Assembly: GCA_003159495.1 (NCBI GenBank)
Contig: PLPI01000141.1
Span: forward strand, 5,532 to 51,127
Direction of reading: 5' to 3'
DNA length: 45,596 nucleotides
Source of the DNA: a candidate division FCPU426 bacterium
Lineage (GTDB): Bacteria; Oederibacteriota; PGYV01; Palsa-1178
The first letter of the stretch is position 1, and the number at the start of each line of letters is the position of its first letter. This document shows positions 1 to 45,596 of this stretch, piece by piece. The notes below the pieces were generated by a model. The model saw only the letters and a program-made list of their open reading frames with translations, had not been told where the DNA came from and did no database searches. The translations under genes and the position numbers were made by a program.

Positions 1-38
1 ATACCCGGGATAAACCGTGCAACTGGTTTTTCGACAGT
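1..38 (-). repeat. dispersed repeat, inverted copy
   Basis: On the minus strand: ACTGTCGAAAAACC, 13 nt, ATCCCGGGTAT. It sits 8 bp beyond the pfp stop codon. Confidence 0.65.
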
Positions 39-45
39 TTCGTGT

Positions 46-1716
46 TTATTCCTTTGCCGTTCTTTCATAGCGCAAAGTTTTTGTTGTCGCGTCAACAACC
101 GAAGCCGGGCCGTAATACTGTATCGGCCCCGGGAAAAGATAATTGTCTTCAAGGGCCAGTTTCTTCCTCATGGCCGACCATGCCTTAAAGGGCTTTCCGT
201 CAAGCTCCACCAGCGCCTTTTGTATTACGGGTTTGTCCTCGCCCTTCCTGCGTTCAATGTTCATCATCATTGTCAGGGGCACGCCGCCGGCTATCCACTG
301 TGCCGGCGCTTTTGTAAGGCCGCGTACGCTGGACATATAGCCCGTCATGCCGTTGGCTATGAGAAGCACGGCGTTGTATCCGAGTGCGTAGCAGTAATTC
401 GCGTCAAAATTTGTCGGGAAGCCGCAACGCCCCTCGTATCCGAAAAAGTGGGTTATGGACGCGAATTTTCCCTTGAACGCCCCTTCCTTTTTCATGTCGC
501 GCAGTTTCTTCTCGACCATTTCAACAAGAAGCTTTTCCGTCTCGATCTGCGACACCATCACGTTGCCGTGCGGGTCCCTGTCGAGTATCAACTGATTTTC
601 AATGGCCGCCGGCAGTGATTTCATAAGCTCCGCGAGCCTGGGTTCAAGTATCTTATAGACATAATCCTTTTTCGCGTGTATCTGTTCAATGGCCCTTAGC
701 TGCTGCTCGTGAGTGGCCAGCAGGTCGTTTAATTTCTTTATGAGTTCCTTGATTTCGGGGATGAACTCTATCAACCCTTCCGGCACCAGGCAAACCCCGA
801 AGTTTTTCCCTTCATCAGCCCTTTCAAGGATTGTCTCAACTATAGTGTCGACCACCTGTGAGAGGGTCATCTTTCTCTCGAGAACCTCTTCGCCGATAAG
901 GGCGATATTAGGCTGGGTCTGGAAGGCCACTTCAAGGGTGATATGCGAAGCGCTCCTGCCCATGAGCCTTATAAAGTGCCAGTATTTTCTGGCCGAGTTT
1001 ACGTCCCTGCATATATTTCCAACAAGCTCCGAATATATTTTTGTGGCCGTGTCAAACCCGAAGCTGGTTTCCACCATATCGTTCTTTAAGTCGCCGTCTA
1101 TCGTCTTCGGCACGCCGATGACCTGAACCGGGGCTTTTTGCGCGGCAAAATATTCCGCAAGCATGGCGCCGTTGGTGTTGGAGTCGTCGCCGCCCACTAT
1201 CACCAGCGCGTCTATTTTATTTGAAAGAATGGTGCGCTTCGATTTTTCAAACTGCTCCGGCGTTTCTATCTTTGTCCTGCCCGACTGAATAATGTCGAAT
1301 CCGCCCGTGTTCCTGTAACCGGCAATGAATTTTTCGGTTATCTCGACCATTTTTCCGTCGATAATACCCGACGGTCCGCCGAGAAATCCGATAAGTTTAT
1401 TATTCTTGTTTGCTTTCTTCAGGCCGTCAAAGAGCCCGGCTATAACGTTATGCCCGCCGGCAGCCTGCCCGCCGGAAAGCACGACCCCGACCTTGAGGAT
1501 TTTTTTGTTCAGGGACGGGTTCTTTCCCTTCGCGAAAGTTACCACAGGCTTGCCGAAATTGTATTTGAATATTTCCTTGAGCTTGGCCGCGTCGGAAATA
1601 GACGATGTGGGTTTCCCCGCCTTGGGTTTGATGGAAGAAAACGGCGACTTTAAAATAGATGGCAGCACCGGTTTGAAATCCAGCCTTAATTTCTGCAGTT
1701 CGGAAAGTTTATCCAT
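46..1716 (-). CDS. pfp: PPi-dependent 6-phosphofructokinase
   Basis: Pyrophosphate--fructose-6-phosphate 1-phosphotransferase, which phosphorylates fructose 6-phosphate with PPi instead of ATP, reversibly, in cytosolic glycolysis/gluconeogenesis. Visible motifs are the Gly-rich phosphate loop GGQAAGGHN (about residues 82-90), GGDDSN (175-180; the second Asp, where ATP enzymes have Gly, marks PPi use) and PKTIDGD (203-209, with the Lys typical of PPi enzymes). At 556 residues it matches the long PPi-PFK subfamily. An upstream in-frame ATG at 1758 exists, but the ATG at 1716 follows GGAGG at good spacing and is preferred. It is monocistronic as far as can be seen, with its own promoter at 1776-1803. 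Family assignment is strong; the physiological direction is unknown. Confidence 0.95.
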   Translation of the reverse strand: MDKLSELQKLRLDFKPVLPSILKSPFSSIKPKAGKPTSSISDAAKLKEIFKYNFGKPVVTFAKGKNPSLNKKILKVGVVLSGGQAAGGHNVIAGLFDGLKKANKNNKLIGFLGGPSGIIDGKMVEITEKFIAGYRNTGGFDIIQSGRTKIETPEQFEKSKRTILSNKIDALVIVGGDDSNTNGAMLAEYFAAQKAPVQVIGVPKTIDGDLKNDMVETSFGFDTATKIYSELVGNICRDVNSARKYWHFIRLMGRSASHITLEVAFQTQPNIALIGEEVLERKMTLSQVVDTIVETILERADEGKNFGVCLVPEGLIEFIPEIKELIKKLNDLLATHEQQLRAIEQIHAKKDYVYKILEPRLAELMKSLPAAIENQLILDRDPHGNVMVSQIETEKLLVEMVEKKLRDMKKEGAFKGKFASITHFFGYEGRCGFPTNFDANYCYALGYNAVLLIANGMTGYMSSVRGLTKAPAQWIAGGVPLTMMMNIERRKGEDKPVIQKALVELDGKPFKAWSAMRKKLALEDNYLFPGPIQYYGPASVVDATTKTLRYERTAKE

Positions 1717-1775
1717 GAATATCCTCCGTTTTATATTGGTACGCAAAAAAGCGCCCATATCAAATAAATATGAAT

Positions 1776-1803
1776 ATTATACGGAAATCACGGGAAATTT
1801 CAA
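1776..1803 (-). promoter_or_regulatory. sigma70-type promoter of pfp
   Basis: On the minus strand TTGAAA (1798-1803) is separated by 16 bp from a perfect TATAAT (1776-1781). The predicted transcript starts near 1769, about 50 nt before the ATG at 1716. Confidence 0.7.
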
Positions 1804-2166
1804 TATAATATAAAAAAAAGAGGCCGGTATCCCGCTATTTCATCTTGTAAAATATCCATATCGGAATTATAATGGTATAAAGTTAGGATTATATACTTTT
1901 GCACAAACCCTTTACAATAATAAACACAGCGGCTTGTTTATACGCATAAAGATACAATTGGTCAATCCCGGCAGGGAAACCCCTTTAAAAGAAGAGAATT
2001 TTAAGGACTGGACCCGTTTTTGGCCTATATCTCCAAAAATTAAAATATTCCCGTTTTAACAGAAACTATTTCCCTTTTTATCCGTCTAATATAGTAGGAA
2101 ACAACCGATAATATTGAAAGGGGTTTTGCCCGTGAGCAACAGGAACCCAAAAAGGGGGTCGTGCTA
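1804..2166. other. AT-rich intergenic region
   Basis: About 360 bases between the pfp promoter and a small plus-strand ORF. I see no conserved gene, no strong hairpin and no convincing RNA structure. It presumably holds the promoter of the small ORF, but no clear -35/-10 pair could be fixed. Confidence 0.4.
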
Positions 2167-2370
2167 ATGAAGGTAAAAGTGGCGCTTTTTAAGATGAAAA
2201 TAAAGGAACTAAAAAAGGTTGTCAGCGTAGATGAACTCAAAGGCTGGGCCCCTTATACCGGCGACCTGAAAAACAGCTTTCCGCGGGATATTAAAATGGA
2301 AATAAACGAGGAAAATATCTATAACCTTGACTGGTCCGGCAAAAAAATGATTTACCTCTCCGCGAATTAA
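2167..2370 (+). CDS. small hypothetical protein (67 aa)
   Basis: Not a family I recognise. A short, Lys-rich, soluble-looking protein with an N-terminal amphipathic Lys/Val stretch. The ATG at 2167 follows a GGGGG Shine-Dalgarno-like run with 8-nt spacing, which supports translation; a GTG two codons upstream (2161) is the alternative. The stop codon lies in the loop of a 10-bp hairpin (2359-2382), so the ORF end and a candidate terminator coincide. It is the only plus-strand gene in the first 18 kb. A competing minus-strand ORF across the same bases is hydrophobic and Ser/Phe-rich without a good start site. Could be spurious. Confidence 0.4.
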   Translation: MKVKVALFKMKIKELKKVVSVDELKGWAPYTGDLKNSFPRDIKMEINEENIYNLDWSGKKMIYLSAN

Positions 2371-2382
2371 TAAATTCGCGGA
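2359..2382 (+). terminator. hairpin overlapping the stop of the small ORF
   Basis: Perfect 10-bp stem TCCGCGAATT / AATTCGCGGA with an AATA loop, followed by an A/T-rich but not pure T tail. It may end the small plus-strand transcript. Confidence 0.5.
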
Positions 2383-2443
2383 ATTATAAATTTAGAATTA
2401 TAAACCAATAAATTACAACTGAAAGTAACTTATAAACTTCTGC

Positions 2444-2491
2444 GGGCTTTCGCCCTTATCCTTACTTTTTGGTTTTGCATTTTTAATTTTA
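2444..2491 (-). repeat. dispersed 3'-end repeat, copy 1
   Basis: Contains CTTTTTGGTTTTGCATTTT directly against the stop codon of the radical SAM gene (2489). Related copies sit at 15903-15930 and 35291-35320, each also just after a minus-strand stop codon. A small GGGC/GCCC hairpin with a GAAA loop (minus strand) lies at its outer edge. Confidence 0.6.
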
Positions 2492-3973
2492 CCTTACGGG
2501 TTTTCCTGTTATCACCCTTATTATCCTGTCCAGTATCTTTGCAAGCCCCGTAATGTTCCATTTCCAGTCAAATGGCCTTATCTGCCTGAGCAGGTATCCC
2601 GGCCTTAATAATATTTCAGAATAGGCTTTTGCGCGCAGTTTTTTCAGCCGCCCCGCCGTGAGTTCCTGTGTGCGTATGACGGGCTCGTCGGAGAGTGGAA
2701 AATATTTTTCCCAGTCCTTTGTGAGAAGAAATCCATTCTGCTCATAGTACTGGAACATCTCGGTATTCGGGAAAGGCGTCGAAAAACAGAACTGCGTGTA
2801 AAAAGGGTCTATCTCTTTTATGAATTCTATTGTCTCTTTCACGGTGGCTTCGGTCTCGCCGGGCAGCCCTATTATGGCCAGGCCGTAGAACATTATCCCG
2901 AGTTCATGGCACCACTTTGCCGCACGCCTTATATCATCCAGCGTTACCCCTTTTTTAATGTTTTTAAGGATGGTCTCGGAGCCCGACTCTATCCCAATAG
3001 CCAGCTCCTTCATGCCCGCTTTTTTCATGGCTTTGAGAAGTTCATAGTCAACAAGGTTTGCCCTGGTGCAGGCGGCCCATTTTAATTTATCAAGCCCCTC
3101 TTCCGCCATTCTTTCGCACAATTCCATAACCCTGCTTTTTTTTATGGAAAGGGTGTCGTCAAAAAACAAAAATGACTTTATCCGTAATTTATCCCTGAGA
3201 AATTTTAACTCGCTTATGACGGATTCCACGCTTCTCTCCCTGCACTTTGTCCTGCCGAACGCGCAGAATGTGCAGGAAAAGGGGCAGCCCCTGGTTGTCT
3301 GGACAAGCGCAAACGGCCTCTGCATAACGCCCGTATGGTAGGGTTTCAAATCAGGCAGCATATGGTATGCCGGATACGGCAGCGAATTGATGTCGGTTAT
3401 TTCATTTGCGGGTAGCGTGGTTATAACCCTCTCTTTTATGCAGAATGATATACCGGGTACGTTCACAAGAAAACCATGTTCCTTATTGGGGGCTTCTCCC
3501 GGCACGGAAAGGCATTCCTTTTGTTTCATAATTTCCAGCGCGAGTTTTTCAACCACCGCCTCGGGTTCGGAATTTATAAAAACATCGGCATAGCCGCCTT
3601 TCAATATGGCGTCGCGAATCTCATGCACATCCGCTATTATCCTGTTCCGAAGCGCCGTAACGGCCCCGGCGGAAGCGGCCAGTTTAAGCACGTCAAGGTC
3701 CTGCCTCTGGGTGTCAAAACCGCAGCGCGAAATGACAAGGTCCGGCATAAATTTCAGAATTTCCCCTTCGACTTTCTTCAGCGAATAATCATACCCGTTG
3801 GCGTCAAGAAGCCTTATCTCAAAAGACGGATTTTTTTCCAGTGCTGCCGCCATATAAAGCAGTGAAAGCGGCGGATAAACCGACCCGATATCCTTGTGTT
3901 CAAAACGTTCCTCCCTGACAACGGCCATGCCCGCGACCCTGGGCGGATTTATCAGCATTATTTTAAGTTTCAT
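2489..3973 (-). CDS. B12-binding-domain radical SAM protein (1)
   Basis: Radical SAM enzyme of the cobalamin-binding class. The N-terminal 150 residues resemble a Rossmann B12-binding domain (MKLKIMLINPP..., YPPLSLLYMAAAL) and are followed by a radical SAM core with the canonical cluster motif C230-x3-C234-x2-C237 in RGCPFSCTFC. Further core signatures are FFDDTL, the GIESG strand and GLPGET. Substrate unknown: relatives methylate unreactive carbons or carry out cyclisation, but nothing here fixes the target. Its start overlaps the stop of the DUF1232 gene by 4 bp (ATGA), so the two are translationally coupled. One of three paralogous B12/radical SAM genes in the window, each carrying different cluster spacing or C-terminal domains. 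Confidence 0.88.
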   Translation of the reverse strand: MKLKIMLINPPRVAGMAVVREERFEHKDIGSVYPPLSLLYMAAALEKNPSFEIRLLDANGYDYSLKKVEGEILKFMPDLVISRCGFDTQRQDLDVLKLAASAGAVTALRNRIIADVHEIRDAILKGGYADVFINSEPEAVVEKLALEIMKQKECLSVPGEAPNKEHGFLVNVPGISFCIKERVITTLPANEITDINSLPYPAYHMLPDLKPYHTGVMQRPFALVQTTRGCPFSCTFCAFGRTKCRERSVESVISELKFLRDKLRIKSFLFFDDTLSIKKSRVMELCERMAEEGLDKLKWAACTRANLVDYELLKAMKKAGMKELAIGIESGSETILKNIKKGVTLDDIRRAAKWCHELGIMFYGLAIIGLPGETEATVKETIEFIKEIDPFYTQFCFSTPFPNTEMFQYYEQNGFLLTKDWEKYFPLSDEPVIRTQELTAGRLKKLRAKAYSEILLRPGYLLRQIRPFDWKWNITGLAKILDRIIRVITGKPVR

Positions 3974-4239
3974 TTTTTCACCTTTTCCCGGTATTCCGCC
4001 AGAATTTCAGCCGGTATCATCCTGGAAATAATGAACAACCCGATGGCTGTCACAGCCGCGTCGTCCAGCCATCCAAACACGGGTATGGCGTCGGGAATAA
4101 TATCAAACGGAAGGATGATGTAGGCGATTATTACAATGCCTGTTATTTTGGGAATTAACGGCGTCCTTTTGTCCAACAACGCCCTTATGTAAATGTAAAT
4201 TTTGATAAAAAAACTCAGTTTATTTTTTCTGTTTTTCAT
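3970..4239 (-). CDS. YkvA/DUF1232 family small membrane protein
   Basis: An 89-residue protein with the DUF1232 signature: a hydrophobic helix followed by PFDIIPDAIPVFGWLDDA, matching the family pattern DxIPDxIPxxGxLDD. It is predicted to be membrane-associated. Family function is unknown. The stop overlaps the radical SAM start by 4 bp, so it is the first gene of a two-gene operon. The basic N-terminus (KNRKNK) suits an inside-positive membrane topology. Confidence 0.85.
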   Translation of the reverse strand: MKNRKNKLSFFIKIYIYIRALLDKRTPLIPKITGIVIIAYIILPFDIIPDAIPVFGWLDDAAVTAIGLFIISRMIPAEILAEYREKVKK

Positions 4240-4278
4240 TTCTATATTATATCACAGATTTTACCGGCCGGTCATTTG

Positions 4279-4962
4279 TTAATCTTTATCCTTTTTTTTC
4301 AATGACGGTTCAATCAGTTTCATGAACCTTATGCCTGCAAATATCAAAAGCCCCAGCATTATTGCCGACGGTATTAAAAGCAGCCATGGGATGACCTGGT
4401 CGTTTTTATAGTTGATGTAGGCACCCGTACCCGCGATATAAATAAATATCCACGGCAGCATGCACAGCCAGGAGCACAGGACATAAGGGAGGAACTTTAT
4501 CTTTGTAAGGCCGAAACCGTAATTCGCTATCTCTGCGGGTATAAAAGGCAGAAACCTGACTATGGCGACTATGTACCAGCCGTATCTTTCCGTAAGTTCG
4601 TCGATTTTTATAAATGTCCTGTGTTTTCCCACCGTGTCTTTTATAAGGTCCCTTGCCAGGAACCTTGAGAGGAAAAAGGTAAGCATTATGCTTATCGTCG
4701 CCCCGGCGCTGGAGGCCAGAAAACCCGTCATTGCTCCGAAAACCGTTCCGGCGAAGACCGTAAGGGCGATTGCAGGCACGCCGAAAGAGAATGCCAGGCC
4801 GTAAAAAACCACAAACACCGCAATGCCCGCCGGCCCGTTCATGCGTATCCATCCCTTCAACATAATGAGCCTGTGGTAAAGGTGGTAATGCTCTACGGCC
4901 CATGCGGCAAAAACCAGGAGAAGCACAAAGCAGGCGAATTTGAGCGCGTCTATTTTTTTCAT
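4279..4962 (-). CDS. TVP38/TMEM64 (SNARE-associated/DedA-like) membrane protein
   Basis: Polytopic inner-membrane protein of the TVP38/TMEM64 family. Hydrophobic segments lie near the N-terminus, and the family core includes FFLSRFLARD, a VRFLPFIPAEIANYGFG stretch with the conserved R-x-x-P-x-x-P, and a C-terminal hydrophobic pair before a Lys-rich tail. DedA/TVP38 proteins are linked to membrane lipid transport or homeostasis; the substrate here is unknown. The start is uncertain: an in-frame ATG at 4980 lacks a Shine-Dalgarno, and the ATG at 4962 lies 7 nt from a TATAAT (4969-4974), so transcript and ATG may nearly coincide (leaderless). Transcribed in the same direction as the DUF1232/radical SAM pair, 39 bp away. 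Confidence 0.85.
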   Translation of the reverse strand: MKKIDALKFACFVLLLVFAAWAVEHYHLYHRLIMLKGWIRMNGPAGIAVFVVFYGLAFSFGVPAIALTVFAGTVFGAMTGFLASSAGATISIMLTFFLSRFLARDLIKDTVGKHRTFIKIDELTERYGWYIVAIVRFLPFIPAEIANYGFGLTKIKFLPYVLCSWLCMLPWIFIYIAGTGAYINYKNDQVIPWLLLIPSAIMLGLLIFAGIRFMKLIEPSLKKKDKD

Positions 4963-5010
4963 AATTTCATTATAACCCATATATTCGTTTTAAAGTAATT
5001 TGTTTTTACG

Positions 5011-8000
5011 CTAAGGGGTCGTAAACGCAACAGTATACTGGGTATTTGCGCCGTACTGTGAATAACAGTTATACTGGTATATTTTGGCGTAATAAACCCC
5101 GGCCGCCAGCGCGGTCCATATTAGTGTTGTTCCTGTACCCTTTGTATAGCTGTAAGCCGATGCAAGCTGGGTGAATCCGTCCGTATCATACAGGATTATA
5201 TACACGCTTGAGTTCGTCCCCATTGCGCTTGTCTTTACCGTGTATTGGGTCGCCGCCGATGCCGCGAACTTATACCAGTCATAATCGCAGGCGCTGCTGG
5301 AATTGTGTGTCTCCGGGGCCCCGTTAACCGTCATAAGCCTGGCTTTTGCGGCCGATCCGTCATCCTCGTATATATCAGGCGGAAACGGCGTCGGGGTCAT
5401 CGTCGGAGTGTATGTGTTCGTGTAGGTTATCGTCGGTGTAAAAGTATTTGTCGGGGTCATTGTAATTGCCGAACCTGTAAAAGCCACCGTATAATCCGTA
5501 TTCGCCCCGTAATAGGAAGCGCAGTTATACTGGCATATCTTCACGTAATATGTCCCGTCCGCCGGGGCCACCCAGTTTATGGATGTTCCGGTTCCCCTCA
5601 CCGTTGAATATGCGCTGGTCAGCACTGTGTACCCGTCGGTATCATATATATAGATATAAACCGCGGAATTAGACCCCATGGCGGTTGTTGAAATGTTGTA
5701 TTGTATCCCCGAAGCCGCGGCGAATTTATACCAGTCATTGTCGCAGGCATCATGCGAATTGTGCGCCTCGGGCGCGCCTCCCACCGTGACCGGCCTTGCC
5801 TTTGCCGCCGAGTCATCATCCTCGTAAATGTCGGGTGGATATGTGCCTATCGCCGTGGCTGTCATTGTCGGGGTGTTGCTTGCTGTCGCCGTAAAAGTCG
5901 GTGTCATTGTCGAAGCCGACGCCGTGAAGGATACCGTATACTGGGTGTTTGCCCCGTAATATGAGGAACAACTGCTCTGGTATATTTCAACATAATAAAC
6001 GCCGTCTGCGGGGGCTATCCAGTTAAGCGTTGTTCCGGTCCCTAGCGTATATGTGTAAGCCTCGGCCAGATAAGTTGACCCGTTCGTGTCAAATATCTCA
6101 ACGACAACGGCCGAACTGGATCCCATGGCGGTTGTTGCAATTGTATACTGTGTGCTTTTAACAGCGGCAAATTTATACCAGTCGCGGTCGCATGCCACAT
6201 TGGATGTATGTGTTTCCGGAGCATCGCCCACCGTGACAAGCCTTGCCTGCGAAGCGGTATTGTCGGGTTCATAAATGTCCGGAGGATACGCGGTCGGACT
6301 AAGGGTCGGCGTAAATGTAAATGTGGGCGTGTATGTAAAAGTGGCTGTATTCGACGGCGTCATAGTTATGGCTGACGACGTAAAGGCGACCGTGTACTCG
6401 GTGTTGGCCCCGTAATACGAGGTGCAGTATGTCTGGTATATCCTTACATAATAAACCCCATCTGCGGGAGCGGCAAATGATACAGTAGTCCCTGAACCCC
6501 GGGTGTAAGTCACGCCGCTGGCAAGCTGGGTATAGCCGTCGGTATCAAGAATGTCGATTTCTACCGCGGAATTTGATCCCATCGCCGTAGTTTTTACAGT
6601 ATACAGAACATTTTTTAACGCGCTGAATTTAAACCAGTCATAATCGCATGGAACGTTGGAGTTATGTGTTTCTGCCGCTCCGTTTACCGTAATTAATCTT
6701 GCTTTTGGCGCCGACGAATCATCCTCATACATATCGGGCACATATGTCAGCGTGGGCGTGTAAGAAACTGTCGGGGTATATGTGGGTGTGCTCGTATAAA
6801 CGGGAGTTACGGTTGACGCCGATTCGGCGAAAGAAATGTTATATTCCGTATTTGCGCCGAAACTTGAATAGCAGTTGGACTGGCTGACCCGGATATAATA
6901 AACACCGTCGGAAGCGGCTGTCCAGTTGAGTGTAGTACCGGTTCCCAGTGTATAGCTTGTCGCATAGGTCAGTTCCGAAGCTCCGTCAGTCGAATATAAC
7001 GCTATAAGCACGGCGGAATTTGACCCCATGGCCGTTGTCTTTATAGTATAAACCCTGTTTTTTGATGCGGTGAATTTGTACCAGTCGTTATCGCACTGAT
7101 CATGGGAATTGTGCGTTTCCGGGGCGCTTCCGCATATTATATACCTGGCATTAGCGGCGGTGTCATCGTCCTCATACTGGTCGGCTGGATATGGCGTCCC
7201 CGTGGCTGTCGGGGTGCTTGAGGCCGTGTAAGTTGCCGCCGGAGTAAAGGAATTTGTCGGGGTGACCGTCAGCATAGGCGATGTGAAAGAAACTGTATAC
7301 TCGGTCCCCGCGCCGTAATTGCTGTAGCAGCTATACTGGGATATGCGCACAAAATAAACCCCGTCGGCGGGTGCGATCCACGTCAGCGTGGTTGGAACGC
7401 CATTCGTATAGCTGTAAGCTCCGGTCAGGTAAGTGGAGCCGTCTATATCGAAAATATATATTTGCACCGCCGAGTTCGTCCCCATCGCGGATGTGCCTAT
7501 CGTATACGGCACGCCCTTTATTGCGGAAAACTTGAACCAGTCGTAATCGCAGGGTGTATTCGAATTGTGGGTTTCCGCCGGGCCGTTCACCGCAACGAGT
7601 CTTGCCTTGAGCACTGTACCGTCATCCTCGTACATGTCCGGCCCGGGCGTATTTACCGGGGTCGGCGTAAAACTCGGAGTATATGTTAATGTCTGCGTGA
7701 CAGTCGGCGTCATTGTTACCGATGATGCCGTAAAGGCCACCGTGTACTCGGTATTGGCCCCGTAAACATAATTGCAGTTGGACTCGATTATTTTTACATA
7801 ATATACACCGTCGGAAGTCGCCGTCCAGGCGATGGATGTCCCCATCCCGGATGAACCGGGACAGTTATGTGCAAGCTGGGTGAAGCCGTCCGTATCATAA
7901 ATATATATGCATGCCTGTGAATTTGAACCCGCTATTGATGTTTTAACCGTATATTGTATCCCCTTTAAGGCTGAAAACTTGAACCAGTCCGCATCACACG

Positions 8001-11000
8001 GCGTATTTGAGTTATGGGATTCCGGCGCACCGCCTACGGTTACAAGCCTTGCTTTTGCGGCGGACCCGTCGTCCTCATACATATCTGCGGGATAAAGCGT
8101 CGGAGTAAAGGTCGGTACCGGCGTGTTTACAGGTGTAAATGTATACGTGGGAGTGAACGTTGGCGTAAAAGTGAGCGTGGGTGTCATGGTTATTGATGAA
8201 CCGGCAAAAGAAACCGTATACTCCGTATTTAACCCGTAATTATTTGCGCAGTCATACTGGCATATTTTCACAAAATATACCCCGTCGGCCGGTGCGGTCC
8301 AGGTTATCGTGGTGCCCATCCCCCTGATGCTGGAGTATCTGTATGCCAGCTGGGAATACCCGTCCGTGTCATAAATATATATGTATACCGCCGAGTTTGA
8401 ACCCATCGCCGTGGTTGAAATGGTATACTCTATGCTCTTCGCCGCGGAAAACTTGTACCAGTCATAGTCGCACGCGTCGTGCGAATTATGCTGCTCAGGG
8501 GCGCCCCCGACCGTTACCAGCCTTGCGTTCGCCGCATTATCGTCGTTTTCATATACATCGGGCGCAACGGTAGCGGAAGGCACGGGCGTGAAAGAAGGCG
8601 TAAAAGTCAGCGTAACAGTCATGGTTGGCGTCATTGTGGAATCCGAACCCGTAAACCAGACGGTATATTCCGTATTTGCCCCGTAAACGCTGGCACAGTT
8701 ATACTGGTTTATTTTGGCGTAATATATTCCGTCAGCCGGGGCGACCCAATTCAGCAACGTCCCGACGCCGGCCTGATAGCTGTAATTCGAGGCAAGCTGC
8801 GTCGTCCCGTCGGTAGAGTAAATAGTTATCTGCGCGGCCGAGTTCGACCCCATGAGTCCCGTCCTGACAGTATAAAGTATGTTTTTTTGCGCGGAAAATT
8901 TGAACCAGTCGTAATCACACGCGTCATGCGAGTTGTGCTGTTCCGGCGCGGCTCCTATGGTGATAAGCCTGGCATTGCCCGCAGTATCGTCGTCCTCGTA
9001 TATGTCCGGCGTCGAAACAACCGAGGCTGAAGCGGTATTTGTCGGCGTGGGGGTGAATGTCTGAGTTATGGTGGGCGTCATTGTTACCGCAGATCCGGTG
9101 AATGATATCGTATATTCCGTATTGGCGCCGAAAGTATAAGAACAGCCCGACTGCTCGGCTTTTACGAAATAAACCCCGTCGGCCGGCGCCACCCAGCTCA
9201 GTGTCGTTCCCGTGCCGGCACTATAAGTGTAAGCCGTGGCAAGCTGGGTATATCCATCCGTCGAGTACAACGTTATATTGACGGCTGAATTAGACCCCAT
9301 GCCTGTGGTTTTTATGGTGTAAAGAATGTTTTTTACAGCGGAGAATTTAAACCAGTCGTCATCGCACGCGACATTGGAATTGTGCTGTTCGGACGCGCCT
9401 CCTACTGTAATTAGCCTGGCCTTTGCCGCGGAGCCGTCGTCCTCATACGCATCCGGCGGATACGGGGTTTGTGTCATGGTGGGTGTCGGGGAATTTGTCG
9501 GGGTGAAGGTAAATGTATTTGTATTGATGACCGAAGGGGTCACTGTCGCAGCGCCGCCGGTGAAAGATACGGTATATTCCGTATTGGCGCCATAGTATGC
9601 AAAGCATGAATACTGGCTTATCCTCACGTAATAAATGCCGTCAGCGGGCGCGGTCCAGTTAAGCGTGGTCGGAACTCCGCGTGAATATGAATAATTTGAA
9701 GCCAGCAGTGTATAACCATTCGTGTCATAAATGTCTATCTCCGCTGCGGAATTGCTTCCCATGGCGTAAGTTTTTATGGTGTAAGGGATGCCGCTGACTG
9801 CTGCGAACTTGTACCAGTCGTAATCGCATGCAACGTTGGAATTATGCGTTTCAGCCTGTCCGCCCACGGTAACAAGCCTGGCCTTTGCGGCGGAATCGTC
9901 GTCCTCATAAGGATCCGCCGGGTAAGGCGTGGGAGTAATGGTCGGAACGGATACTGTAAAAGTGGGGCTTGCCGTTCTTGTCACGGTCGCTGTCATAGGA
10001 GTTCCGGAGACAGCAAAAGATACGGTATATTCGGTCCCCGCCCCAAAAAAGTTATAACAATAGTTCTGGAATATTTTTACGTAATAAACGCCGTCCCTTG
10101 GCGCCGTCCATGAAAGCGTTGATCCAACCCCCCTGGTAGTGCCGCATGTCTGGGCGAGCAGTGTGTAACCGTCAACGTCATAAATATAGATGCATACCGC
10201 GGAATTTACCCCCATGTCCGCCGTCGAGACCGTGTACTGAAAATTCATTGATGCCTGGAATTTGTACCAGTCCATGTCGCAGGGGACGTCGGAATTGTGC
10301 TGTTCCGCCGGCCCGCCCGCAGTAATAAGCCTTGCTTTTGCCGCAGAGCCGTCATCTTCATACTGGTCGGGAGTTACGGTTATTGTCGGCGTAACGGTCG
10401 GAGTCATTGCAAAGGAGGTTCCCGTGAAAGATACCGTATATTCCGTGTCTGCGCCGTAATAATCCGCGCAGTCGTACTGGTATATTTTCACGAAGTAAAT
10501 ACCGTCGGCCGGAGCTATCCATGTAAGCGTTGTGCCATTACCCCTTGTATAACTGCATGAGGACGCAAGCTGTGTGGCGCCGTCAGTGTCGTAAATATTT
10601 ATACAGGCTGCGGATCTGTACCCCATTATTTCGGTCTGCACCGTATATGCCCTGTTTTTCACCGCTGAAAATTTGAACCAGTCATAATCACACGGCTTGT
10701 TGGAATTGTGCTGTTCAACAGCGCCGCCTATGGTGATGAGCCTTGCCGTGGACGGGCTGTCATCGGGTTCATAGGCGTCCGGTGCGTAACCGGCTGCCGT
10801 AGACGTGACTGTTGGAGTCGCGGAATTTGTACTTGTGACCGCAGGCGTCAGCGTCGGAGTAACCGTCAGTGTGTTAAAACTGGCTGAAAAATTTATCGTA
10901 TATTCCGTATCCGCCCCGAAATATAAAGAACAGTTATACTGGCACACTTTGACATAATATATCCCGTCCGCCGGAGCCGTCCATTTGAGCGTCGTGCCCG

Positions 11001-12255
11001 CCCCCCTGATGTTCGTATAAGCCGAAGCCAGCTGTGTGGCCGCGTCCGTGCCGTATAAATAAATATAAACCGCCGAGTTTGAGCCCATAGCCGATGTTCC
11101 TATGCTGTATTGCGCGTCTTTAACCGCGCTGAATTTATACCAGTCGTAGTCGCATGCCGTATTGGAATTATGTTCCTCAGCAGGGCCGCCAACCGTAACG
11201 AGCCTTGCCTGGGCTGAAGTGTCGTCCGGTTCATAAGCGTCTGGAGCCGACGGCGTGGCCGATACCGCGGGAGTGGATGTCGGCGTCATTGAATAAACAG
11301 AGGAAGAAAATGATACGGTATACTGTGTTTCAGCGCCAAAGTAATATGAGCATGCATTCTGGTTTATCCTGACATAATATACGCCGTCCGCCGGCGCCAC
11401 CCAGGTAAGCGTCGTCCCGGCGCCTCGTGAAGTGGTTATTTTATTGGCTAGCTGCGTCGTACCGTCCGTGTCATATAAATATATTTCCACGGCCGAATTT
11501 GATCCCATGGCCGTGGTTTTGATTGTATACTGCATGTACTTAAACGCGCTGAATTTATACCAGTCATAATCGCATGCGTTGAACGAGTTGTGCTGCTGCT
11601 GCGAGCCGTCGGCCTGGACTAACTGGGCCTGGGCCGCGGTATCGTCGGGTTCATACGCGTCTGTGCCCGGCGTGGCTGTTATGGTTATTGTGGGAGTGGC
11701 CGTCGTGGTGCCCGGAATAACCGTTCTTGTCGGTGTGGCGCTGGGTGTGGCCGAAAAATCCGGCGTGGCAATTATTGACGACGAAGTCACGCTTAACGTA
11801 TATTCGGTGCCTGTCCCGAATTTTGTCGCGCAGGATTTCTGCGATATTCTCACGAAATAATAGCCGTTTGACGCCGCAGTATAATTTATCTGGCTGCCTT
11901 TACCCGGGCCGCTGTCATCGTCATAGGCCAGCTGTGTTTTACCGTCGGTCGAATAAAGGTACATTTCGGTGTCGCAATAATCCGACGCGCCCGGGTCGGT
12001 GGTTATGGTGTATGATGCCCCCGCAACCATTTTTATTTTGACAAAATCATAATCGCATGCGTCGTTGGAGTTGCGGTTCTGCGCGGCCCCATTGACCGTG
12101 ATCTCTTTCGCATCCCCGGGGGTGTTGTCCTGTTCGTATGCATCCGGTTCACAGGCGGGCATGGTGGGCAAAAATTTTGATTTTTTCATGCATGCTGTCT
12201 GTGAGACTATCATGACTGCCAGAAATAAAAGCAGTATAACGGTTTTTTTCATCAT
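5011..12255 (-). CDS. giant lipoprotein with 16 PPC-like beta modules
   Basis: A 2414-residue exported lipoprotein. The N-terminus is a signal peptide with a lipobox ending QTAC (Cys about residue 22), so the mature protein should be acylated and envelope-anchored. The rest is 16 tandem modules of about 145 residues. Each has an acidic opening (DxYExDD...A.ARLVTVGG), then HNSN.xCDYDWYKF, a YIYDTDG.TQLA strand, a WxAPADGVYYVKI strand and a closing YGANTEYTVSF strand: the pattern of the bacterial pre-peptidase C-terminal (PPC) beta-sandwich. Thr/Pro-rich linkers separate the modules. Almost every module has two Cys (in CDYDW and before YYGANTEY), suggesting one disulfide each. No catalytic domain is visible and the protein ends right after module 16. 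The start overlaps the upstream gene by 4 bp (ATGA). Probably a surface adhesin, stalk or scaffold; that role is inference. Confidence 0.9.
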   Translation of the reverse strand: MMKKTVILLLFLAVMIVSQTACMKKSKFLPTMPACEPDAYEQDNTPGDAKEITVNGAAQNRNSNDACDYDFVKIKMVAGASYTITTDPGASDYCDTEMYLYSTDGKTQLAYDDDSGPGKGSQINYTAASNGYYFVRISQKSCATKFGTGTEYTLSVTSSSIIATPDFSATPSATPTRTVIPGTTTATPTITITATPGTDAYEPDDTAAQAQLVQADGSQQQHNSFNACDYDWYKFSAFKYMQYTIKTTAMGSNSAVEIYLYDTDGTTQLANKITTSRGAGTTLTWVAPADGVYYVRINQNACSYYFGAETQYTVSFSSSVYSMTPTSTPAVSATPSAPDAYEPDDTSAQARLVTVGGPAEEHNSNTACDYDWYKFSAVKDAQYSIGTSAMGSNSAVYIYLYGTDAATQLASAYTNIRGAGTTLKWTAPADGIYYVKVCQYNCSLYFGADTEYTINFSASFNTLTVTPTLTPAVTSTNSATPTVTSTAAGYAPDAYEPDDSPSTARLITIGGAVEQHNSNKPCDYDWFKFSAVKNRAYTVQTEIMGYRSAACINIYDTDGATQLASSCSYTRGNGTTLTWIAPADGIYFVKIYQYDCADYYGADTEYTVSFTGTSFAMTPTVTPTITVTPDQYEDDGSAAKARLITAGGPAEQHNSDVPCDMDWYKFQASMNFQYTVSTADMGVNSAVCIYIYDVDGYTLLAQTCGTTRGVGSTLSWTAPRDGVYYVKIFQNYCYNFFGAGTEYTVSFAVSGTPMTATVTRTASPTFTVSVPTITPTPYPADPYEDDDSAAKARLVTVGGQAETHNSNVACDYDWYKFAAVSGIPYTIKTYAMGSNSAAEIDIYDTNGYTLLASNYSYSRGVPTTLNWTAPADGIYYVRISQYSCFAYYGANTEYTVSFTGGAATVTPSVINTNTFTFTPTNSPTPTMTQTPYPPDAYEDDGSAAKARLITVGGASEQHNSNVACDDDWFKFSAVKNILYTIKTTGMGSNSAVNITLYSTDGYTQLATAYTYSAGTGTTLSWVAPADGVYFVKAEQSGCSYTFGANTEYTISFTGSAVTMTPTITQTFTPTPTNTASASVVSTPDIYEDDDTAGNARLITIGAAPEQHNSHDACDYDWFKFSAQKNILYTVRTGLMGSNSAAQITIYSTDGTTQLASNYSYQAGVGTLLNWVAPADGIYYAKINQYNCASVYGANTEYTVWFTGSDSTMTPTMTVTLTFTPSFTPVPSATVAPDVYENDDNAANARLVTVGGAPEQHNSHDACDYDWYKFSAAKSIEYTISTTAMGSNSAVYIYIYDTDGYSQLAYRYSSIRGMGTTITWTAPADGVYFVKICQYDCANNYGLNTEYTVSFAGSSITMTPTLTFTPTFTPTYTFTPVNTPVPTFTPTLYPADMYEDDGSAAKARLVTVGGAPESHNSNTPCDADWFKFSALKGIQYTVKTSIAGSNSQACIYIYDTDGFTQLAHNCPGSSGMGTSIAWTATSDGVYYVKIIESNCNYVYGANTEYTVAFTASSVTMTPTVTQTLTYTPSFTPTPVNTPGPDMYEDDGTVLKARLVAVNGPAETHNSNTPCDYDWFKFSAIKGVPYTIGTSAMGTNSAVQIYIFDIDGSTYLTGAYSYTNGVPTTLTWIAPADGVYFVRISQYSCYSNYGAGTEYTVSFTSPMLTVTPTNSFTPAATYTASSTPTATGTPYPADQYEDDDTAANARYIICGSAPETHNSHDQCDNDWYKFTASKNRVYTIKTTAMGSNSAVLIALYSTDGASELTYATSYTLGTGTTLNWTAASDGVYYIRVSQSNCYSSFGANTEYNISFAESASTVTPVYTSTPTYTPTVSYTPTLTYVPDMYEDDSSAPKARLITVNGAAETHNSNVPCDYDWFKFSALKNVLYTVKTTAMGSNSAVEIDILDTDGYTQLASGVTYTRGSGTTVSFAAPADGVYYVRIYQTYCTSYYGANTEYTVAFTSSAITMTPSNTATFTYTPTFTFTPTLSPTAYPPDIYEPDNTASQARLVTVGDAPETHTSNVACDRDWYKFAAVKSTQYTIATTAMGSSSAVVVEIFDTNGSTYLAEAYTYTLGTGTTLNWIAPADGVYYVEIYQSSCSSYYGANTQYTVSFTASASTMTPTFTATASNTPTMTATAIGTYPPDIYEDDDSAAKARPVTVGGAPEAHNSHDACDNDWYKFAAASGIQYNISTTAMGSNSAVYIYIYDTDGYTVLTSAYSTVRGTGTSINWVAPADGTYYVKICQYNCASYYGANTDYTVAFTGSAITMTPTNTFTPTITYTNTYTPTMTPTPFPPDIYEDDGSAAKARLMTVNGAPETHNSSSACDYDWYKFAASAATQYTVKTSAMGTNSSVYIILYDTDGFTQLASAYSYTKGTGTTLIWTALAAGVYYAKIYQYNCYSQYGANTQYTVAFTTP
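5020..12150 (-). repeat. 16 tandem protein-coding repeats, period about 450 bp
   Basis: The codons for the CDYDW motif recur near 5275, 5731, 6177, 6637, 7081, 7537, 7985, 8458, 8908, 9352, 9808, 10267, 10678, 11141, 11560 and 12042, a spacing of about 410-475 bp. DNA identity between modules is moderate and codons differ, so this is an old, diverged array rather than a recent amplification. The N-terminal module (near 12042) is the most divergent. Confidence 0.9.
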
Positions 12256-13187
12256 TTTGCCGCCCCCGCGGCAATGGCCGCCTTGAGTTTTTCAACAAAT
12301 CCCCTCACTCCGGGATTTTCCTTGAGCCTCAGGGAATATACATACCATGCCAGCGCGCTTTTCATATCCTTTAACGCGTAATAACAGTTCCCCGCCTTGC
12401 AGGCGCCCTGGGCGCTTATGCCTTTTTTGGCCGCGGCGGTATAGTATGAAATTGCTTTTTTATAATCGCGCCGGGCGTAATAATAATTGCCGTATTTTTC
12501 ATACTCACCGGCCCGCGCCGCGCCTGCCCGGTTCGTTTCCTTTTGGCCGTCAATGGCCGAGGTGTCGTACCCGAGCCCTATTCCGGCGTTCAATCCGCCC
12601 GTACCGCCGCTGTAACCGCCGTCAAGCTGGATATAAAAATTTTTACCCAGGTATATTTGCGTCCCGGCAATTGCCGAATAGGAAAAACCGGAAGAGCCTC
12701 CGGTTGTCGTAATGGTTTTGAGCGAAGGTATGAATTCATCGGTTGTGGCGGACGATATCTTTGTGAAACCGGCGTCGGCTCCCGCAAAAAACCTGCAGTT
12801 CCCAAATGCCGTGGCCTGGGCCTTTACCCCGAGGCCCGCGTAAATCTGGTTTGCGGAATACTTTCTGGTCATTATGGACTCGCCCGTGGATATAAGCGAA
12901 TATGAAGCATTGTATACTATGGAGGGAATGTAGAGCAGCCTGCCGTAAATATCAACCGGCCCCTGAAGGCCGGCATTTATATTCAGGTTTATTGACGGTA
13001 CCGCGGAACTTTCTTCCACATCGGCGGCATAACCGGAATTTACCATTTCCGCTGTATAAGATTCAAGGGACTTAAAGCCATTATGTCCGGATGTATCGCA
13101 TATACCTGCTGAAATTTCCGCGCCAAATCCAAAAATTACGCATGGCCATGCAATGGCTGCAATTAATAATAATATAATTTTTTTCAT
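12252..13187 (-). CDS. exported beta-barrel-like protein with C-terminal TPR repeats
   Basis: A protein of about 311 residues with a signal peptide (MKKIILLLIAAIAWPCVIFGFG). A middle region of alternating, Gly/aromatic-rich strands (GLGVKAQATAFGNCRFFAGADAGF, then YIQLDGGYSGGTGGLNAGIGLGY) resembles small outer-membrane barrel domains. About 85 C-terminal residues look like two TPR-type helical hairpins (YEKYGNYYYARRDYKKAISYYTAAAKKG; AGNCYYALKDMKSALAWYVYSLRLKENP). It is the first gene of an operon with the giant PPC lipoprotein: the stop and next start share ATGA, so the two are likely made together and may interact. The ATG at 13187 is chosen over an upstream in-frame TTG (13196) because GGGG lies about 10 nt before it. 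Specific function unknown. Confidence 0.75.
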   Translation of the reverse strand: MKKIILLLIAAIAWPCVIFGFGAEISAGICDTSGHNGFKSLESYTAEMVNSGYAADVEESSAVPSINLNINAGLQGPVDIYGRLLYIPSIVYNASYSLISTGESIMTRKYSANQIYAGLGVKAQATAFGNCRFFAGADAGFTKISSATTDEFIPSLKTITTTGGSSGFSYSAIAGTQIYLGKNFYIQLDGGYSGGTGGLNAGIGLGYDTSAIDGQKETNRAGAARAGEYEKYGNYYYARRDYKKAISYYTAAAKKGISAQGACKAGNCYYALKDMKSALAWYVYSLRLKENPGVRGFVEKLKAAIAAGAAK

Positions 13188-13246
13188 TGTTCCCAAACCC
13201 CTTTTTTGCGCTTACGATGATATAGTCCCAAAAGATATACCTATAC

Positions 13247-13273
13247 ATTATAACAAACCTGGGTTTTTGTCAA
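13247..13273 (-). promoter_or_regulatory. promoter of the OMP/TPR - giant lipoprotein operon
   Basis: Perfect TTGACA (13268-13273) on the minus strand followed by TATAAT (13247-13252) at 15-bp spacing, or by overlapping TAATGT at 17 bp. It lies about 60 bp before the ATG at 13187, in the only gap ahead of this operon. Confidence 0.6.
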
Positions 13274-13304
13274 TTATTATGTGATGTATTTCCGAATTTA
13301 TAGA

Positions 13305-14138
13305 CTATTCACCACGTGTTGCTATGTGTTCCCATCCTTCTTTTCCCGCAAAGTTCCCGCCGGCCTTCCATTCCCCACGCAAACCCTCTTCTTTTGCCGC
13401 AATGTCAAAATTGCACATCGCAATCCCCGTGTCCATCAACTGCATATCCGCCTTTTCCTCGCTTCTGTATCCGGGTGTGCGTTCAAGAAACAAATGAAAT
13501 TTTTCACCTTCTTTTATAATCCTCCACGGCTGTTTGTTCGACGCGGAAGGAGAAAGGCGCAATGACTCCAGAGGCAATTTATATTTTCCGGCCGCGGCTT
13601 CGTCCAGGTGTTTATCATTGCTCCCGTCAAAAAATATATCTTTCCATGGTTTTCTTGTATCCGCTCCGACAAAAAGCCTTGTACCTGTATCGGAAATGTC
13701 CCTCACCTTTGCCGCGTAACCCGCCGGCACAACCGCCGGGACAAACTCGTCCGGCCCAGCGCCCAATTTTTCCATAAATCCGGCCCTGCTGAATGTCCCG
13801 CCGACCCATACGGTCCCAATGCCCAGCGACTGCGCCGCCAGTATATTGCCTTCCATAAGATAGCCGTAATCCAGGACGGCTTCCGGTGTTTTTTTGACTG
13901 CTCCGGCCATAAAATATTTCGGCCCCCTGATGTTTCCGTAACTGGCGAGCTGTTTGAGTTCTTCCGCCCCGGCGCCGGTAAGGTCAATCAGTTCAAACCG
14001 TATTTTATTCCCGAAAGGCCCTTTATTGTTTCCTTTTATAAAGGAAATAAGCTTTTCCTTTATTTCCGGGGATATGGCTTTATCCTCAAATGTCCTGACT
14101 GATTTCCTGTTTCTGGCATCGTCAAATGTTATCTTCAT
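13305..14138 (-). CDS. nitroreductase-like FMN protein (TM1586-type)
   Basis: A 277-residue protein of the nitroreductase superfamily. It opens with RKSVRTFEDKAISPE, the typical Arg-Ser/Lys-Val-Arg start that contacts FMN phosphate. The centre contains GYLMEGNILAAQSLGIGTVWVGG, the conserved helix and Gly turn, and a second half repeats the fold pattern with SPSASNKQPWR. The length and the two-half layout fit the putative-nitroreductase TM1586 subfamily rather than the shorter NfsB type. Probable flavin-dependent reductase; substrate unknown. The ATG follows GGAGA at 4-nt spacing. It lies after the terminator of the upstream radical SAM gene, so it is probably transcribed alone. Confidence 0.82.
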   Translation of the reverse strand: MKITFDDARNRKSVRTFEDKAISPEIKEKLISFIKGNNKGPFGNKIRFELIDLTGAGAEELKQLASYGNIRGPKYFMAGAVKKTPEAVLDYGYLMEGNILAAQSLGIGTVWVGGTFSRAGFMEKLGAGPDEFVPAVVPAGYAAKVRDISDTGTRLFVGADTRKPWKDIFFDGSNDKHLDEAAAGKYKLPLESLRLSPSASNKQPWRIIKEGEKFHLFLERTPGYRSEEKADMQLMDTGIAMCNFDIAAKEEGLRGEWKAGGNFAGKEGWEHIATRGE

Positions 14139-14182
14139 AAAGTCTCCTTTCTCCTCTCTACTCTCTGTAAGTTCTTGTATTT

Positions 14183-14213
14183 AAAGAAAACGCGGCAGGG
14201 TTTTCCTGCCGCG
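14183..14213 (-). terminator. rho-independent terminator after radical SAM gene 2
   Basis: Perfect 9-bp stem CGCGGCAGG / CCTGCCGCG (14191-14213) with a 5-nt loop, followed on the minus strand by TTTTCTTT. It sits just beyond the stop at 14239. Confidence 0.85.
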
Positions 14214-14238
14214 CTATTTTACTTATTCAGTTGTTTTT

Positions 14239-15729
14239 TTACGCGCCCTGCATCGTTGTTGTCAGCACCGTCCTGAAGTGGAAACCGTAAATCGCAAGGG
14301 TCAACGCCTCCGCAAGAAGCGCCGGCTTTTTAACCGCGGTCCATAGCATCATTTTCCAGAAATATCTCTTGCCTTTCTCGCGGAAGCCGAGTTTCCACAG
14401 CGCCGAAAATAAGGCCTTGAATTTGATGCCGAAATTAAGCTTTGTATCCTTTGCCGTCATGTTGTATTCCCTTAAAAAAGTGACAACCCTGCTGTAATAG
14501 TTCTTCGCGCCGAATATGGAATTCAGGACATTTTTATAACCGTCCACAAGCACCTTCGTGTCCATCTTCGGCACAAAATTAATTGTAAAATCCGTATTGT
14601 TGCCGTCGGAGGGTTTCTGGAGTATCCTTCCGGCCGCATGGAGCCTTTTATAGAGCCTGGTCTCAGGAAGCGCGTTGAGCATCCCTATCATGGCCGTCAC
14701 AATACCGCTCTTCTGGATAAATTTTACCATATCCTCGAATACTTTCGGCGTGTCGGTGTCGAATCCAAGGATGAATCCGGCCTGCACCTGGAGGCCGTTG
14801 CGCTGGAGTATTTTCACCTTTTCAGCCAGGTCCTTTCCAACGTTCTGTACCTTTCCGCACGACTGAAGGGCCTCGTCGCTCGGGGTTTCTATACCCACAA
14901 AGACCGCGTTGAAATTGGCGTCCTGCATCAGCTGCATAAGTTCTTTTTCATCAGCCAGATTAATGGAAGCCTCCGTGTAAAGGGTAAAAGGTTTCTTTTT
15001 TGCCCTCATCCATGTGCCTATTGCCTTTAATATTTCCTTTATCTTCGCCTTGTTGCCGATAAAATTGTCGTCCACGATAAAAAGGCTTCCCTTCCAGCCG
15101 TAATCATAAAGCGCGTCAAGCTCCCTTATCACCTGTTCCGGGGTCTTTACGCGCGGCACCCTCCCGTTGATTACAATAATATCGCAGAATTCGCAGTCAA
15201 AGGGACAGCCCCTCGAAATCTGCATTGCCATGGAGGCGTAATGTTTTTTATCAAGAATCTTCCAGTCAGGCACAGGAGTCTTTGAGATATCCGGTTTTTC
15301 ATCCGAAGTGTAAATATGTTTTGCGCGGCCCTGCGAAAGGTCCTCGACAAACTGCGGCATGGACGGTTCGCCCTCGTTCAATACGAAAGTATCCACGTTG
15401 TGAAAATCCTTATATCCCGTGGTAAATAGAGGCCCGCCTGCTGCGACCATTTTCCCGAGATGTTTTACCCTGTCTATTACTTCCTGCGCCGATTTTTTCT
15501 GTACAATCATCGCGCCGACAAATACCCAGTCGGCCCACATGATGTCGCTGTCTTTTAACACGGCGGCGTTCATATCGACCAGCCTTTTTTCCCAGCCGGC
15601 AGGCAGCATGGAAGAAACCGTCAACAGCCCGAGCGGCGGAAGCGACGCTTTTTTATTCACGAACGGCAGTGCGTATTTAAAACTCCAGAACGTTGCCGGG
15701 TATTCCGGCGACACAAACAAAATTTTCAT
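14239..15729 (-). CDS. B12-binding-domain radical SAM protein (2), DUF4070-type C-terminus
   Basis: A 496-residue cobalamin-type radical SAM protein. The N-terminal half is a B12-binding-like Rossmann region (MKILFVSPEYP..., LPPLGLLTVSSMLP, VFVGAMIVQ). The core has C175-x3-C179-x2-C182 in SRGCPFDCEFC, then VDDNFIGN and VGIETPSDE. The C-terminal part (TDFTINFVPKMD... to an Arg/Lys-rich helical tail) fits the DUF4070 extension found in this subfamily, which includes hopanoid C-2 methylase-like enzymes. The true substrate cannot be read from the sequence. Own promoter at 15849-15877 and own terminator, so it is probably a single-gene unit. Confidence 0.88.
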   Translation of the reverse strand: MKILFVSPEYPATFWSFKYALPFVNKKASLPPLGLLTVSSMLPAGWEKRLVDMNAAVLKDSDIMWADWVFVGAMIVQKKSAQEVIDRVKHLGKMVAAGGPLFTTGYKDFHNVDTFVLNEGEPSMPQFVEDLSQGRAKHIYTSDEKPDISKTPVPDWKILDKKHYASMAMQISRGCPFDCEFCDIIVINGRVPRVKTPEQVIRELDALYDYGWKGSLFIVDDNFIGNKAKIKEILKAIGTWMRAKKKPFTLYTEASINLADEKELMQLMQDANFNAVFVGIETPSDEALQSCGKVQNVGKDLAEKVKILQRNGLQVQAGFILGFDTDTPKVFEDMVKFIQKSGIVTAMIGMLNALPETRLYKRLHAAGRILQKPSDGNNTDFTINFVPKMDTKVLVDGYKNVLNSIFGAKNYYSRVVTFLREYNMTAKDTKLNFGIKFKALFSALWKLGFREKGKRYFWKMMLWTAVKKPALLAEALTLAIYGFHFRTVLTTTMQGA

Positions 15730-15848
15730 AAAAACCTGCTTTCCTGATCTCCCGGCCGATTGCCTTGTGAATATAATATGACAACGGCTCAGGATATCTG
15801 TTTAGGGTTTGTTTTACGATGACCTGTGATCAAAGTATCCCCACTATA

Positions 15849-15877
15849 AATATACACCGGAATTGTGGTAATATCAA
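15849..15877 (-). promoter_or_regulatory. promoter of radical SAM gene 2
   Basis: TTGATA (15872-15877), 17-bp spacer and TATATT (15849-15854) on the minus strand, giving a leader of about 110 nt before the ATG at 15729. Confidence 0.5.
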
Positions 15878-15902
15878 GTTTAAAGGGGCATGTTTCACTC
15901 AT

Positions 15903-15930
15903 TGGTTTTGCATTTTAACTTTTTAATTTT
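15903..15930 (-). repeat. dispersed 3'-end repeat, copy 2
   Basis: TTGGTTTTGCATTTTAACTT followed by a T/A-rich run ends exactly at the stop codon of radical SAM gene 3. It is nearly identical to copies at 2466-2491 and 35297-35320. Confidence 0.6.
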
Positions 15931-17397
15931 TTAATAATCCTTATTGTGCCCGGTCAGCGATTTCATTCCCCTCATCGCCAGCGCTATGTCCCTGCCGCTG
16001 CTTATTGTCAGGAGGCTTTTCAGCAGGAAAAAAGGGTTTTTGTGTATGTTCCACATTTTTTTGCACCAGTATGCGTTGTCGTAATTTGATTTTAATATGT
16101 CATGCTCCATGTCCATCATGTCGTAGTCGGAACCCTCTTTTGTCAGCCAGCCGTGTTTTTGCGCGTCGCGATAAAGCGGCGTCCCCGGATACGGCATGAT
16201 TATGGACGCCTGCAGTGAGTCGCCGAAATGTGTTTTGTACAGCATGAGTTCCTTCGCAACCTTATAAGTCTGTTTGACATCAGCGGTATCCTCCCACGGG
16301 TAACCCACCATCATGGTAAGCATTACCTTAAAGCCGTATCTTTTGGCCCGTTTTACGTTTTCCTTTATCTCGCCTATGGATTCCATTTTTCCTATCCTGC
16401 GCAGTGAATCCGTCGTTCCCGCCTCAAGCCCGACTTTTAAGAGCCTGTAGCCTATTTTTTTCATGATAGAACATTTCTCGTCCGTCAGATTTTCCGCCCT
16501 GGCGTTGGATGATATAATGAACTTCTTTTTAAGCCCCCGCTTTTCTATTTCAACCAGAAAACCCTCCAGCCACGCCTTGCTCCAGACCGCGCCGGATTCG
16601 TTGTCGTCAAAAACCTCGTACACGCCGTATTTTTTCACAAGCTCCTCAATCTCCTGCGCCACGTTTTCCGGCGAGCGCAGCCTTGCTTTTCTCTGCCAGA
16701 AGGCGTGCTGCCATATGCAGAACGTGCACGAACCGCCGGTTTCCTTTCCTTCCCTTCCGCAGCCGCGGCCGGTCAAAATATAGGCGCACGGCCTGTAAAG
16801 ATATGCCTCGCCGTAAATTTCCCAGTGCGTGAGTTCCCTGTCTATAAAAGGCAGGCTGTTCAGGTTATTGAATAAAAGGGGCTTACCGGTGTTTTTTATC
16901 TCCATTCCGTCCCTGTAATAGATGCCGGCCGGCATGGCTGCTTTCCCGTCAAGATATTTCACAAGTATGGAAAGTGAAATGTCAAAATCACCGCCGGTGA
17001 TGACAAAATCCACTCGGGATTTCTGGATGGATTCTTCCGGAAAAAAACTCACGTGGTCGCCGCAGATCGCGAAACGTGTGTTTTTCATCTGCGGCTTCAT
17101 GTAATTTATCCATTCCCAGTGGAAGTTTATAATTGGTGTTTTTGTCTCCAGCACTATGAGGTCCGGGTTAAAATCCTTCAGTTCTTTTTCAAACTCATCT
17201 CCCGTCATGGCGCGGTTTATTGCGTCAAGAAAAAGGACTTCGTATCCCTCTTTTTTTAAAATGGATACGGCCTGGGCGGGAATAAGCGGAAATATTTTTA
17301 TTTCCCTTGAATGTGTGTATTTGAACTGCCTGTTCTGCCCGAGCAGGGGTATTTTGCCGTCCTTAAAAACAGGGGGGTAAATAAAAGCTACGCGCAT
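15931..17397 (-). CDS. B12-binding-domain radical SAM protein (3) with C-x10-C-x2-C cluster motif
   Basis: A 488-residue protein with an N-terminal B12-binding-like region (MRVAFIYPP..., FPLIPAQAVSILKKEGYEV, ICGDHVSFFP) and a radical SAM core. The expected cluster motif is stretched to C213-x10-C224-x2-C227 (TGRGCGREGKETGGSCTFC) instead of C-x3-C-x2-C. The downstream core remains normal: FDDNESG, KVGLEAGT, MLTMMVGYPWEDTADV and MPYPGTPLY. It starts 10 bp after the stop of the M23 peptidase gene and so belongs to the same operon. The insertion is in frame with a coding-like sequence, so it is unlikely to be a sequencing error, but activity is unproven. Substrate unknown. Confidence 0.85.
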   Translation of the reverse strand: MRVAFIYPPVFKDGKIPLLGQNRQFKYTHSREIKIFPLIPAQAVSILKKEGYEVLFLDAINRAMTGDEFEKELKDFNPDLIVLETKTPIINFHWEWINYMKPQMKNTRFAICGDHVSFFPEESIQKSRVDFVITGGDFDISLSILVKYLDGKAAMPAGIYYRDGMEIKNTGKPLLFNNLNSLPFIDRELTHWEIYGEAYLYRPCAYILTGRGCGREGKETGGSCTFCIWQHAFWQRKARLRSPENVAQEIEELVKKYGVYEVFDDNESGAVWSKAWLEGFLVEIEKRGLKKKFIISSNARAENLTDEKCSIMKKIGYRLLKVGLEAGTTDSLRRIGKMESIGEIKENVKRAKRYGFKVMLTMMVGYPWEDTADVKQTYKVAKELMLYKTHFGDSLQASIIMPYPGTPLYRDAQKHGWLTKEGSDYDMMDMEHDILKSNYDNAYWCKKMWNIHKNPFFLLKSLLTISSGRDIALAMRGMKSLTGHNKDY

Positions 17398-17407
17398 GCG
17401 GGCGGGC

Positions 17408-18448
17408 TTACCAGAGGTATTTCAGCGGATCCTGAAATTTTCCATCCTTGAATATTGCGAAATGAAGATGCGGGCCCGTGGTCCTTCCGGAATTTCCGCT
17501 CTTTGCTATGAGCTTTCCCGCAAAAACATGCTGGCCAACATGCACCAGTATTTTTGAAAGATGGCCGTAAATGGTAACGTAACCGTCCTTGTGCTCTACC
17601 TTAATGCAGTAGCCTATGTTCCCGTCCCACCCGGCAAATGTTACCCTGCCGTCGGCGGATGCCCCAACCCACGAGCCCATCGCCGCCCTGATGTCAACAC
17701 CCTGGTGCAAAGCCACCTCTCCGGTGACAGGATGGACCCTCATGCCGAAAAGCGAGGTGTATTTGCCGGCAAGCGGGGAACGGAACATTGAACGTTTCGC
17801 GTATAATTTTTTCAGGTTTTCGCTTATGAATACCGGTTTTGCGTCCGGAATAAAGAGCAGGTCTCCCTGTTTTAACATCCCGAAAGGTATATTGTTTTCC
17901 TTTAATATTGTTTCCCTGTCAACATTATAAACATCCGCAAGCATCTGAAGGTTTTCTTTTGAGTCCCTTACCTCATGGACAACCCCCCTTTTTGACATAA
18001 TAATCAACTGCTGGTCATAAACTGCGGCCAGGCTGTCAAGCTGGGGATTGGCGCCGACTATTGTGTTGATATTTATATGGAATTTTTTTGCCGCTGTCCA
18101 GAGATTCTCGCCGTGCTGGACGTGATAGATAAAATAAGCCACATTCTTTCCCTTGAACTTCTCGCGCATATATATAAATGCCAGATCCATGTCGCGTTTC
18201 GATATTTCAGTAAATGAGTCCTTGTAAAGGTCCCCCAGATTCTGTTTTTTGTCCTTTAATATGTCATTAAAACCCTGGGGTTTGATCGACGAATAGGCGT
18301 TTGTTTCGCCCGTTGAAATAAAAATACTCGCAAAAATGATGGCCGCGGCAAAAGCGATGAACCCGGATAGCACCAGGATTCTCTTATATGAAACCGTTTT
18401 TACATCATCTTTTAAGCGCGCGACAGCCTTTGAAATTAATTCAGCCAC
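17408..18448 (-). CDS. LysM / M23 family envelope metallopeptidase
   Basis: A 346-residue peptidoglycan hydrolase or scaffold. An N-terminal membrane helix (about residues 23-45) anchors it. Two LysM-like repeats follow (about 106-152, HVQHGENLWTAAKKFHININTIVGANP; about 156-201, ending QGDLLFIP). A C-terminal LytM/M23 domain has the zinc ligands H248 and D252 (HQGVD) and H327-x-H329 (PHLHF), plus H296 in YGHL, so it is predicted to be active. It should cleave cross-links in the periplasm. The start is GTG at 18448, after GGAGG at short spacing. First gene of an operon with radical SAM gene 3, from a promoter at 18488-18516. Confidence 0.92.
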   Translation of the reverse strand: MAELISKAVARLKDDVKTVSYKRILVLSGFIAFAAAIIFASIFISTGETNAYSSIKPQGFNDILKDKKQNLGDLYKDSFTEISKRDMDLAFIYMREKFKGKNVAYFIYHVQHGENLWTAAKKFHININTIVGANPQLDSLAAVYDQQLIIMSKRGVVHEVRDSKENLQMLADVYNVDRETILKENNIPFGMLKQGDLLFIPDAKPVFISENLKKLYAKRSMFRSPLAGKYTSLFGMRVHPVTGEVALHQGVDIRAAMGSWVGASADGRVTFAGWDGNIGYCIKVEHKDGYVTIYGHLSKILVHVGQHVFAGKLIAKSGNSGRTTGPHLHFAIFKDGKFQDPLKYLW

Positions 18449-18487
18449 TTTTCCTCCGGTCTTTAATATAAATGTTTATATTTTATT

Positions 18488-18516
18488 AATATATAATAAA
18501 TTTGTCCTAAAATCAA
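18488..18516 (-). promoter_or_regulatory. promoter of the M23 - radical SAM 3 operon
   Basis: TTGATT (18511-18516), 17-bp spacer and TATATT (18488-18493) on the minus strand, about 40 bp before the GTG start. It fires divergently from the TCA operon promoter. Confidence 0.6.
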
Positions 18517-18529
18517 TAGGCAAAATGGT

Positions 18530-18566
18530 TTGGCGGTAAATTGGCGGTAAATCTCCGCCGGTAAAG
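18530..18566. promoter_or_regulatory. tandem TTGGCGGTAAA repeats between divergent promoters
   Basis: Two contiguous perfect 11-bp copies of TTGGCGGTAAA (18530-18540 and 18541-18551) are followed by a partial CGGTAAAG (18559-18566). The second copy also forms GGCGG...CCGCC. They lie just upstream of the -35 box of the TCA operon and behind the M23 promoter, the position expected of an activator site. Confidence 0.5.
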
Positions 18567-18576
18567 ATACATTTTA

Positions 18577-18605
18577 TTGACAATTATTGGCAGTTCCTAT
18601 ATAAT
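18577..18605 (+). promoter_or_regulatory. consensus sigma70-type promoter of the TCA operon
   Basis: TTGACA (18577-18582), exactly 17 bp, TATAAT (18600-18605): perfect at both hexamers. The predicted start is near 18612, leaving a leader of about 98 nt before the ATG at 18710. Confidence 0.85.
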
Positions 18606-18709
18606 CTCCTTCAATTGCACTTTTTTATGGCTATACCTGCGCGCGCTTTCATTATTATATATGGAACCGGGCTAAAAGCCATTTAACTTAACGCCACGGA
18701 GGTTGGATC

Positions 18710-20110
18710 ATGACGCTTAATTTTAACAAAAAGACAAATCTGTATGAGGAAGAATTTTATCACTATGAGCTCCAGGATGTGTCCGAGCCCCAGCTTTACA
18801 GGGACATGTTCCCCTATGACGACGTCCCCAGGGTCTTTTTTAACCAGCGCCTTGTTCCGATGAATGTTGTGGATAACGCCTTTATCACGGACACCACTTT
18901 CCGCGACGGCCAGCAGTCGCTGCCGCCGTTCAAGGTGGAGCATATAGTCAAACTCTACGACCTGATGCACAAACTCGACGGCGACACGGGGCTCATCCGG
19001 CAGACGGAATTCTTCCTTTATACCAAAAGGGACCGTGAAGCGGTTGAAAAATGCCTCTCGCGCGGATATAAATATCCCCATGTCACCGGATGGATAAGGG
19101 CCGTCGAGTCGGATTTCAAACTTGTAAAGGAAATGGGGCTCAAGGAAACAGGCATTTTAACCTCTGTTTCCGATTATCACATATTCCTTAAACTGAAATG
19201 GACACGCAAGCAGGCGCTGGAAAATTACCTGAAAGTTGTGCGCGCCTCACTTGACAACGGCATAATACCGCGCTGCCATTTTGAGGATATAACACGCGCC
19301 GATATTTACGGTTTTGTGATCCCGTTTGCAAGGGAGCTTATGAAACTTTCCAAAGAATACAACATGCCCGTCAAGATCAGGGCCTGCGACACCATGGGTT
19401 ACGGCATCGCTATAGCCGGCGCCTCCCTTCCGAGGAACACCCACGGCATAATTTACGGCCTGAACAAACACGCGGACGTCCCCTCCGAATGGCTCGAATG
19501 GCACGGCCACAACGACTTTTACCGCGGCCTTACCAACGCCTCGCACGCATGGCTCTACGGATGCTCCGCGGCCAACGGCGCCTGGCTCGGCATAGGCGAG
19601 CGCACGGGGAACACACCCATAGAGGCCCTTATAATGGAATACCTGGCGTTCCGCGGAAGGGCCGGCAAGGAAAATATAGACACCACAGTTATAACCGAAA
19701 TAGCGGATTATATGCGCGGTGAAATGGGCGTTGAGATTCCCGGTAACAGGCCATTCGTCGGGAAAAATTTCAACCTCACAAAAGCCGGCATACATGCCGA
19801 CGGCATCTCAAAGAGCGAGGAAATCTACAATATTTTTGACACCGACAAGATATTAAACAGGCCCCCAATGGTCGGCATCACGGACAAATCCGGCACAGCC
19901 GGGATTGCGTACTGGGTGAATAATTATTTCAAGATACCCGCCGGCGAAAAAGTCTCAAAGGATTCCGAAGGCGTCAAAAATATTAAATCCGCCGTCGACC
20001 GCGAATATGACGGCGAACGCACCATAGGCATTTCCGACGAGGAAATGACCGTTTTTACAAAGACATATCTTTCCGACATATACACAAAATACAGCAAAAA
20101 CGCGGGGTAA
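18710..20110 (+). CDS. probable Re-citrate synthase (LeuA/HMGL-like family)
   Basis: A 466-residue DRE-TIM barrel enzyme of the isopropylmalate/homocitrate synthase superfamily. Signature sites are DTTFRDGQQ (61-69, catalytic Arg-Asp) and HGHND (265-269, divalent-metal His ligands), with an acidic FEDITRAD loop. It lacks the C-terminal allosteric domain of LeuA. Immediate neighbours are isocitrate dehydrogenase, malate dehydrogenase and both fumarase subunits, with no leucine or lysine genes. This argues for citrate synthesis from oxaloacetate and acetyl-CoA with Re stereochemistry, as shown for LeuA-like enzymes of anaerobes such as Clostridium kluyveri. GGAGG lies 7 nt before the ATG, and the stop is 3 nt from the icd start. 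The alternative is a homocitrate or isopropylmalate synthase; context makes citrate more likely. Confidence 0.78.
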   Translation: MTLNFNKKTNLYEEEFYHYELQDVSEPQLYRDMFPYDDVPRVFFNQRLVPMNVVDNAFITDTTFRDGQQSLPPFKVEHIVKLYDLMHKLDGDTGLIRQTEFFLYTKRDREAVEKCLSRGYKYPHVTGWIRAVESDFKLVKEMGLKETGILTSVSDYHIFLKLKWTRKQALENYLKVVRASLDNGIIPRCHFEDITRADIYGFVIPFARELMKLSKEYNMPVKIRACDTMGYGIAIAGASLPRNTHGIIYGLNKHADVPSEWLEWHGHNDFYRGLTNASHAWLYGCSAANGAWLGIGERTGNTPIEALIMEYLAFRGRAGKENIDTTVITEIADYMRGEMGVEIPGNRPFVGKNFNLTKAGIHADGISKSEEIYNIFDTDKILNRPPMVGITDKSGTAGIAYWVNNYFKIPAGEKVSKDSEGVKNIKSAVDREYDGERTIGISDEEMTVFTKTYLSDIYTKYSKNAG

Positions 20111-20113
20111 AAA

Positions 20114-21322
20114 ATGGCCGAAAAAATAACCTTAAACGAGAAAAACGAACTTAATGTACCCGACAATCCATATATAGCCTATATTGAGGGCGACGGAACC
20201 GGCCCGGATATATGGCGAGCAACAAGCCTGGTTGTTGACAGCGCTGTTGCCGCGGCATATAACGGTTCCAGAAAGATCGAATGGAAGGAAATATTTGCCG
20301 GTGAAAAAGCCAATTCAAAATTCGGGACATACCTTCCCGAAGAGACCATTGAGGCAATCAAGGATTATGTCGTCTCGATAAAAGGGCCTCTCACTACACC
20401 TGTCGGAGGCGGCATCAGGTCGCTGAACGTCACGCTCCGCCAGAGGCTCGACCTGTACGCGTGCGTGAGGCCCGTCAGGTATTTTACAAACGTCCCCTCG
20501 CCTGTCAAAAACCCGGAGAAGCTCAACATTATCATATTCAGGGAAAATACCGAGGACGTTTACGCCGGAATTGAATGGGAAGCCGGGTCGGTTGAGGCAA
20601 AAAAAATTATTTCTTTTATAAACGACACATTCAACAAATCCATTGTATCGGAATCCGGCATAGGCATCAAACCCATGAGCGAATTCGGCTCGCGCAGACT
20701 CATGAGGATGGCCCTCCAGCACGCCGTAAAGAACAAAAACAGGTCGGTGACCATCGTGCACAAGGGCAATATAATGAAATATACCGAGGGGGCCTTCGCG
20801 AAATGGTGCTATAAGGAAGCCGCGGAAAATTTCCGCGATGCAACCGTAAAGGAATCGGACCTAAAACCCGGTGAAGATGCCGGTTCCAGGATACTCATCA
20901 AGGACCGAATAGCGGACGCAATGTTCCAGCAGATACTTTTAAGGCCGGACGAATATGATGTCGTCGTCACTCCGAATCTAAACGGCGATTATCTTTCCGA
21001 CGCGGCCGCCGCTCAGGTCGGCGGGCTCGGCATGGCTCCGGGCGCCAATATCGGAAAATACGCGATGTTCGAGGCCACGCACGGCACCGCCCCAAAATAC
21101 GCCAACCTGGACAAAATAAATCCGGGTTCGCTGATTCTTTCAGCCGTAATGATGCTTGAATATATGGGATGGGACGAGGCCGCGGAACTTATCATCAAAG
21201 GGCTGGAAAAAACATTTTCCCAGAAATTTGTGACATATGACATGGCGCGCCAGATGGAAGGCGCTGTCGAGGTTAAATGCTCCGAATTTGCCGCAAAAAT
21301 CGCGGAGAACATGAAGCAATAA
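20114..21322 (+). CDS. icd: isocitrate dehydrogenase (NADP-type)
   Basis: A 402-residue member of the E. coli-type isocitrate dehydrogenase subfamily that oxidatively decarboxylates isocitrate to 2-oxoglutarate. The substrate loop [13 protein letters not shown] (with the regulatory/substrate Ser and Asn) and the following Arg residues are intact. NADP recognition residues are visible: Lys-Tyr in GTAPKYA, and Tyr and Arg in VTYDMARQM, matching the NADP pattern of E. coli Icd rather than the Asp/Ile pattern of NAD enzymes. The gene follows the citrate synthase candidate by 3 nt, so it is surely cotranscribed. Coenzyme choice is inferred from residues. Confidence 0.95.
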
Positions 21323-21344
21323 AATTGTCCAAAAAAGGAGTTTT

Positions 21345-22277
21345 ATGAAAAACAAAATCGGCATTATCGGCGCGGGTAACGTAGGCGCGACCGTGGCGCA
21401 CCTGGCGCTTATAAAGGACATGGGGGATATTTATCTTCTTGATATAGCCGCGGAAATGGCAAAGGGAAAGGCCATAGACCTGAACCAGTCAAAATTTCTT
21501 TTCAGTTCTGATGCCAGGGTGGAAGGCGGCGATGATTATTCAAAAATACTCGACTGCGACGTCATAGTCGTGACAGCCGGCCTGGCCAGAAAACCGGGAA
21601 TGACAAGGGACGACCTTCTTTTCAAAAATTTTGATATCATAAAGGGCATTTCGCTGAAGCTGAAGGAATCAAAGAAAAACCCCATAGTAATCGCGGTATC
21701 GAACCCGCTGGACGTAATGGCATATACTATCTTTAAAGTGACCGGGTTTCCGCGCAACCGGGTTATAGGCATGGCGGGCGTGCTCGACACATACAGATTT
21801 TACCACTTTATTCAGAACAGGCTCGAGGTTCCCTACAGGTATATGGAGTCCATGATACTCGGCTCACACGGCGACACAATGGTCCCGCTTATATCGCAGA
21901 CAAAGGTTGCTGGTAAACCTCTTAATGCCAGAATTACCGACGCCGAGGCGATGGAACTCGCTGAAATGGCAAGGAACGGCGGCGCCGAAATAGTCTCCCT
22001 TTTAAAGACCGGCAGCGCCTATTACGCCCCGGCCGCTTCTGTTGTCAGGATGATGGAGTCGATTCTTTCCAACAGGAAAGGCATACTTCCGTGCTCGGTT
22101 TACGCCGACGGAGAGTACGGCTACAAGGATATTTTTATAGGCCTGCCCGTGACCCTTGGCCCGTCGGGCGTGGACAAAATATCAACAATAAAAATTACCG
22201 AGGACGAAAAGAACTCGCTTGACGCATCGGCAAAATCAATAATGGAACAGATCGCGAAAATAAAAGATAAAATCTGA
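21345..22277 (+). CDS. mdh: malate dehydrogenase (LDH-like)
   Basis: A 310-residue NAD-dependent dehydrogenase. The Rossmann motif GIIGAGNVGATVA is at residues 6-18. The active-site loop GLARKPGMTRDDLL carries the two Arg residues that select malate/oxaloacetate (a Gln would mark lactate). SNPLDVM and GSHGDTMVP (catalytic His) are intact. It supplies oxaloacetate to the citrate synthase encoded two genes upstream. AAGGAG precedes the ATG at 4 nt. It lies 22 bp after icd and about 50 bp before the fumarase genes. Confidence 0.95.
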   Translation: MKNKIGIIGAGNVGATVAHLALIKDMGDIYLLDIAAEMAKGKAIDLNQSKFLFSSDARVEGGDDYSKILDCDVIVVTAGLARKPGMTRDDLLFKNFDIIKGISLKLKESKKNPIVIAVSNPLDVMAYTIFKVTGFPRNRVIGMAGVLDTYRFYHFIQNRLEVPYRYMESMILGSHGDTMVPLISQTKVAGKPLNARITDAEAMELAEMARNGGAEIVSLLKTGSAYYAPAASVVRMMESILSNRKGILPCSVYADGEYGYKDIFIGLPVTLGPSGVDKISTIKITEDEKNSLDASAKSIMEQIAKIKDKI

Positions 22278-22327
22278 GACGGTTTTTTATCCGGGAACAT
22301 TTTTCGGATATCAGCCATGTGAATATA

Positions 22328-23167
22328 ATGCGCATTATACCGCCCGAGCTTATTACCCAAAAAGTCGCCGAGCTTGTTTCGGACTGTAATTATTTTCTTC
22401 CTCATGATGTTGTAAACGCCCTGAAGGAAGCGGCCGAAAACGAAGATGACAAAAAGGCCAAAACAATACTTTATAAGATAATCGAGAACCATAAAACGGC
22501 GAAAAAAGGGGTTTATCCCCTCTGCCAGGATACCGGCATCGCCGTGGTGTACCTTGAATCCGGAAACGAGGTGTCGGTTTCCGGCGACATTTACAGGGCC
22601 ATAAACAAAGGGGTTGAGGAAGGGTACTCTAAATCCTTTTTAAGAAAATCTGTGGCCAATCCCCTTACGCGTTCCAACACCGGCACCAACACGCCCGCAA
22701 TCATCCACACCTCGCTTATCAAAGGGCCCAATATCAGGATTTCAATCATGACAAAAGGGGCCGGCTCCGAAAACAAGGGCGCGATGAAAATGTTGTCTCC
22801 CGCAGACGGGGCGCAGGCAATAATGGATTTTGTCCTGGAAACGGTAAAAAAAGCGGGCGCCTCCGCATGCCCTCCTTATATAGTGGGCGTCGGCATAGGC
22901 GGCAATATGGAAACCTGCGCGCTTCTTGCGAAAAAATCGCTTTTAAGGAGCGTAAACGATTTTAACGGCGGCGACAAAGAGGCCTTAAAGCTTGAAAAGG
23001 ATCTCTTAAGGGAGATTAACATGCTCGGCATCGGTCCGCTTGGTTTCGGCGGCCGGACAACCGCGCTGGCCGTAAAAGTCGAGACATTTCCCTGCCATAT
23101 CGCCAGCCTTCCCGTGGCGGTATGTATCCAGTGCCACAGCGCCAGGCATAAGACCATAACCATCTGA
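22328..23167 (+). CDS. class I fumarate hydratase, alpha subunit
   Basis: A 279-residue N-terminal half of a two-subunit [4Fe-4S] class I fumarase (TtdA/FumA N-like). The three cluster cysteines are at about 66 (PLCQDTG), 181 (ACPP) and 197 (GGNMETC). SNTGTNTPA and the GAGSENKGAMKML substrate loop are intact. It hydrates fumarate to malate with the beta subunit encoded 19 bp downstream. The ATG at 22328 fits the family N-terminus; a GTG at 22319 is possible, and neither has a strong Shine-Dalgarno. An oxygen-labile enzyme of this class fits an anaerobic host. Confidence 0.93.
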   Translation: MRIIPPELITQKVAELVSDCNYFLPHDVVNALKEAAENEDDKKAKTILYKIIENHKTAKKGVYPLCQDTGIAVVYLESGNEVSVSGDIYRAINKGVEEGYSKSFLRKSVANPLTRSNTGTNTPAIIHTSLIKGPNIRISIMTKGAGSENKGAMKMLSPADGAQAIMDFVLETVKKAGASACPPYIVGVGIGGNMETCALLAKKSLLRSVNDFNGGDKEALKLEKDLLREINMLGIGPLGFGGRTTALAVKVETFPCHIASLPVAVCIQCHSARHKTITI

Positions 23168-23186
23168 ACCAAAAAGGAGCAAAACA

Positions 23187-23723
23187 TTGAAACGCATTAC
23201 AGTACCGCTTGACAGCGAAACCATAGAGGACCTGGAAACCGGCGACGAGGTGATGATTTCCGGGGTAATATACACAATGCGCGACGCGGCCCACGCGAAA
23301 ATAACCGAAATGATAAAAAAACGGGCCAGGCTTCCCTTTGACCTTGCCAACCAGGTGATATATTACTGCGGCCCGACGCCGGCAAAACCGGGTAACATTA
23401 TAGGCTCATGCGGCCCCACCACATCCTCGCGCATGGATTCTTTTACTCCCCTGCTTCTTGAGCACGGCCTTAAGGGCATGATAGGAAAAGGCGAACGTTC
23501 CGCCGAGGTAAAAGACGCGATTCATAAATTCGGAGCGGTTTATTTTTCCGCGCTTGGCGGGCTTGGCGCTGATTACGCGCGCGATGTAAAAAAATCCGAG
23601 GTAATAGCCTTTCCCGAACTCGGGCCGGAGGCCATCTACAGGCTTGAAATCGAGGACTTTTTCGCCGTGGTCATTGACGACGCAAAAGGCAACGACCTTT
23701 ATATGCAGTTGTCTGTAAATTAA
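23187..23723 (+). CDS. class I fumarate hydratase, beta subunit
   Basis: A 178-residue C-terminal half of class I fumarase. Family motifs present include LETGDEVMISGVIYTMRDAAH, YYCGPTPAKPG, GSCGPTTSSRMD and the KGERS loop. The start is TTG (23187), supported by AAGGAG about 7 nt upstream. Last gene of the TCA operon, closed by the hairpin at 23722-23760. Confidence 0.93.
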   Translation: MKRITVPLDSETIEDLETGDEVMISGVIYTMRDAAHAKITEMIKKRARLPFDLANQVIYYCGPTPAKPGNIIGSCGPTTSSRMDSFTPLLLEHGLKGMIGKGERSAEVKDAIHKFGAVYFSALGGLGADYARDVKKSEVIAFPELGPEAIYRLEIEDFFAVVIDDAKGNDLYMQLSVN

Positions 23724-23760
23724 AAATGACGGCCGTGTTTATAACACGGCCGTCATTTTT
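23722..23760. terminator. strong bidirectional terminator
   Basis: Perfect stem of at least 14 bp (ATGACGGCCGTGTT / AACACGGCCGTCAT) with a TAT loop, flanked by A and T runs. It serves both the TCA operon on the plus strand and the OMP gene arriving on the minus strand. Confidence 0.92.
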
Positions 23761-23765
23761 TTTAT

Positions 23766-25103
23766 TTAAAAAGTTGCGGTCCCTTCGAGGTACATAAGGT
23801 CATTATCGCTGAATTCGCCGTAATAGCTGTTCTTTTTTCCGTCTATTATCCACACACCCGCCGTTATGGAATACGGCGCGCTGATTTTAAACGCGGCCTC
23901 TGCGCCCGCGGCAAAAGCATTGTCGTTTATGTTGTAAAGACAGCGCAGTTTGGGCGTTATCTTATCGTCGAAAAACGGGTAGTCTATGGTGGCCAGTATT
24001 GTATGCTCGGCCTCGTCCTGCTGAATATCCCCGGTATGATCCGCCATTATTTCACCGTTATATTCGGCGTTCATGTAAAGCTTCTCAACAAACAAGTTGG
24101 CGACATCAAAACCGGCTGTTACGTCCACCAGGTGTTTTTCAACGAATCCGTTCCCGCCTGTGACAAGGGAATATAAGAACGGGTTATCCGCCGGATTCGG
24201 GCTGTTCGTATCTTTCAAAGCAAAAGTTTTGCCCTTTATAAAATACCCGGCTTCTCCCCTGACCGATATTCCGGAAAAAAGGGCGCGCTGGAAATCCAGC
24301 CCGATCATCTGTATCTCCGGATAATACACCGTTGAGGCCACAGGCAGCAGGGGATTTGAAGTCAACTGTGACATAAAGGCCGGCTCATAGTCATAACCGT
24401 CATACCATATGGCATGGACGTCCGCGCCGAATAATTCGGCTCCGGCCCTTAACGCGTAATGAGGCTTCGCAAGATTGTTCATGTCCGGCTGTATTGAATT
24501 GGTAACATTAAGCTGTGCCGTTTCCGCGGAATCAATATTGAATATCCTTGAGTTTTCGACTTCATCCGGCTCAAATTCCTCTATTGTGACTCCCTCAAGG
24601 AATATATCCTGCGTAAAATAGACCGTTGCGTCAGCCGACCACACCCCGAGTTTTCTCTCTTCTATGGGTTTAAAAAGCAGAAAAGTATAATCCTGCGGGT
24701 TGAGTATATCCACGGGTTTTAATTCATCCGCGTTGCCCCACGTGTAAATGATCCTGCCCGCCCTGAAATTTATGCTGTCGATGCCTCCGCCAAAATTTAT
24801 ATCCTGGCTTATATAGCCTTCCCTTAAATAGACCGTTGCGTTTTCATCGGCGCTGTAAAACTTGCTCGTTGGATCGTTTAGTTTCAGCGTGTCCTCCTCC
24901 GCCCTTAAGTCCGCTTTTATCCGCGTATCTTCCATGGCCGCGGAATAGTTAAGGTCGAATCTTTCATCCCGCCTGTATGCGGCGTCGTTTTTTATATCCG
25001 CGGCGTAAAAAAAATCCATAGTACCGCTGAAGCTGCCGCCGTCAGCAAACGCCGCCGGGGCAATAACCGCCATTGCCATAATTAACAATGATAGTTTTTT
25101 CAT
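23766..25103 (-). CDS. outer-membrane beta-barrel protein (DUF1302-like) of the export cluster
   Basis: A 445-residue protein with a signal peptide (cleavage likely after AFA, about residue 20), alternating amphipathic strands throughout and a terminal Phe, the hallmark of outer-membrane barrels. A central motif, YTWGNADELKPVDILNPQDYT, resembles the WG-x-D-E-x-x-P-x-D-x-x-NP-x-D pattern of DUF1302-type proteins encoded beside MMPL exporters. It is the last gene of a cluster with a LolA-like protein and an MMPL exporter, 24 bp from the LolA-like gene. It could be the outer-membrane exit of that system; this is inference. Confidence 0.78.
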   Translation of the reverse strand: MKKLSLLIMAMAVIAPAAFADGGSFSGTMDFFYAADIKNDAAYRRDERFDLNYSAAMEDTRIKADLRAEEDTLKLNDPTSKFYSADENATVYLREGYISQDINFGGGIDSINFRAGRIIYTWGNADELKPVDILNPQDYTFLLFKPIEERKLGVWSADATVYFTQDIFLEGVTIEEFEPDEVENSRIFNIDSAETAQLNVTNSIQPDMNNLAKPHYALRAGAELFGADVHAIWYDGYDYEPAFMSQLTSNPLLPVASTVYYPEIQMIGLDFQRALFSGISVRGEAGYFIKGKTFALKDTNSPNPADNPFLYSLVTGGNGFVEKHLVDVTAGFDVANLFVEKLYMNAEYNGEIMADHTGDIQQDEAEHTILATIDYPFFDDKITPKLRCLYNINDNAFAAGAEAAFKISAPYSITAGVWIIDGKKNSYYGEFSDNDLMYLEGTATF

Positions 25104-25127
25104 ATGTTTCCTCCTGTGTTGCCGCGA

Positions 25128-25922
25128 TTATTCCTCGGGCCACTTCATATCCATTTTGTTTTTGTTAAAATTACCCTTATTAACCTGTTTTTCAGCCGCT
25201 TGTGTTACGGTTATTACAGAAGAATGTTTCTTGTCCACATCAACGACGGTTATACCGTACGGCACATATATGGAATCGGAAACTTTTTTAATGTTATCCA
25301 TTTTGATTGTTTTTACAAGCCTTCCTGTTTTGTCGAACGCCTTCACCATAACGGGTATAAACGATGTTTTGTCCACGAGCATCTGGTACTTTGAATATTT
25401 TGAAGACTTGTTCTTGGGCGCCTTTTCGAGAAAATAACAGTCCATATCGCCGATTTTTTTATCCGCAAGCCTCGTGTATGTGTAATCCGCGGTATTGCTT
25501 CCGCCCAGATCCTCATTTGAGAAATCAGTGTCCACAAAATTGTTTTCCCTGTCTGACGCCTCTATCTGCCTTGGTGAACCGACTGAAGCAAGATAAATAT
25601 ATGTTATTTTATCCCCGCCGTCCTTATCCAGTGTAAGAAACGTTGTGCCCCTGTAGCTTGAATCCGTGAACCTGAACGCGGCTTTTTTCAGCCCGTTTTC
25701 AGAGACGCTCTCCATGATACAGCCTCTTTTTTCAGCATCCTGCGAGGCAATGTTTTTTAATTCAAGGACCGCCTTTGTAACAAGCCCCTTTGAAGATACA
25801 TTTGACGCCTCGATTTTGTCGGCAATCTGCAGCCCGGTAAGGCCGTCATCCGCCGCGGACAGACGGACGGCGGGCAGAACAAAAAGAACTGATAAAGCAA
25901 ACGCGAAAATTTTCTTTTTCAT
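25128..25922 (-). CDS. LolA-like outer membrane lipoprotein-sorting protein
   Basis: A 264-residue periplasmic protein with a signal peptide cleaved near LSA (about 23). The N-terminal region (GLTGLQIADKIEASN) and internal strand pattern match the outer-membrane lipoprotein-sorting protein family (LolA-like fold), which typically pairs with MMPL/RND exporters and binds hydrophobic or acylated cargo. The start overlaps the MMPL stop by 4 bp (ATGA), so the two are translationally coupled. A role as periplasmic carrier between exporter and outer-membrane protein is inferred. Confidence 0.85.
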   Translation of the reverse strand: MKKKIFAFALSVLFVLPAVRLSAADDGLTGLQIADKIEASNVSSKGLVTKAVLELKNIASQDAEKRGCIMESVSENGLKKAAFRFTDSSYRGTTFLTLDKDGGDKITYIYLASVGSPRQIEASDRENNFVDTDFSNEDLGGSNTADYTYTRLADKKIGDMDCYFLEKAPKNKSSKYSKYQMLVDKTSFIPVMVKAFDKTGRLVKTIKMDNIKKVSDSIYVPYGITVVDVDKKHSSVITVTQAAEKQVNKGNFNKNKMDMKWPEE

Positions 25923-28444
25923 AATAGTGTTTTTCCTCCCTTTTCAAGGTATTTTAATGTGGCAGGTATCATTATTACGGCTCCTGCTCCTGTGGTCAAC
26001 ATGGTGAATCCGACCAGCCCCCCGAATTGTACAAGCGGGACAAAATTCGAGAACAGCAGCACAAAAAATCCGGCCATTACGGCGAGAACATTGTACATTA
26101 TCGATCTTCCCCTGTGCATTATGGTCCTGTATATGGCCTCTCCAACATCCTTTTTGTCTCCCATTGCGGCCATTTCCTGCCTGTACTTGACTATGAAATG
26201 GATTGAATAGTCAATTCCTGTGCCTATCGCGAGAGATGCCACGATAGCCGTTGCCGCGTTAAGCGGTATGCCGACAATCCCCATAAACCCGAAATCCATA
26301 AGAAGAGCAACGAATATCGGCCACAACGCCACAATTGTCAGCCCCGTGCTCCTGAAATCAAGCATCATTATTATAAATACCGCAATAAAAGATATGATTA
26401 TGTCCTCTATCTCGCCGTGCACTATCAGATTATTGGCAAGTATATACATGGCGCCTGTTCCGCTTACTGATATTTTGATATTATTTTGCCCGGCAAAATC
26501 CCGGAAATATTCCTCCGTGTATTTCTGTATCTTTTCGAGCGACATGGTATTTGTCCTGTTTATGACAATGTCATAAGAAGCGCCGTCATGTTTTGGCGTC
26601 ACAAAATTATCCAGCGCGCCGGAGTAGAGCATCAGGTAGTCGTCGGCTTTTCTTGCGCTTTCAGGCAGTATATAGTCTTCCTCTTTTCCGCCGGACATTT
26701 CCTGGTTCATTTTTTTGAGGTAGTCGTTTATGCCCATGACGCGTTTCACCCTGGGGAACTTTTCCATTACATCTTTTTTATACGAGTCAACCTTTGCGAG
26801 TATTTCGGGGCGCAAAACCGAGGATCCGTCTTTTGACTCTATTACGAGGTCCATCTCCTGTGTTCCGTCAAATATACGGTTCATTCTGTCGTCATCCATG
26901 CGCACCGGCGCGTTCTTTTTAAAAAATTCCGCGTTATTCATCTCAACCTTCAGCATCGATATTCCCGCGACCGAAACAACGCAGATTATCAGGGAAATCA
27001 CCAGGAGCATATTGTAATTATACTGAACCATGTGATTGAACCACTTTAAAAACTTTAGTATTATCCCGCCCTGTTCCTCCTCGTCCGGGAAATTTACCTT
27101 CGGCCTCTTTATCTCAAGCAGCATTGACGGAAGAAGGTACATTACTATCACAAGGGCAAAAAATATCCCTATGCCTGTAAACAACCCGAAATTCCTCAGC
27201 GGCATGAATTTCGTGGACAGCAGGGCCAGAAAACCCGCCATTGCCGTCAGCGCCCCCGTAAATATCCCGACTCCGACGGTCGTGATATTCTTTTTAATGC
27301 TGTCCAGTTTGCCGGCTCCGTGTATAAGGAAATAATTGTTCATAAAGTGGATCCCGTATGCGCTTCCAAGGGCGGTCAGCACCACAGGCAAAATCGAACT
27401 TACGATATTCACCGGGATTCCGCAGTAGCCCATCAGCCCGTAGGTCCATACCACGCATACGGCAAGCCCGGTCATCGGATAAAATACGCCCTGAAAATTT
27501 TTAAATGACAAAAACAGCACAAGCGACACGGTAATGAGAACCAGCGGCATCAGGAAAGATATGTCATGCAGTATCGATTCCGTCATAAAATACGATATTA
27601 CAGGCTCCCCGGCAATACTCACTTTTATATCAGCGGGTTTGCCGGCGGCGGTTATTTTCTTTAATTCCCTGTAAACCGCGCTTCTTGTGTCAACGTCTTT
27701 TGACGACAGTTGAATAAGCAGCGAAGTAGATGTGTTGTCCCTTGAAACCAGCAGCCCTTTGTACATATCCCATGAATCAACCCTTTTTTTGACTTCCCCG
27801 ATATTTTTCGGATTTATAACTCCGTCATCCAGCAGTTTCATTACGCTGAATTTATTGCCCGTGCCTTTTATAAAATCGGAAGTGATTATGCTGTCCACTT
27901 TCTTCACCGGCGGGTGGTATGCGTCATATATGTTGGTAAAATTTGCACCCCTGCATGCTGAAACAATCTTATCGGCAAATTTAGCGTCCAGAAAAGCCTC
28001 GCCTGTCAGCCTTTCTTTGTTTGTAAGCAGGGCCTTTACATCATCCGGCCCCATTATAACCTGTTCATTGAGGGCGTTGACAAGTTCCCGACCCTCCCCG
28101 GCTGTAAGCCTGAGTTTTTTCGCGATATTTTCCGCCGGCATTGTTTTATTTATGTCAAGCACCGCGTTCTGGAGGTTTTTAACGTAATTAAAGACCTCCT
28201 CTTTGTAAATATTGTCCGACTCGACAGCGACAAATATAAGGTTCTTGTTGCCGAATATATCCTCGAACCTGTCGTAATTTTTTACCACAATATTATCCTT
28301 CGGCAGCATATTATGTATGTCGTTGTCAATCTGCAGCATGAAAATACCGGGAATAAAAGCCAGCGTTATTATTACAGCCGCCGCGATTACCATCCATGGT
28401 TTTTTAAATATTTCCAGCGTCTTTTCGAGCAATTTTTCAATCAT
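25919..28444 (-). CDS. MMPL/RND-superfamily exporter
   Basis: An 841-residue inner-membrane transporter. One N-terminal helix (about 17-35) is followed by a large periplasmic loop, five or six helices, a second helix (about 475-495), a second periplasmic loop and a closing bundle: the internally duplicated 12-TM RND layout. It belongs to the MMPL/SSD branch, as seen from ALGSAYGIHFMNNY and IGTGIDYSIHFIVKYR, the paired motifs with Gly/Asp in TM4 and TM10. These export lipids or hydrophobic molecules by proton motive force (family knowledge). GGAGA precedes the ATG. A candidate TetR operator (28466-28488) lies 22 bp upstream, and the LolA-like gene overlaps its stop. Confidence 0.92.
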   Translation of the reverse strand: MIEKLLEKTLEIFKKPWMVIAAAVIITLAFIPGIFMLQIDNDIHNMLPKDNIVVKNYDRFEDIFGNKNLIFVAVESDNIYKEEVFNYVKNLQNAVLDINKTMPAENIAKKLRLTAGEGRELVNALNEQVIMGPDDVKALLTNKERLTGEAFLDAKFADKIVSACRGANFTNIYDAYHPPVKKVDSIITSDFIKGTGNKFSVMKLLDDGVINPKNIGEVKKRVDSWDMYKGLLVSRDNTSTSLLIQLSSKDVDTRSAVYRELKKITAAGKPADIKVSIAGEPVISYFMTESILHDISFLMPLVLITVSLVLFLSFKNFQGVFYPMTGLAVCVVWTYGLMGYCGIPVNIVSSILPVVLTALGSAYGIHFMNNYFLIHGAGKLDSIKKNITTVGVGIFTGALTAMAGFLALLSTKFMPLRNFGLFTGIGIFFALVIVMYLLPSMLLEIKRPKVNFPDEEEQGGIILKFLKWFNHMVQYNYNMLLVISLIICVVSVAGISMLKVEMNNAEFFKKNAPVRMDDDRMNRIFDGTQEMDLVIESKDGSSVLRPEILAKVDSYKKDVMEKFPRVKRVMGINDYLKKMNQEMSGGKEEDYILPESARKADDYLMLYSGALDNFVTPKHDGASYDIVINRTNTMSLEKIQKYTEEYFRDFAGQNNIKISVSGTGAMYILANNLIVHGEIEDIIISFIAVFIIMMLDFRSTGLTIVALWPIFVALLMDFGFMGIVGIPLNAATAIVASLAIGTGIDYSIHFIVKYRQEMAAMGDKKDVGEAIYRTIMHRGRSIMYNVLAVMAGFFVLLFSNFVPLVQFGGLVGFTMLTTGAGAVIMIPATLKYLEKGGKTLL

Positions 28445-28465
28445 AATCTCTCCTTTTAGGTTTTT

Positions 28466-28488
28466 CGACTTTTTTAGTTTTTTGGTCG
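28466..28488 (-). promoter_or_regulatory. candidate TetR operator, site 1 (MMPL exporter)
   Basis: CGAC-N15-GTCG palindrome, 23 bp, whose inner edge is 22 bp from the MMPL start. It matches the half-site CGACYA found at sites 2 and 3 on one side and is degenerate on the other. No clear -35/-10 surrounds it. Confidence 0.5.
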
Positions 28489-28506
28489 TTTCCGGGACAA
28501 AAAAAA

Positions 28507-29076
28507 TTATCTTTTAAGCATCCCGTTAAAAAGCACTTTAAGCATGGCCCCGGTCTTTTTCTCCGCCGCGCCTTCCTCGTCAAGCGCCCAGGAATATTCC
28601 ATGCCCTTCATTGCGGTTACAAGCGTAAACGCCGTAAGCACCGGATCCTCAACGCTGAATATTCCGGCTGCTATGCCTTCCTTAATAATATCGGCTATCC
28701 GCGTTATCTCAAAATCATTATATTTTTCATGTACTTTGTTTACAAAACCGTAATATTCGATGTAATCTTCCCTGAATGTGGAGTAAAAGTTTGCGAATTT
28801 TCCAATTAATTTCATACGGGTTACAATATAGGCCTTTAATTTTTCATCCGCCCCTGCCGCAGACTCCACCGCCGATGTAATGCCGCCTTTTAAGGCCCTG
28901 ACTTCGCTGTTGACCACATCAAGAAATATCTCTTCCTTGGAAACATAATAATGATAGATGGTCCCTTTTCCTATCCTGGCCTCTTTTGCGATCTCGTCAA
29001 CCGTTGTCTTGCGCAGGCCGAATTTGGAAAAGAGCCTCTTTGCCACTTCAACTATTATTTTTTTCGTTTCCTTCAC
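28507..29076 (-). CDS. TetR/AcrR family regulator (1)
   Basis: A 189-residue DNA-binding repressor. The N-terminal helix-turn-helix is typical: FSKFGLRKTTVDEIAKEARIGKGTIYHYYVSKEEIF (about 17-52). The C-terminal ligand domain is variable. It is a clear paralogue of TetR regulator 2, encoded directly upstream, with near-identical recognition helices (IGKGTIYHY), so the pair should read similar operators. Located 62 bp upstream of the MMPL operon on the same strand, with its own promoter overlapping operator site 2. Probably represses itself and the exporter; inducer unknown. Confidence 0.92.
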   Translation of the reverse strand: MKETKKIIVEVAKRLFSKFGLRKTTVDEIAKEARIGKGTIYHYYVSKEEIFLDVVNSEVRALKGGITSAVESAAGADEKLKAYIVTRMKLIGKFANFYSTFREDYIEYYGFVNKVHEKYNDFEITRIADIIKEGIAAGIFSVEDPVLTAFTLVTAMKGMEYSWALDEEGAAEKKTGAMLKVLFNGMLKR

Positions 29077-29097
29077 ATTTCACCTTTTTGTACTTAT

Positions 29098-29140
29098 CGA
29101 CTATTTTTGTATTATAGTCGGTTTTTCCCATTTTTGTCAA
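29098..29140 (-). promoter_or_regulatory. promoter of TetR 1 with operator site 2 over the -10
   Basis: TTGACA (29135-29140), 18-bp spacer and TATAAT (29111-29116) on the minus strand. A 23-bp palindrome with perfect 7-bp arms, CGACTAT / ATAGTCG (29098-29120), covers the -10. Its edge is 22 bp from the TetR 1 start, the same distance as site 1 from MMPL. Confidence 0.75.
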
Positions 29141-29143
29141 GTA

Positions 29144-29713
29144 TTATCTTTTTCTTATTCCGTTTAAAACTATATTTAGAATCAGGCCGACCTTTTTTTC
29201 TATTTCTTCGGCTTTATCAATTCCCATCTGGTATTCCACGCCGAGAATGGACTGGACTATCACGAACGCGGTGTAGTCGGCGTCTTCAATCGCGAACATA
29301 CCGCGGCTTGCTCCTTCGTCCAGGAAACTTTTCATCATGGAAGTCTCGAATGCCCTGTATTTTTCATAAACTTTTTTTATGTACCCGTAATAATCCAAAT
29401 AATCGGTCTTAAACATTATGTAGAACCCCGACAGTTTTCCCATAAGTTTCAGCCTGGCGTGGATATAAGCCGCAATTTTTTTATCCGGCTCGGTCTCGAG
29501 CGAAACCACTTTTTCCAGTTCGGCCTTAGCCTCGGCAAAATCAATGTCGAGTATCACGCAGTAAAGCTCTTCTTTTGAGTCAAAGTAATGGTATATGGTC
29601 CCCTTTCCTATTTTTGCCTCTTTTGCGATATCGTCCATAGTCGTTTCAGTTACCCCTTTTTTGGCGAACATTTTCCTCGCCGTCCTTATTACAAGCTCTC
29701 TTGTCTCCTTCAT
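29144..29713 (-). CDS. TetR/AcrR family regulator (2)
   Basis: A 189-residue repressor, a paralogue of TetR 1 and of equal length. The HTH is FAKKGVTETTMDDIAKEAKIGKGTIYHYFDSKEELY. The ATG at 29713, preceded by AAGGAG at about 7 nt, is preferred over an upstream in-frame ATG at 29746, which would place coding sequence in the operator. First gene of the regulator/exporter cluster, divergent from aconitase with a 186-bp gap. Likely the autoregulated partner in a two-repressor circuit. Confidence 0.92.
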   Translation of the reverse strand: MKETRELVIRTARKMFAKKGVTETTMDDIAKEAKIGKGTIYHYFDSKEELYCVILDIDFAEAKAELEKVVSLETEPDKKIAAYIHARLKLMGKLSGFYIMFKTDYLDYYGYIKKVYEKYRAFETSMMKSFLDEGASRGMFAIEDADYTAFVIVQSILGVEYQMGIDKAEEIEKKVGLILNIVLNGIRKR

Positions 29714-29738
29714 TCCAGTCTCCTTGCCGTTTTTTTGT

Positions 29739-29782
29739 CCGACCAATTTTAAAATTTTAGTCGGTTAACCTGTTTTAGTCAA
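29739..29782 (-). promoter_or_regulatory. promoter of TetR 2 with operator site 3 over the -10
   Basis: TTGACT (29777-29782), 17-bp spacer and TAAAAT (29754-29759) on the minus strand. The imperfect palindrome CCGAC...GTCGG (29739-29764) covers the -10. The string ACCGACTA at the -10 edge is identical to that at the TetR 1 promoter. Confidence 0.65.
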
Positions 29783-29820
29783 GAAGTAATTTTCATGCGC
29801 ATACGGAGCGTGTGCCGGTA

Positions 29821-29843
29821 AAAAAGTATTTACTTTTTATAAT
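29821..29843 (+). promoter_or_regulatory. palindrome and -10 box upstream of aconitase
   Basis: AAAAAGTA / TACTTTTT palindrome with a 2-bp centre (29821-29838), running into a perfect TATAAT (29838-29843). No good -35 is seen, as expected of an activator- or repressor-controlled promoter. Confidence 0.4.
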
Positions 29844-29899
29844 TGTTGCCTTAATATTATAAGGTCAAAAATACATACTCAGCTTAAAGGAGAACAGCC

Positions 29900-31834
29900 A
29901 TGAAAGGAACGCTTACCGAGAAAATATTGAAAAAACACCTTGTCGACGGGAAACTTGCCCCGGGCGTTGAAATTTCCATAAAAATAGACCAGACCCTTAC
30001 CCAGGACGCCACCGGCACCATGGCATACCTTGAGTTTTTAAATTTCGGTCTTGAAAAAATAGCCACAAAATTGTCCGTGAGCTACGTCGACCACAATACC
30101 CTTCAGGCCGGTTTTGAGAACGCCGACGACCACCTTTTCCTCCAGTCAGTCGCTGAAAAATTCGGCATCTATTTTTCAAAGCCCGGCAACGGCATCTGCC
30201 ATCAGGTGCACTCGGAAAGGTTTGCGAAACCCGGGGACACGTTGATCGGCTCAGACAGCCATACCCCCACAGCGGGCGGAGTCGGCATGCTGGCAATAGG
30301 CGTCGGCGGCCTGGAAGTGGCCTCGGCCCTGGCCGGTTATCCTTATTCGCTCATATGCCCGGAAGTTATTGGAATCAAATTAAAGGGAAAACTCAAACCA
30401 TGGGTTTCTGCAAAGGATATCATACTCACCGTCTTAAAAAAATATACCGTCAAAGGCGGCGTAAACCGCGTATTTGAATATTTCGGCGACGGTGTAAAGG
30501 CACTCTCAGTTCCGGAACGTGCCACAATAACAAATATGGGGGCGGAACTCGGCGCCACCACCTCGATTTTTCCCTCGGACGCCGTTACACAGAAATTCCT
30601 AAAATCTTTTGGAAGGCTGAAGGATTACAGGGCTTTTTCAGCGGATAAAAAGGCGCAGTACAAAGAAATCTTTGAGATTGACCTTGCGAAACTCGAGCCC
30701 CTTGCCGCAGTTCCGCATTCTCCCGACGCGGTTAAAACCGTAAAAGAGCTCAAAGGAATTAAAGTCGGCCAGGTTATTATAGGAAGCTGTACAAATTCCT
30801 CTTATAAGGACCTTATGACTACGGCGCTCGCTCTTAAAGGAAAAACGGTCTCAAAAGATGTCTCGTTTGTTGTCGCGCCGGGTTCAAAGACCATCCTGAA
30901 CGCCATGATAAAAAACGGCGCTCTTTCATATTTCATAGAAGCAGGGGCAAGGATCGTAGAATCCGCATGCGGGCCGTGCATAGGAATGGGACAGGCGCCG
31001 GCTTCCGGTTCGGTTTCCGTCAGGACATTTAACCGCAATTTTCAGGGGCGCTCAGGCACCGCAAATGCCTCCATCTACCTTACAAGCGTAGAAACCGCTG
31101 TTGCCTGCGCAGTTTACGGCGAATTCACCGACCCGGCAAAGCTCGGCAAATACCCCGCTGTTGTATCTCCGTTAAAATTCCCCTCGGATGATTCGCTTGT
31201 CATAAAACCACTCCCGGCGGCACAGGCGAAAAAAGTAAAAATAGTAATGGGTCCGAATATAAAACCGCTTCCGGAGGGAAAACCGCTTGCGGACGCGCTA
31301 TCCGGAAAAGTTCTTATAAAAACCGGCGACAACATCACAACGGATGACATAATGCCTGCCGGCGCAAAAATACTGCCGCTTCGCTCAAATGTCCCGGAAA
31401 TATCAAAATATGTTTTTAACAAAATAGACGCGGGTTTTTATAACAGGGCGGTCAAGGAAAACGGCGGTTTTATCATAGGCGGGGATAATTACGGCCAGGG
31501 GTCGTCAAGGGAACACGCGGCGCTTGCGCCCATGCACCTCGGGGTCAAAGCGGTCATAACAAAATCTTTTGCCCGCATCCACAAGGCAAACCTGATTAAT
31601 TTCGGCCTTTTGCCGCTGTGCTTCACAAACCCGAAAGATTACGACAAAATAAACCCGGGCGACAGGCTCGAGCTGTTGGATGTGTCCGGATGCCTCAGGG
31701 CGGGAAAAAACATATTGATGAAAGTTAACGGCACCCTTGATATAAAGCTTTTCACCCAGCTCTCAGAACGCGAAAAAGATATAATAATGGAAGGCGGAAA
31801 GATAAATTATATAAGAAAAAACCTTAAAAAATAA
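29900..31834 (+). CDS. aconitate hydratase
   Basis: A 644-residue aconitase that isomerises citrate and isocitrate, linking the citrate synthase candidate to Icd encoded about 7 kb upstream. [4Fe-4S] ligands are C297 (GSCTNSS) and C357/C360 (CGPCIGMG). The active-site region SDSHTPTAGGVG and the C-terminal swivel domain with GDNYGQGSSREHAA are intact. At about 640 residues it is shorter than AcnA/AcnB and fits the compact bacterial aconitase/3-isopropylmalate-dehydratase-like class used as TCA aconitase in many anaerobes. AAAGGAG lies 7 nt before the ATG. It converges with the amidohydrolase gene, 10 bp between stops. Homoaconitase is an unlikely alternative. Confidence 0.9.
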   Translation: MKGTLTEKILKKHLVDGKLAPGVEISIKIDQTLTQDATGTMAYLEFLNFGLEKIATKLSVSYVDHNTLQAGFENADDHLFLQSVAEKFGIYFSKPGNGICHQVHSERFAKPGDTLIGSDSHTPTAGGVGMLAIGVGGLEVASALAGYPYSLICPEVIGIKLKGKLKPWVSAKDIILTVLKKYTVKGGVNRVFEYFGDGVKALSVPERATITNMGAELGATTSIFPSDAVTQKFLKSFGRLKDYRAFSADKKAQYKEIFEIDLAKLEPLAAVPHSPDAVKTVKELKGIKVGQVIIGSCTNSSYKDLMTTALALKGKTVSKDVSFVVAPGSKTILNAMIKNGALSYFIEAGARIVESACGPCIGMGQAPASGSVSVRTFNRNFQGRSGTANASIYLTSVETAVACAVYGEFTDPAKLGKYPAVVSPLKFPSDDSLVIKPLPAAQAKKVKIVMGPNIKPLPEGKPLADALSGKVLIKTGDNITTDDIMPAGAKILPLRSNVPEISKYVFNKIDAGFYNRAVKENGGFIIGGDNYGQGSSREHAALAPMHLGVKAVITKSFARIHKANLINFGLLPLCFTNPKDYDKINPGDRLELLDVSGCLRAGKNILMKVNGTLDIKLFTQLSEREKDIIMEGGKINYIRKNLKK

Positions 31835-31844
31835 CGGCCTGTTT

Positions 31845-32648
31845 TTATTTATTAAGAAGGTTTTCGGCGTTTTGGTACATAATTAATTCCAGTTCTTCCC
31901 TGGAGGCCGCGGCTTTTTCAACTTTGTCGGCGGTTTCTTTATATGTCTGCCATGGAAAATCCGTGCCGAAAAGCACCTTTTGCGCGCCGTGCGCCGCTAT
32001 GATTTCCTTTAAAAGCATGTCGTCCATTATAGTGCAGTAGGCAGTGTCAAACATGACATTTTTGGCGCAGAGGTATTTCATGGCGTCGTCCCACACCTGG
32101 AGCCCTCCCATATGCGCCACCACAAGCTTTAACCCGGGATAATCATCTATAACGCTCCTGAATATTGCCGGCTCCCCTTTTAAAGAGGCCCGGTCAAAAT
32201 TATTTTCAGTCCCGGCCCCGCCGTGTGCGACAACCATAAGGCGGTTATCCGAACAAAATTTATATACCTTTTTCATCCTCTCATCGTCGGGATAAAAATC
32301 CTGCTCCTGAGGGTGTATTTTTATTCCCATGAATCCCGCGCGTTTTATATCAAATAGCATATCCTCAAGGCCCGGGCTGGCCGGGTGTATGGCGGCAAAA
32401 CTTAAGACAGGGTTGTCCTTTGAATTATATTTTGCGGCCCTTATGTTCATTTCCGCCGCATCCCAGGGATTGGCCGCCACAGGCAGGTTTACCGAAAATG
32501 CCACGTTTGCTTCCTTCATCCAGCGCAAAACTCCGTCAAGCCCGCCGTCCGCGGTTTTCAGGACAAGGCCGCGGCCGACCAGATATTCCTCCGCGCCGTC
32601 GGCCCTTTTGCCGTTGTAGAAATGTGAGTGAAAGTCTATTATTTTCAT
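31845..32648 (-). CDS. amidohydrolase-family metal hydrolase
   Basis: A 267-residue TIM-barrel amidohydrolase of the Amidohydro_2 (ACMSD-like) type. Metal-site motifs are the N-terminal DFHSHF (His-x-His), HAHGG-like VVAHGGAG, VVAHMGG and the late Asp of LFGTDFPW. IKIHPQEQDF fits the loop that carries a conserved Lys or His. Substrate unknown; relatives hydrolyse or decarboxylate cyclic and aromatic carboxylates. It begins 9 bp after the diguanylate cyclase gene, with AAGGCGG just before the ATG, so the two are cotranscribed. No functional link between them is evident. Confidence 0.8.
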   Translation of the reverse strand: MKIIDFHSHFYNGKRADGAEEYLVGRGLVLKTADGGLDGVLRWMKEANVAFSVNLPVAANPWDAAEMNIRAAKYNSKDNPVLSFAAIHPASPGLEDMLFDIKRAGFMGIKIHPQEQDFYPDDERMKKVYKFCSDNRLMVVAHGGAGTENNFDRASLKGEPAIFRSVIDDYPGLKLVVAHMGGLQVWDDAMKYLCAKNVMFDTAYCTIMDDMLLKEIIAAHGAQKVLFGTDFPWQTYKETADKVEKAAASREELELIMYQNAENLLNK

Positions 32649-32657
32649 ATCCGCCTT

Positions 32658-33524
32658 TTAATTATATACCATAAATTTTAAGTTGTTCTTGCCGGACTTT
32701 TTTACTTCATACATAAGATTATCCGCAAGGCTTATCATTTCTTCTATATCCAGCGGGGGTTTTTCGAACGTAACAACCCCTGCGGAAAATGTTATCGGGC
32801 CATCCGAACCCGCTATTTCCCTGTCTACGGCTTCTTTAATGTGCGCCACAAAAGCCCCTGCGGACGCGGCCGGCAATTCCGGCAGAATAATCGCAAATTC
32901 ATCACCGCCAAGCCTGGCCACAGCATCGGTAAGCCTTATGGCCGAACGAATAATATTGACGAACTGAGTCAATACCCGGTCTCCCCTTTGATGTCCCAGT
33001 GTGTCGTTTATTTTCTTAAAATCATCAATGTCCAGATAAACCAGAGTAAGCGGTTTGTTGTATCTTGCAATCCTGCTCATCTCGATTTTCATATAATTAT
33101 AAAATGCCCTGACATTCGATGCTTTGGTGAGAAAATCCTCCTGGGCCAGCTGTTTTTGCATAAAAAGCTCTTTCTTAATAAGCACTATCATAATTACAAA
33201 AATAGAAAAAAAGATGATTCCCGCAAAAGCGTTCCAGTAAGGGATAAAACGGCTTTCCCTGCCTGCCACGCCGAGGATATCGGCTGAAAACAAGGCTGCT
33301 GAAGCTGCCGCGGATATTATTATTCCCGGTTTCAACCCGGCATACCATGCCGTAAGCCCGGCCGGGATAAGGTAAAATACCATGAAAGAAATATCGACGC
33401 CGGCCAGCCTGTCACTGAGCCAGTCAAGGTATCCAAGTCCTATCGAAAGGATGAAAGCGGCCGCAATGACCGCTAAAGGCAGTATCCTGCTTTTTGGCAG
33501 ATTGTCTGTTTTCAATACGGCCAT
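32658..33524 (-). CDS. membrane diguanylate cyclase (GGDEF)
   Basis: A 288-residue protein with about four N-terminal membrane helices (about 13-125) and a C-terminal GGDEF domain that makes c-di-GMP from two GTP. The active site RLGGDEF is intact. A product-inhibition I-site RLTD lies five residues before GGDEF. The N-terminal sensor-like region (FMVFYLIPAGLTAWYAGLKPG) is a paralogue of that in the second cyclase at 42298-43149. First gene of an operon with the amidohydrolase. The ligand of the membrane domain is unknown. No strong Shine-Dalgarno is seen. Confidence 0.92.
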   Translation of the reverse strand: MAVLKTDNLPKSRILPLAVIAAAFILSIGLGYLDWLSDRLAGVDISFMVFYLIPAGLTAWYAGLKPGIIISAAASAALFSADILGVAGRESRFIPYWNAFAGIIFFSIFVIMIVLIKKELFMQKQLAQEDFLTKASNVRAFYNYMKIEMSRIARYNKPLTLVYLDIDDFKKINDTLGHQRGDRVLTQFVNIIRSAIRLTDAVARLGGDEFAIILPELPAASAGAFVAHIKEAVDREIAGSDGPITFSAGVVTFEKPPLDIEEMISLADNLMYEVKKSGKNNLKFMVYN

Positions 33525-33626
33525 TTTCAGAGAACCCGGGACTTTGTGCCGTTTTTCACGGCCTTGCGTGCCGTACTGTCGTTCAACAATTTGAAATTAT
33601 CTGATTTTTTTTAAATGATTGTGAGC

Positions 33627-33648
33627 CGGGCATCTTGCGCGATGCCCG
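33627..33648 (-). terminator. hairpin after purA
   Basis: Perfect 8-bp stem CGGGCATC / GATGCCCG with a TTGCGC loop, about 50 bp after the purA stop. A T-rich but interrupted tail makes it a moderate terminator candidate. Confidence 0.4.
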
Positions 33649-33697
33649 TGATAAAAACAGGCTGTCTAAAACAGGAAAAATAATATTCATTGCGGTT

Positions 33698-34978
33698 TCA
33701 CCTCTTTAAAATCTGGTCCCTCTCGGGCCCAACCGATATGATGGATACCCTGACGCCCGTGTATTGCTCTATGTATTCAATATATGCTTTCGCCGCGGCC
33801 GGCAGCGATTTAAAATCCCTTATGGCCGTCAGATCGCTGTTCCAGCCTTTTAATGTCCTGTAAACCGGGGTGCACTTGTATAGTTCCCCGCCGTCGGAAA
33901 CAAAACCTGTAATTTTTTTCCCCTTATACATATAATGGGTGCATACCTTTATGGAAGAAAATATGGAAAGTACGTCTATCTTAGTCAGAAGAATATCGGA
34001 AAGCCCGTTGAGATCGCATACATATTTAAGGGCCACAAGGTCGAGCCAGCCGCACCTGCGAGGCCTGCCGGTTGTGGCGCCGTATTCCCCGCCCGCTTCC
34101 CTTGTTTTGGCGCCGTTCTTTTCATCCATCTCTGTCGGGAAAGGGCCGTTGCCGACCCTTGTCTGGTAAGCCTTTGTAATTCCCCATACCTTATTAATTA
34201 TCCTGTGCGAAACTCCCGCCCCGGTCATCACTCCGCCTATTGTCGGGTTGGAAGATGTCACAAAAGGGTAAGTTCCATAGTCGATGTCAAGCAGGGCGCC
34301 CTGCGCCCCCTCAAATAGAATCTTTTTCCCGGCGGATGCGAGTTCATTTATCAGCCCTGTCGTGTCAGCCATGAACGGCTTCAGCACGTCCGCGTATTTT
34401 TTTGTTTCACTGAGTATCCGGGCCGCAGTCATCGTTTTTACGCCATAAAAATTCTTCAGAAGAAAGTTTTTCTCGGAAAGGTTCTCGTCTATTTTTGCCT
34501 TAAGCACGGCCGGGTTGAACATATCCCTGAGCCTTATTCCTATCCTGACATATTTATCCGTATAGGCGGGCCCTATACCGCGTCCCGTGGTGCCGATTTT
34601 TTCACCGCCTTTTTTTGCCGACTCTTTTGCCTTATCAAGCATTTTATGGTAGGGCATAACTATAGACGCGTTCTCGCTTATTTTGAGGTTCTTCGGGGAG
34701 ACTTTTATCCCGCGCTCCCTCAACCCCTTTACTTCGCCGGCGAGCGCCTCCATGTCTATGACAACCCCGTGGCCGATGATATTAATTTTATTTTTGTGGA
34801 GTATTCCGGACGGCAGAAGGTGCATAACGTATTTTTCAGAGCCGACTATTACGGTATGTCCGGCGTTTGCCCCCCCCTGATAACGCACTATCACATCATA
34901 TTTCTCCGAGAATAAATCTACAATTTTTCCCTTCCCCTCATCGCCCCACTGGGCCCCGAGTATGACGTCTGCGGACAT
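33698..34978 (-). CDS. purA: adenylosuccinate synthetase
   Basis: A 426-residue enzyme that condenses IMP and aspartate with GTP to adenylosuccinate, the first committed step to AMP. The P-loop-like QWGDEGKGK is at the N-terminus, followed by NAGHT, GTTGRGIGPAY (IMP/Asp loop) and TRVGNGPFPTE. Length matches the family (about 430). The ATG at 34978 follows AGAGG at 7 nt and is chosen over an in-frame ATG at 34999. Monocistronic between a hairpin and its own promoter. Confidence 0.97.
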   Translation of the reverse strand: MSADVILGAQWGDEGKGKIVDLFSEKYDVIVRYQGGANAGHTVIVGSEKYVMHLLPSGILHKNKINIIGHGVVIDMEALAGEVKGLRERGIKVSPKNLKISENASIVMPYHKMLDKAKESAKKGGEKIGTTGRGIGPAYTDKYVRIGIRLRDMFNPAVLKAKIDENLSEKNFLLKNFYGVKTMTAARILSETKKYADVLKPFMADTTGLINELASAGKKILFEGAQGALLDIDYGTYPFVTSSNPTIGGVMTGAGVSHRIINKVWGITKAYQTRVGNGPFPTEMDEKNGAKTREAGGEYGATTGRPRRCGWLDLVALKYVCDLNGLSDILLTKIDVLSIFSSIKVCTHYMYKGKKITGFVSDGGELYKCTPVYRTLKGWNSDLTAIRDFKSLPAAAKAYIEYIEQYTGVRVSIISVGPERDQILKR

Positions 34979-35043
34979 AACAATACCTCTTTTATTCATA
35001 TTTGCATTAGGGGAATGTTGGAAAACGCCTCTGATGCCATATA

Positions 35044-35072
35044 ATAATAAGCCATTTCTCCATGGAATTCAA
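35044..35072 (-). promoter_or_regulatory. promoter of purA
   Basis: TTGAAT (35067-35072), 17-bp spacer and TATTAT (35044-35049) on the minus strand, immediately next to the fold-back element that starts at 35083. Confidence 0.5.
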
Positions 35073-35082
35073 TAGTAAATTC

Positions 35083-35317
35083 AAAAGTTAAAAGTCAAAA
35101 CCCATAAGTACAAATTGATACTGTCGGAAAACCATTTTTTGTCTTACCATGAGTTTAGCGGGTGGGACTTTTTTAAGACCCGGCGCCGCTAAAACCCTTA
35201 TAATATCGGGCGGCCGTTACTTAAAAAAGTCCTGCCCGCTAAACTAAGCCGGTTTTCCGCCAGTACCCGCTTATCCACTTTTCAAATTGTACTTTTTGGT
35301 TTTGCATTTTAACTTTT
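35083..35317. repeat. 235-bp nested fold-back (MITE-like) element
   Basis: Four nested inverted arms: 35083-35096 with 35304-35317 (12 of 14); 35097-35118 with 35282-35303 (19 of 22); 35119-35133 with 35251-35265 (14 of 15); 35153-35177 with 35220-35244 (23 of 25). The loop is 35178-35219. It carries no ORF and fills nearly all of the 353-bp gap between purA and serA. The outer arms match the dispersed 3'-end repeat and the third arm matches the ACTGTCGAAAAACC repeat. Confidence 0.8.
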
Positions 35318-35331
35318 AACTTTTCAGGATC

Positions 35332-36921
35332 CTATAAAGTGATATATTTTACCTCGATGATGTCTTCCATATTCTTTATCGAGTCTATTATAGTCTTTGG
35401 CACTTCATTGTCGACCGTGACGACGCCCAGGGCTATTTTTTCCTCTTTGTTGCGCCCCAGCACGAACGAGGCTATATTGATATTATTTGCCCCCAGCACC
35501 GTGCCCATCCTGCCTATGACGCCGGGTTTGTCGTAGTTTTTGTAGACAATAATATTTTTTTCAGGTGCTATCTCCACGTCAAACTTGTCCACCTTCACTA
35601 TCATGGCCTCTTTTTTTATCGTCAGCGAACCGTAAACAGACCTTCTCTCCTTTTCCGTCTCTATTGTGACGCTCACCAGGTTGGGATAATCCGTGGTAAC
35701 CGTTGTTGTCTTTTCCACCACGGCGATACCCCTTTCTTTCGCCAGCGGCATGGCGTTGACAAAATTAACACTGTCGCCCATGGCCGGAGACAAAAACCCC
35801 TTAACGGCGCCTATTGTGAGGTATTTCATATTAAATTTTGCGGCTTCCCCGCTGTACTCAATGGTTATTGACTTCACATTGCCGTCAACAAGCTGTGCGG
35901 CAAATTTGCCGAGCTTGTCGTTCAATGTAAGATACGGCTGCATTTCCTTTAAGACCTCCGGATCCACCGCCGGTATGTTAAGGGCGTTTCTTACCATGCC
36001 TCCGCGCACCGTTTCAATGACCTGTTCTACTATAACCTTGCCGACATTTTCCTGCGCCTCCACCGTGGATGCGCCGAGGTGCGGAGCCATGATTATAACC
36101 GCCGGGTCGACCGTAAAAAGATCGGAATCAAAAGGCGGCTCGTTGTCGTAAACATCCAGCGCGGCCCTTTTTATCTTGCCTGATTTCAACGCGTCGGCAA
36201 GGTCCTTTTCGTTTATGATGCCGCCCCTTGCGCAGTTTACAACCATTACGCCGTCCTTCATGGTGGCGATTTCTTTGGCCGTTATCATGTTTGTCGTTTC
36301 CTTGTTTTTCGGTACATGGAAGGTGATTATGTCGGCTTTTTTGATTACCTCGGCTACGGACATGGTATCTATGCCGAGAGCGTCGGCTTTTTCCTTTGTA
36401 ATGAACGGGTCATAACCGATGAGTTTCATCCCGAAAGAGGCCATCCTTTTCGCGACTTCCGTCCCTATTCTTCCGAGCCCCACCACTCCAAGGGTCTTGC
36501 CGTAAAGCTCGATGCCGGTGAATTTGTTGCGCTCCCATTTTTTTGCCTTTAAAGAGGCGTCGGCCTGGGGGAGGTTTCTTGCCATTCCCATTATGAGAGT
36601 TATGGTCTGTTCGGCGGTTGAAAGGGTATTCGCGTCCGGCGTATTCATTACGATCACGCCTTTTGCGGTGGCCGCGGCCATGTCCACGTTGTCCACTCCG
36701 ACCCCGGCGCGCCCTATGACCTTTAACTTTTTTACTTTTTCAAGGGTTTTTGCCGTGACCTTCGAGGCGCTCCTGATTATAAGCGCGTCATAATTTGGCA
36801 GTTCTTCCGCCAGCTGGTCCTCGGTCATGCCGGTTTTTACCACCGCCTCAATGTCTTTTTCACCCTTGAGCATATTTATCGCGTCTTCGGACAGCTTGTC
36901 GCTTACAAGAATTTTATACAT
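35332..36921 (-). CDS. serA: D-3-phosphoglycerate dehydrogenase
   Basis: A 529-residue long-form enzyme that oxidises 3-phosphoglycerate to phosphohydroxypyruvate, the first step of serine synthesis. Substrate-domain motif GRAGVGVDNVD, NAD site GLGRIGTEVAKRM, and a catalytic region ending in PHLGASTVEAQ (His) are present. An intervening ASB-type domain (about 315-450) and a C-terminal ACT domain (about 455-529) for serine feedback follow. GGGAGG precedes the ATG. Second gene of an operon, 29 bp after the class V aminotransferase gene that should perform the next step. Confidence 0.96.
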   Translation of the reverse strand: MYKILVSDKLSEDAINMLKGEKDIEAVVKTGMTEDQLAEELPNYDALIIRSASKVTAKTLEKVKKLKVIGRAGVGVDNVDMAAATAKGVIVMNTPDANTLSTAEQTITLIMGMARNLPQADASLKAKKWERNKFTGIELYGKTLGVVGLGRIGTEVAKRMASFGMKLIGYDPFITKEKADALGIDTMSVAEVIKKADIITFHVPKNKETTNMITAKEIATMKDGVMVVNCARGGIINEKDLADALKSGKIKRAALDVYDNEPPFDSDLFTVDPAVIIMAPHLGASTVEAQENVGKVIVEQVIETVRGGMVRNALNIPAVDPEVLKEMQPYLTLNDKLGKFAAQLVDGNVKSITIEYSGEAAKFNMKYLTIGAVKGFLSPAMGDSVNFVNAMPLAKERGIAVVEKTTTVTTDYPNLVSVTIETEKERRSVYGSLTIKKEAMIVKVDKFDVEIAPEKNIIVYKNYDKPGVIGRMGTVLGANNINIASFVLGRNKEEKIALGVVTVDNEVPKTIIDSIKNMEDIIEVKYITL

Positions 36922-36950
36922 TGGATAACCTCCCCGGAATTTTCCGTTTT

Positions 36951-38105
36951 TTATTTGTATTCTTCCATGAGAACTTCCATCGTCCGTTTTACGCCTTTGC
37001 CTATTTCAATATTTGCTCCCATTTCCTTAAGCGCCATCTCCACCGCCGCAACCCCCATTATCGGGTCGAACCTGTCGGTGTAGCCGAGCGTGCCCACTCT
37101 GAATATGAGCCCTTCCATCTTGCCCTGTCCTCCGGCCATGGAGATGCCGTAATCGTCGCGTATTTTTTTCACGAGTATTTTCGTGTCGATTCCCTGCGGC
37201 GCCACGATTGACGTCAGCACTACCGCCGGATTTTCCTTCGCAAAAAGCTCAAGGCCCAGGGCTTTGATTCCCTCGCGCACGGATTTTGAAAGTTTAGCGT
37301 GGCGTTCCCACACCTTTTCATTGGTCTCTTCTTTTATAAGGCGCAGGGCAACGGCCTGCTGCATGATCAGCGATACTGCCGATGTCCACGGCGTATCGGG
37401 CATCTTTTCCTTCGTCATTGCCTTTTCATACCTTTTAAGGTCAAAATAAAATTTCGGGGTTTTGTTGGCCTCGATGACCTTCCATGCTTTTTCACTGCAC
37501 GACACATACGCGAGTCCCGGAGGTATCATCAACCCTTTTTGCGAGCCGATTACCGTGACGTCAACGCCCCATTTGTCCATATAATAAGGCTGGGCGCCGA
37601 TACCGGATATTCCGTCCACCACAAGCAGGGCTTTGTGTCCGGCAGTGAGTTTTCCAATGGCCTCTATGTCGTTATAAACACCTGTGGAGGTTTCGTTGAG
37701 CTGGACAAAAATAGCCGCGGCGTCAGGATTGGCGTCGAGGGCTTTTTTCACTTCGGCAATGCTCAGGGCATAGCCCCACTCGGGCGCAACTTTTACAACC
37801 GACGCGCCGTACGCTTTGGCCATGGTTTCCCACCTGTCGCCGAAAGCGCCGATGGTGCCGACTATGACCTTGTCTCCGGCTGATACAACATTTGCCATGG
37901 CGGCTTCCATTGCGCCGGTTCCCGATGACGCCATTATGTAAACGTTTCTGGCCGTTCCGATGACGTATTTCATATTATCGAGCACTTCTGTGAGAATTTT
38001 ACGGAATTGGGGCGTCCTGTGGTGCATTACTGGTTTTGCGGCTTCAGCGAGCACTTCAGGCGGAACTTCTGTCGGTCCTGGGGCCATGATGTATTTTTTC
38101 TTCAT
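36951..38105 (-). CDS. class V aminotransferase (probable serine pathway)
   Basis: A 384-residue PLP enzyme of the alanine-glyoxylate / serine-pyruvate aminotransferase family. Family start MAPGPTEVPPEVL, SGTGAMEAA, DGISGIGAQPYYMDKWGVD and the PLP Lys in GSQKGLMIPPGL are visible. No canonical SerC is seen in the window. Pairing with serA, as in Thermotoga-type serA loci, suggests it acts as the phosphohydroxypyruvate (phosphoserine) transaminase. Serine-glyoxylate transamination is the alternative. The ATG at 38105 lies 8 nt after GGAGGAGG; an upstream ATG at 38123 would overlap that site. Confidence 0.88.
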   Translation of the reverse strand: MKKKYIMAPGPTEVPPEVLAEAAKPVMHHRTPQFRKILTEVLDNMKYVIGTARNVYIMASSGTGAMEAAMANVVSAGDKVIVGTIGAFGDRWETMAKAYGASVVKVAPEWGYALSIAEVKKALDANPDAAAIFVQLNETSTGVYNDIEAIGKLTAGHKALLVVDGISGIGAQPYYMDKWGVDVTVIGSQKGLMIPPGLAYVSCSEKAWKVIEANKTPKFYFDLKRYEKAMTKEKMPDTPWTSAVSLIMQQAVALRLIKEETNEKVWERHAKLSKSVREGIKALGLELFAKENPAVVLTSIVAPQGIDTKILVKKIRDDYGISMAGGQGKMEGLIFRVGTLGYTDRFDPIMGVAAVEMALKEMGANIEIGKGVKRTMEVLMEEYK

Positions 38106-38156
38106 TTTTGTAACCTCCTCCAAAAGTTTGTGAAATTTTGAACTATCTTTGTATAA

Positions 38157-38185
38157 TATATAACAAACTATGGCAATAATGTCAA
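38157..38185 (-). promoter_or_regulatory. promoter of the aminotransferase-serA operon
   Basis: Perfect TTGACA (38180-38185), 17-bp spacer and TATATA (38157-38162) on the minus strand, about 50 bp before the ATG at 38105. Confidence 0.65.
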
Positions 38186-38237
38186 CATCATTTTTTAGCT
38201 ATTTTCCGCTTTTCTCGTGAATTAATTCACATGTCTG

Positions 38238-38271
38238 TCTAAAAAAATCCCCCTTTTCCAAGGGGGATTTT
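38238..38271 (-). terminator. rho-independent terminator after the two-component operon
   Basis: Perfect 12-bp stem AAAATCCCCCTT / AAGGGGGATTTT (38244-38271) with a TTCC loop and a T-run on the minus strand, 10 bp beyond the response regulator stop. Confidence 0.9.
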
Positions 38272-38281
38272 ACCGTATTTT

Positions 38282-38698
38282 TTAAGCTTTCTTCTTATCT
38301 TCCATGATTTTCTTTCTCATTTCAACTTTCTCGAATATCTCCTCTACTTTCTCGATGAGCCTTGCCGGCGAAAAAGGTTTTACAACATACGCGTCGGCCC
38401 CTGATTTAAAGCCTTTTTCAATGTCTGTTATCTGCCCCTTGGCCGTTAAGAGTATTACAGGGATTGTCGAGGTGAGTTTGTCCCTTTTTAAATTCTTGCA
38501 GGCGTCAAGGCCGTCCATCTCAGGCATCATTACGTCAAGAATTATCAAATCCGGCATTACCCTCTGCGCGACCTTTATCGCCTCGGCACCATTGGACGCG
38601 GTGGTCACGCTGTATGAATCGGATAAAGTGTCCTGCAGCGCCGACAATATAAAAGGTTCATCATCAGCCACTACTATTTTCTTTTTCAAATCAGCCAT
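38282..38698 (-). CDS. CheY-like response regulator (1)
   Basis: A 138-residue single receiver domain with no output domain. The acidic pocket is VADDEP, the phospho-acceptor Asp is about 55 (LIILDVMMPEMDG), and the conserved Thr/Ala-Lys is in LLTAKG. A charged Lys-rich tail follows. The start overlaps the histidine kinase stop by 8 bp (ATGGCTGA), so it is the cognate partner. Output is presumably by protein-protein interaction. Confidence 0.93.
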   Translation of the reverse strand: MADLKKKIVVADDEPFILSALQDTLSDSYSVTTASNGAEAIKVAQRVMPDLIILDVMMPEMDGLDACKNLKRDKLTSTIPVILLTAKGQITDIEKGFKSGADAYVVKPFSPARLIEKVEEIFEKVEMRKKIMEDKKKA

Positions 38699-40853
38699 TT
38701 AAATCCTCCTGTGGTTTAACCTTTGGTATATTGAACACGAATTCGCTTCCCTTGTTAAATTCGCTGAAAACCTTTATGCTGCCGTTATGCAGTTCAAGGA
38801 TGTATTTTACAATAGGAAGCCCTATGCCCGTCCCCCCTATTTTCTTTACTTTTTCGCTTTCAACCCTGAAAAATTTTTCAAAGATCCTCGTCAGGTCCTC
38901 TTCCGCAATTCCGAGCCCCTGATCCTTTACGCTTCCATAGAACATTTTGTCGTCAAACCATGTTTTTATCGTTATTTCCCCGCCATCAGGCGAATACTTG
39001 AGCGCGTTTGAAAGCAGGTTGGTCATAACCTGTATGATTTTATTCTTATCGACAAGTATTATCTCACTTTTCTCCGGAAGTGTCAAAATAATTTTATGCC
39101 TGGTTGAGGCATTTTTAAAGGTCTCATATACCGTGAGCATAAGTTCGTTCATGTCAACCGGCTCCAGGGCGAGGCTTAAGCCCTTCCCGGCGTCAATTCT
39201 GGAGAGGTCCAGAAGATCGCCTATCAACGCTCCAAGGCGCTGTGTTTCCCTGTTTATAATATCGGCGTATTTTTTAACCTTTTCATTGTCCACGTTGCGC
39301 ACCATCATGAGCTCGGAATAGGCCTGTATCGGGGTGAGCGGGGTCCTGAGCTCGTGCGACACCATGTTTAAAAATTCTGATTTCATCTTATCAAGTTCCT
39401 TGATCTCGGTTATGTCCCTGAAAACCGCTACAGAACCCGCCGCCTCGTTTTTTTCGTCTATTATCGGCGCGAAAACCGCTGCAAAGATGTGCTCCTTGTT
39501 CCCCATCTGGAACTTCACTTCGGTTTTCGTTATGCTTTTCACCGCCAGAACGGTGGTAAAATTATCCCTTAAATCCCTGATTTTTACAACATCCTCAAGG
39601 GGTCTGCCCTCGGCCCTGCCGCCGTCGATGGAAAATATGCGCTCGGCCACCCTGTTTACCTTCACTATTTTCTTTTCGCTGTTGACAGCCAGCACCGCGT
39701 CTTCCATGGACTGGACAATGGATTCAATGCGCAGTTTTTCTATTGAAAGGTTCATATTGGCGTTTTTAAGGTCCTTGTTCAACTGCTCGGCGCGCTCCTC
39801 AAGGTGCTCGTATAAATTAGCGTTTTCTATGGCGATGGCCGCCTGTGACGCGAGGGCCTCAAGGAACTTTATCTCGGTCTTTGAAAAACTCCCGCCGCCT
39901 ATCTTGTTCAATACCTGCACCACTCCTATGGTCTGGTTCCTTACCTTCAGCGGCACGCATATGACCGAGCGGGTGATAAACTGCGTCTGTTCGTCCACGC
40001 GTCTGGCAAAGCGCGGATCCTGTGAAACATCGGGTACGAGCAGGGATTCTCCGGTATAAGCCACCCAGCCGGCGATGCCCTCCCCCATTTTAAGCCGTAT
40101 TTTTTTTACAACATCTTCCTTTGGCCCGGTCGCAACCTCGAAGAAAAGCTCGTTGCGTTCGCTGTCGATTAAAAACACCGAGGAAACCTCGGCCTGCATG
40201 ACCTTTTCGGCGGACTGCATTATTATTTTCAGCAGCTGGTCAAGGTTGCGGGTGGAATTTATGATTATGGACGCTTCCATGAGAGCGCTCATTTTCGCTA
40301 TTTCTTCCTCTTTTTCCTTATTGGCCATGTGCGTTATATATTCCTGGACCGATAGCTCTATGACGATATTGAAAAGGTCCACAATGAGGTCGGCTATGTT
40401 TATGAGGCGCTCGTCTGAAAAGACGGTCTGGGACTTATATGCCGCAAACAGTTCGGCATAATCCACCCCGGCCTTTTCAGCGAGCTGTTTGACAAGCAGG
40501 TCGTTGCTGACGCGCTCTTTTATGCCCACAAAAATATTGAATTTTTTTCCGTAAAAATACGTGGAGGCGCAGTAGTAAACGCAGTCGGCATATAGGGTGA
40601 TGAAACGGGCTTCCTTATCGATGTTTTCATGGTTGATTTCGCAGAGTTTTTTACCCTCTTCAGTGGAGGTAAGTATGTTGTAGAAATCGCTAAAATTTGA
40701 TTCCTCGGTGTTTATCTTGCCGTCCTCGCTCATTACCTTAATGGCGATGCCGAGGTCCTTTGCGAATTTATACTGGATCCCCTCCCATACGCGTATATTA
40801 AAGAGTTTGGAGGAATCAATTGTGGTTTGCTTTGGAAAATTGTCTTCAGCCAT
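38691..40853 (-). CDS. PocR-GAF-PAS hybrid-input sensor histidine kinase
   Basis: A 720-residue cytosolic kinase with no transmembrane helix. Domains in order: PocR-type sensory domain (about 20-175; conserved Cys 71, 91 and 95), GAF domain (about 190-345), PAS domain (about 375-485), HisKA with phospho-His H500 (NMVSHELRTP), and HATPase with the N box (NLLSNALKYS), DQGLGIAEED and GGTGIGLPIV. PocR domains bind small hydrocarbon-derivative ligands (family knowledge); the Cys set could alternatively hold a metal or cluster. It partners the receiver gene overlapping its stop. Promoter at 40936-40964 with a hairpin in the leader. Confidence 0.93.
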   Translation of the reverse strand: MAEDNFPKQTTIDSSKLFNIRVWEGIQYKFAKDLGIAIKVMSEDGKINTEESNFSDFYNILTSTEEGKKLCEINHENIDKEARFITLYADCVYYCASTYFYGKKFNIFVGIKERVSNDLLVKQLAEKAGVDYAELFAAYKSQTVFSDERLINIADLIVDLFNIVIELSVQEYITHMANKEKEEEIAKMSALMEASIIINSTRNLDQLLKIIMQSAEKVMQAEVSSVFLIDSERNELFFEVATGPKEDVVKKIRLKMGEGIAGWVAYTGESLLVPDVSQDPRFARRVDEQTQFITRSVICVPLKVRNQTIGVVQVLNKIGGGSFSKTEIKFLEALASQAAIAIENANLYEHLEERAEQLNKDLKNANMNLSIEKLRIESIVQSMEDAVLAVNSEKKIVKVNRVAERIFSIDGGRAEGRPLEDVVKIRDLRDNFTTVLAVKSITKTEVKFQMGNKEHIFAAVFAPIIDEKNEAAGSVAVFRDITEIKELDKMKSEFLNMVSHELRTPLTPIQAYSELMMVRNVDNEKVKKYADIINRETQRLGALIGDLLDLSRIDAGKGLSLALEPVDMNELMLTVYETFKNASTRHKIILTLPEKSEIILVDKNKIIQVMTNLLSNALKYSPDGGEITIKTWFDDKMFYGSVKDQGLGIAEEDLTRIFEKFFRVESEKVKKIGGTGIGLPIVKYILELHNGSIKVFSEFNKGSEFVFNIPKVKPQEDLNG

Positions 40854-40892
40854 TATTCCTCATGCTTTCTAAAGGCGATTTTTTTGTCTGTT

Positions 40893-40917
40893 GCCTGAAA
40901 AAATCCCGTTTTCAGGC
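40893..40917 (-). promoter_or_regulatory. hairpin in the histidine kinase leader
   Basis: Perfect 9-bp stem GCCTGAAAA / TTTTCAGGC with a 7-nt loop, between the promoter and the ATG of the kinase. No T-run follows, so it is more likely an operator or a leader structure than a terminator. Confidence 0.4.
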
Positions 40918-40935
40918 CGCCGCCTGACAGCTATA

Positions 40936-40964
40936 TTTATATAATATATTAAGGGAATAAACAA
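40936..40964 (-). promoter_or_regulatory. promoter of the two-component operon
   Basis: TTGTTT (40959-40964), 17-bp spacer and TATAAA (40936-40941) on the minus strand, about 85 bp before the kinase ATG. Confidence 0.5.
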
Positions 40965-41010
40965 CAAGAAAATTCATCAGAGATGCCTCATGAATGAACA
41001 TTTCCGTACT

Positions 41011-41050
41011 AAAAAGAAAAACCCGGCGGATATTATCCGCCGGGTTTTTA
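41011..41050 (-). terminator. rho-independent terminator after the cold-shock gene
   Basis: 12-bp stem AACCCGGCGGAT / ATCCGCCGGGTT (41020-41046) followed on the minus strand by TTTTTCTTTTT, just beyond the stop at 41066. Confidence 0.92.
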
Positions 41051-41065
41051 TTGTTAACTTGTTGC

Positions 41066-41266
41066 TTAAATTTTGGTTACGTTCGCAGCCTGCGGCCCTT
41101 TTGCGCCTTCAGTTACGTCAAAGCTGACTTCATCGCCTTCTTTTAAAGACTTGAATCCGTCCCCCTGAATGGCCTGGTAGTGAACAAACACATCCTTGCC
41201 GCCTTCCATTTCGATAAATCCGTAACCTTTCTTGTCATTAAACCACTTAACTTTTCCCTTCGGCAT
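41066..41266 (-). CDS. csp: cold-shock domain protein
   Basis: A 66-residue single-domain RNA/ssDNA-binding protein. RNP1 (KKGYGFIE) and RNP2 (DVFVHYQAI) are intact, with the start MPKGKVKWF and ending [10 protein letters not shown], a standard CspA-family OB fold. The ATG at 41266 lies 8 nt after GGAGG; a longer reading frame extending to 41425 is only the untranslated leader. It is transcribed alone, ending at a strong terminator. Confidence 0.96.
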
Positions 41267-41295
41267 AACTAAAACCTCCAAAAATTTTAAAATCT

Positions 41296-41312
41296 TGTAG
41301 AACACTTCTACA
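41296..41312 (-). promoter_or_regulatory. palindrome at the cold-shock transcription start
   Basis: Perfect 7-bp arms TGTAGAA / TTCTACA around a 3-bp centre, directly downstream of a TATAAT on the minus strand. It could be an operator or an RNA hairpin at the 5' end of the csp mRNA. Confidence 0.4.
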
Positions 41313-41391
41313 GTATTATAAAGGATAACACAAATTCGCCGTACGTCAATGGTTAAATGTGATAATTTTAGATAATTTAACAGATAATTTT

Positions 41392-41407
41392 GTACTGTCG
41401 AAAAACC
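41392..41407 (+). repeat. dispersed repeat GTACTGTCGAAAAACC, copy
   Basis: Exact copy of the core shared with 45499-45514; degenerate copies at 25-38 (inverted), 35119-35133, 35251-35266 (inverted) and 42222-42238. All are intergenic. Confidence 0.65.
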
Positions 41408-41473
41408 CCGCCGGCACCGCGGCAACTGCAGCGCCCGTAATGCCGCATTTTCCGGTGAAGCAAATCTTGAATT

Positions 41474-41725
41474 TTACTTTTTATTACCCTTACGGCCATC
41501 GCCGTCCGCCACCCTCATAATGAAGAAAATAACCGGCAGCAAAATAACAACACAAACAAGGGCAAATATTCCAAGAGACATATTTATCGCCCTGAGAGCC
41601 AAAAGGGCAATCCAGGCCGCCGCCCAGACAAAAACAAAAAACAGACATATTTTAAATTTATTTTTATAAATTAACTTTTCCTTTTTGGTTATTTTTTTCG
41701 GTTTTTCAGCAGCCCTAACCGCCAT
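41474..41725 (-). CDS. small two-helix membrane protein
   Basis: An 83-residue protein with no recognised family. A Lys-rich N-terminus (about 1-22) is followed by two hydrophobic segments (about 27-46 and 50-70) and a basic tail. Predicted inner-membrane hairpin with both ends in the cytoplasm. GAGGAGGTGG precedes the ATG. It lies 33 bp after the response regulator gene and is probably cotranscribed. Confidence 0.7.
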   Translation of the reverse strand: MAVRAAEKPKKITKKEKLIYKNKFKICLFFVFVWAAAWIALLALRAINMSLGIFALVCVVILLPVIFFIMRVADGDGRKGNKK

Positions 41726-41758
41726 AAATCCACCTCCTCAAATTTAAATTGCCTGATA

Positions 41759-42136
41759 TTAACGCTTAAAACCTTCCAGTATTTCATAAACCTTATTTTT
41801 GAGTAAATATGGGTCAAACGGCTTGGTAATAAATTCATCCGCTCCACTTTTGAATCCTTCTTTAATATTTGTTTCATGAACCAGCGCGGAAAACATGACT
41901 ACGGGTATTTCCTTGAACCTATTATCAGATTTTATTTTTTTGCAGACTTCGTAACCGCTTAATCCCGGCATTAGAATGTCGAGCAATATCAAATCAACCT
42001 TTTCTCCTTTTTCAAGTATTTCCAGGCAAACTTCTCCCGATTCCGCTTCCAACACATCGTATTTTTTATCCATACTAAAAGCGATCTTAATTAATTTAAC
42101 AATCTCAGGCTCGTCATCAACTACCATAATTTTCAT
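41759..42136 (-). CDS. CheY-like response regulator (2)
   Basis: A 125-residue single receiver domain. VVDDEP acidic pocket, phospho-acceptor D53 (LLDILMPG), Ser of VVMFSAL and the Lys of ITKPFDP are intact. No kinase is adjacent, so it is an orphan; the downstream small membrane protein is its only operon partner. AAGGAGG precedes the ATG, and an extended -10 promoter lies 34 bp upstream (42170-42178). Confidence 0.93.
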   Translation of the reverse strand: MKIMVVDDEPEIVKLIKIAFSMDKKYDVLEAESGEVCLEILEKGEKVDLILLDILMPGLSGYEVCKKIKSDNRFKEIPVVMFSALVHETNIKEGFKSGADEFITKPFDPYLLKNKVYEILEGFKR

Positions 42137-42169
42137 GCCAGCCTCCTTGAAATATCTGTTTTCAATACA

Positions 42170-42178
42170 ATTATACCA
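42170..42178 (-). promoter_or_regulatory. extended -10 promoter of response regulator 2
   Basis: TGGTATAAT on the minus strand: a perfect TATAAT with the TGn extension and no good -35. Confidence 0.5.
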
Positions 42179-42216
42179 TTTAATAATTGAAATTGCTTGA
42201 TTCTATTCAAAATACT

Positions 42217-42247
42217 CATTTGGTACCGGCGAAAAACCCGCCAAATG
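42217..42247. repeat. palindrome with a variant dispersed repeat inside
   Basis: Arms CATTTGG (42217-42223) and CCAAATG (42241-42247) enclose a GGCGAAAAACC variant of the dispersed core. It lies upstream of the response regulator 2 promoter. Confidence 0.5.
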
Positions 42248-42297
42248 TTGCTTTGTCCGGCTGAAAAAAAACGGCAATAATATCGTTGTTTTCCTGC

Positions 42298-43149
42298 TTA
42301 CCTGTAAACAAAATAATTAGTCGCGTCTTTTCCCTTGCGTTTGGCAATATACATCAGGTCGTCGGCCATTTTTATCATCGCGTCAACCGAGCCCGGCGGT
42401 TTTAGGAAAGTTACAACTCCAAAGCTGAAAGTGACATGCCATTTCATTTTTTCCATCCTGTTCATCATCACTTCGTGCAGTTTTGCCATTATTGTTTTTG
42501 CCTGCGCCGGAGAGGCTTCTATGAACAATATCGCGAATTCATCGCCGCCCATCCTCGCGACAACGTCGGTGGGCCTTATTTTTTTCCTGATTGTATAAGC
42601 AAGGTCGTGCAGAAGCGCATCGCCGGTATTGTGTCCGTAATTGTCGTTTATGCTCTTAAAATTATCAATATCAAAATAGGCCAGTGTCACCGGTTCCCTG
42701 TATCTTTTGAGCCTTGCAAGCTCCATTCCCGCATAGTTGAAAAAAGCCCTGCTGTTGGATATTTTTGTCAAAAAATCCTCATTGGCAAATTTTATCTCTC
42801 CCGACAAATACCGCCTCACTATGAGTACAAGCGCTGAAAACACAAGAAAAAGTATACCCCGCGCCGCGGCGTTTATATAAGGCGTCAGCGCCATAATATA
42901 TTTGTGCCCCTTTATCAGGTCGCCGGCCAGCCATGTTAAGGCCGCTAAAAGTGAAATGGTTATGCCGCTTTTCCTTCCGGCATACCACGCGACAGCCACC
43001 ACCGGAACGATATAAAATATTGAAAAAGAAAATTCGCCGCCCGCGTACCAGTCGACCCAGCCGATTAAAAAGCAGGCCATGACGCTTGCCGCAATTATTA
43101 CTTTAGGATTGACAGCCTTGAGCCGTTTGTCAATATCTGAAAATTTCAT
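42298..43149 (-). CDS. membrane diguanylate cyclase (GGDEF), paralogue
   Basis: A 283-residue protein with about four N-terminal membrane helices and a GGDEF domain with intact RMGGDEF and an I-site RPTD five residues before it. The N-terminal region (FSFSIFYIVPVVAVAWYAGRKSG) and the whole layout parallel the cyclase at 32658-33524, so the two are paralogues that probably sense related cues. Separated by 10 kb and by unrelated genes, so not a recent tandem duplication. Confidence 0.92.
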   Translation of the reverse strand: MKFSDIDKRLKAVNPKVIIAASVMACFLIGWVDWYAGGEFSFSIFYIVPVVAVAWYAGRKSGITISLLAALTWLAGDLIKGHKYIMALTPYINAAARGILFLVFSALVLIVRRYLSGEIKFANEDFLTKISNSRAFFNYAGMELARLKRYREPVTLAYFDIDNFKSINDNYGHNTGDALLHDLAYTIRKKIRPTDVVARMGGDEFAILFIEASPAQAKTIMAKLHEVMMNRMEKMKWHVTFSFGVVTFLKPPGSVDAMIKMADDLMYIAKRKGKDATNYFVYR

Positions 43150-43300
43150 ATTACCCCCGTGGGCCGGCGCAGAATAATCCGCCCTGTTTGGCTTATTATA
43201 ACAAATAGATAGAAATTAAAGGGAATTAAATAAAACGGCTATTTTAACAAGGGGTAGAGGCAGATGAATTTGTGTGATATAGGCCCATCCATTAACCGTT

Positions 43301-43353
43301 AAAGAAAACGGGCCGCATGCCGGGAGTTTCAAATTCCCGTACTTTGCGGCCCG
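43301..43353 (-). terminator. terminator of the Thr-rich lipoprotein gene
   Basis: Outer stem CGGGCCGCA / TGCGGCCCG (43309-43317 with 43345-43353), inner stem CGGGA / TCCCG, and TTTTCTTT on the minus strand, about 60 bp beyond the stop at 43412. Confidence 0.7.
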
Positions 43354-43411
43354 CAGTTTTATACTATTGCCCGGGGTTTTAAAACGTGCTCCCGGCCAGT
43401 TTTTAAATGAT

Positions 43412-44230
43412 TTACTTTGTTAAGTTCAGCCTTGCCGTCTGGTAAACCTGTACGCTGCACTGGGCGGTGTATCCGCCCGTTCCGGACATTGTTATATAAG
43501 GTTGTCTCTGCTGGTTTACCAGCACTGCGTAACTGCTTCCTGTCTGGTAAACAAAGGTGAATGTATAGGGGGAAATTGCCGAATCGTCGGTGTAATAGGT
43601 TTTACTGTAATCCGAACTATATATGTACTCAAAACTTACGCCGGAATCACCGGCGACTGTCCATGTTGCCGACGAACCGTCGCCTGCAATGGTTATTCCC
43701 CCCGGCACATTGTCTACCTGTGCCGTAAATGTCCTTCCGTCATATGTCACTATCTGGATTTCGTAGTTATTCCCGGGAACATAAGTTGCTGGTGAGCTAT
43801 TAACATAATCTCCGTAAGACGCGTTATAAGGCATCTGTACGGGAGGATTCGCATCGCCAAGGTCGTCTATCTGCACCTGAGCGGTGTCCACCTCACTGCC
43901 GTTCTCCATCACCCTGGCTTGATAACTTATGCTACCCGAATCACTGGTGATATAAACGTCCGAGCTTATGGAAGGAAGCGCCGTGCTCGTAAATGTAGGC
44001 GTCACTGTAGCGGTTTCGGTATAAAACACGGTATTTGTTGCGGTGGCTGTTGCGGTAAGCACCTCAGTTGCGGTTCCATTCATAACAGGCGTGCTTGTGC
44101 CCGTCGCCGATGTGCCCGTTGATACCGGAGATGCCGGACTTGACTTGGAACAATTTGTAATAAATATGACAAGCAGAAAGCCTGCCACGATAGAAAAAAA
44201 TAGTAAAAATTTATTGCCTGTATTTTTCAT
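43412..44230 (-). CDS. Thr/Ser-rich lipoprotein, hypothetical
   Basis: A 272-residue exported protein. The signal peptide ends in a lipobox-like FITNC (Cys about 27). A Thr/Ser/Pro-rich stretch (about 30-88; TATATATNT) resembles the linkers of the giant PPC lipoprotein. The C-terminal 180 residues look like beta-strand-rich Ig-like domains (VYITSDSGSISYQARVMENGSEVDTAQV) and end in strand-like YTAQCSVQVYQTARLNLTK. No family recognised. GGAGG lies 5-6 nt before the ATG. A surface or periplasmic role is likely; the shared linker style with the giant protein suggests the same secretion style rather than homology. Confidence 0.75.
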   Translation of the reverse strand: MKNTGNKFLLFFSIVAGFLLVIFITNCSKSSPASPVSTGTSATGTSTPVMNGTATEVLTATATATNTVFYTETATVTPTFTSTALPSISSDVYITSDSGSISYQARVMENGSEVDTAQVQIDDLGDANPPVQMPYNASYGDYVNSSPATYVPGNNYEIQIVTYDGRTFTAQVDNVPGGITIAGDGSSATWTVAGDSGVSFEYIYSSDYSKTYYTDDSAISPYTFTFVYQTGSSYAVLVNQQRQPYITMSGTGGYTAQCSVQVYQTARLNLTK

Positions 44231-44597
44231 TGTTTCCTCCGTGTCGTTTTTTATTATCCAATTTTAAAATCTCTGGAAATTATTATATATGCCAAAGATT
44301 ATAACAAAACCAATCAACCTAAAATTTTTTATAATTTTATTACAGACGCCATCAAAAATCAACAAAAATTTTCATTCCGTGGGTTCCATGGCATAAACTT
44401 TCATTTTTTACCTGCAAAAGCGTTATAGCCAAAATTGACATTTGAATGGTTAAGAAAATGCTATTGGGTTATCAGACATAATATCCCCTGCGGGGCTGGT
44501 TCATTTTTAATTGATTTATGGCATAAAAGTAATTCTTCTGTCTCCTTTCTTTATCGGTCCGATCCATTCATTTCGCTGGGGGTTTATAAAATAAATA
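44231..44597. other. AT-rich intergenic region
   Basis: About 370 bases between the Thr-rich lipoprotein and a terminator. It contains A/T-rich tracts with several TATAAT-like boxes on the minus strand but no convincing full promoter, and a weak plus-strand ORF (66 codons) that runs into the terminator and is probably not coding. Confidence 0.4.
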
Positions 44598-44631
44598 AAG
44601 GCCGGGTTATATGTTTCCCCGGCCGTTATGC
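44598..44631 (-). terminator. terminator of the coiled-coil protein gene
   Basis: Stem GGCCGGG / CCCGGCC (44600-44606 with 44618-44624), followed on the minus strand by TTTATTTATTTTA. Confidence 0.75.
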
Positions 44632-44657
44632 CTAATTAGATTTATCGTATTATATAC

Positions 44658-45131
44658 TTATGACTTTTTTGGCATTATTGTATCGGTGACCAATTTTTCA
44701 ATTTCCTTTTCAGTGAATTCACTTTTTGATGGCTTCCGTTTTGACTTTTTATCAACAAATAATGTTTTCCCGTTTTCAAATATTAATTTCAGAATTACAC
44801 GTTTCCCACACTTAACATCCATTCCTAAAGGCGATAATTTATCATTAATATTTTGTTCAAATGTTATAGCCGTCTTGCCGTGATAAAGAATATGAAACTC
44901 CTCTATCTGGGCTATAAATTCAACCCTGATCTTATCACCAAACTTTTTTATAACGCCTTTCACTTTATTATATAAAACTTTTATTTGTTCTTCATATTGC
45001 CGCAATTCTTCATCTATCTTTTTTTGCTTATCATTAATTAATCGTGTCGCTTTGTTTTCTGTTTGCTGCTTTTCCATTTCCTTTCTTCTTTTTTTCCATA
45101 CATCTCCAGTTTTTCCAGTTTTATCTGCCAA
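44658..45131 (-). CDS. coiled-coil hypothetical protein
   Basis: A 157-residue, highly charged soluble protein with no recognised family. The N-terminal half (about 10-60) is a Lys/Glu/Gln-rich helix with coiled-coil character (KKRRKEMEKQQTENK, QKKIDEELRQYEEQIKVLYNKVKGVIKKFG). The second half has strand-like VEFIAQIEEFHILYHGKTAITFEQ and ILKLIFENGKTLFVDKK, ending in a Lys-rich tail. The start is TTG at 45131 with GGAGG 7 nt before it. Lower GC than the core genes suggests a more recently acquired or weakly constrained gene. Confidence 0.65.
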   Translation of the reverse strand: MADKTGKTGDVWKKRRKEMEKQQTENKATRLINDKQKKIDEELRQYEEQIKVLYNKVKGVIKKFGDKIRVEFIAQIEEFHILYHGKTAITFEQNINDKLSPLGMDVKCGKRVILKLIFENGKTLFVDKKSKRKPSKSEFTEKEIEKLVTDTIMPKKS

Positions 45132-45498
45132 TTCTCTGCCTCCTAGTTTGTTTTAAATCTTTATTATCAGATATCTGATCGTGGCCGGAAAAACTTAATT
45201 CTTAAGATATATATAAAATCTTTTTTAAGGCAAACAATTACGCCTCCTTAAAGAGTATTTATACATTCATTTGTCAATTAAGTATATAGCAATTAACATG
45301 CCGCAAAATGTTTTGAATTTATTCTGGTTTTTTATGATATAAAACATCATTATAATAACTTAATTATACGGCAAAGTCCCACGATTGATGATTTAATCAG
45401 GTAAGTTTAAAACAATTAATCAAAATCAATGTCTCATTATAATACAATACGTATTTTTGATGCATGCTGGTTTTTAAATGCTTTTTGCCCTTCCCTAG
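45132..45498. other. long AT-rich non-coding region
   Basis: About 370 bases without an ORF, very A/T-rich. It presumably contains the promoter of the coiled-coil gene. No hairpin or RNA structure stands out until the repeat at 45499. Confidence 0.4.
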
Positions 45499-45541
45499 GT
45501 ACTGTCGAAAAACCCCATAAATGTTACCTGATCCCGGGTAT
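45499..45541 (+). repeat. dispersed repeat, copy with ATCCCGGGTAT tail
   Basis: GTACTGTCGAAAAACC, then 16 nt, then ATCCCGGGTAT. Positions 1-38 hold the same two blocks in opposite orientation with a 13-nt gap, so the window is nearly bounded by inverted copies. Confidence 0.65.
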
Positions 45542-45574
45542 ATGGTGTTTTTATCGGCCTTGCGCCGCTCATCT

Positions 45575-45596
45575 GATGGCCTCGCAAGAGGCCGTC
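45575..45596. other. GCAA-tetraloop hairpin at the window edge
   Basis: GATGGCCTC / GAGGCCGTC form a 9-bp stem (one G-T pair) with a GCAA (GNRA) loop. It may be part of a structured RNA or terminator that continues beyond the window. Confidence 0.35.

Follow-up and report, generated by a model that had tools for sequence, protein, structure and literature searches.

Predicted operator copies on both sides of a tetR gene next to an MMPL exporter operon in a candidate division FCPU426 bacterium

How do two tetR paralogues in tandem divide or share the operators around them? The question is raised by a stretch of 45,596 nucleotides from a candidate division FCPU426 bacterium (the window), in which three palindromes lie at two tetR genes and an exporter gene. 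A preliminary description had read them as a double-repressor circuit with cross-regulation of the exporter. The features concerned are as follows.

23722-23760, no strand assigned: terminator-like perfect hairpin, 18-pair stem with T-run; ends the operon and is common to the convergent fumarase gene
23766-25103, minus strand: DUF1302 protein, 445 aa (PF06980, E 1.7e-10)
25128-25922, minus strand: LolA_like periplasmic carrier, 264 aa (PF17131, E 2.8e-40, 138.4 bits)
25919-28444, minus strand: MMPL/HAE3-like RND exporter, 841 aa (PF03176, E 4.6e-32)
28466-28488, minus strand: site 1, CGACCAAAAAACTAAAAAAGTCG, predicted 23-bp operator before the MMPL gene, second-site type, 18 bp past the tetR1 stop codon
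28471-28500, minus strand: weak promoter-like sequence of the exporter operon, TTGTCC (28500-28495), 18 bp, TAAAAA (28476-28471) inside site 1
28499-28506, minus strand: T8 tract, at -18 to -11 relative to site 1; the T-tract at second sites in relatives has the same register
28507-29076, minus strand: TetR1, 189 aa, the repressor to which sites 1 and 2 are assigned (PF00440 TetR_N, E 1.6e-16; relatives with the same operator)
29098-29120, minus strand: site 2, CGACTATAATACAAAAATAGTCG, predicted 23-bp operator over the tetR1 -10
29111-29140, minus strand: tetR1 promoter TTGACA-18-TATAAT, 12/12 consensus, -10 within site 2
29144-29713, minus strand: TetR2, 189 aa, resident repressor of a fumarase-aconitase locus (PF00440, E 9e-18)
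29740-29763, minus strand: site 3, CGACTAAAATTTTAAAATTGGTCG, predicted 24-bp operator over the tetR2 -10, TetR2-type, without the inner RAC
29754-29782, minus strand: tetR2 promoter TTGACT-17-TAAAAT, 10/12 consensus, -10 within site 3

The coordinates of all three palindromes proved correct: 28466-28488 (CGACTTTTTTAGTTTTTTGGTCG), 29098-29120 (CGACTATTTTTGTATTATAGTCG) and 29740-29763 (CGACCAATTTTAAAATTTTAGTCG). Their inner edges lie 22 bp from the start of the MMPL gene (28444), 22 bp from that of tetR1 (GTG, 29076) and 27 bp from that of tetR2 (ATG, 29713), the spacings first reported. The half-site CGACYA, likewise reported, occupies five of the six halves, the odd one being CGACTT in site 1. 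Sites 2 and 3 have the string AACCGACTA in common, and the identical string noticed earlier at both tetR genes (ACCGACTA) is present in the two. As had been proposed, each covers the -10 of a good promoter (12/12 and 10/12). A palindromic operator overlapping the regulated promoter is a feature of TetR regulators, and the position of sites 2 and 3 over the -10 hexamers is conserved in relatives. TetR1 and TetR2 match TetR_N (PF00440) with 60.2 and 64.2 bits (cut-off 24). Site 2 also lies 23 bp past the tetR2 stop codon.

That these are chance palindromes of AT-rich intergenic DNA is extremely improbable. In the 3.05-Mb genome the pattern CGACYA-N11/12-TRGTCG matches only sites 2 and 3; it was derived from the sites themselves and a reversed control pattern matches equally often, so this count alone proves little. 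A looser half-site pattern matches at three other places in the genome and is as frequent reversed as forward. This speaks for chance, and pattern counts alone were therefore not taken as proof. An independent motif gives a stronger test. A 27-bp matrix trained on relatives only, outside the family and from other phyla (many of them close kin; fitting took the best match within 140 bp, so that some first sites may be spurious), gave 20.6 bits for site 1 and 19.9 bits for site 2 in the window, with the next best at 12.6; over 150 simulated windows, the highest score per window had a median of 11.6 and reached 18.8 at most. Genome scans used the patterns and a sequence-only model, in which sites 1 and 2 rank first and second (E 0.002 and 0.005; next match 0.45). 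Both sites are far above chance in window and genome, and the sites are conserved at orthologous and family loci. No further convincing operator was found with this model in the 3.05 Mb, so control is taken to be local. Site 3 was recovered by neither the window matrix nor the genome model; its support comes from related sites at orthologous tetR2 genes.

Sites 1 and 2 belong to a conserved operator family of 23 bp, roughly CGAMYannRRACnAAwnTRGTCG, with three conserved half-sites (GAC at 2-4, RAC at 10-12, GTC at 20-22) and, in some Aminicenantes sites, a fourth at 28-30. Relatives of TetR1 carry the same operator upstream of tetR, mostly 30-60 bp before the gene. A second copy in the same orientation follows just past the tetR stop codon in 33 of the 88 relatives, mostly by 16-26 bp; none appeared in five control windows of 83-90 loci each. 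Site 1 stands at the matching position relative to the tetR1 stop codon. The second site is missing at many family loci, in the Bacteroidales group almost wholly. In Prolixibacter denitrificans, a relative that can be cultured, a tetR-MMPL operon is accompanied by a weak second site. An extra motif match in genome G003 was dropped, as it lies in sequence that reads as coding and not at a promoter. The preliminary description took absence of the palindromes from orthologous loci as evidence against its reading; sites are present there. It did not see the bracketed layout with a second copy after the tetR stop codon and a T-tract.

The preferred reading is that TetR1 is probably autoregulated: one operator stands in two copies on either side of tetR1, whose product would repress its own gene via site 2 and the MMPL-LolA_like-DUF1302 operon via site 1, site 3 being TetR2's. 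What the sequence itself establishes is the sites, with their positions and conservation, and the local regulon. Sites 1 and 2 were assigned to TetR1 by motif type and position; the pairing of protein with site, like the direction of control, is presumptive.

The circuit first proposed, in which each of the two repressors would bind sites 1, 2 and 3 and the two tetR genes and the exporter would be under their joint control, is possible but on the doubtful side. The outer half-sites are the same at all three sites, and both recognition helices contain IGKGTIYHY, as had been noticed; however, this helix sequence is near-generic in the TetR1-like family, and identity between the paralogues is no more than 42% (189/189 residues aligned), with a long branch separating them. 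In the tree TetR2 groups with resident orthologues (100/99) and TetR1 is excluded, which rules out a recent tandem duplication; the TetR2 neighbourhood is the same in genomes G001-G003. Sites 1 and 2 have 23-bp spacing and the inner RAC, whereas site 3 has 24-bp spacing, lacks the RAC and is missed by the motif model. Related sites occur at tetR2 orthologues (a similar one of 24 bp in a sister genus, L151; 23 bp at L149 and L150), and site 3 is taken as the predicted operator of TetR2. In favour of shared binding, the TetR2 orthologues of sister genomes G002 and G003 carry, at their own promoters, sites that agree with site 2 at 20/23 positions and stand in a TTGACT-plus-site layout similar to that of the window, so cross-binding of TetR2 to site 2 is plausible. 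Of the original proposal, comparison gives good support to operators at the exporter gene and the two tetR genes, to autoregulation and to control of the exporter within the locus; cross-regulation by both repressors is plausible at most, site 3 differing in spacing and RAC.

At site 1 the exporter promoter is less evident. The putative promoter TTGTCC/TAAAAA is weak, and transcription of the exporter may thus come chiefly by read-through from the promoter of tetR1. In relatives, -10-like hexamers within second sites peak at one offset (13/46), the same as that of TAAAAA in site 1. Ahead of 33 second sites, positions -16 to -11 show T with 85-100% conservation, which first sites do not share. 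A site 1 without its own promoter could instead be a roadblock or a looping auxiliary operator, the exporter being read through from the tetR1 promoter and a repressor bound at the two sites, which lie 632 bp from each other, blocking elongation or looping the DNA. This is unlikely: the weak promoter fits it, phased bends could be what the T-tract and the A-run of the operator represent, and paired sites keep a narrow distance (632-678 bp in 29 loci, though this mostly reflects tetR gene length), but the -10-like hexamers at one offset suggest a promoter.

Very improbable is action of the palindromes in transcripts, as a hairpin or as a pseudoknot with the U-tract. Their orientation is fixed relative to transcription, the inner AAAAC is asymmetric and a U-tract stands ahead of second sites; yet first sites overlap promoters and would be transcribed only in part, and in second sites pairs 4-20 and 5-19 form in 52% and 70%, against 49% and 71% expected from independent columns. 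With pairing hardly kept beyond independent columns and no Rfam family matching the palindromes, an RNA element was rejected, and the sites are taken to act as DNA.

The LolA_like gene overlaps the MMPL gene by 4 bases, and the DUF1302 protein is probably an outer-membrane beta-barrel. The order tetR-MMPL-LolA-DUF1302 recurs at six loci of relatives; in other relatives the neighbour genes encode patatin, KAS III, acyltransferase, START-like lipid transfer, OEP and radical SAM proteins, which point to envelope lipids. The MMPL protein failed as an orthologue probe: the sister genomes lack it, and elsewhere identity is about 30%. Among characterised systems of the same composition the closest is AmeABCD of Castellaniella defragrans, an HAE3 RND system exporting monoterpenes (PMC6394551). 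It likewise combines in one cassette an HAE3-like RND protein, a DUF1302 outer-membrane protein and a LolA-superfamily/DUF1329 periplasmic protein (PMC6394551); in the window PF06980 scores 41 bits (cut-off 23.2) and the LolA_like protein 23.5 bits against DUF1329 (cut-off 23.1). Unlike AmeABCD, the contiguous MMPL, LolA_like and DUF1302 genes have no AmeC-like COG4447 gene between them, and the MMPL protein lies below the curated HAE3 threshold of TIGR00921 (271.9 bits, cut-off 351.9). The hopanoid transporter HpnN is also an MMPL/HAE3-type RND protein, but its profile (TIGR03480) matches the MMPL protein partially, at 141.3 bits, far below the cut-off of 751.85. According to PMC6394551, HpnN functions without periplasmic or outer-membrane proteins dedicated to it, whereas the MMPL gene comes with LolA_like and DUF1302 genes.

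In the proposed regulation, TetR1 would occupy site 2 over the tetR1 -10 and site 1 where the exporter operon starts, at each as one dimer or, in the manner of QacR, as two adjacent dimers. QacR binds as two dimers, and the pair contacts a long operator (PMC4486848). The Staphylococcus protein is the best-matching well-studied solved protein (full-length alignment, E about 1e-13), although sequence similarity is low and its operator differs in sequence and length; two-dimer binding is suggested here by the three half-sites. TetR regulators bind DNA as dimers that a ligand releases; for TetR1 the ligand would be hydrophobic or an acyl compound, probably what the exporter carries or a precursor of it, ligand and cargo both being presumed, and the outcome would be export on demand with feedback. 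TetR2 is the resident repressor, next to whose gene the tetR1-exporter cassette lies, and site 2 may be among its targets.

TetR control of an exporter is of a known kind. Like other TetR repressors that regulate themselves and an exporter, TetR1 has a TetR_N domain, a palindrome over its own promoter and an exporter operon downstream in the same direction; it differs in that its gene is bracketed by two same-orientation operators, in the 23-bp three-half-site operator and in the tandem arrangement of two tetR paralogues. The new part is the bracketed three-half-site layout across phyla, and a literature search of partial coverage found no description of the motif or the layout. Sequence comparison shows the layout again around repressor genes of this kind in numerous bacterial phyla that have been little studied, with lipid-handling genes often alongside. 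A wider claim, put at somewhat less than an even chance, is that of a widespread module (Aminicenantes, Cloacimonadota, Neomarinimicrobia, Ignavibacteria, UBP11 and others): a tetR bracketed by same-orientation 23-bp operators with three half-sites, the second locked to a T-tract past the stop codon, would control envelope-lipid synthesis and export, the composite site being read by more than one dimer and the T-tract being a working part of the second operator-promoter.

The finding provides a sequence-level code by which the regulon of a TetR group not described before can be traced in phyla that are known chiefly through metagenomes; it also links this group to genes of lipid synthesis, transfer and export. 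The bracketed layout and the register-locked T-tract raise the question of why two operator copies surround a repressor gene, and the locus is a clean test of how tandem TetR paralogues split or share operators.

The three palindromes proposed as operators precede a gene for an RND-type exporter (MMPL) and two genes encoding TetR paralogues. The features concerned are:

23722-23760, perfect hairpin of 18 pairs with T-runs, between the convergent fumarase and DUF1302 genes, at the end of the unit
28466-28488, palindrome before the MMPL gene (site 1)
28507-29076, minus strand, tetR1
29098-29120, palindrome before tetR1 (site 2)
29144-29713, minus strand, tetR2
29740-29763, palindrome before tetR2 (site 3)

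The gene order on the minus strand is tetR2 - tetR1 - MMPL - LolA_like - DUF1302; the hairpin is strong and probably acts as a two-way terminator for the DUF1302 and fumarase genes. TetR1 and TetR2 are 42% identical, aligned over their full length. Re-reading of the window sequence bore out the palindrome coordinates, their distances from the gene starts (22, 22 and 27 bp), the half-site CGACYA in five of six halves and the string ACCGACTA common to the palindromes at both tetR genes. The two tetR promoters also hold up as described; both are good, and in each the palindrome covers the -10: TTGACA-18-TATAAT (12/12, site 2) for tetR1 and TTGACT-17-TAAAAT (10/12, site 3) for tetR2.

The pattern suggested for a regulon search, CGACYA-N11/12-TRGTCG, had no matches in the 3.05-Mb genome other than sites 2 and 3, but a reversed control pattern matched as often, and independent evidence was therefore sought. 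Relatives of TetR1 and TetR2 were gathered from sister genomes and the genome_contigs collection, and the region upstream of each tetR was taken. A 27-bp matrix was trained on 78 sites, none of them from the window or from TetR2 orthologues in its family; the set did contain one site from sister genome G001 (L152) that belongs to a more distant TetR. Within the window the matrix ranked site 1 (20.6 bits) and site 2 (19.9 bits) highest, ahead of a third match at 12.6. In 150 simulated windows the best score per window had a median of 11.6 and never exceeded 18.8. A sequence-only model of 57 such sites, none from the window's family, ranked site 1 first (E 0.0023) and site 2 next (E 0.0047) in the whole genome. 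Since the following match has an E of 0.45, the predicted regulon of the 23-bp motif is local in this genome. The three palindromes are judged to be real and to belong to a conserved TetR operator system.

In the relatives, the operator spans 23 bp (CGAMY at 1-5, RAC at 10-12, TRGTCG at 18-23), preceded by T and followed by A. It holds a conserved inner half-site (RAC) in addition to the outer palindrome, oriented with the gene in nearly all members (exceptions L107, L108 and L125). GAC 10-12 and GTC 20-22 are 10 bp apart, centre to centre, as would suit a TetR dimer; the outer GAC 2-4 is a third predicted contact. Some Aminicenantes sites carry a fourth half-site at 28-30; first sites there (upstream of tetR) reach 31 bp (GTC 28-30; L081, L082, L084, L085, L088, L112; for example CGACTATAAAACAAATGTAGTCAATCAGTCG). 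The multiple half-sites call QacR to mind: among well-studied proteins of solved structure it is the one that aligns over the full length, and it binds DNA as a pair of dimers (PMC4486848). The 23-bp operator may take one dimer or, as with QacR, two. A Bacteroidales tetR branch (L113-L142) has a variant composite, TTCGAAT-TAT-CGACC-AATTT-ATTCGAA, about 95 bp upstream of tetR, with other neighbour genes and without a second site after tetR. Another TetR promoter in the window's genome (L037, contig C99, about 1290-1437) contains TTGACTGATCAGTCAA and further TTGACT...GGTCAA repeats, a different operator type.

The palindromes were also considered as RNA elements. Pairing of positions 4-20 and 5-19 is no commoner than independent columns predict, no Rfam family matched the palindromes, and first sites overlap promoters; this reading was therefore rejected in favor of sites acting as duplex DNA.

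A second operator copy, oriented like the first, follows the tetR stop codon in 33 of 88 relatives' loci (at least 15 bits), in most cases at stop+16 to +26. None turned up when five other 60-bp windows were scanned in the same way, each in 83 to 90 loci. A T-tract at -16 to -11 (85-100% conserved by position) marks the second sites and is lacking at first sites. Site 1, 18 bp past the tetR1 stop with T8 at -18 to -11, fits this class exactly. Its -35/-10-like pair is TTGTCC-18-TAAAAA. The -10 covers operator positions 13-18, and among second sites of the relatives -10-like hexamers are most frequent at this offset (13/46). The second, more distant TetR gene of G001 (L152) offers a parallel: it is bracketed by TGACCA...TGGTCA sites (6956-6978 and 7602-7624), TGACCAAAATATAAAAATGGTCA preceding tetR and TGACCAAAACATATTTTTGGTCA following it, and stands ahead of a glycosyltransferase gene; the layout is kept and the outer base differs.

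TetR2 has orthologues beside the same genes in the sister genomes G001, G002 and G003. The fumarase subunit gene adjoins, separated in G003 by a TPR-protein gene. This signal-peptide-like gene (L150, 5809-6612) directly follows the tetR2 orthologue and is absent there in the other sister genomes. The preliminary description had made its case depend on sites at orthologous loci, and related sites are present in all three. tetR2 is divergent from aconitase in the window (29714-29899), G001 and G002; the G003 contig stops just upstream of tetR. A link of TetR2 to TCA genes is conceivable because site 3 lies about 136 bp ahead of the aconitase start. In the window the tetR1-exporter cassette separates tetR2 from fumarase, and an MMPL search of the three sister genomes gave no match at the threshold used; this lineage may have gained the cassette, or the others may have lost it. 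Origin of TetR1 as a recent copy of TetR2 is ruled out, since TetR2 and its orthologues group at 100/99 with TetR1 outside. Site 3 has 24-bp spacing and no inner RAC; the G001 site is also 24 bp. At tetR2 in G002 and G003 the site is 23 bp long, also without RAC, and matches site 2 at 20 of 23 positions. Two related specificities, possibly overlapping, are consistent with this pattern, and both proteins could read site 2.

The exporter operon recurs together with tetR in several phyla. Among the genes downstream of other members of the TetR group are ones for patatin, KAS III, acyltransferase, polyketide-cyclase/START-like, GtrA, ABC1-kinase and radical SAM family proteins. The closest characterised exporter by composition is AmeABCD, which removes monoterpenes (PMC6394551); unlike it, the window has no AmeC-like gene and its permease scores under the HAE3 cut-off. 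Most likely, the ligand is hydrophobic or acyl and the cargo lipid-like.

This kind of system is already known; the bracketed composite operator layout, found in many phyla, is undescribed as far as a partial literature search shows. Within the proposed double-repressor circuit, operator control at tetR1 and the exporter is the part that comparison supports well, so that TetR1 would regulate both itself and the exporter. Cross-regulation of the exporter by both repressors would be a reasonable extension.
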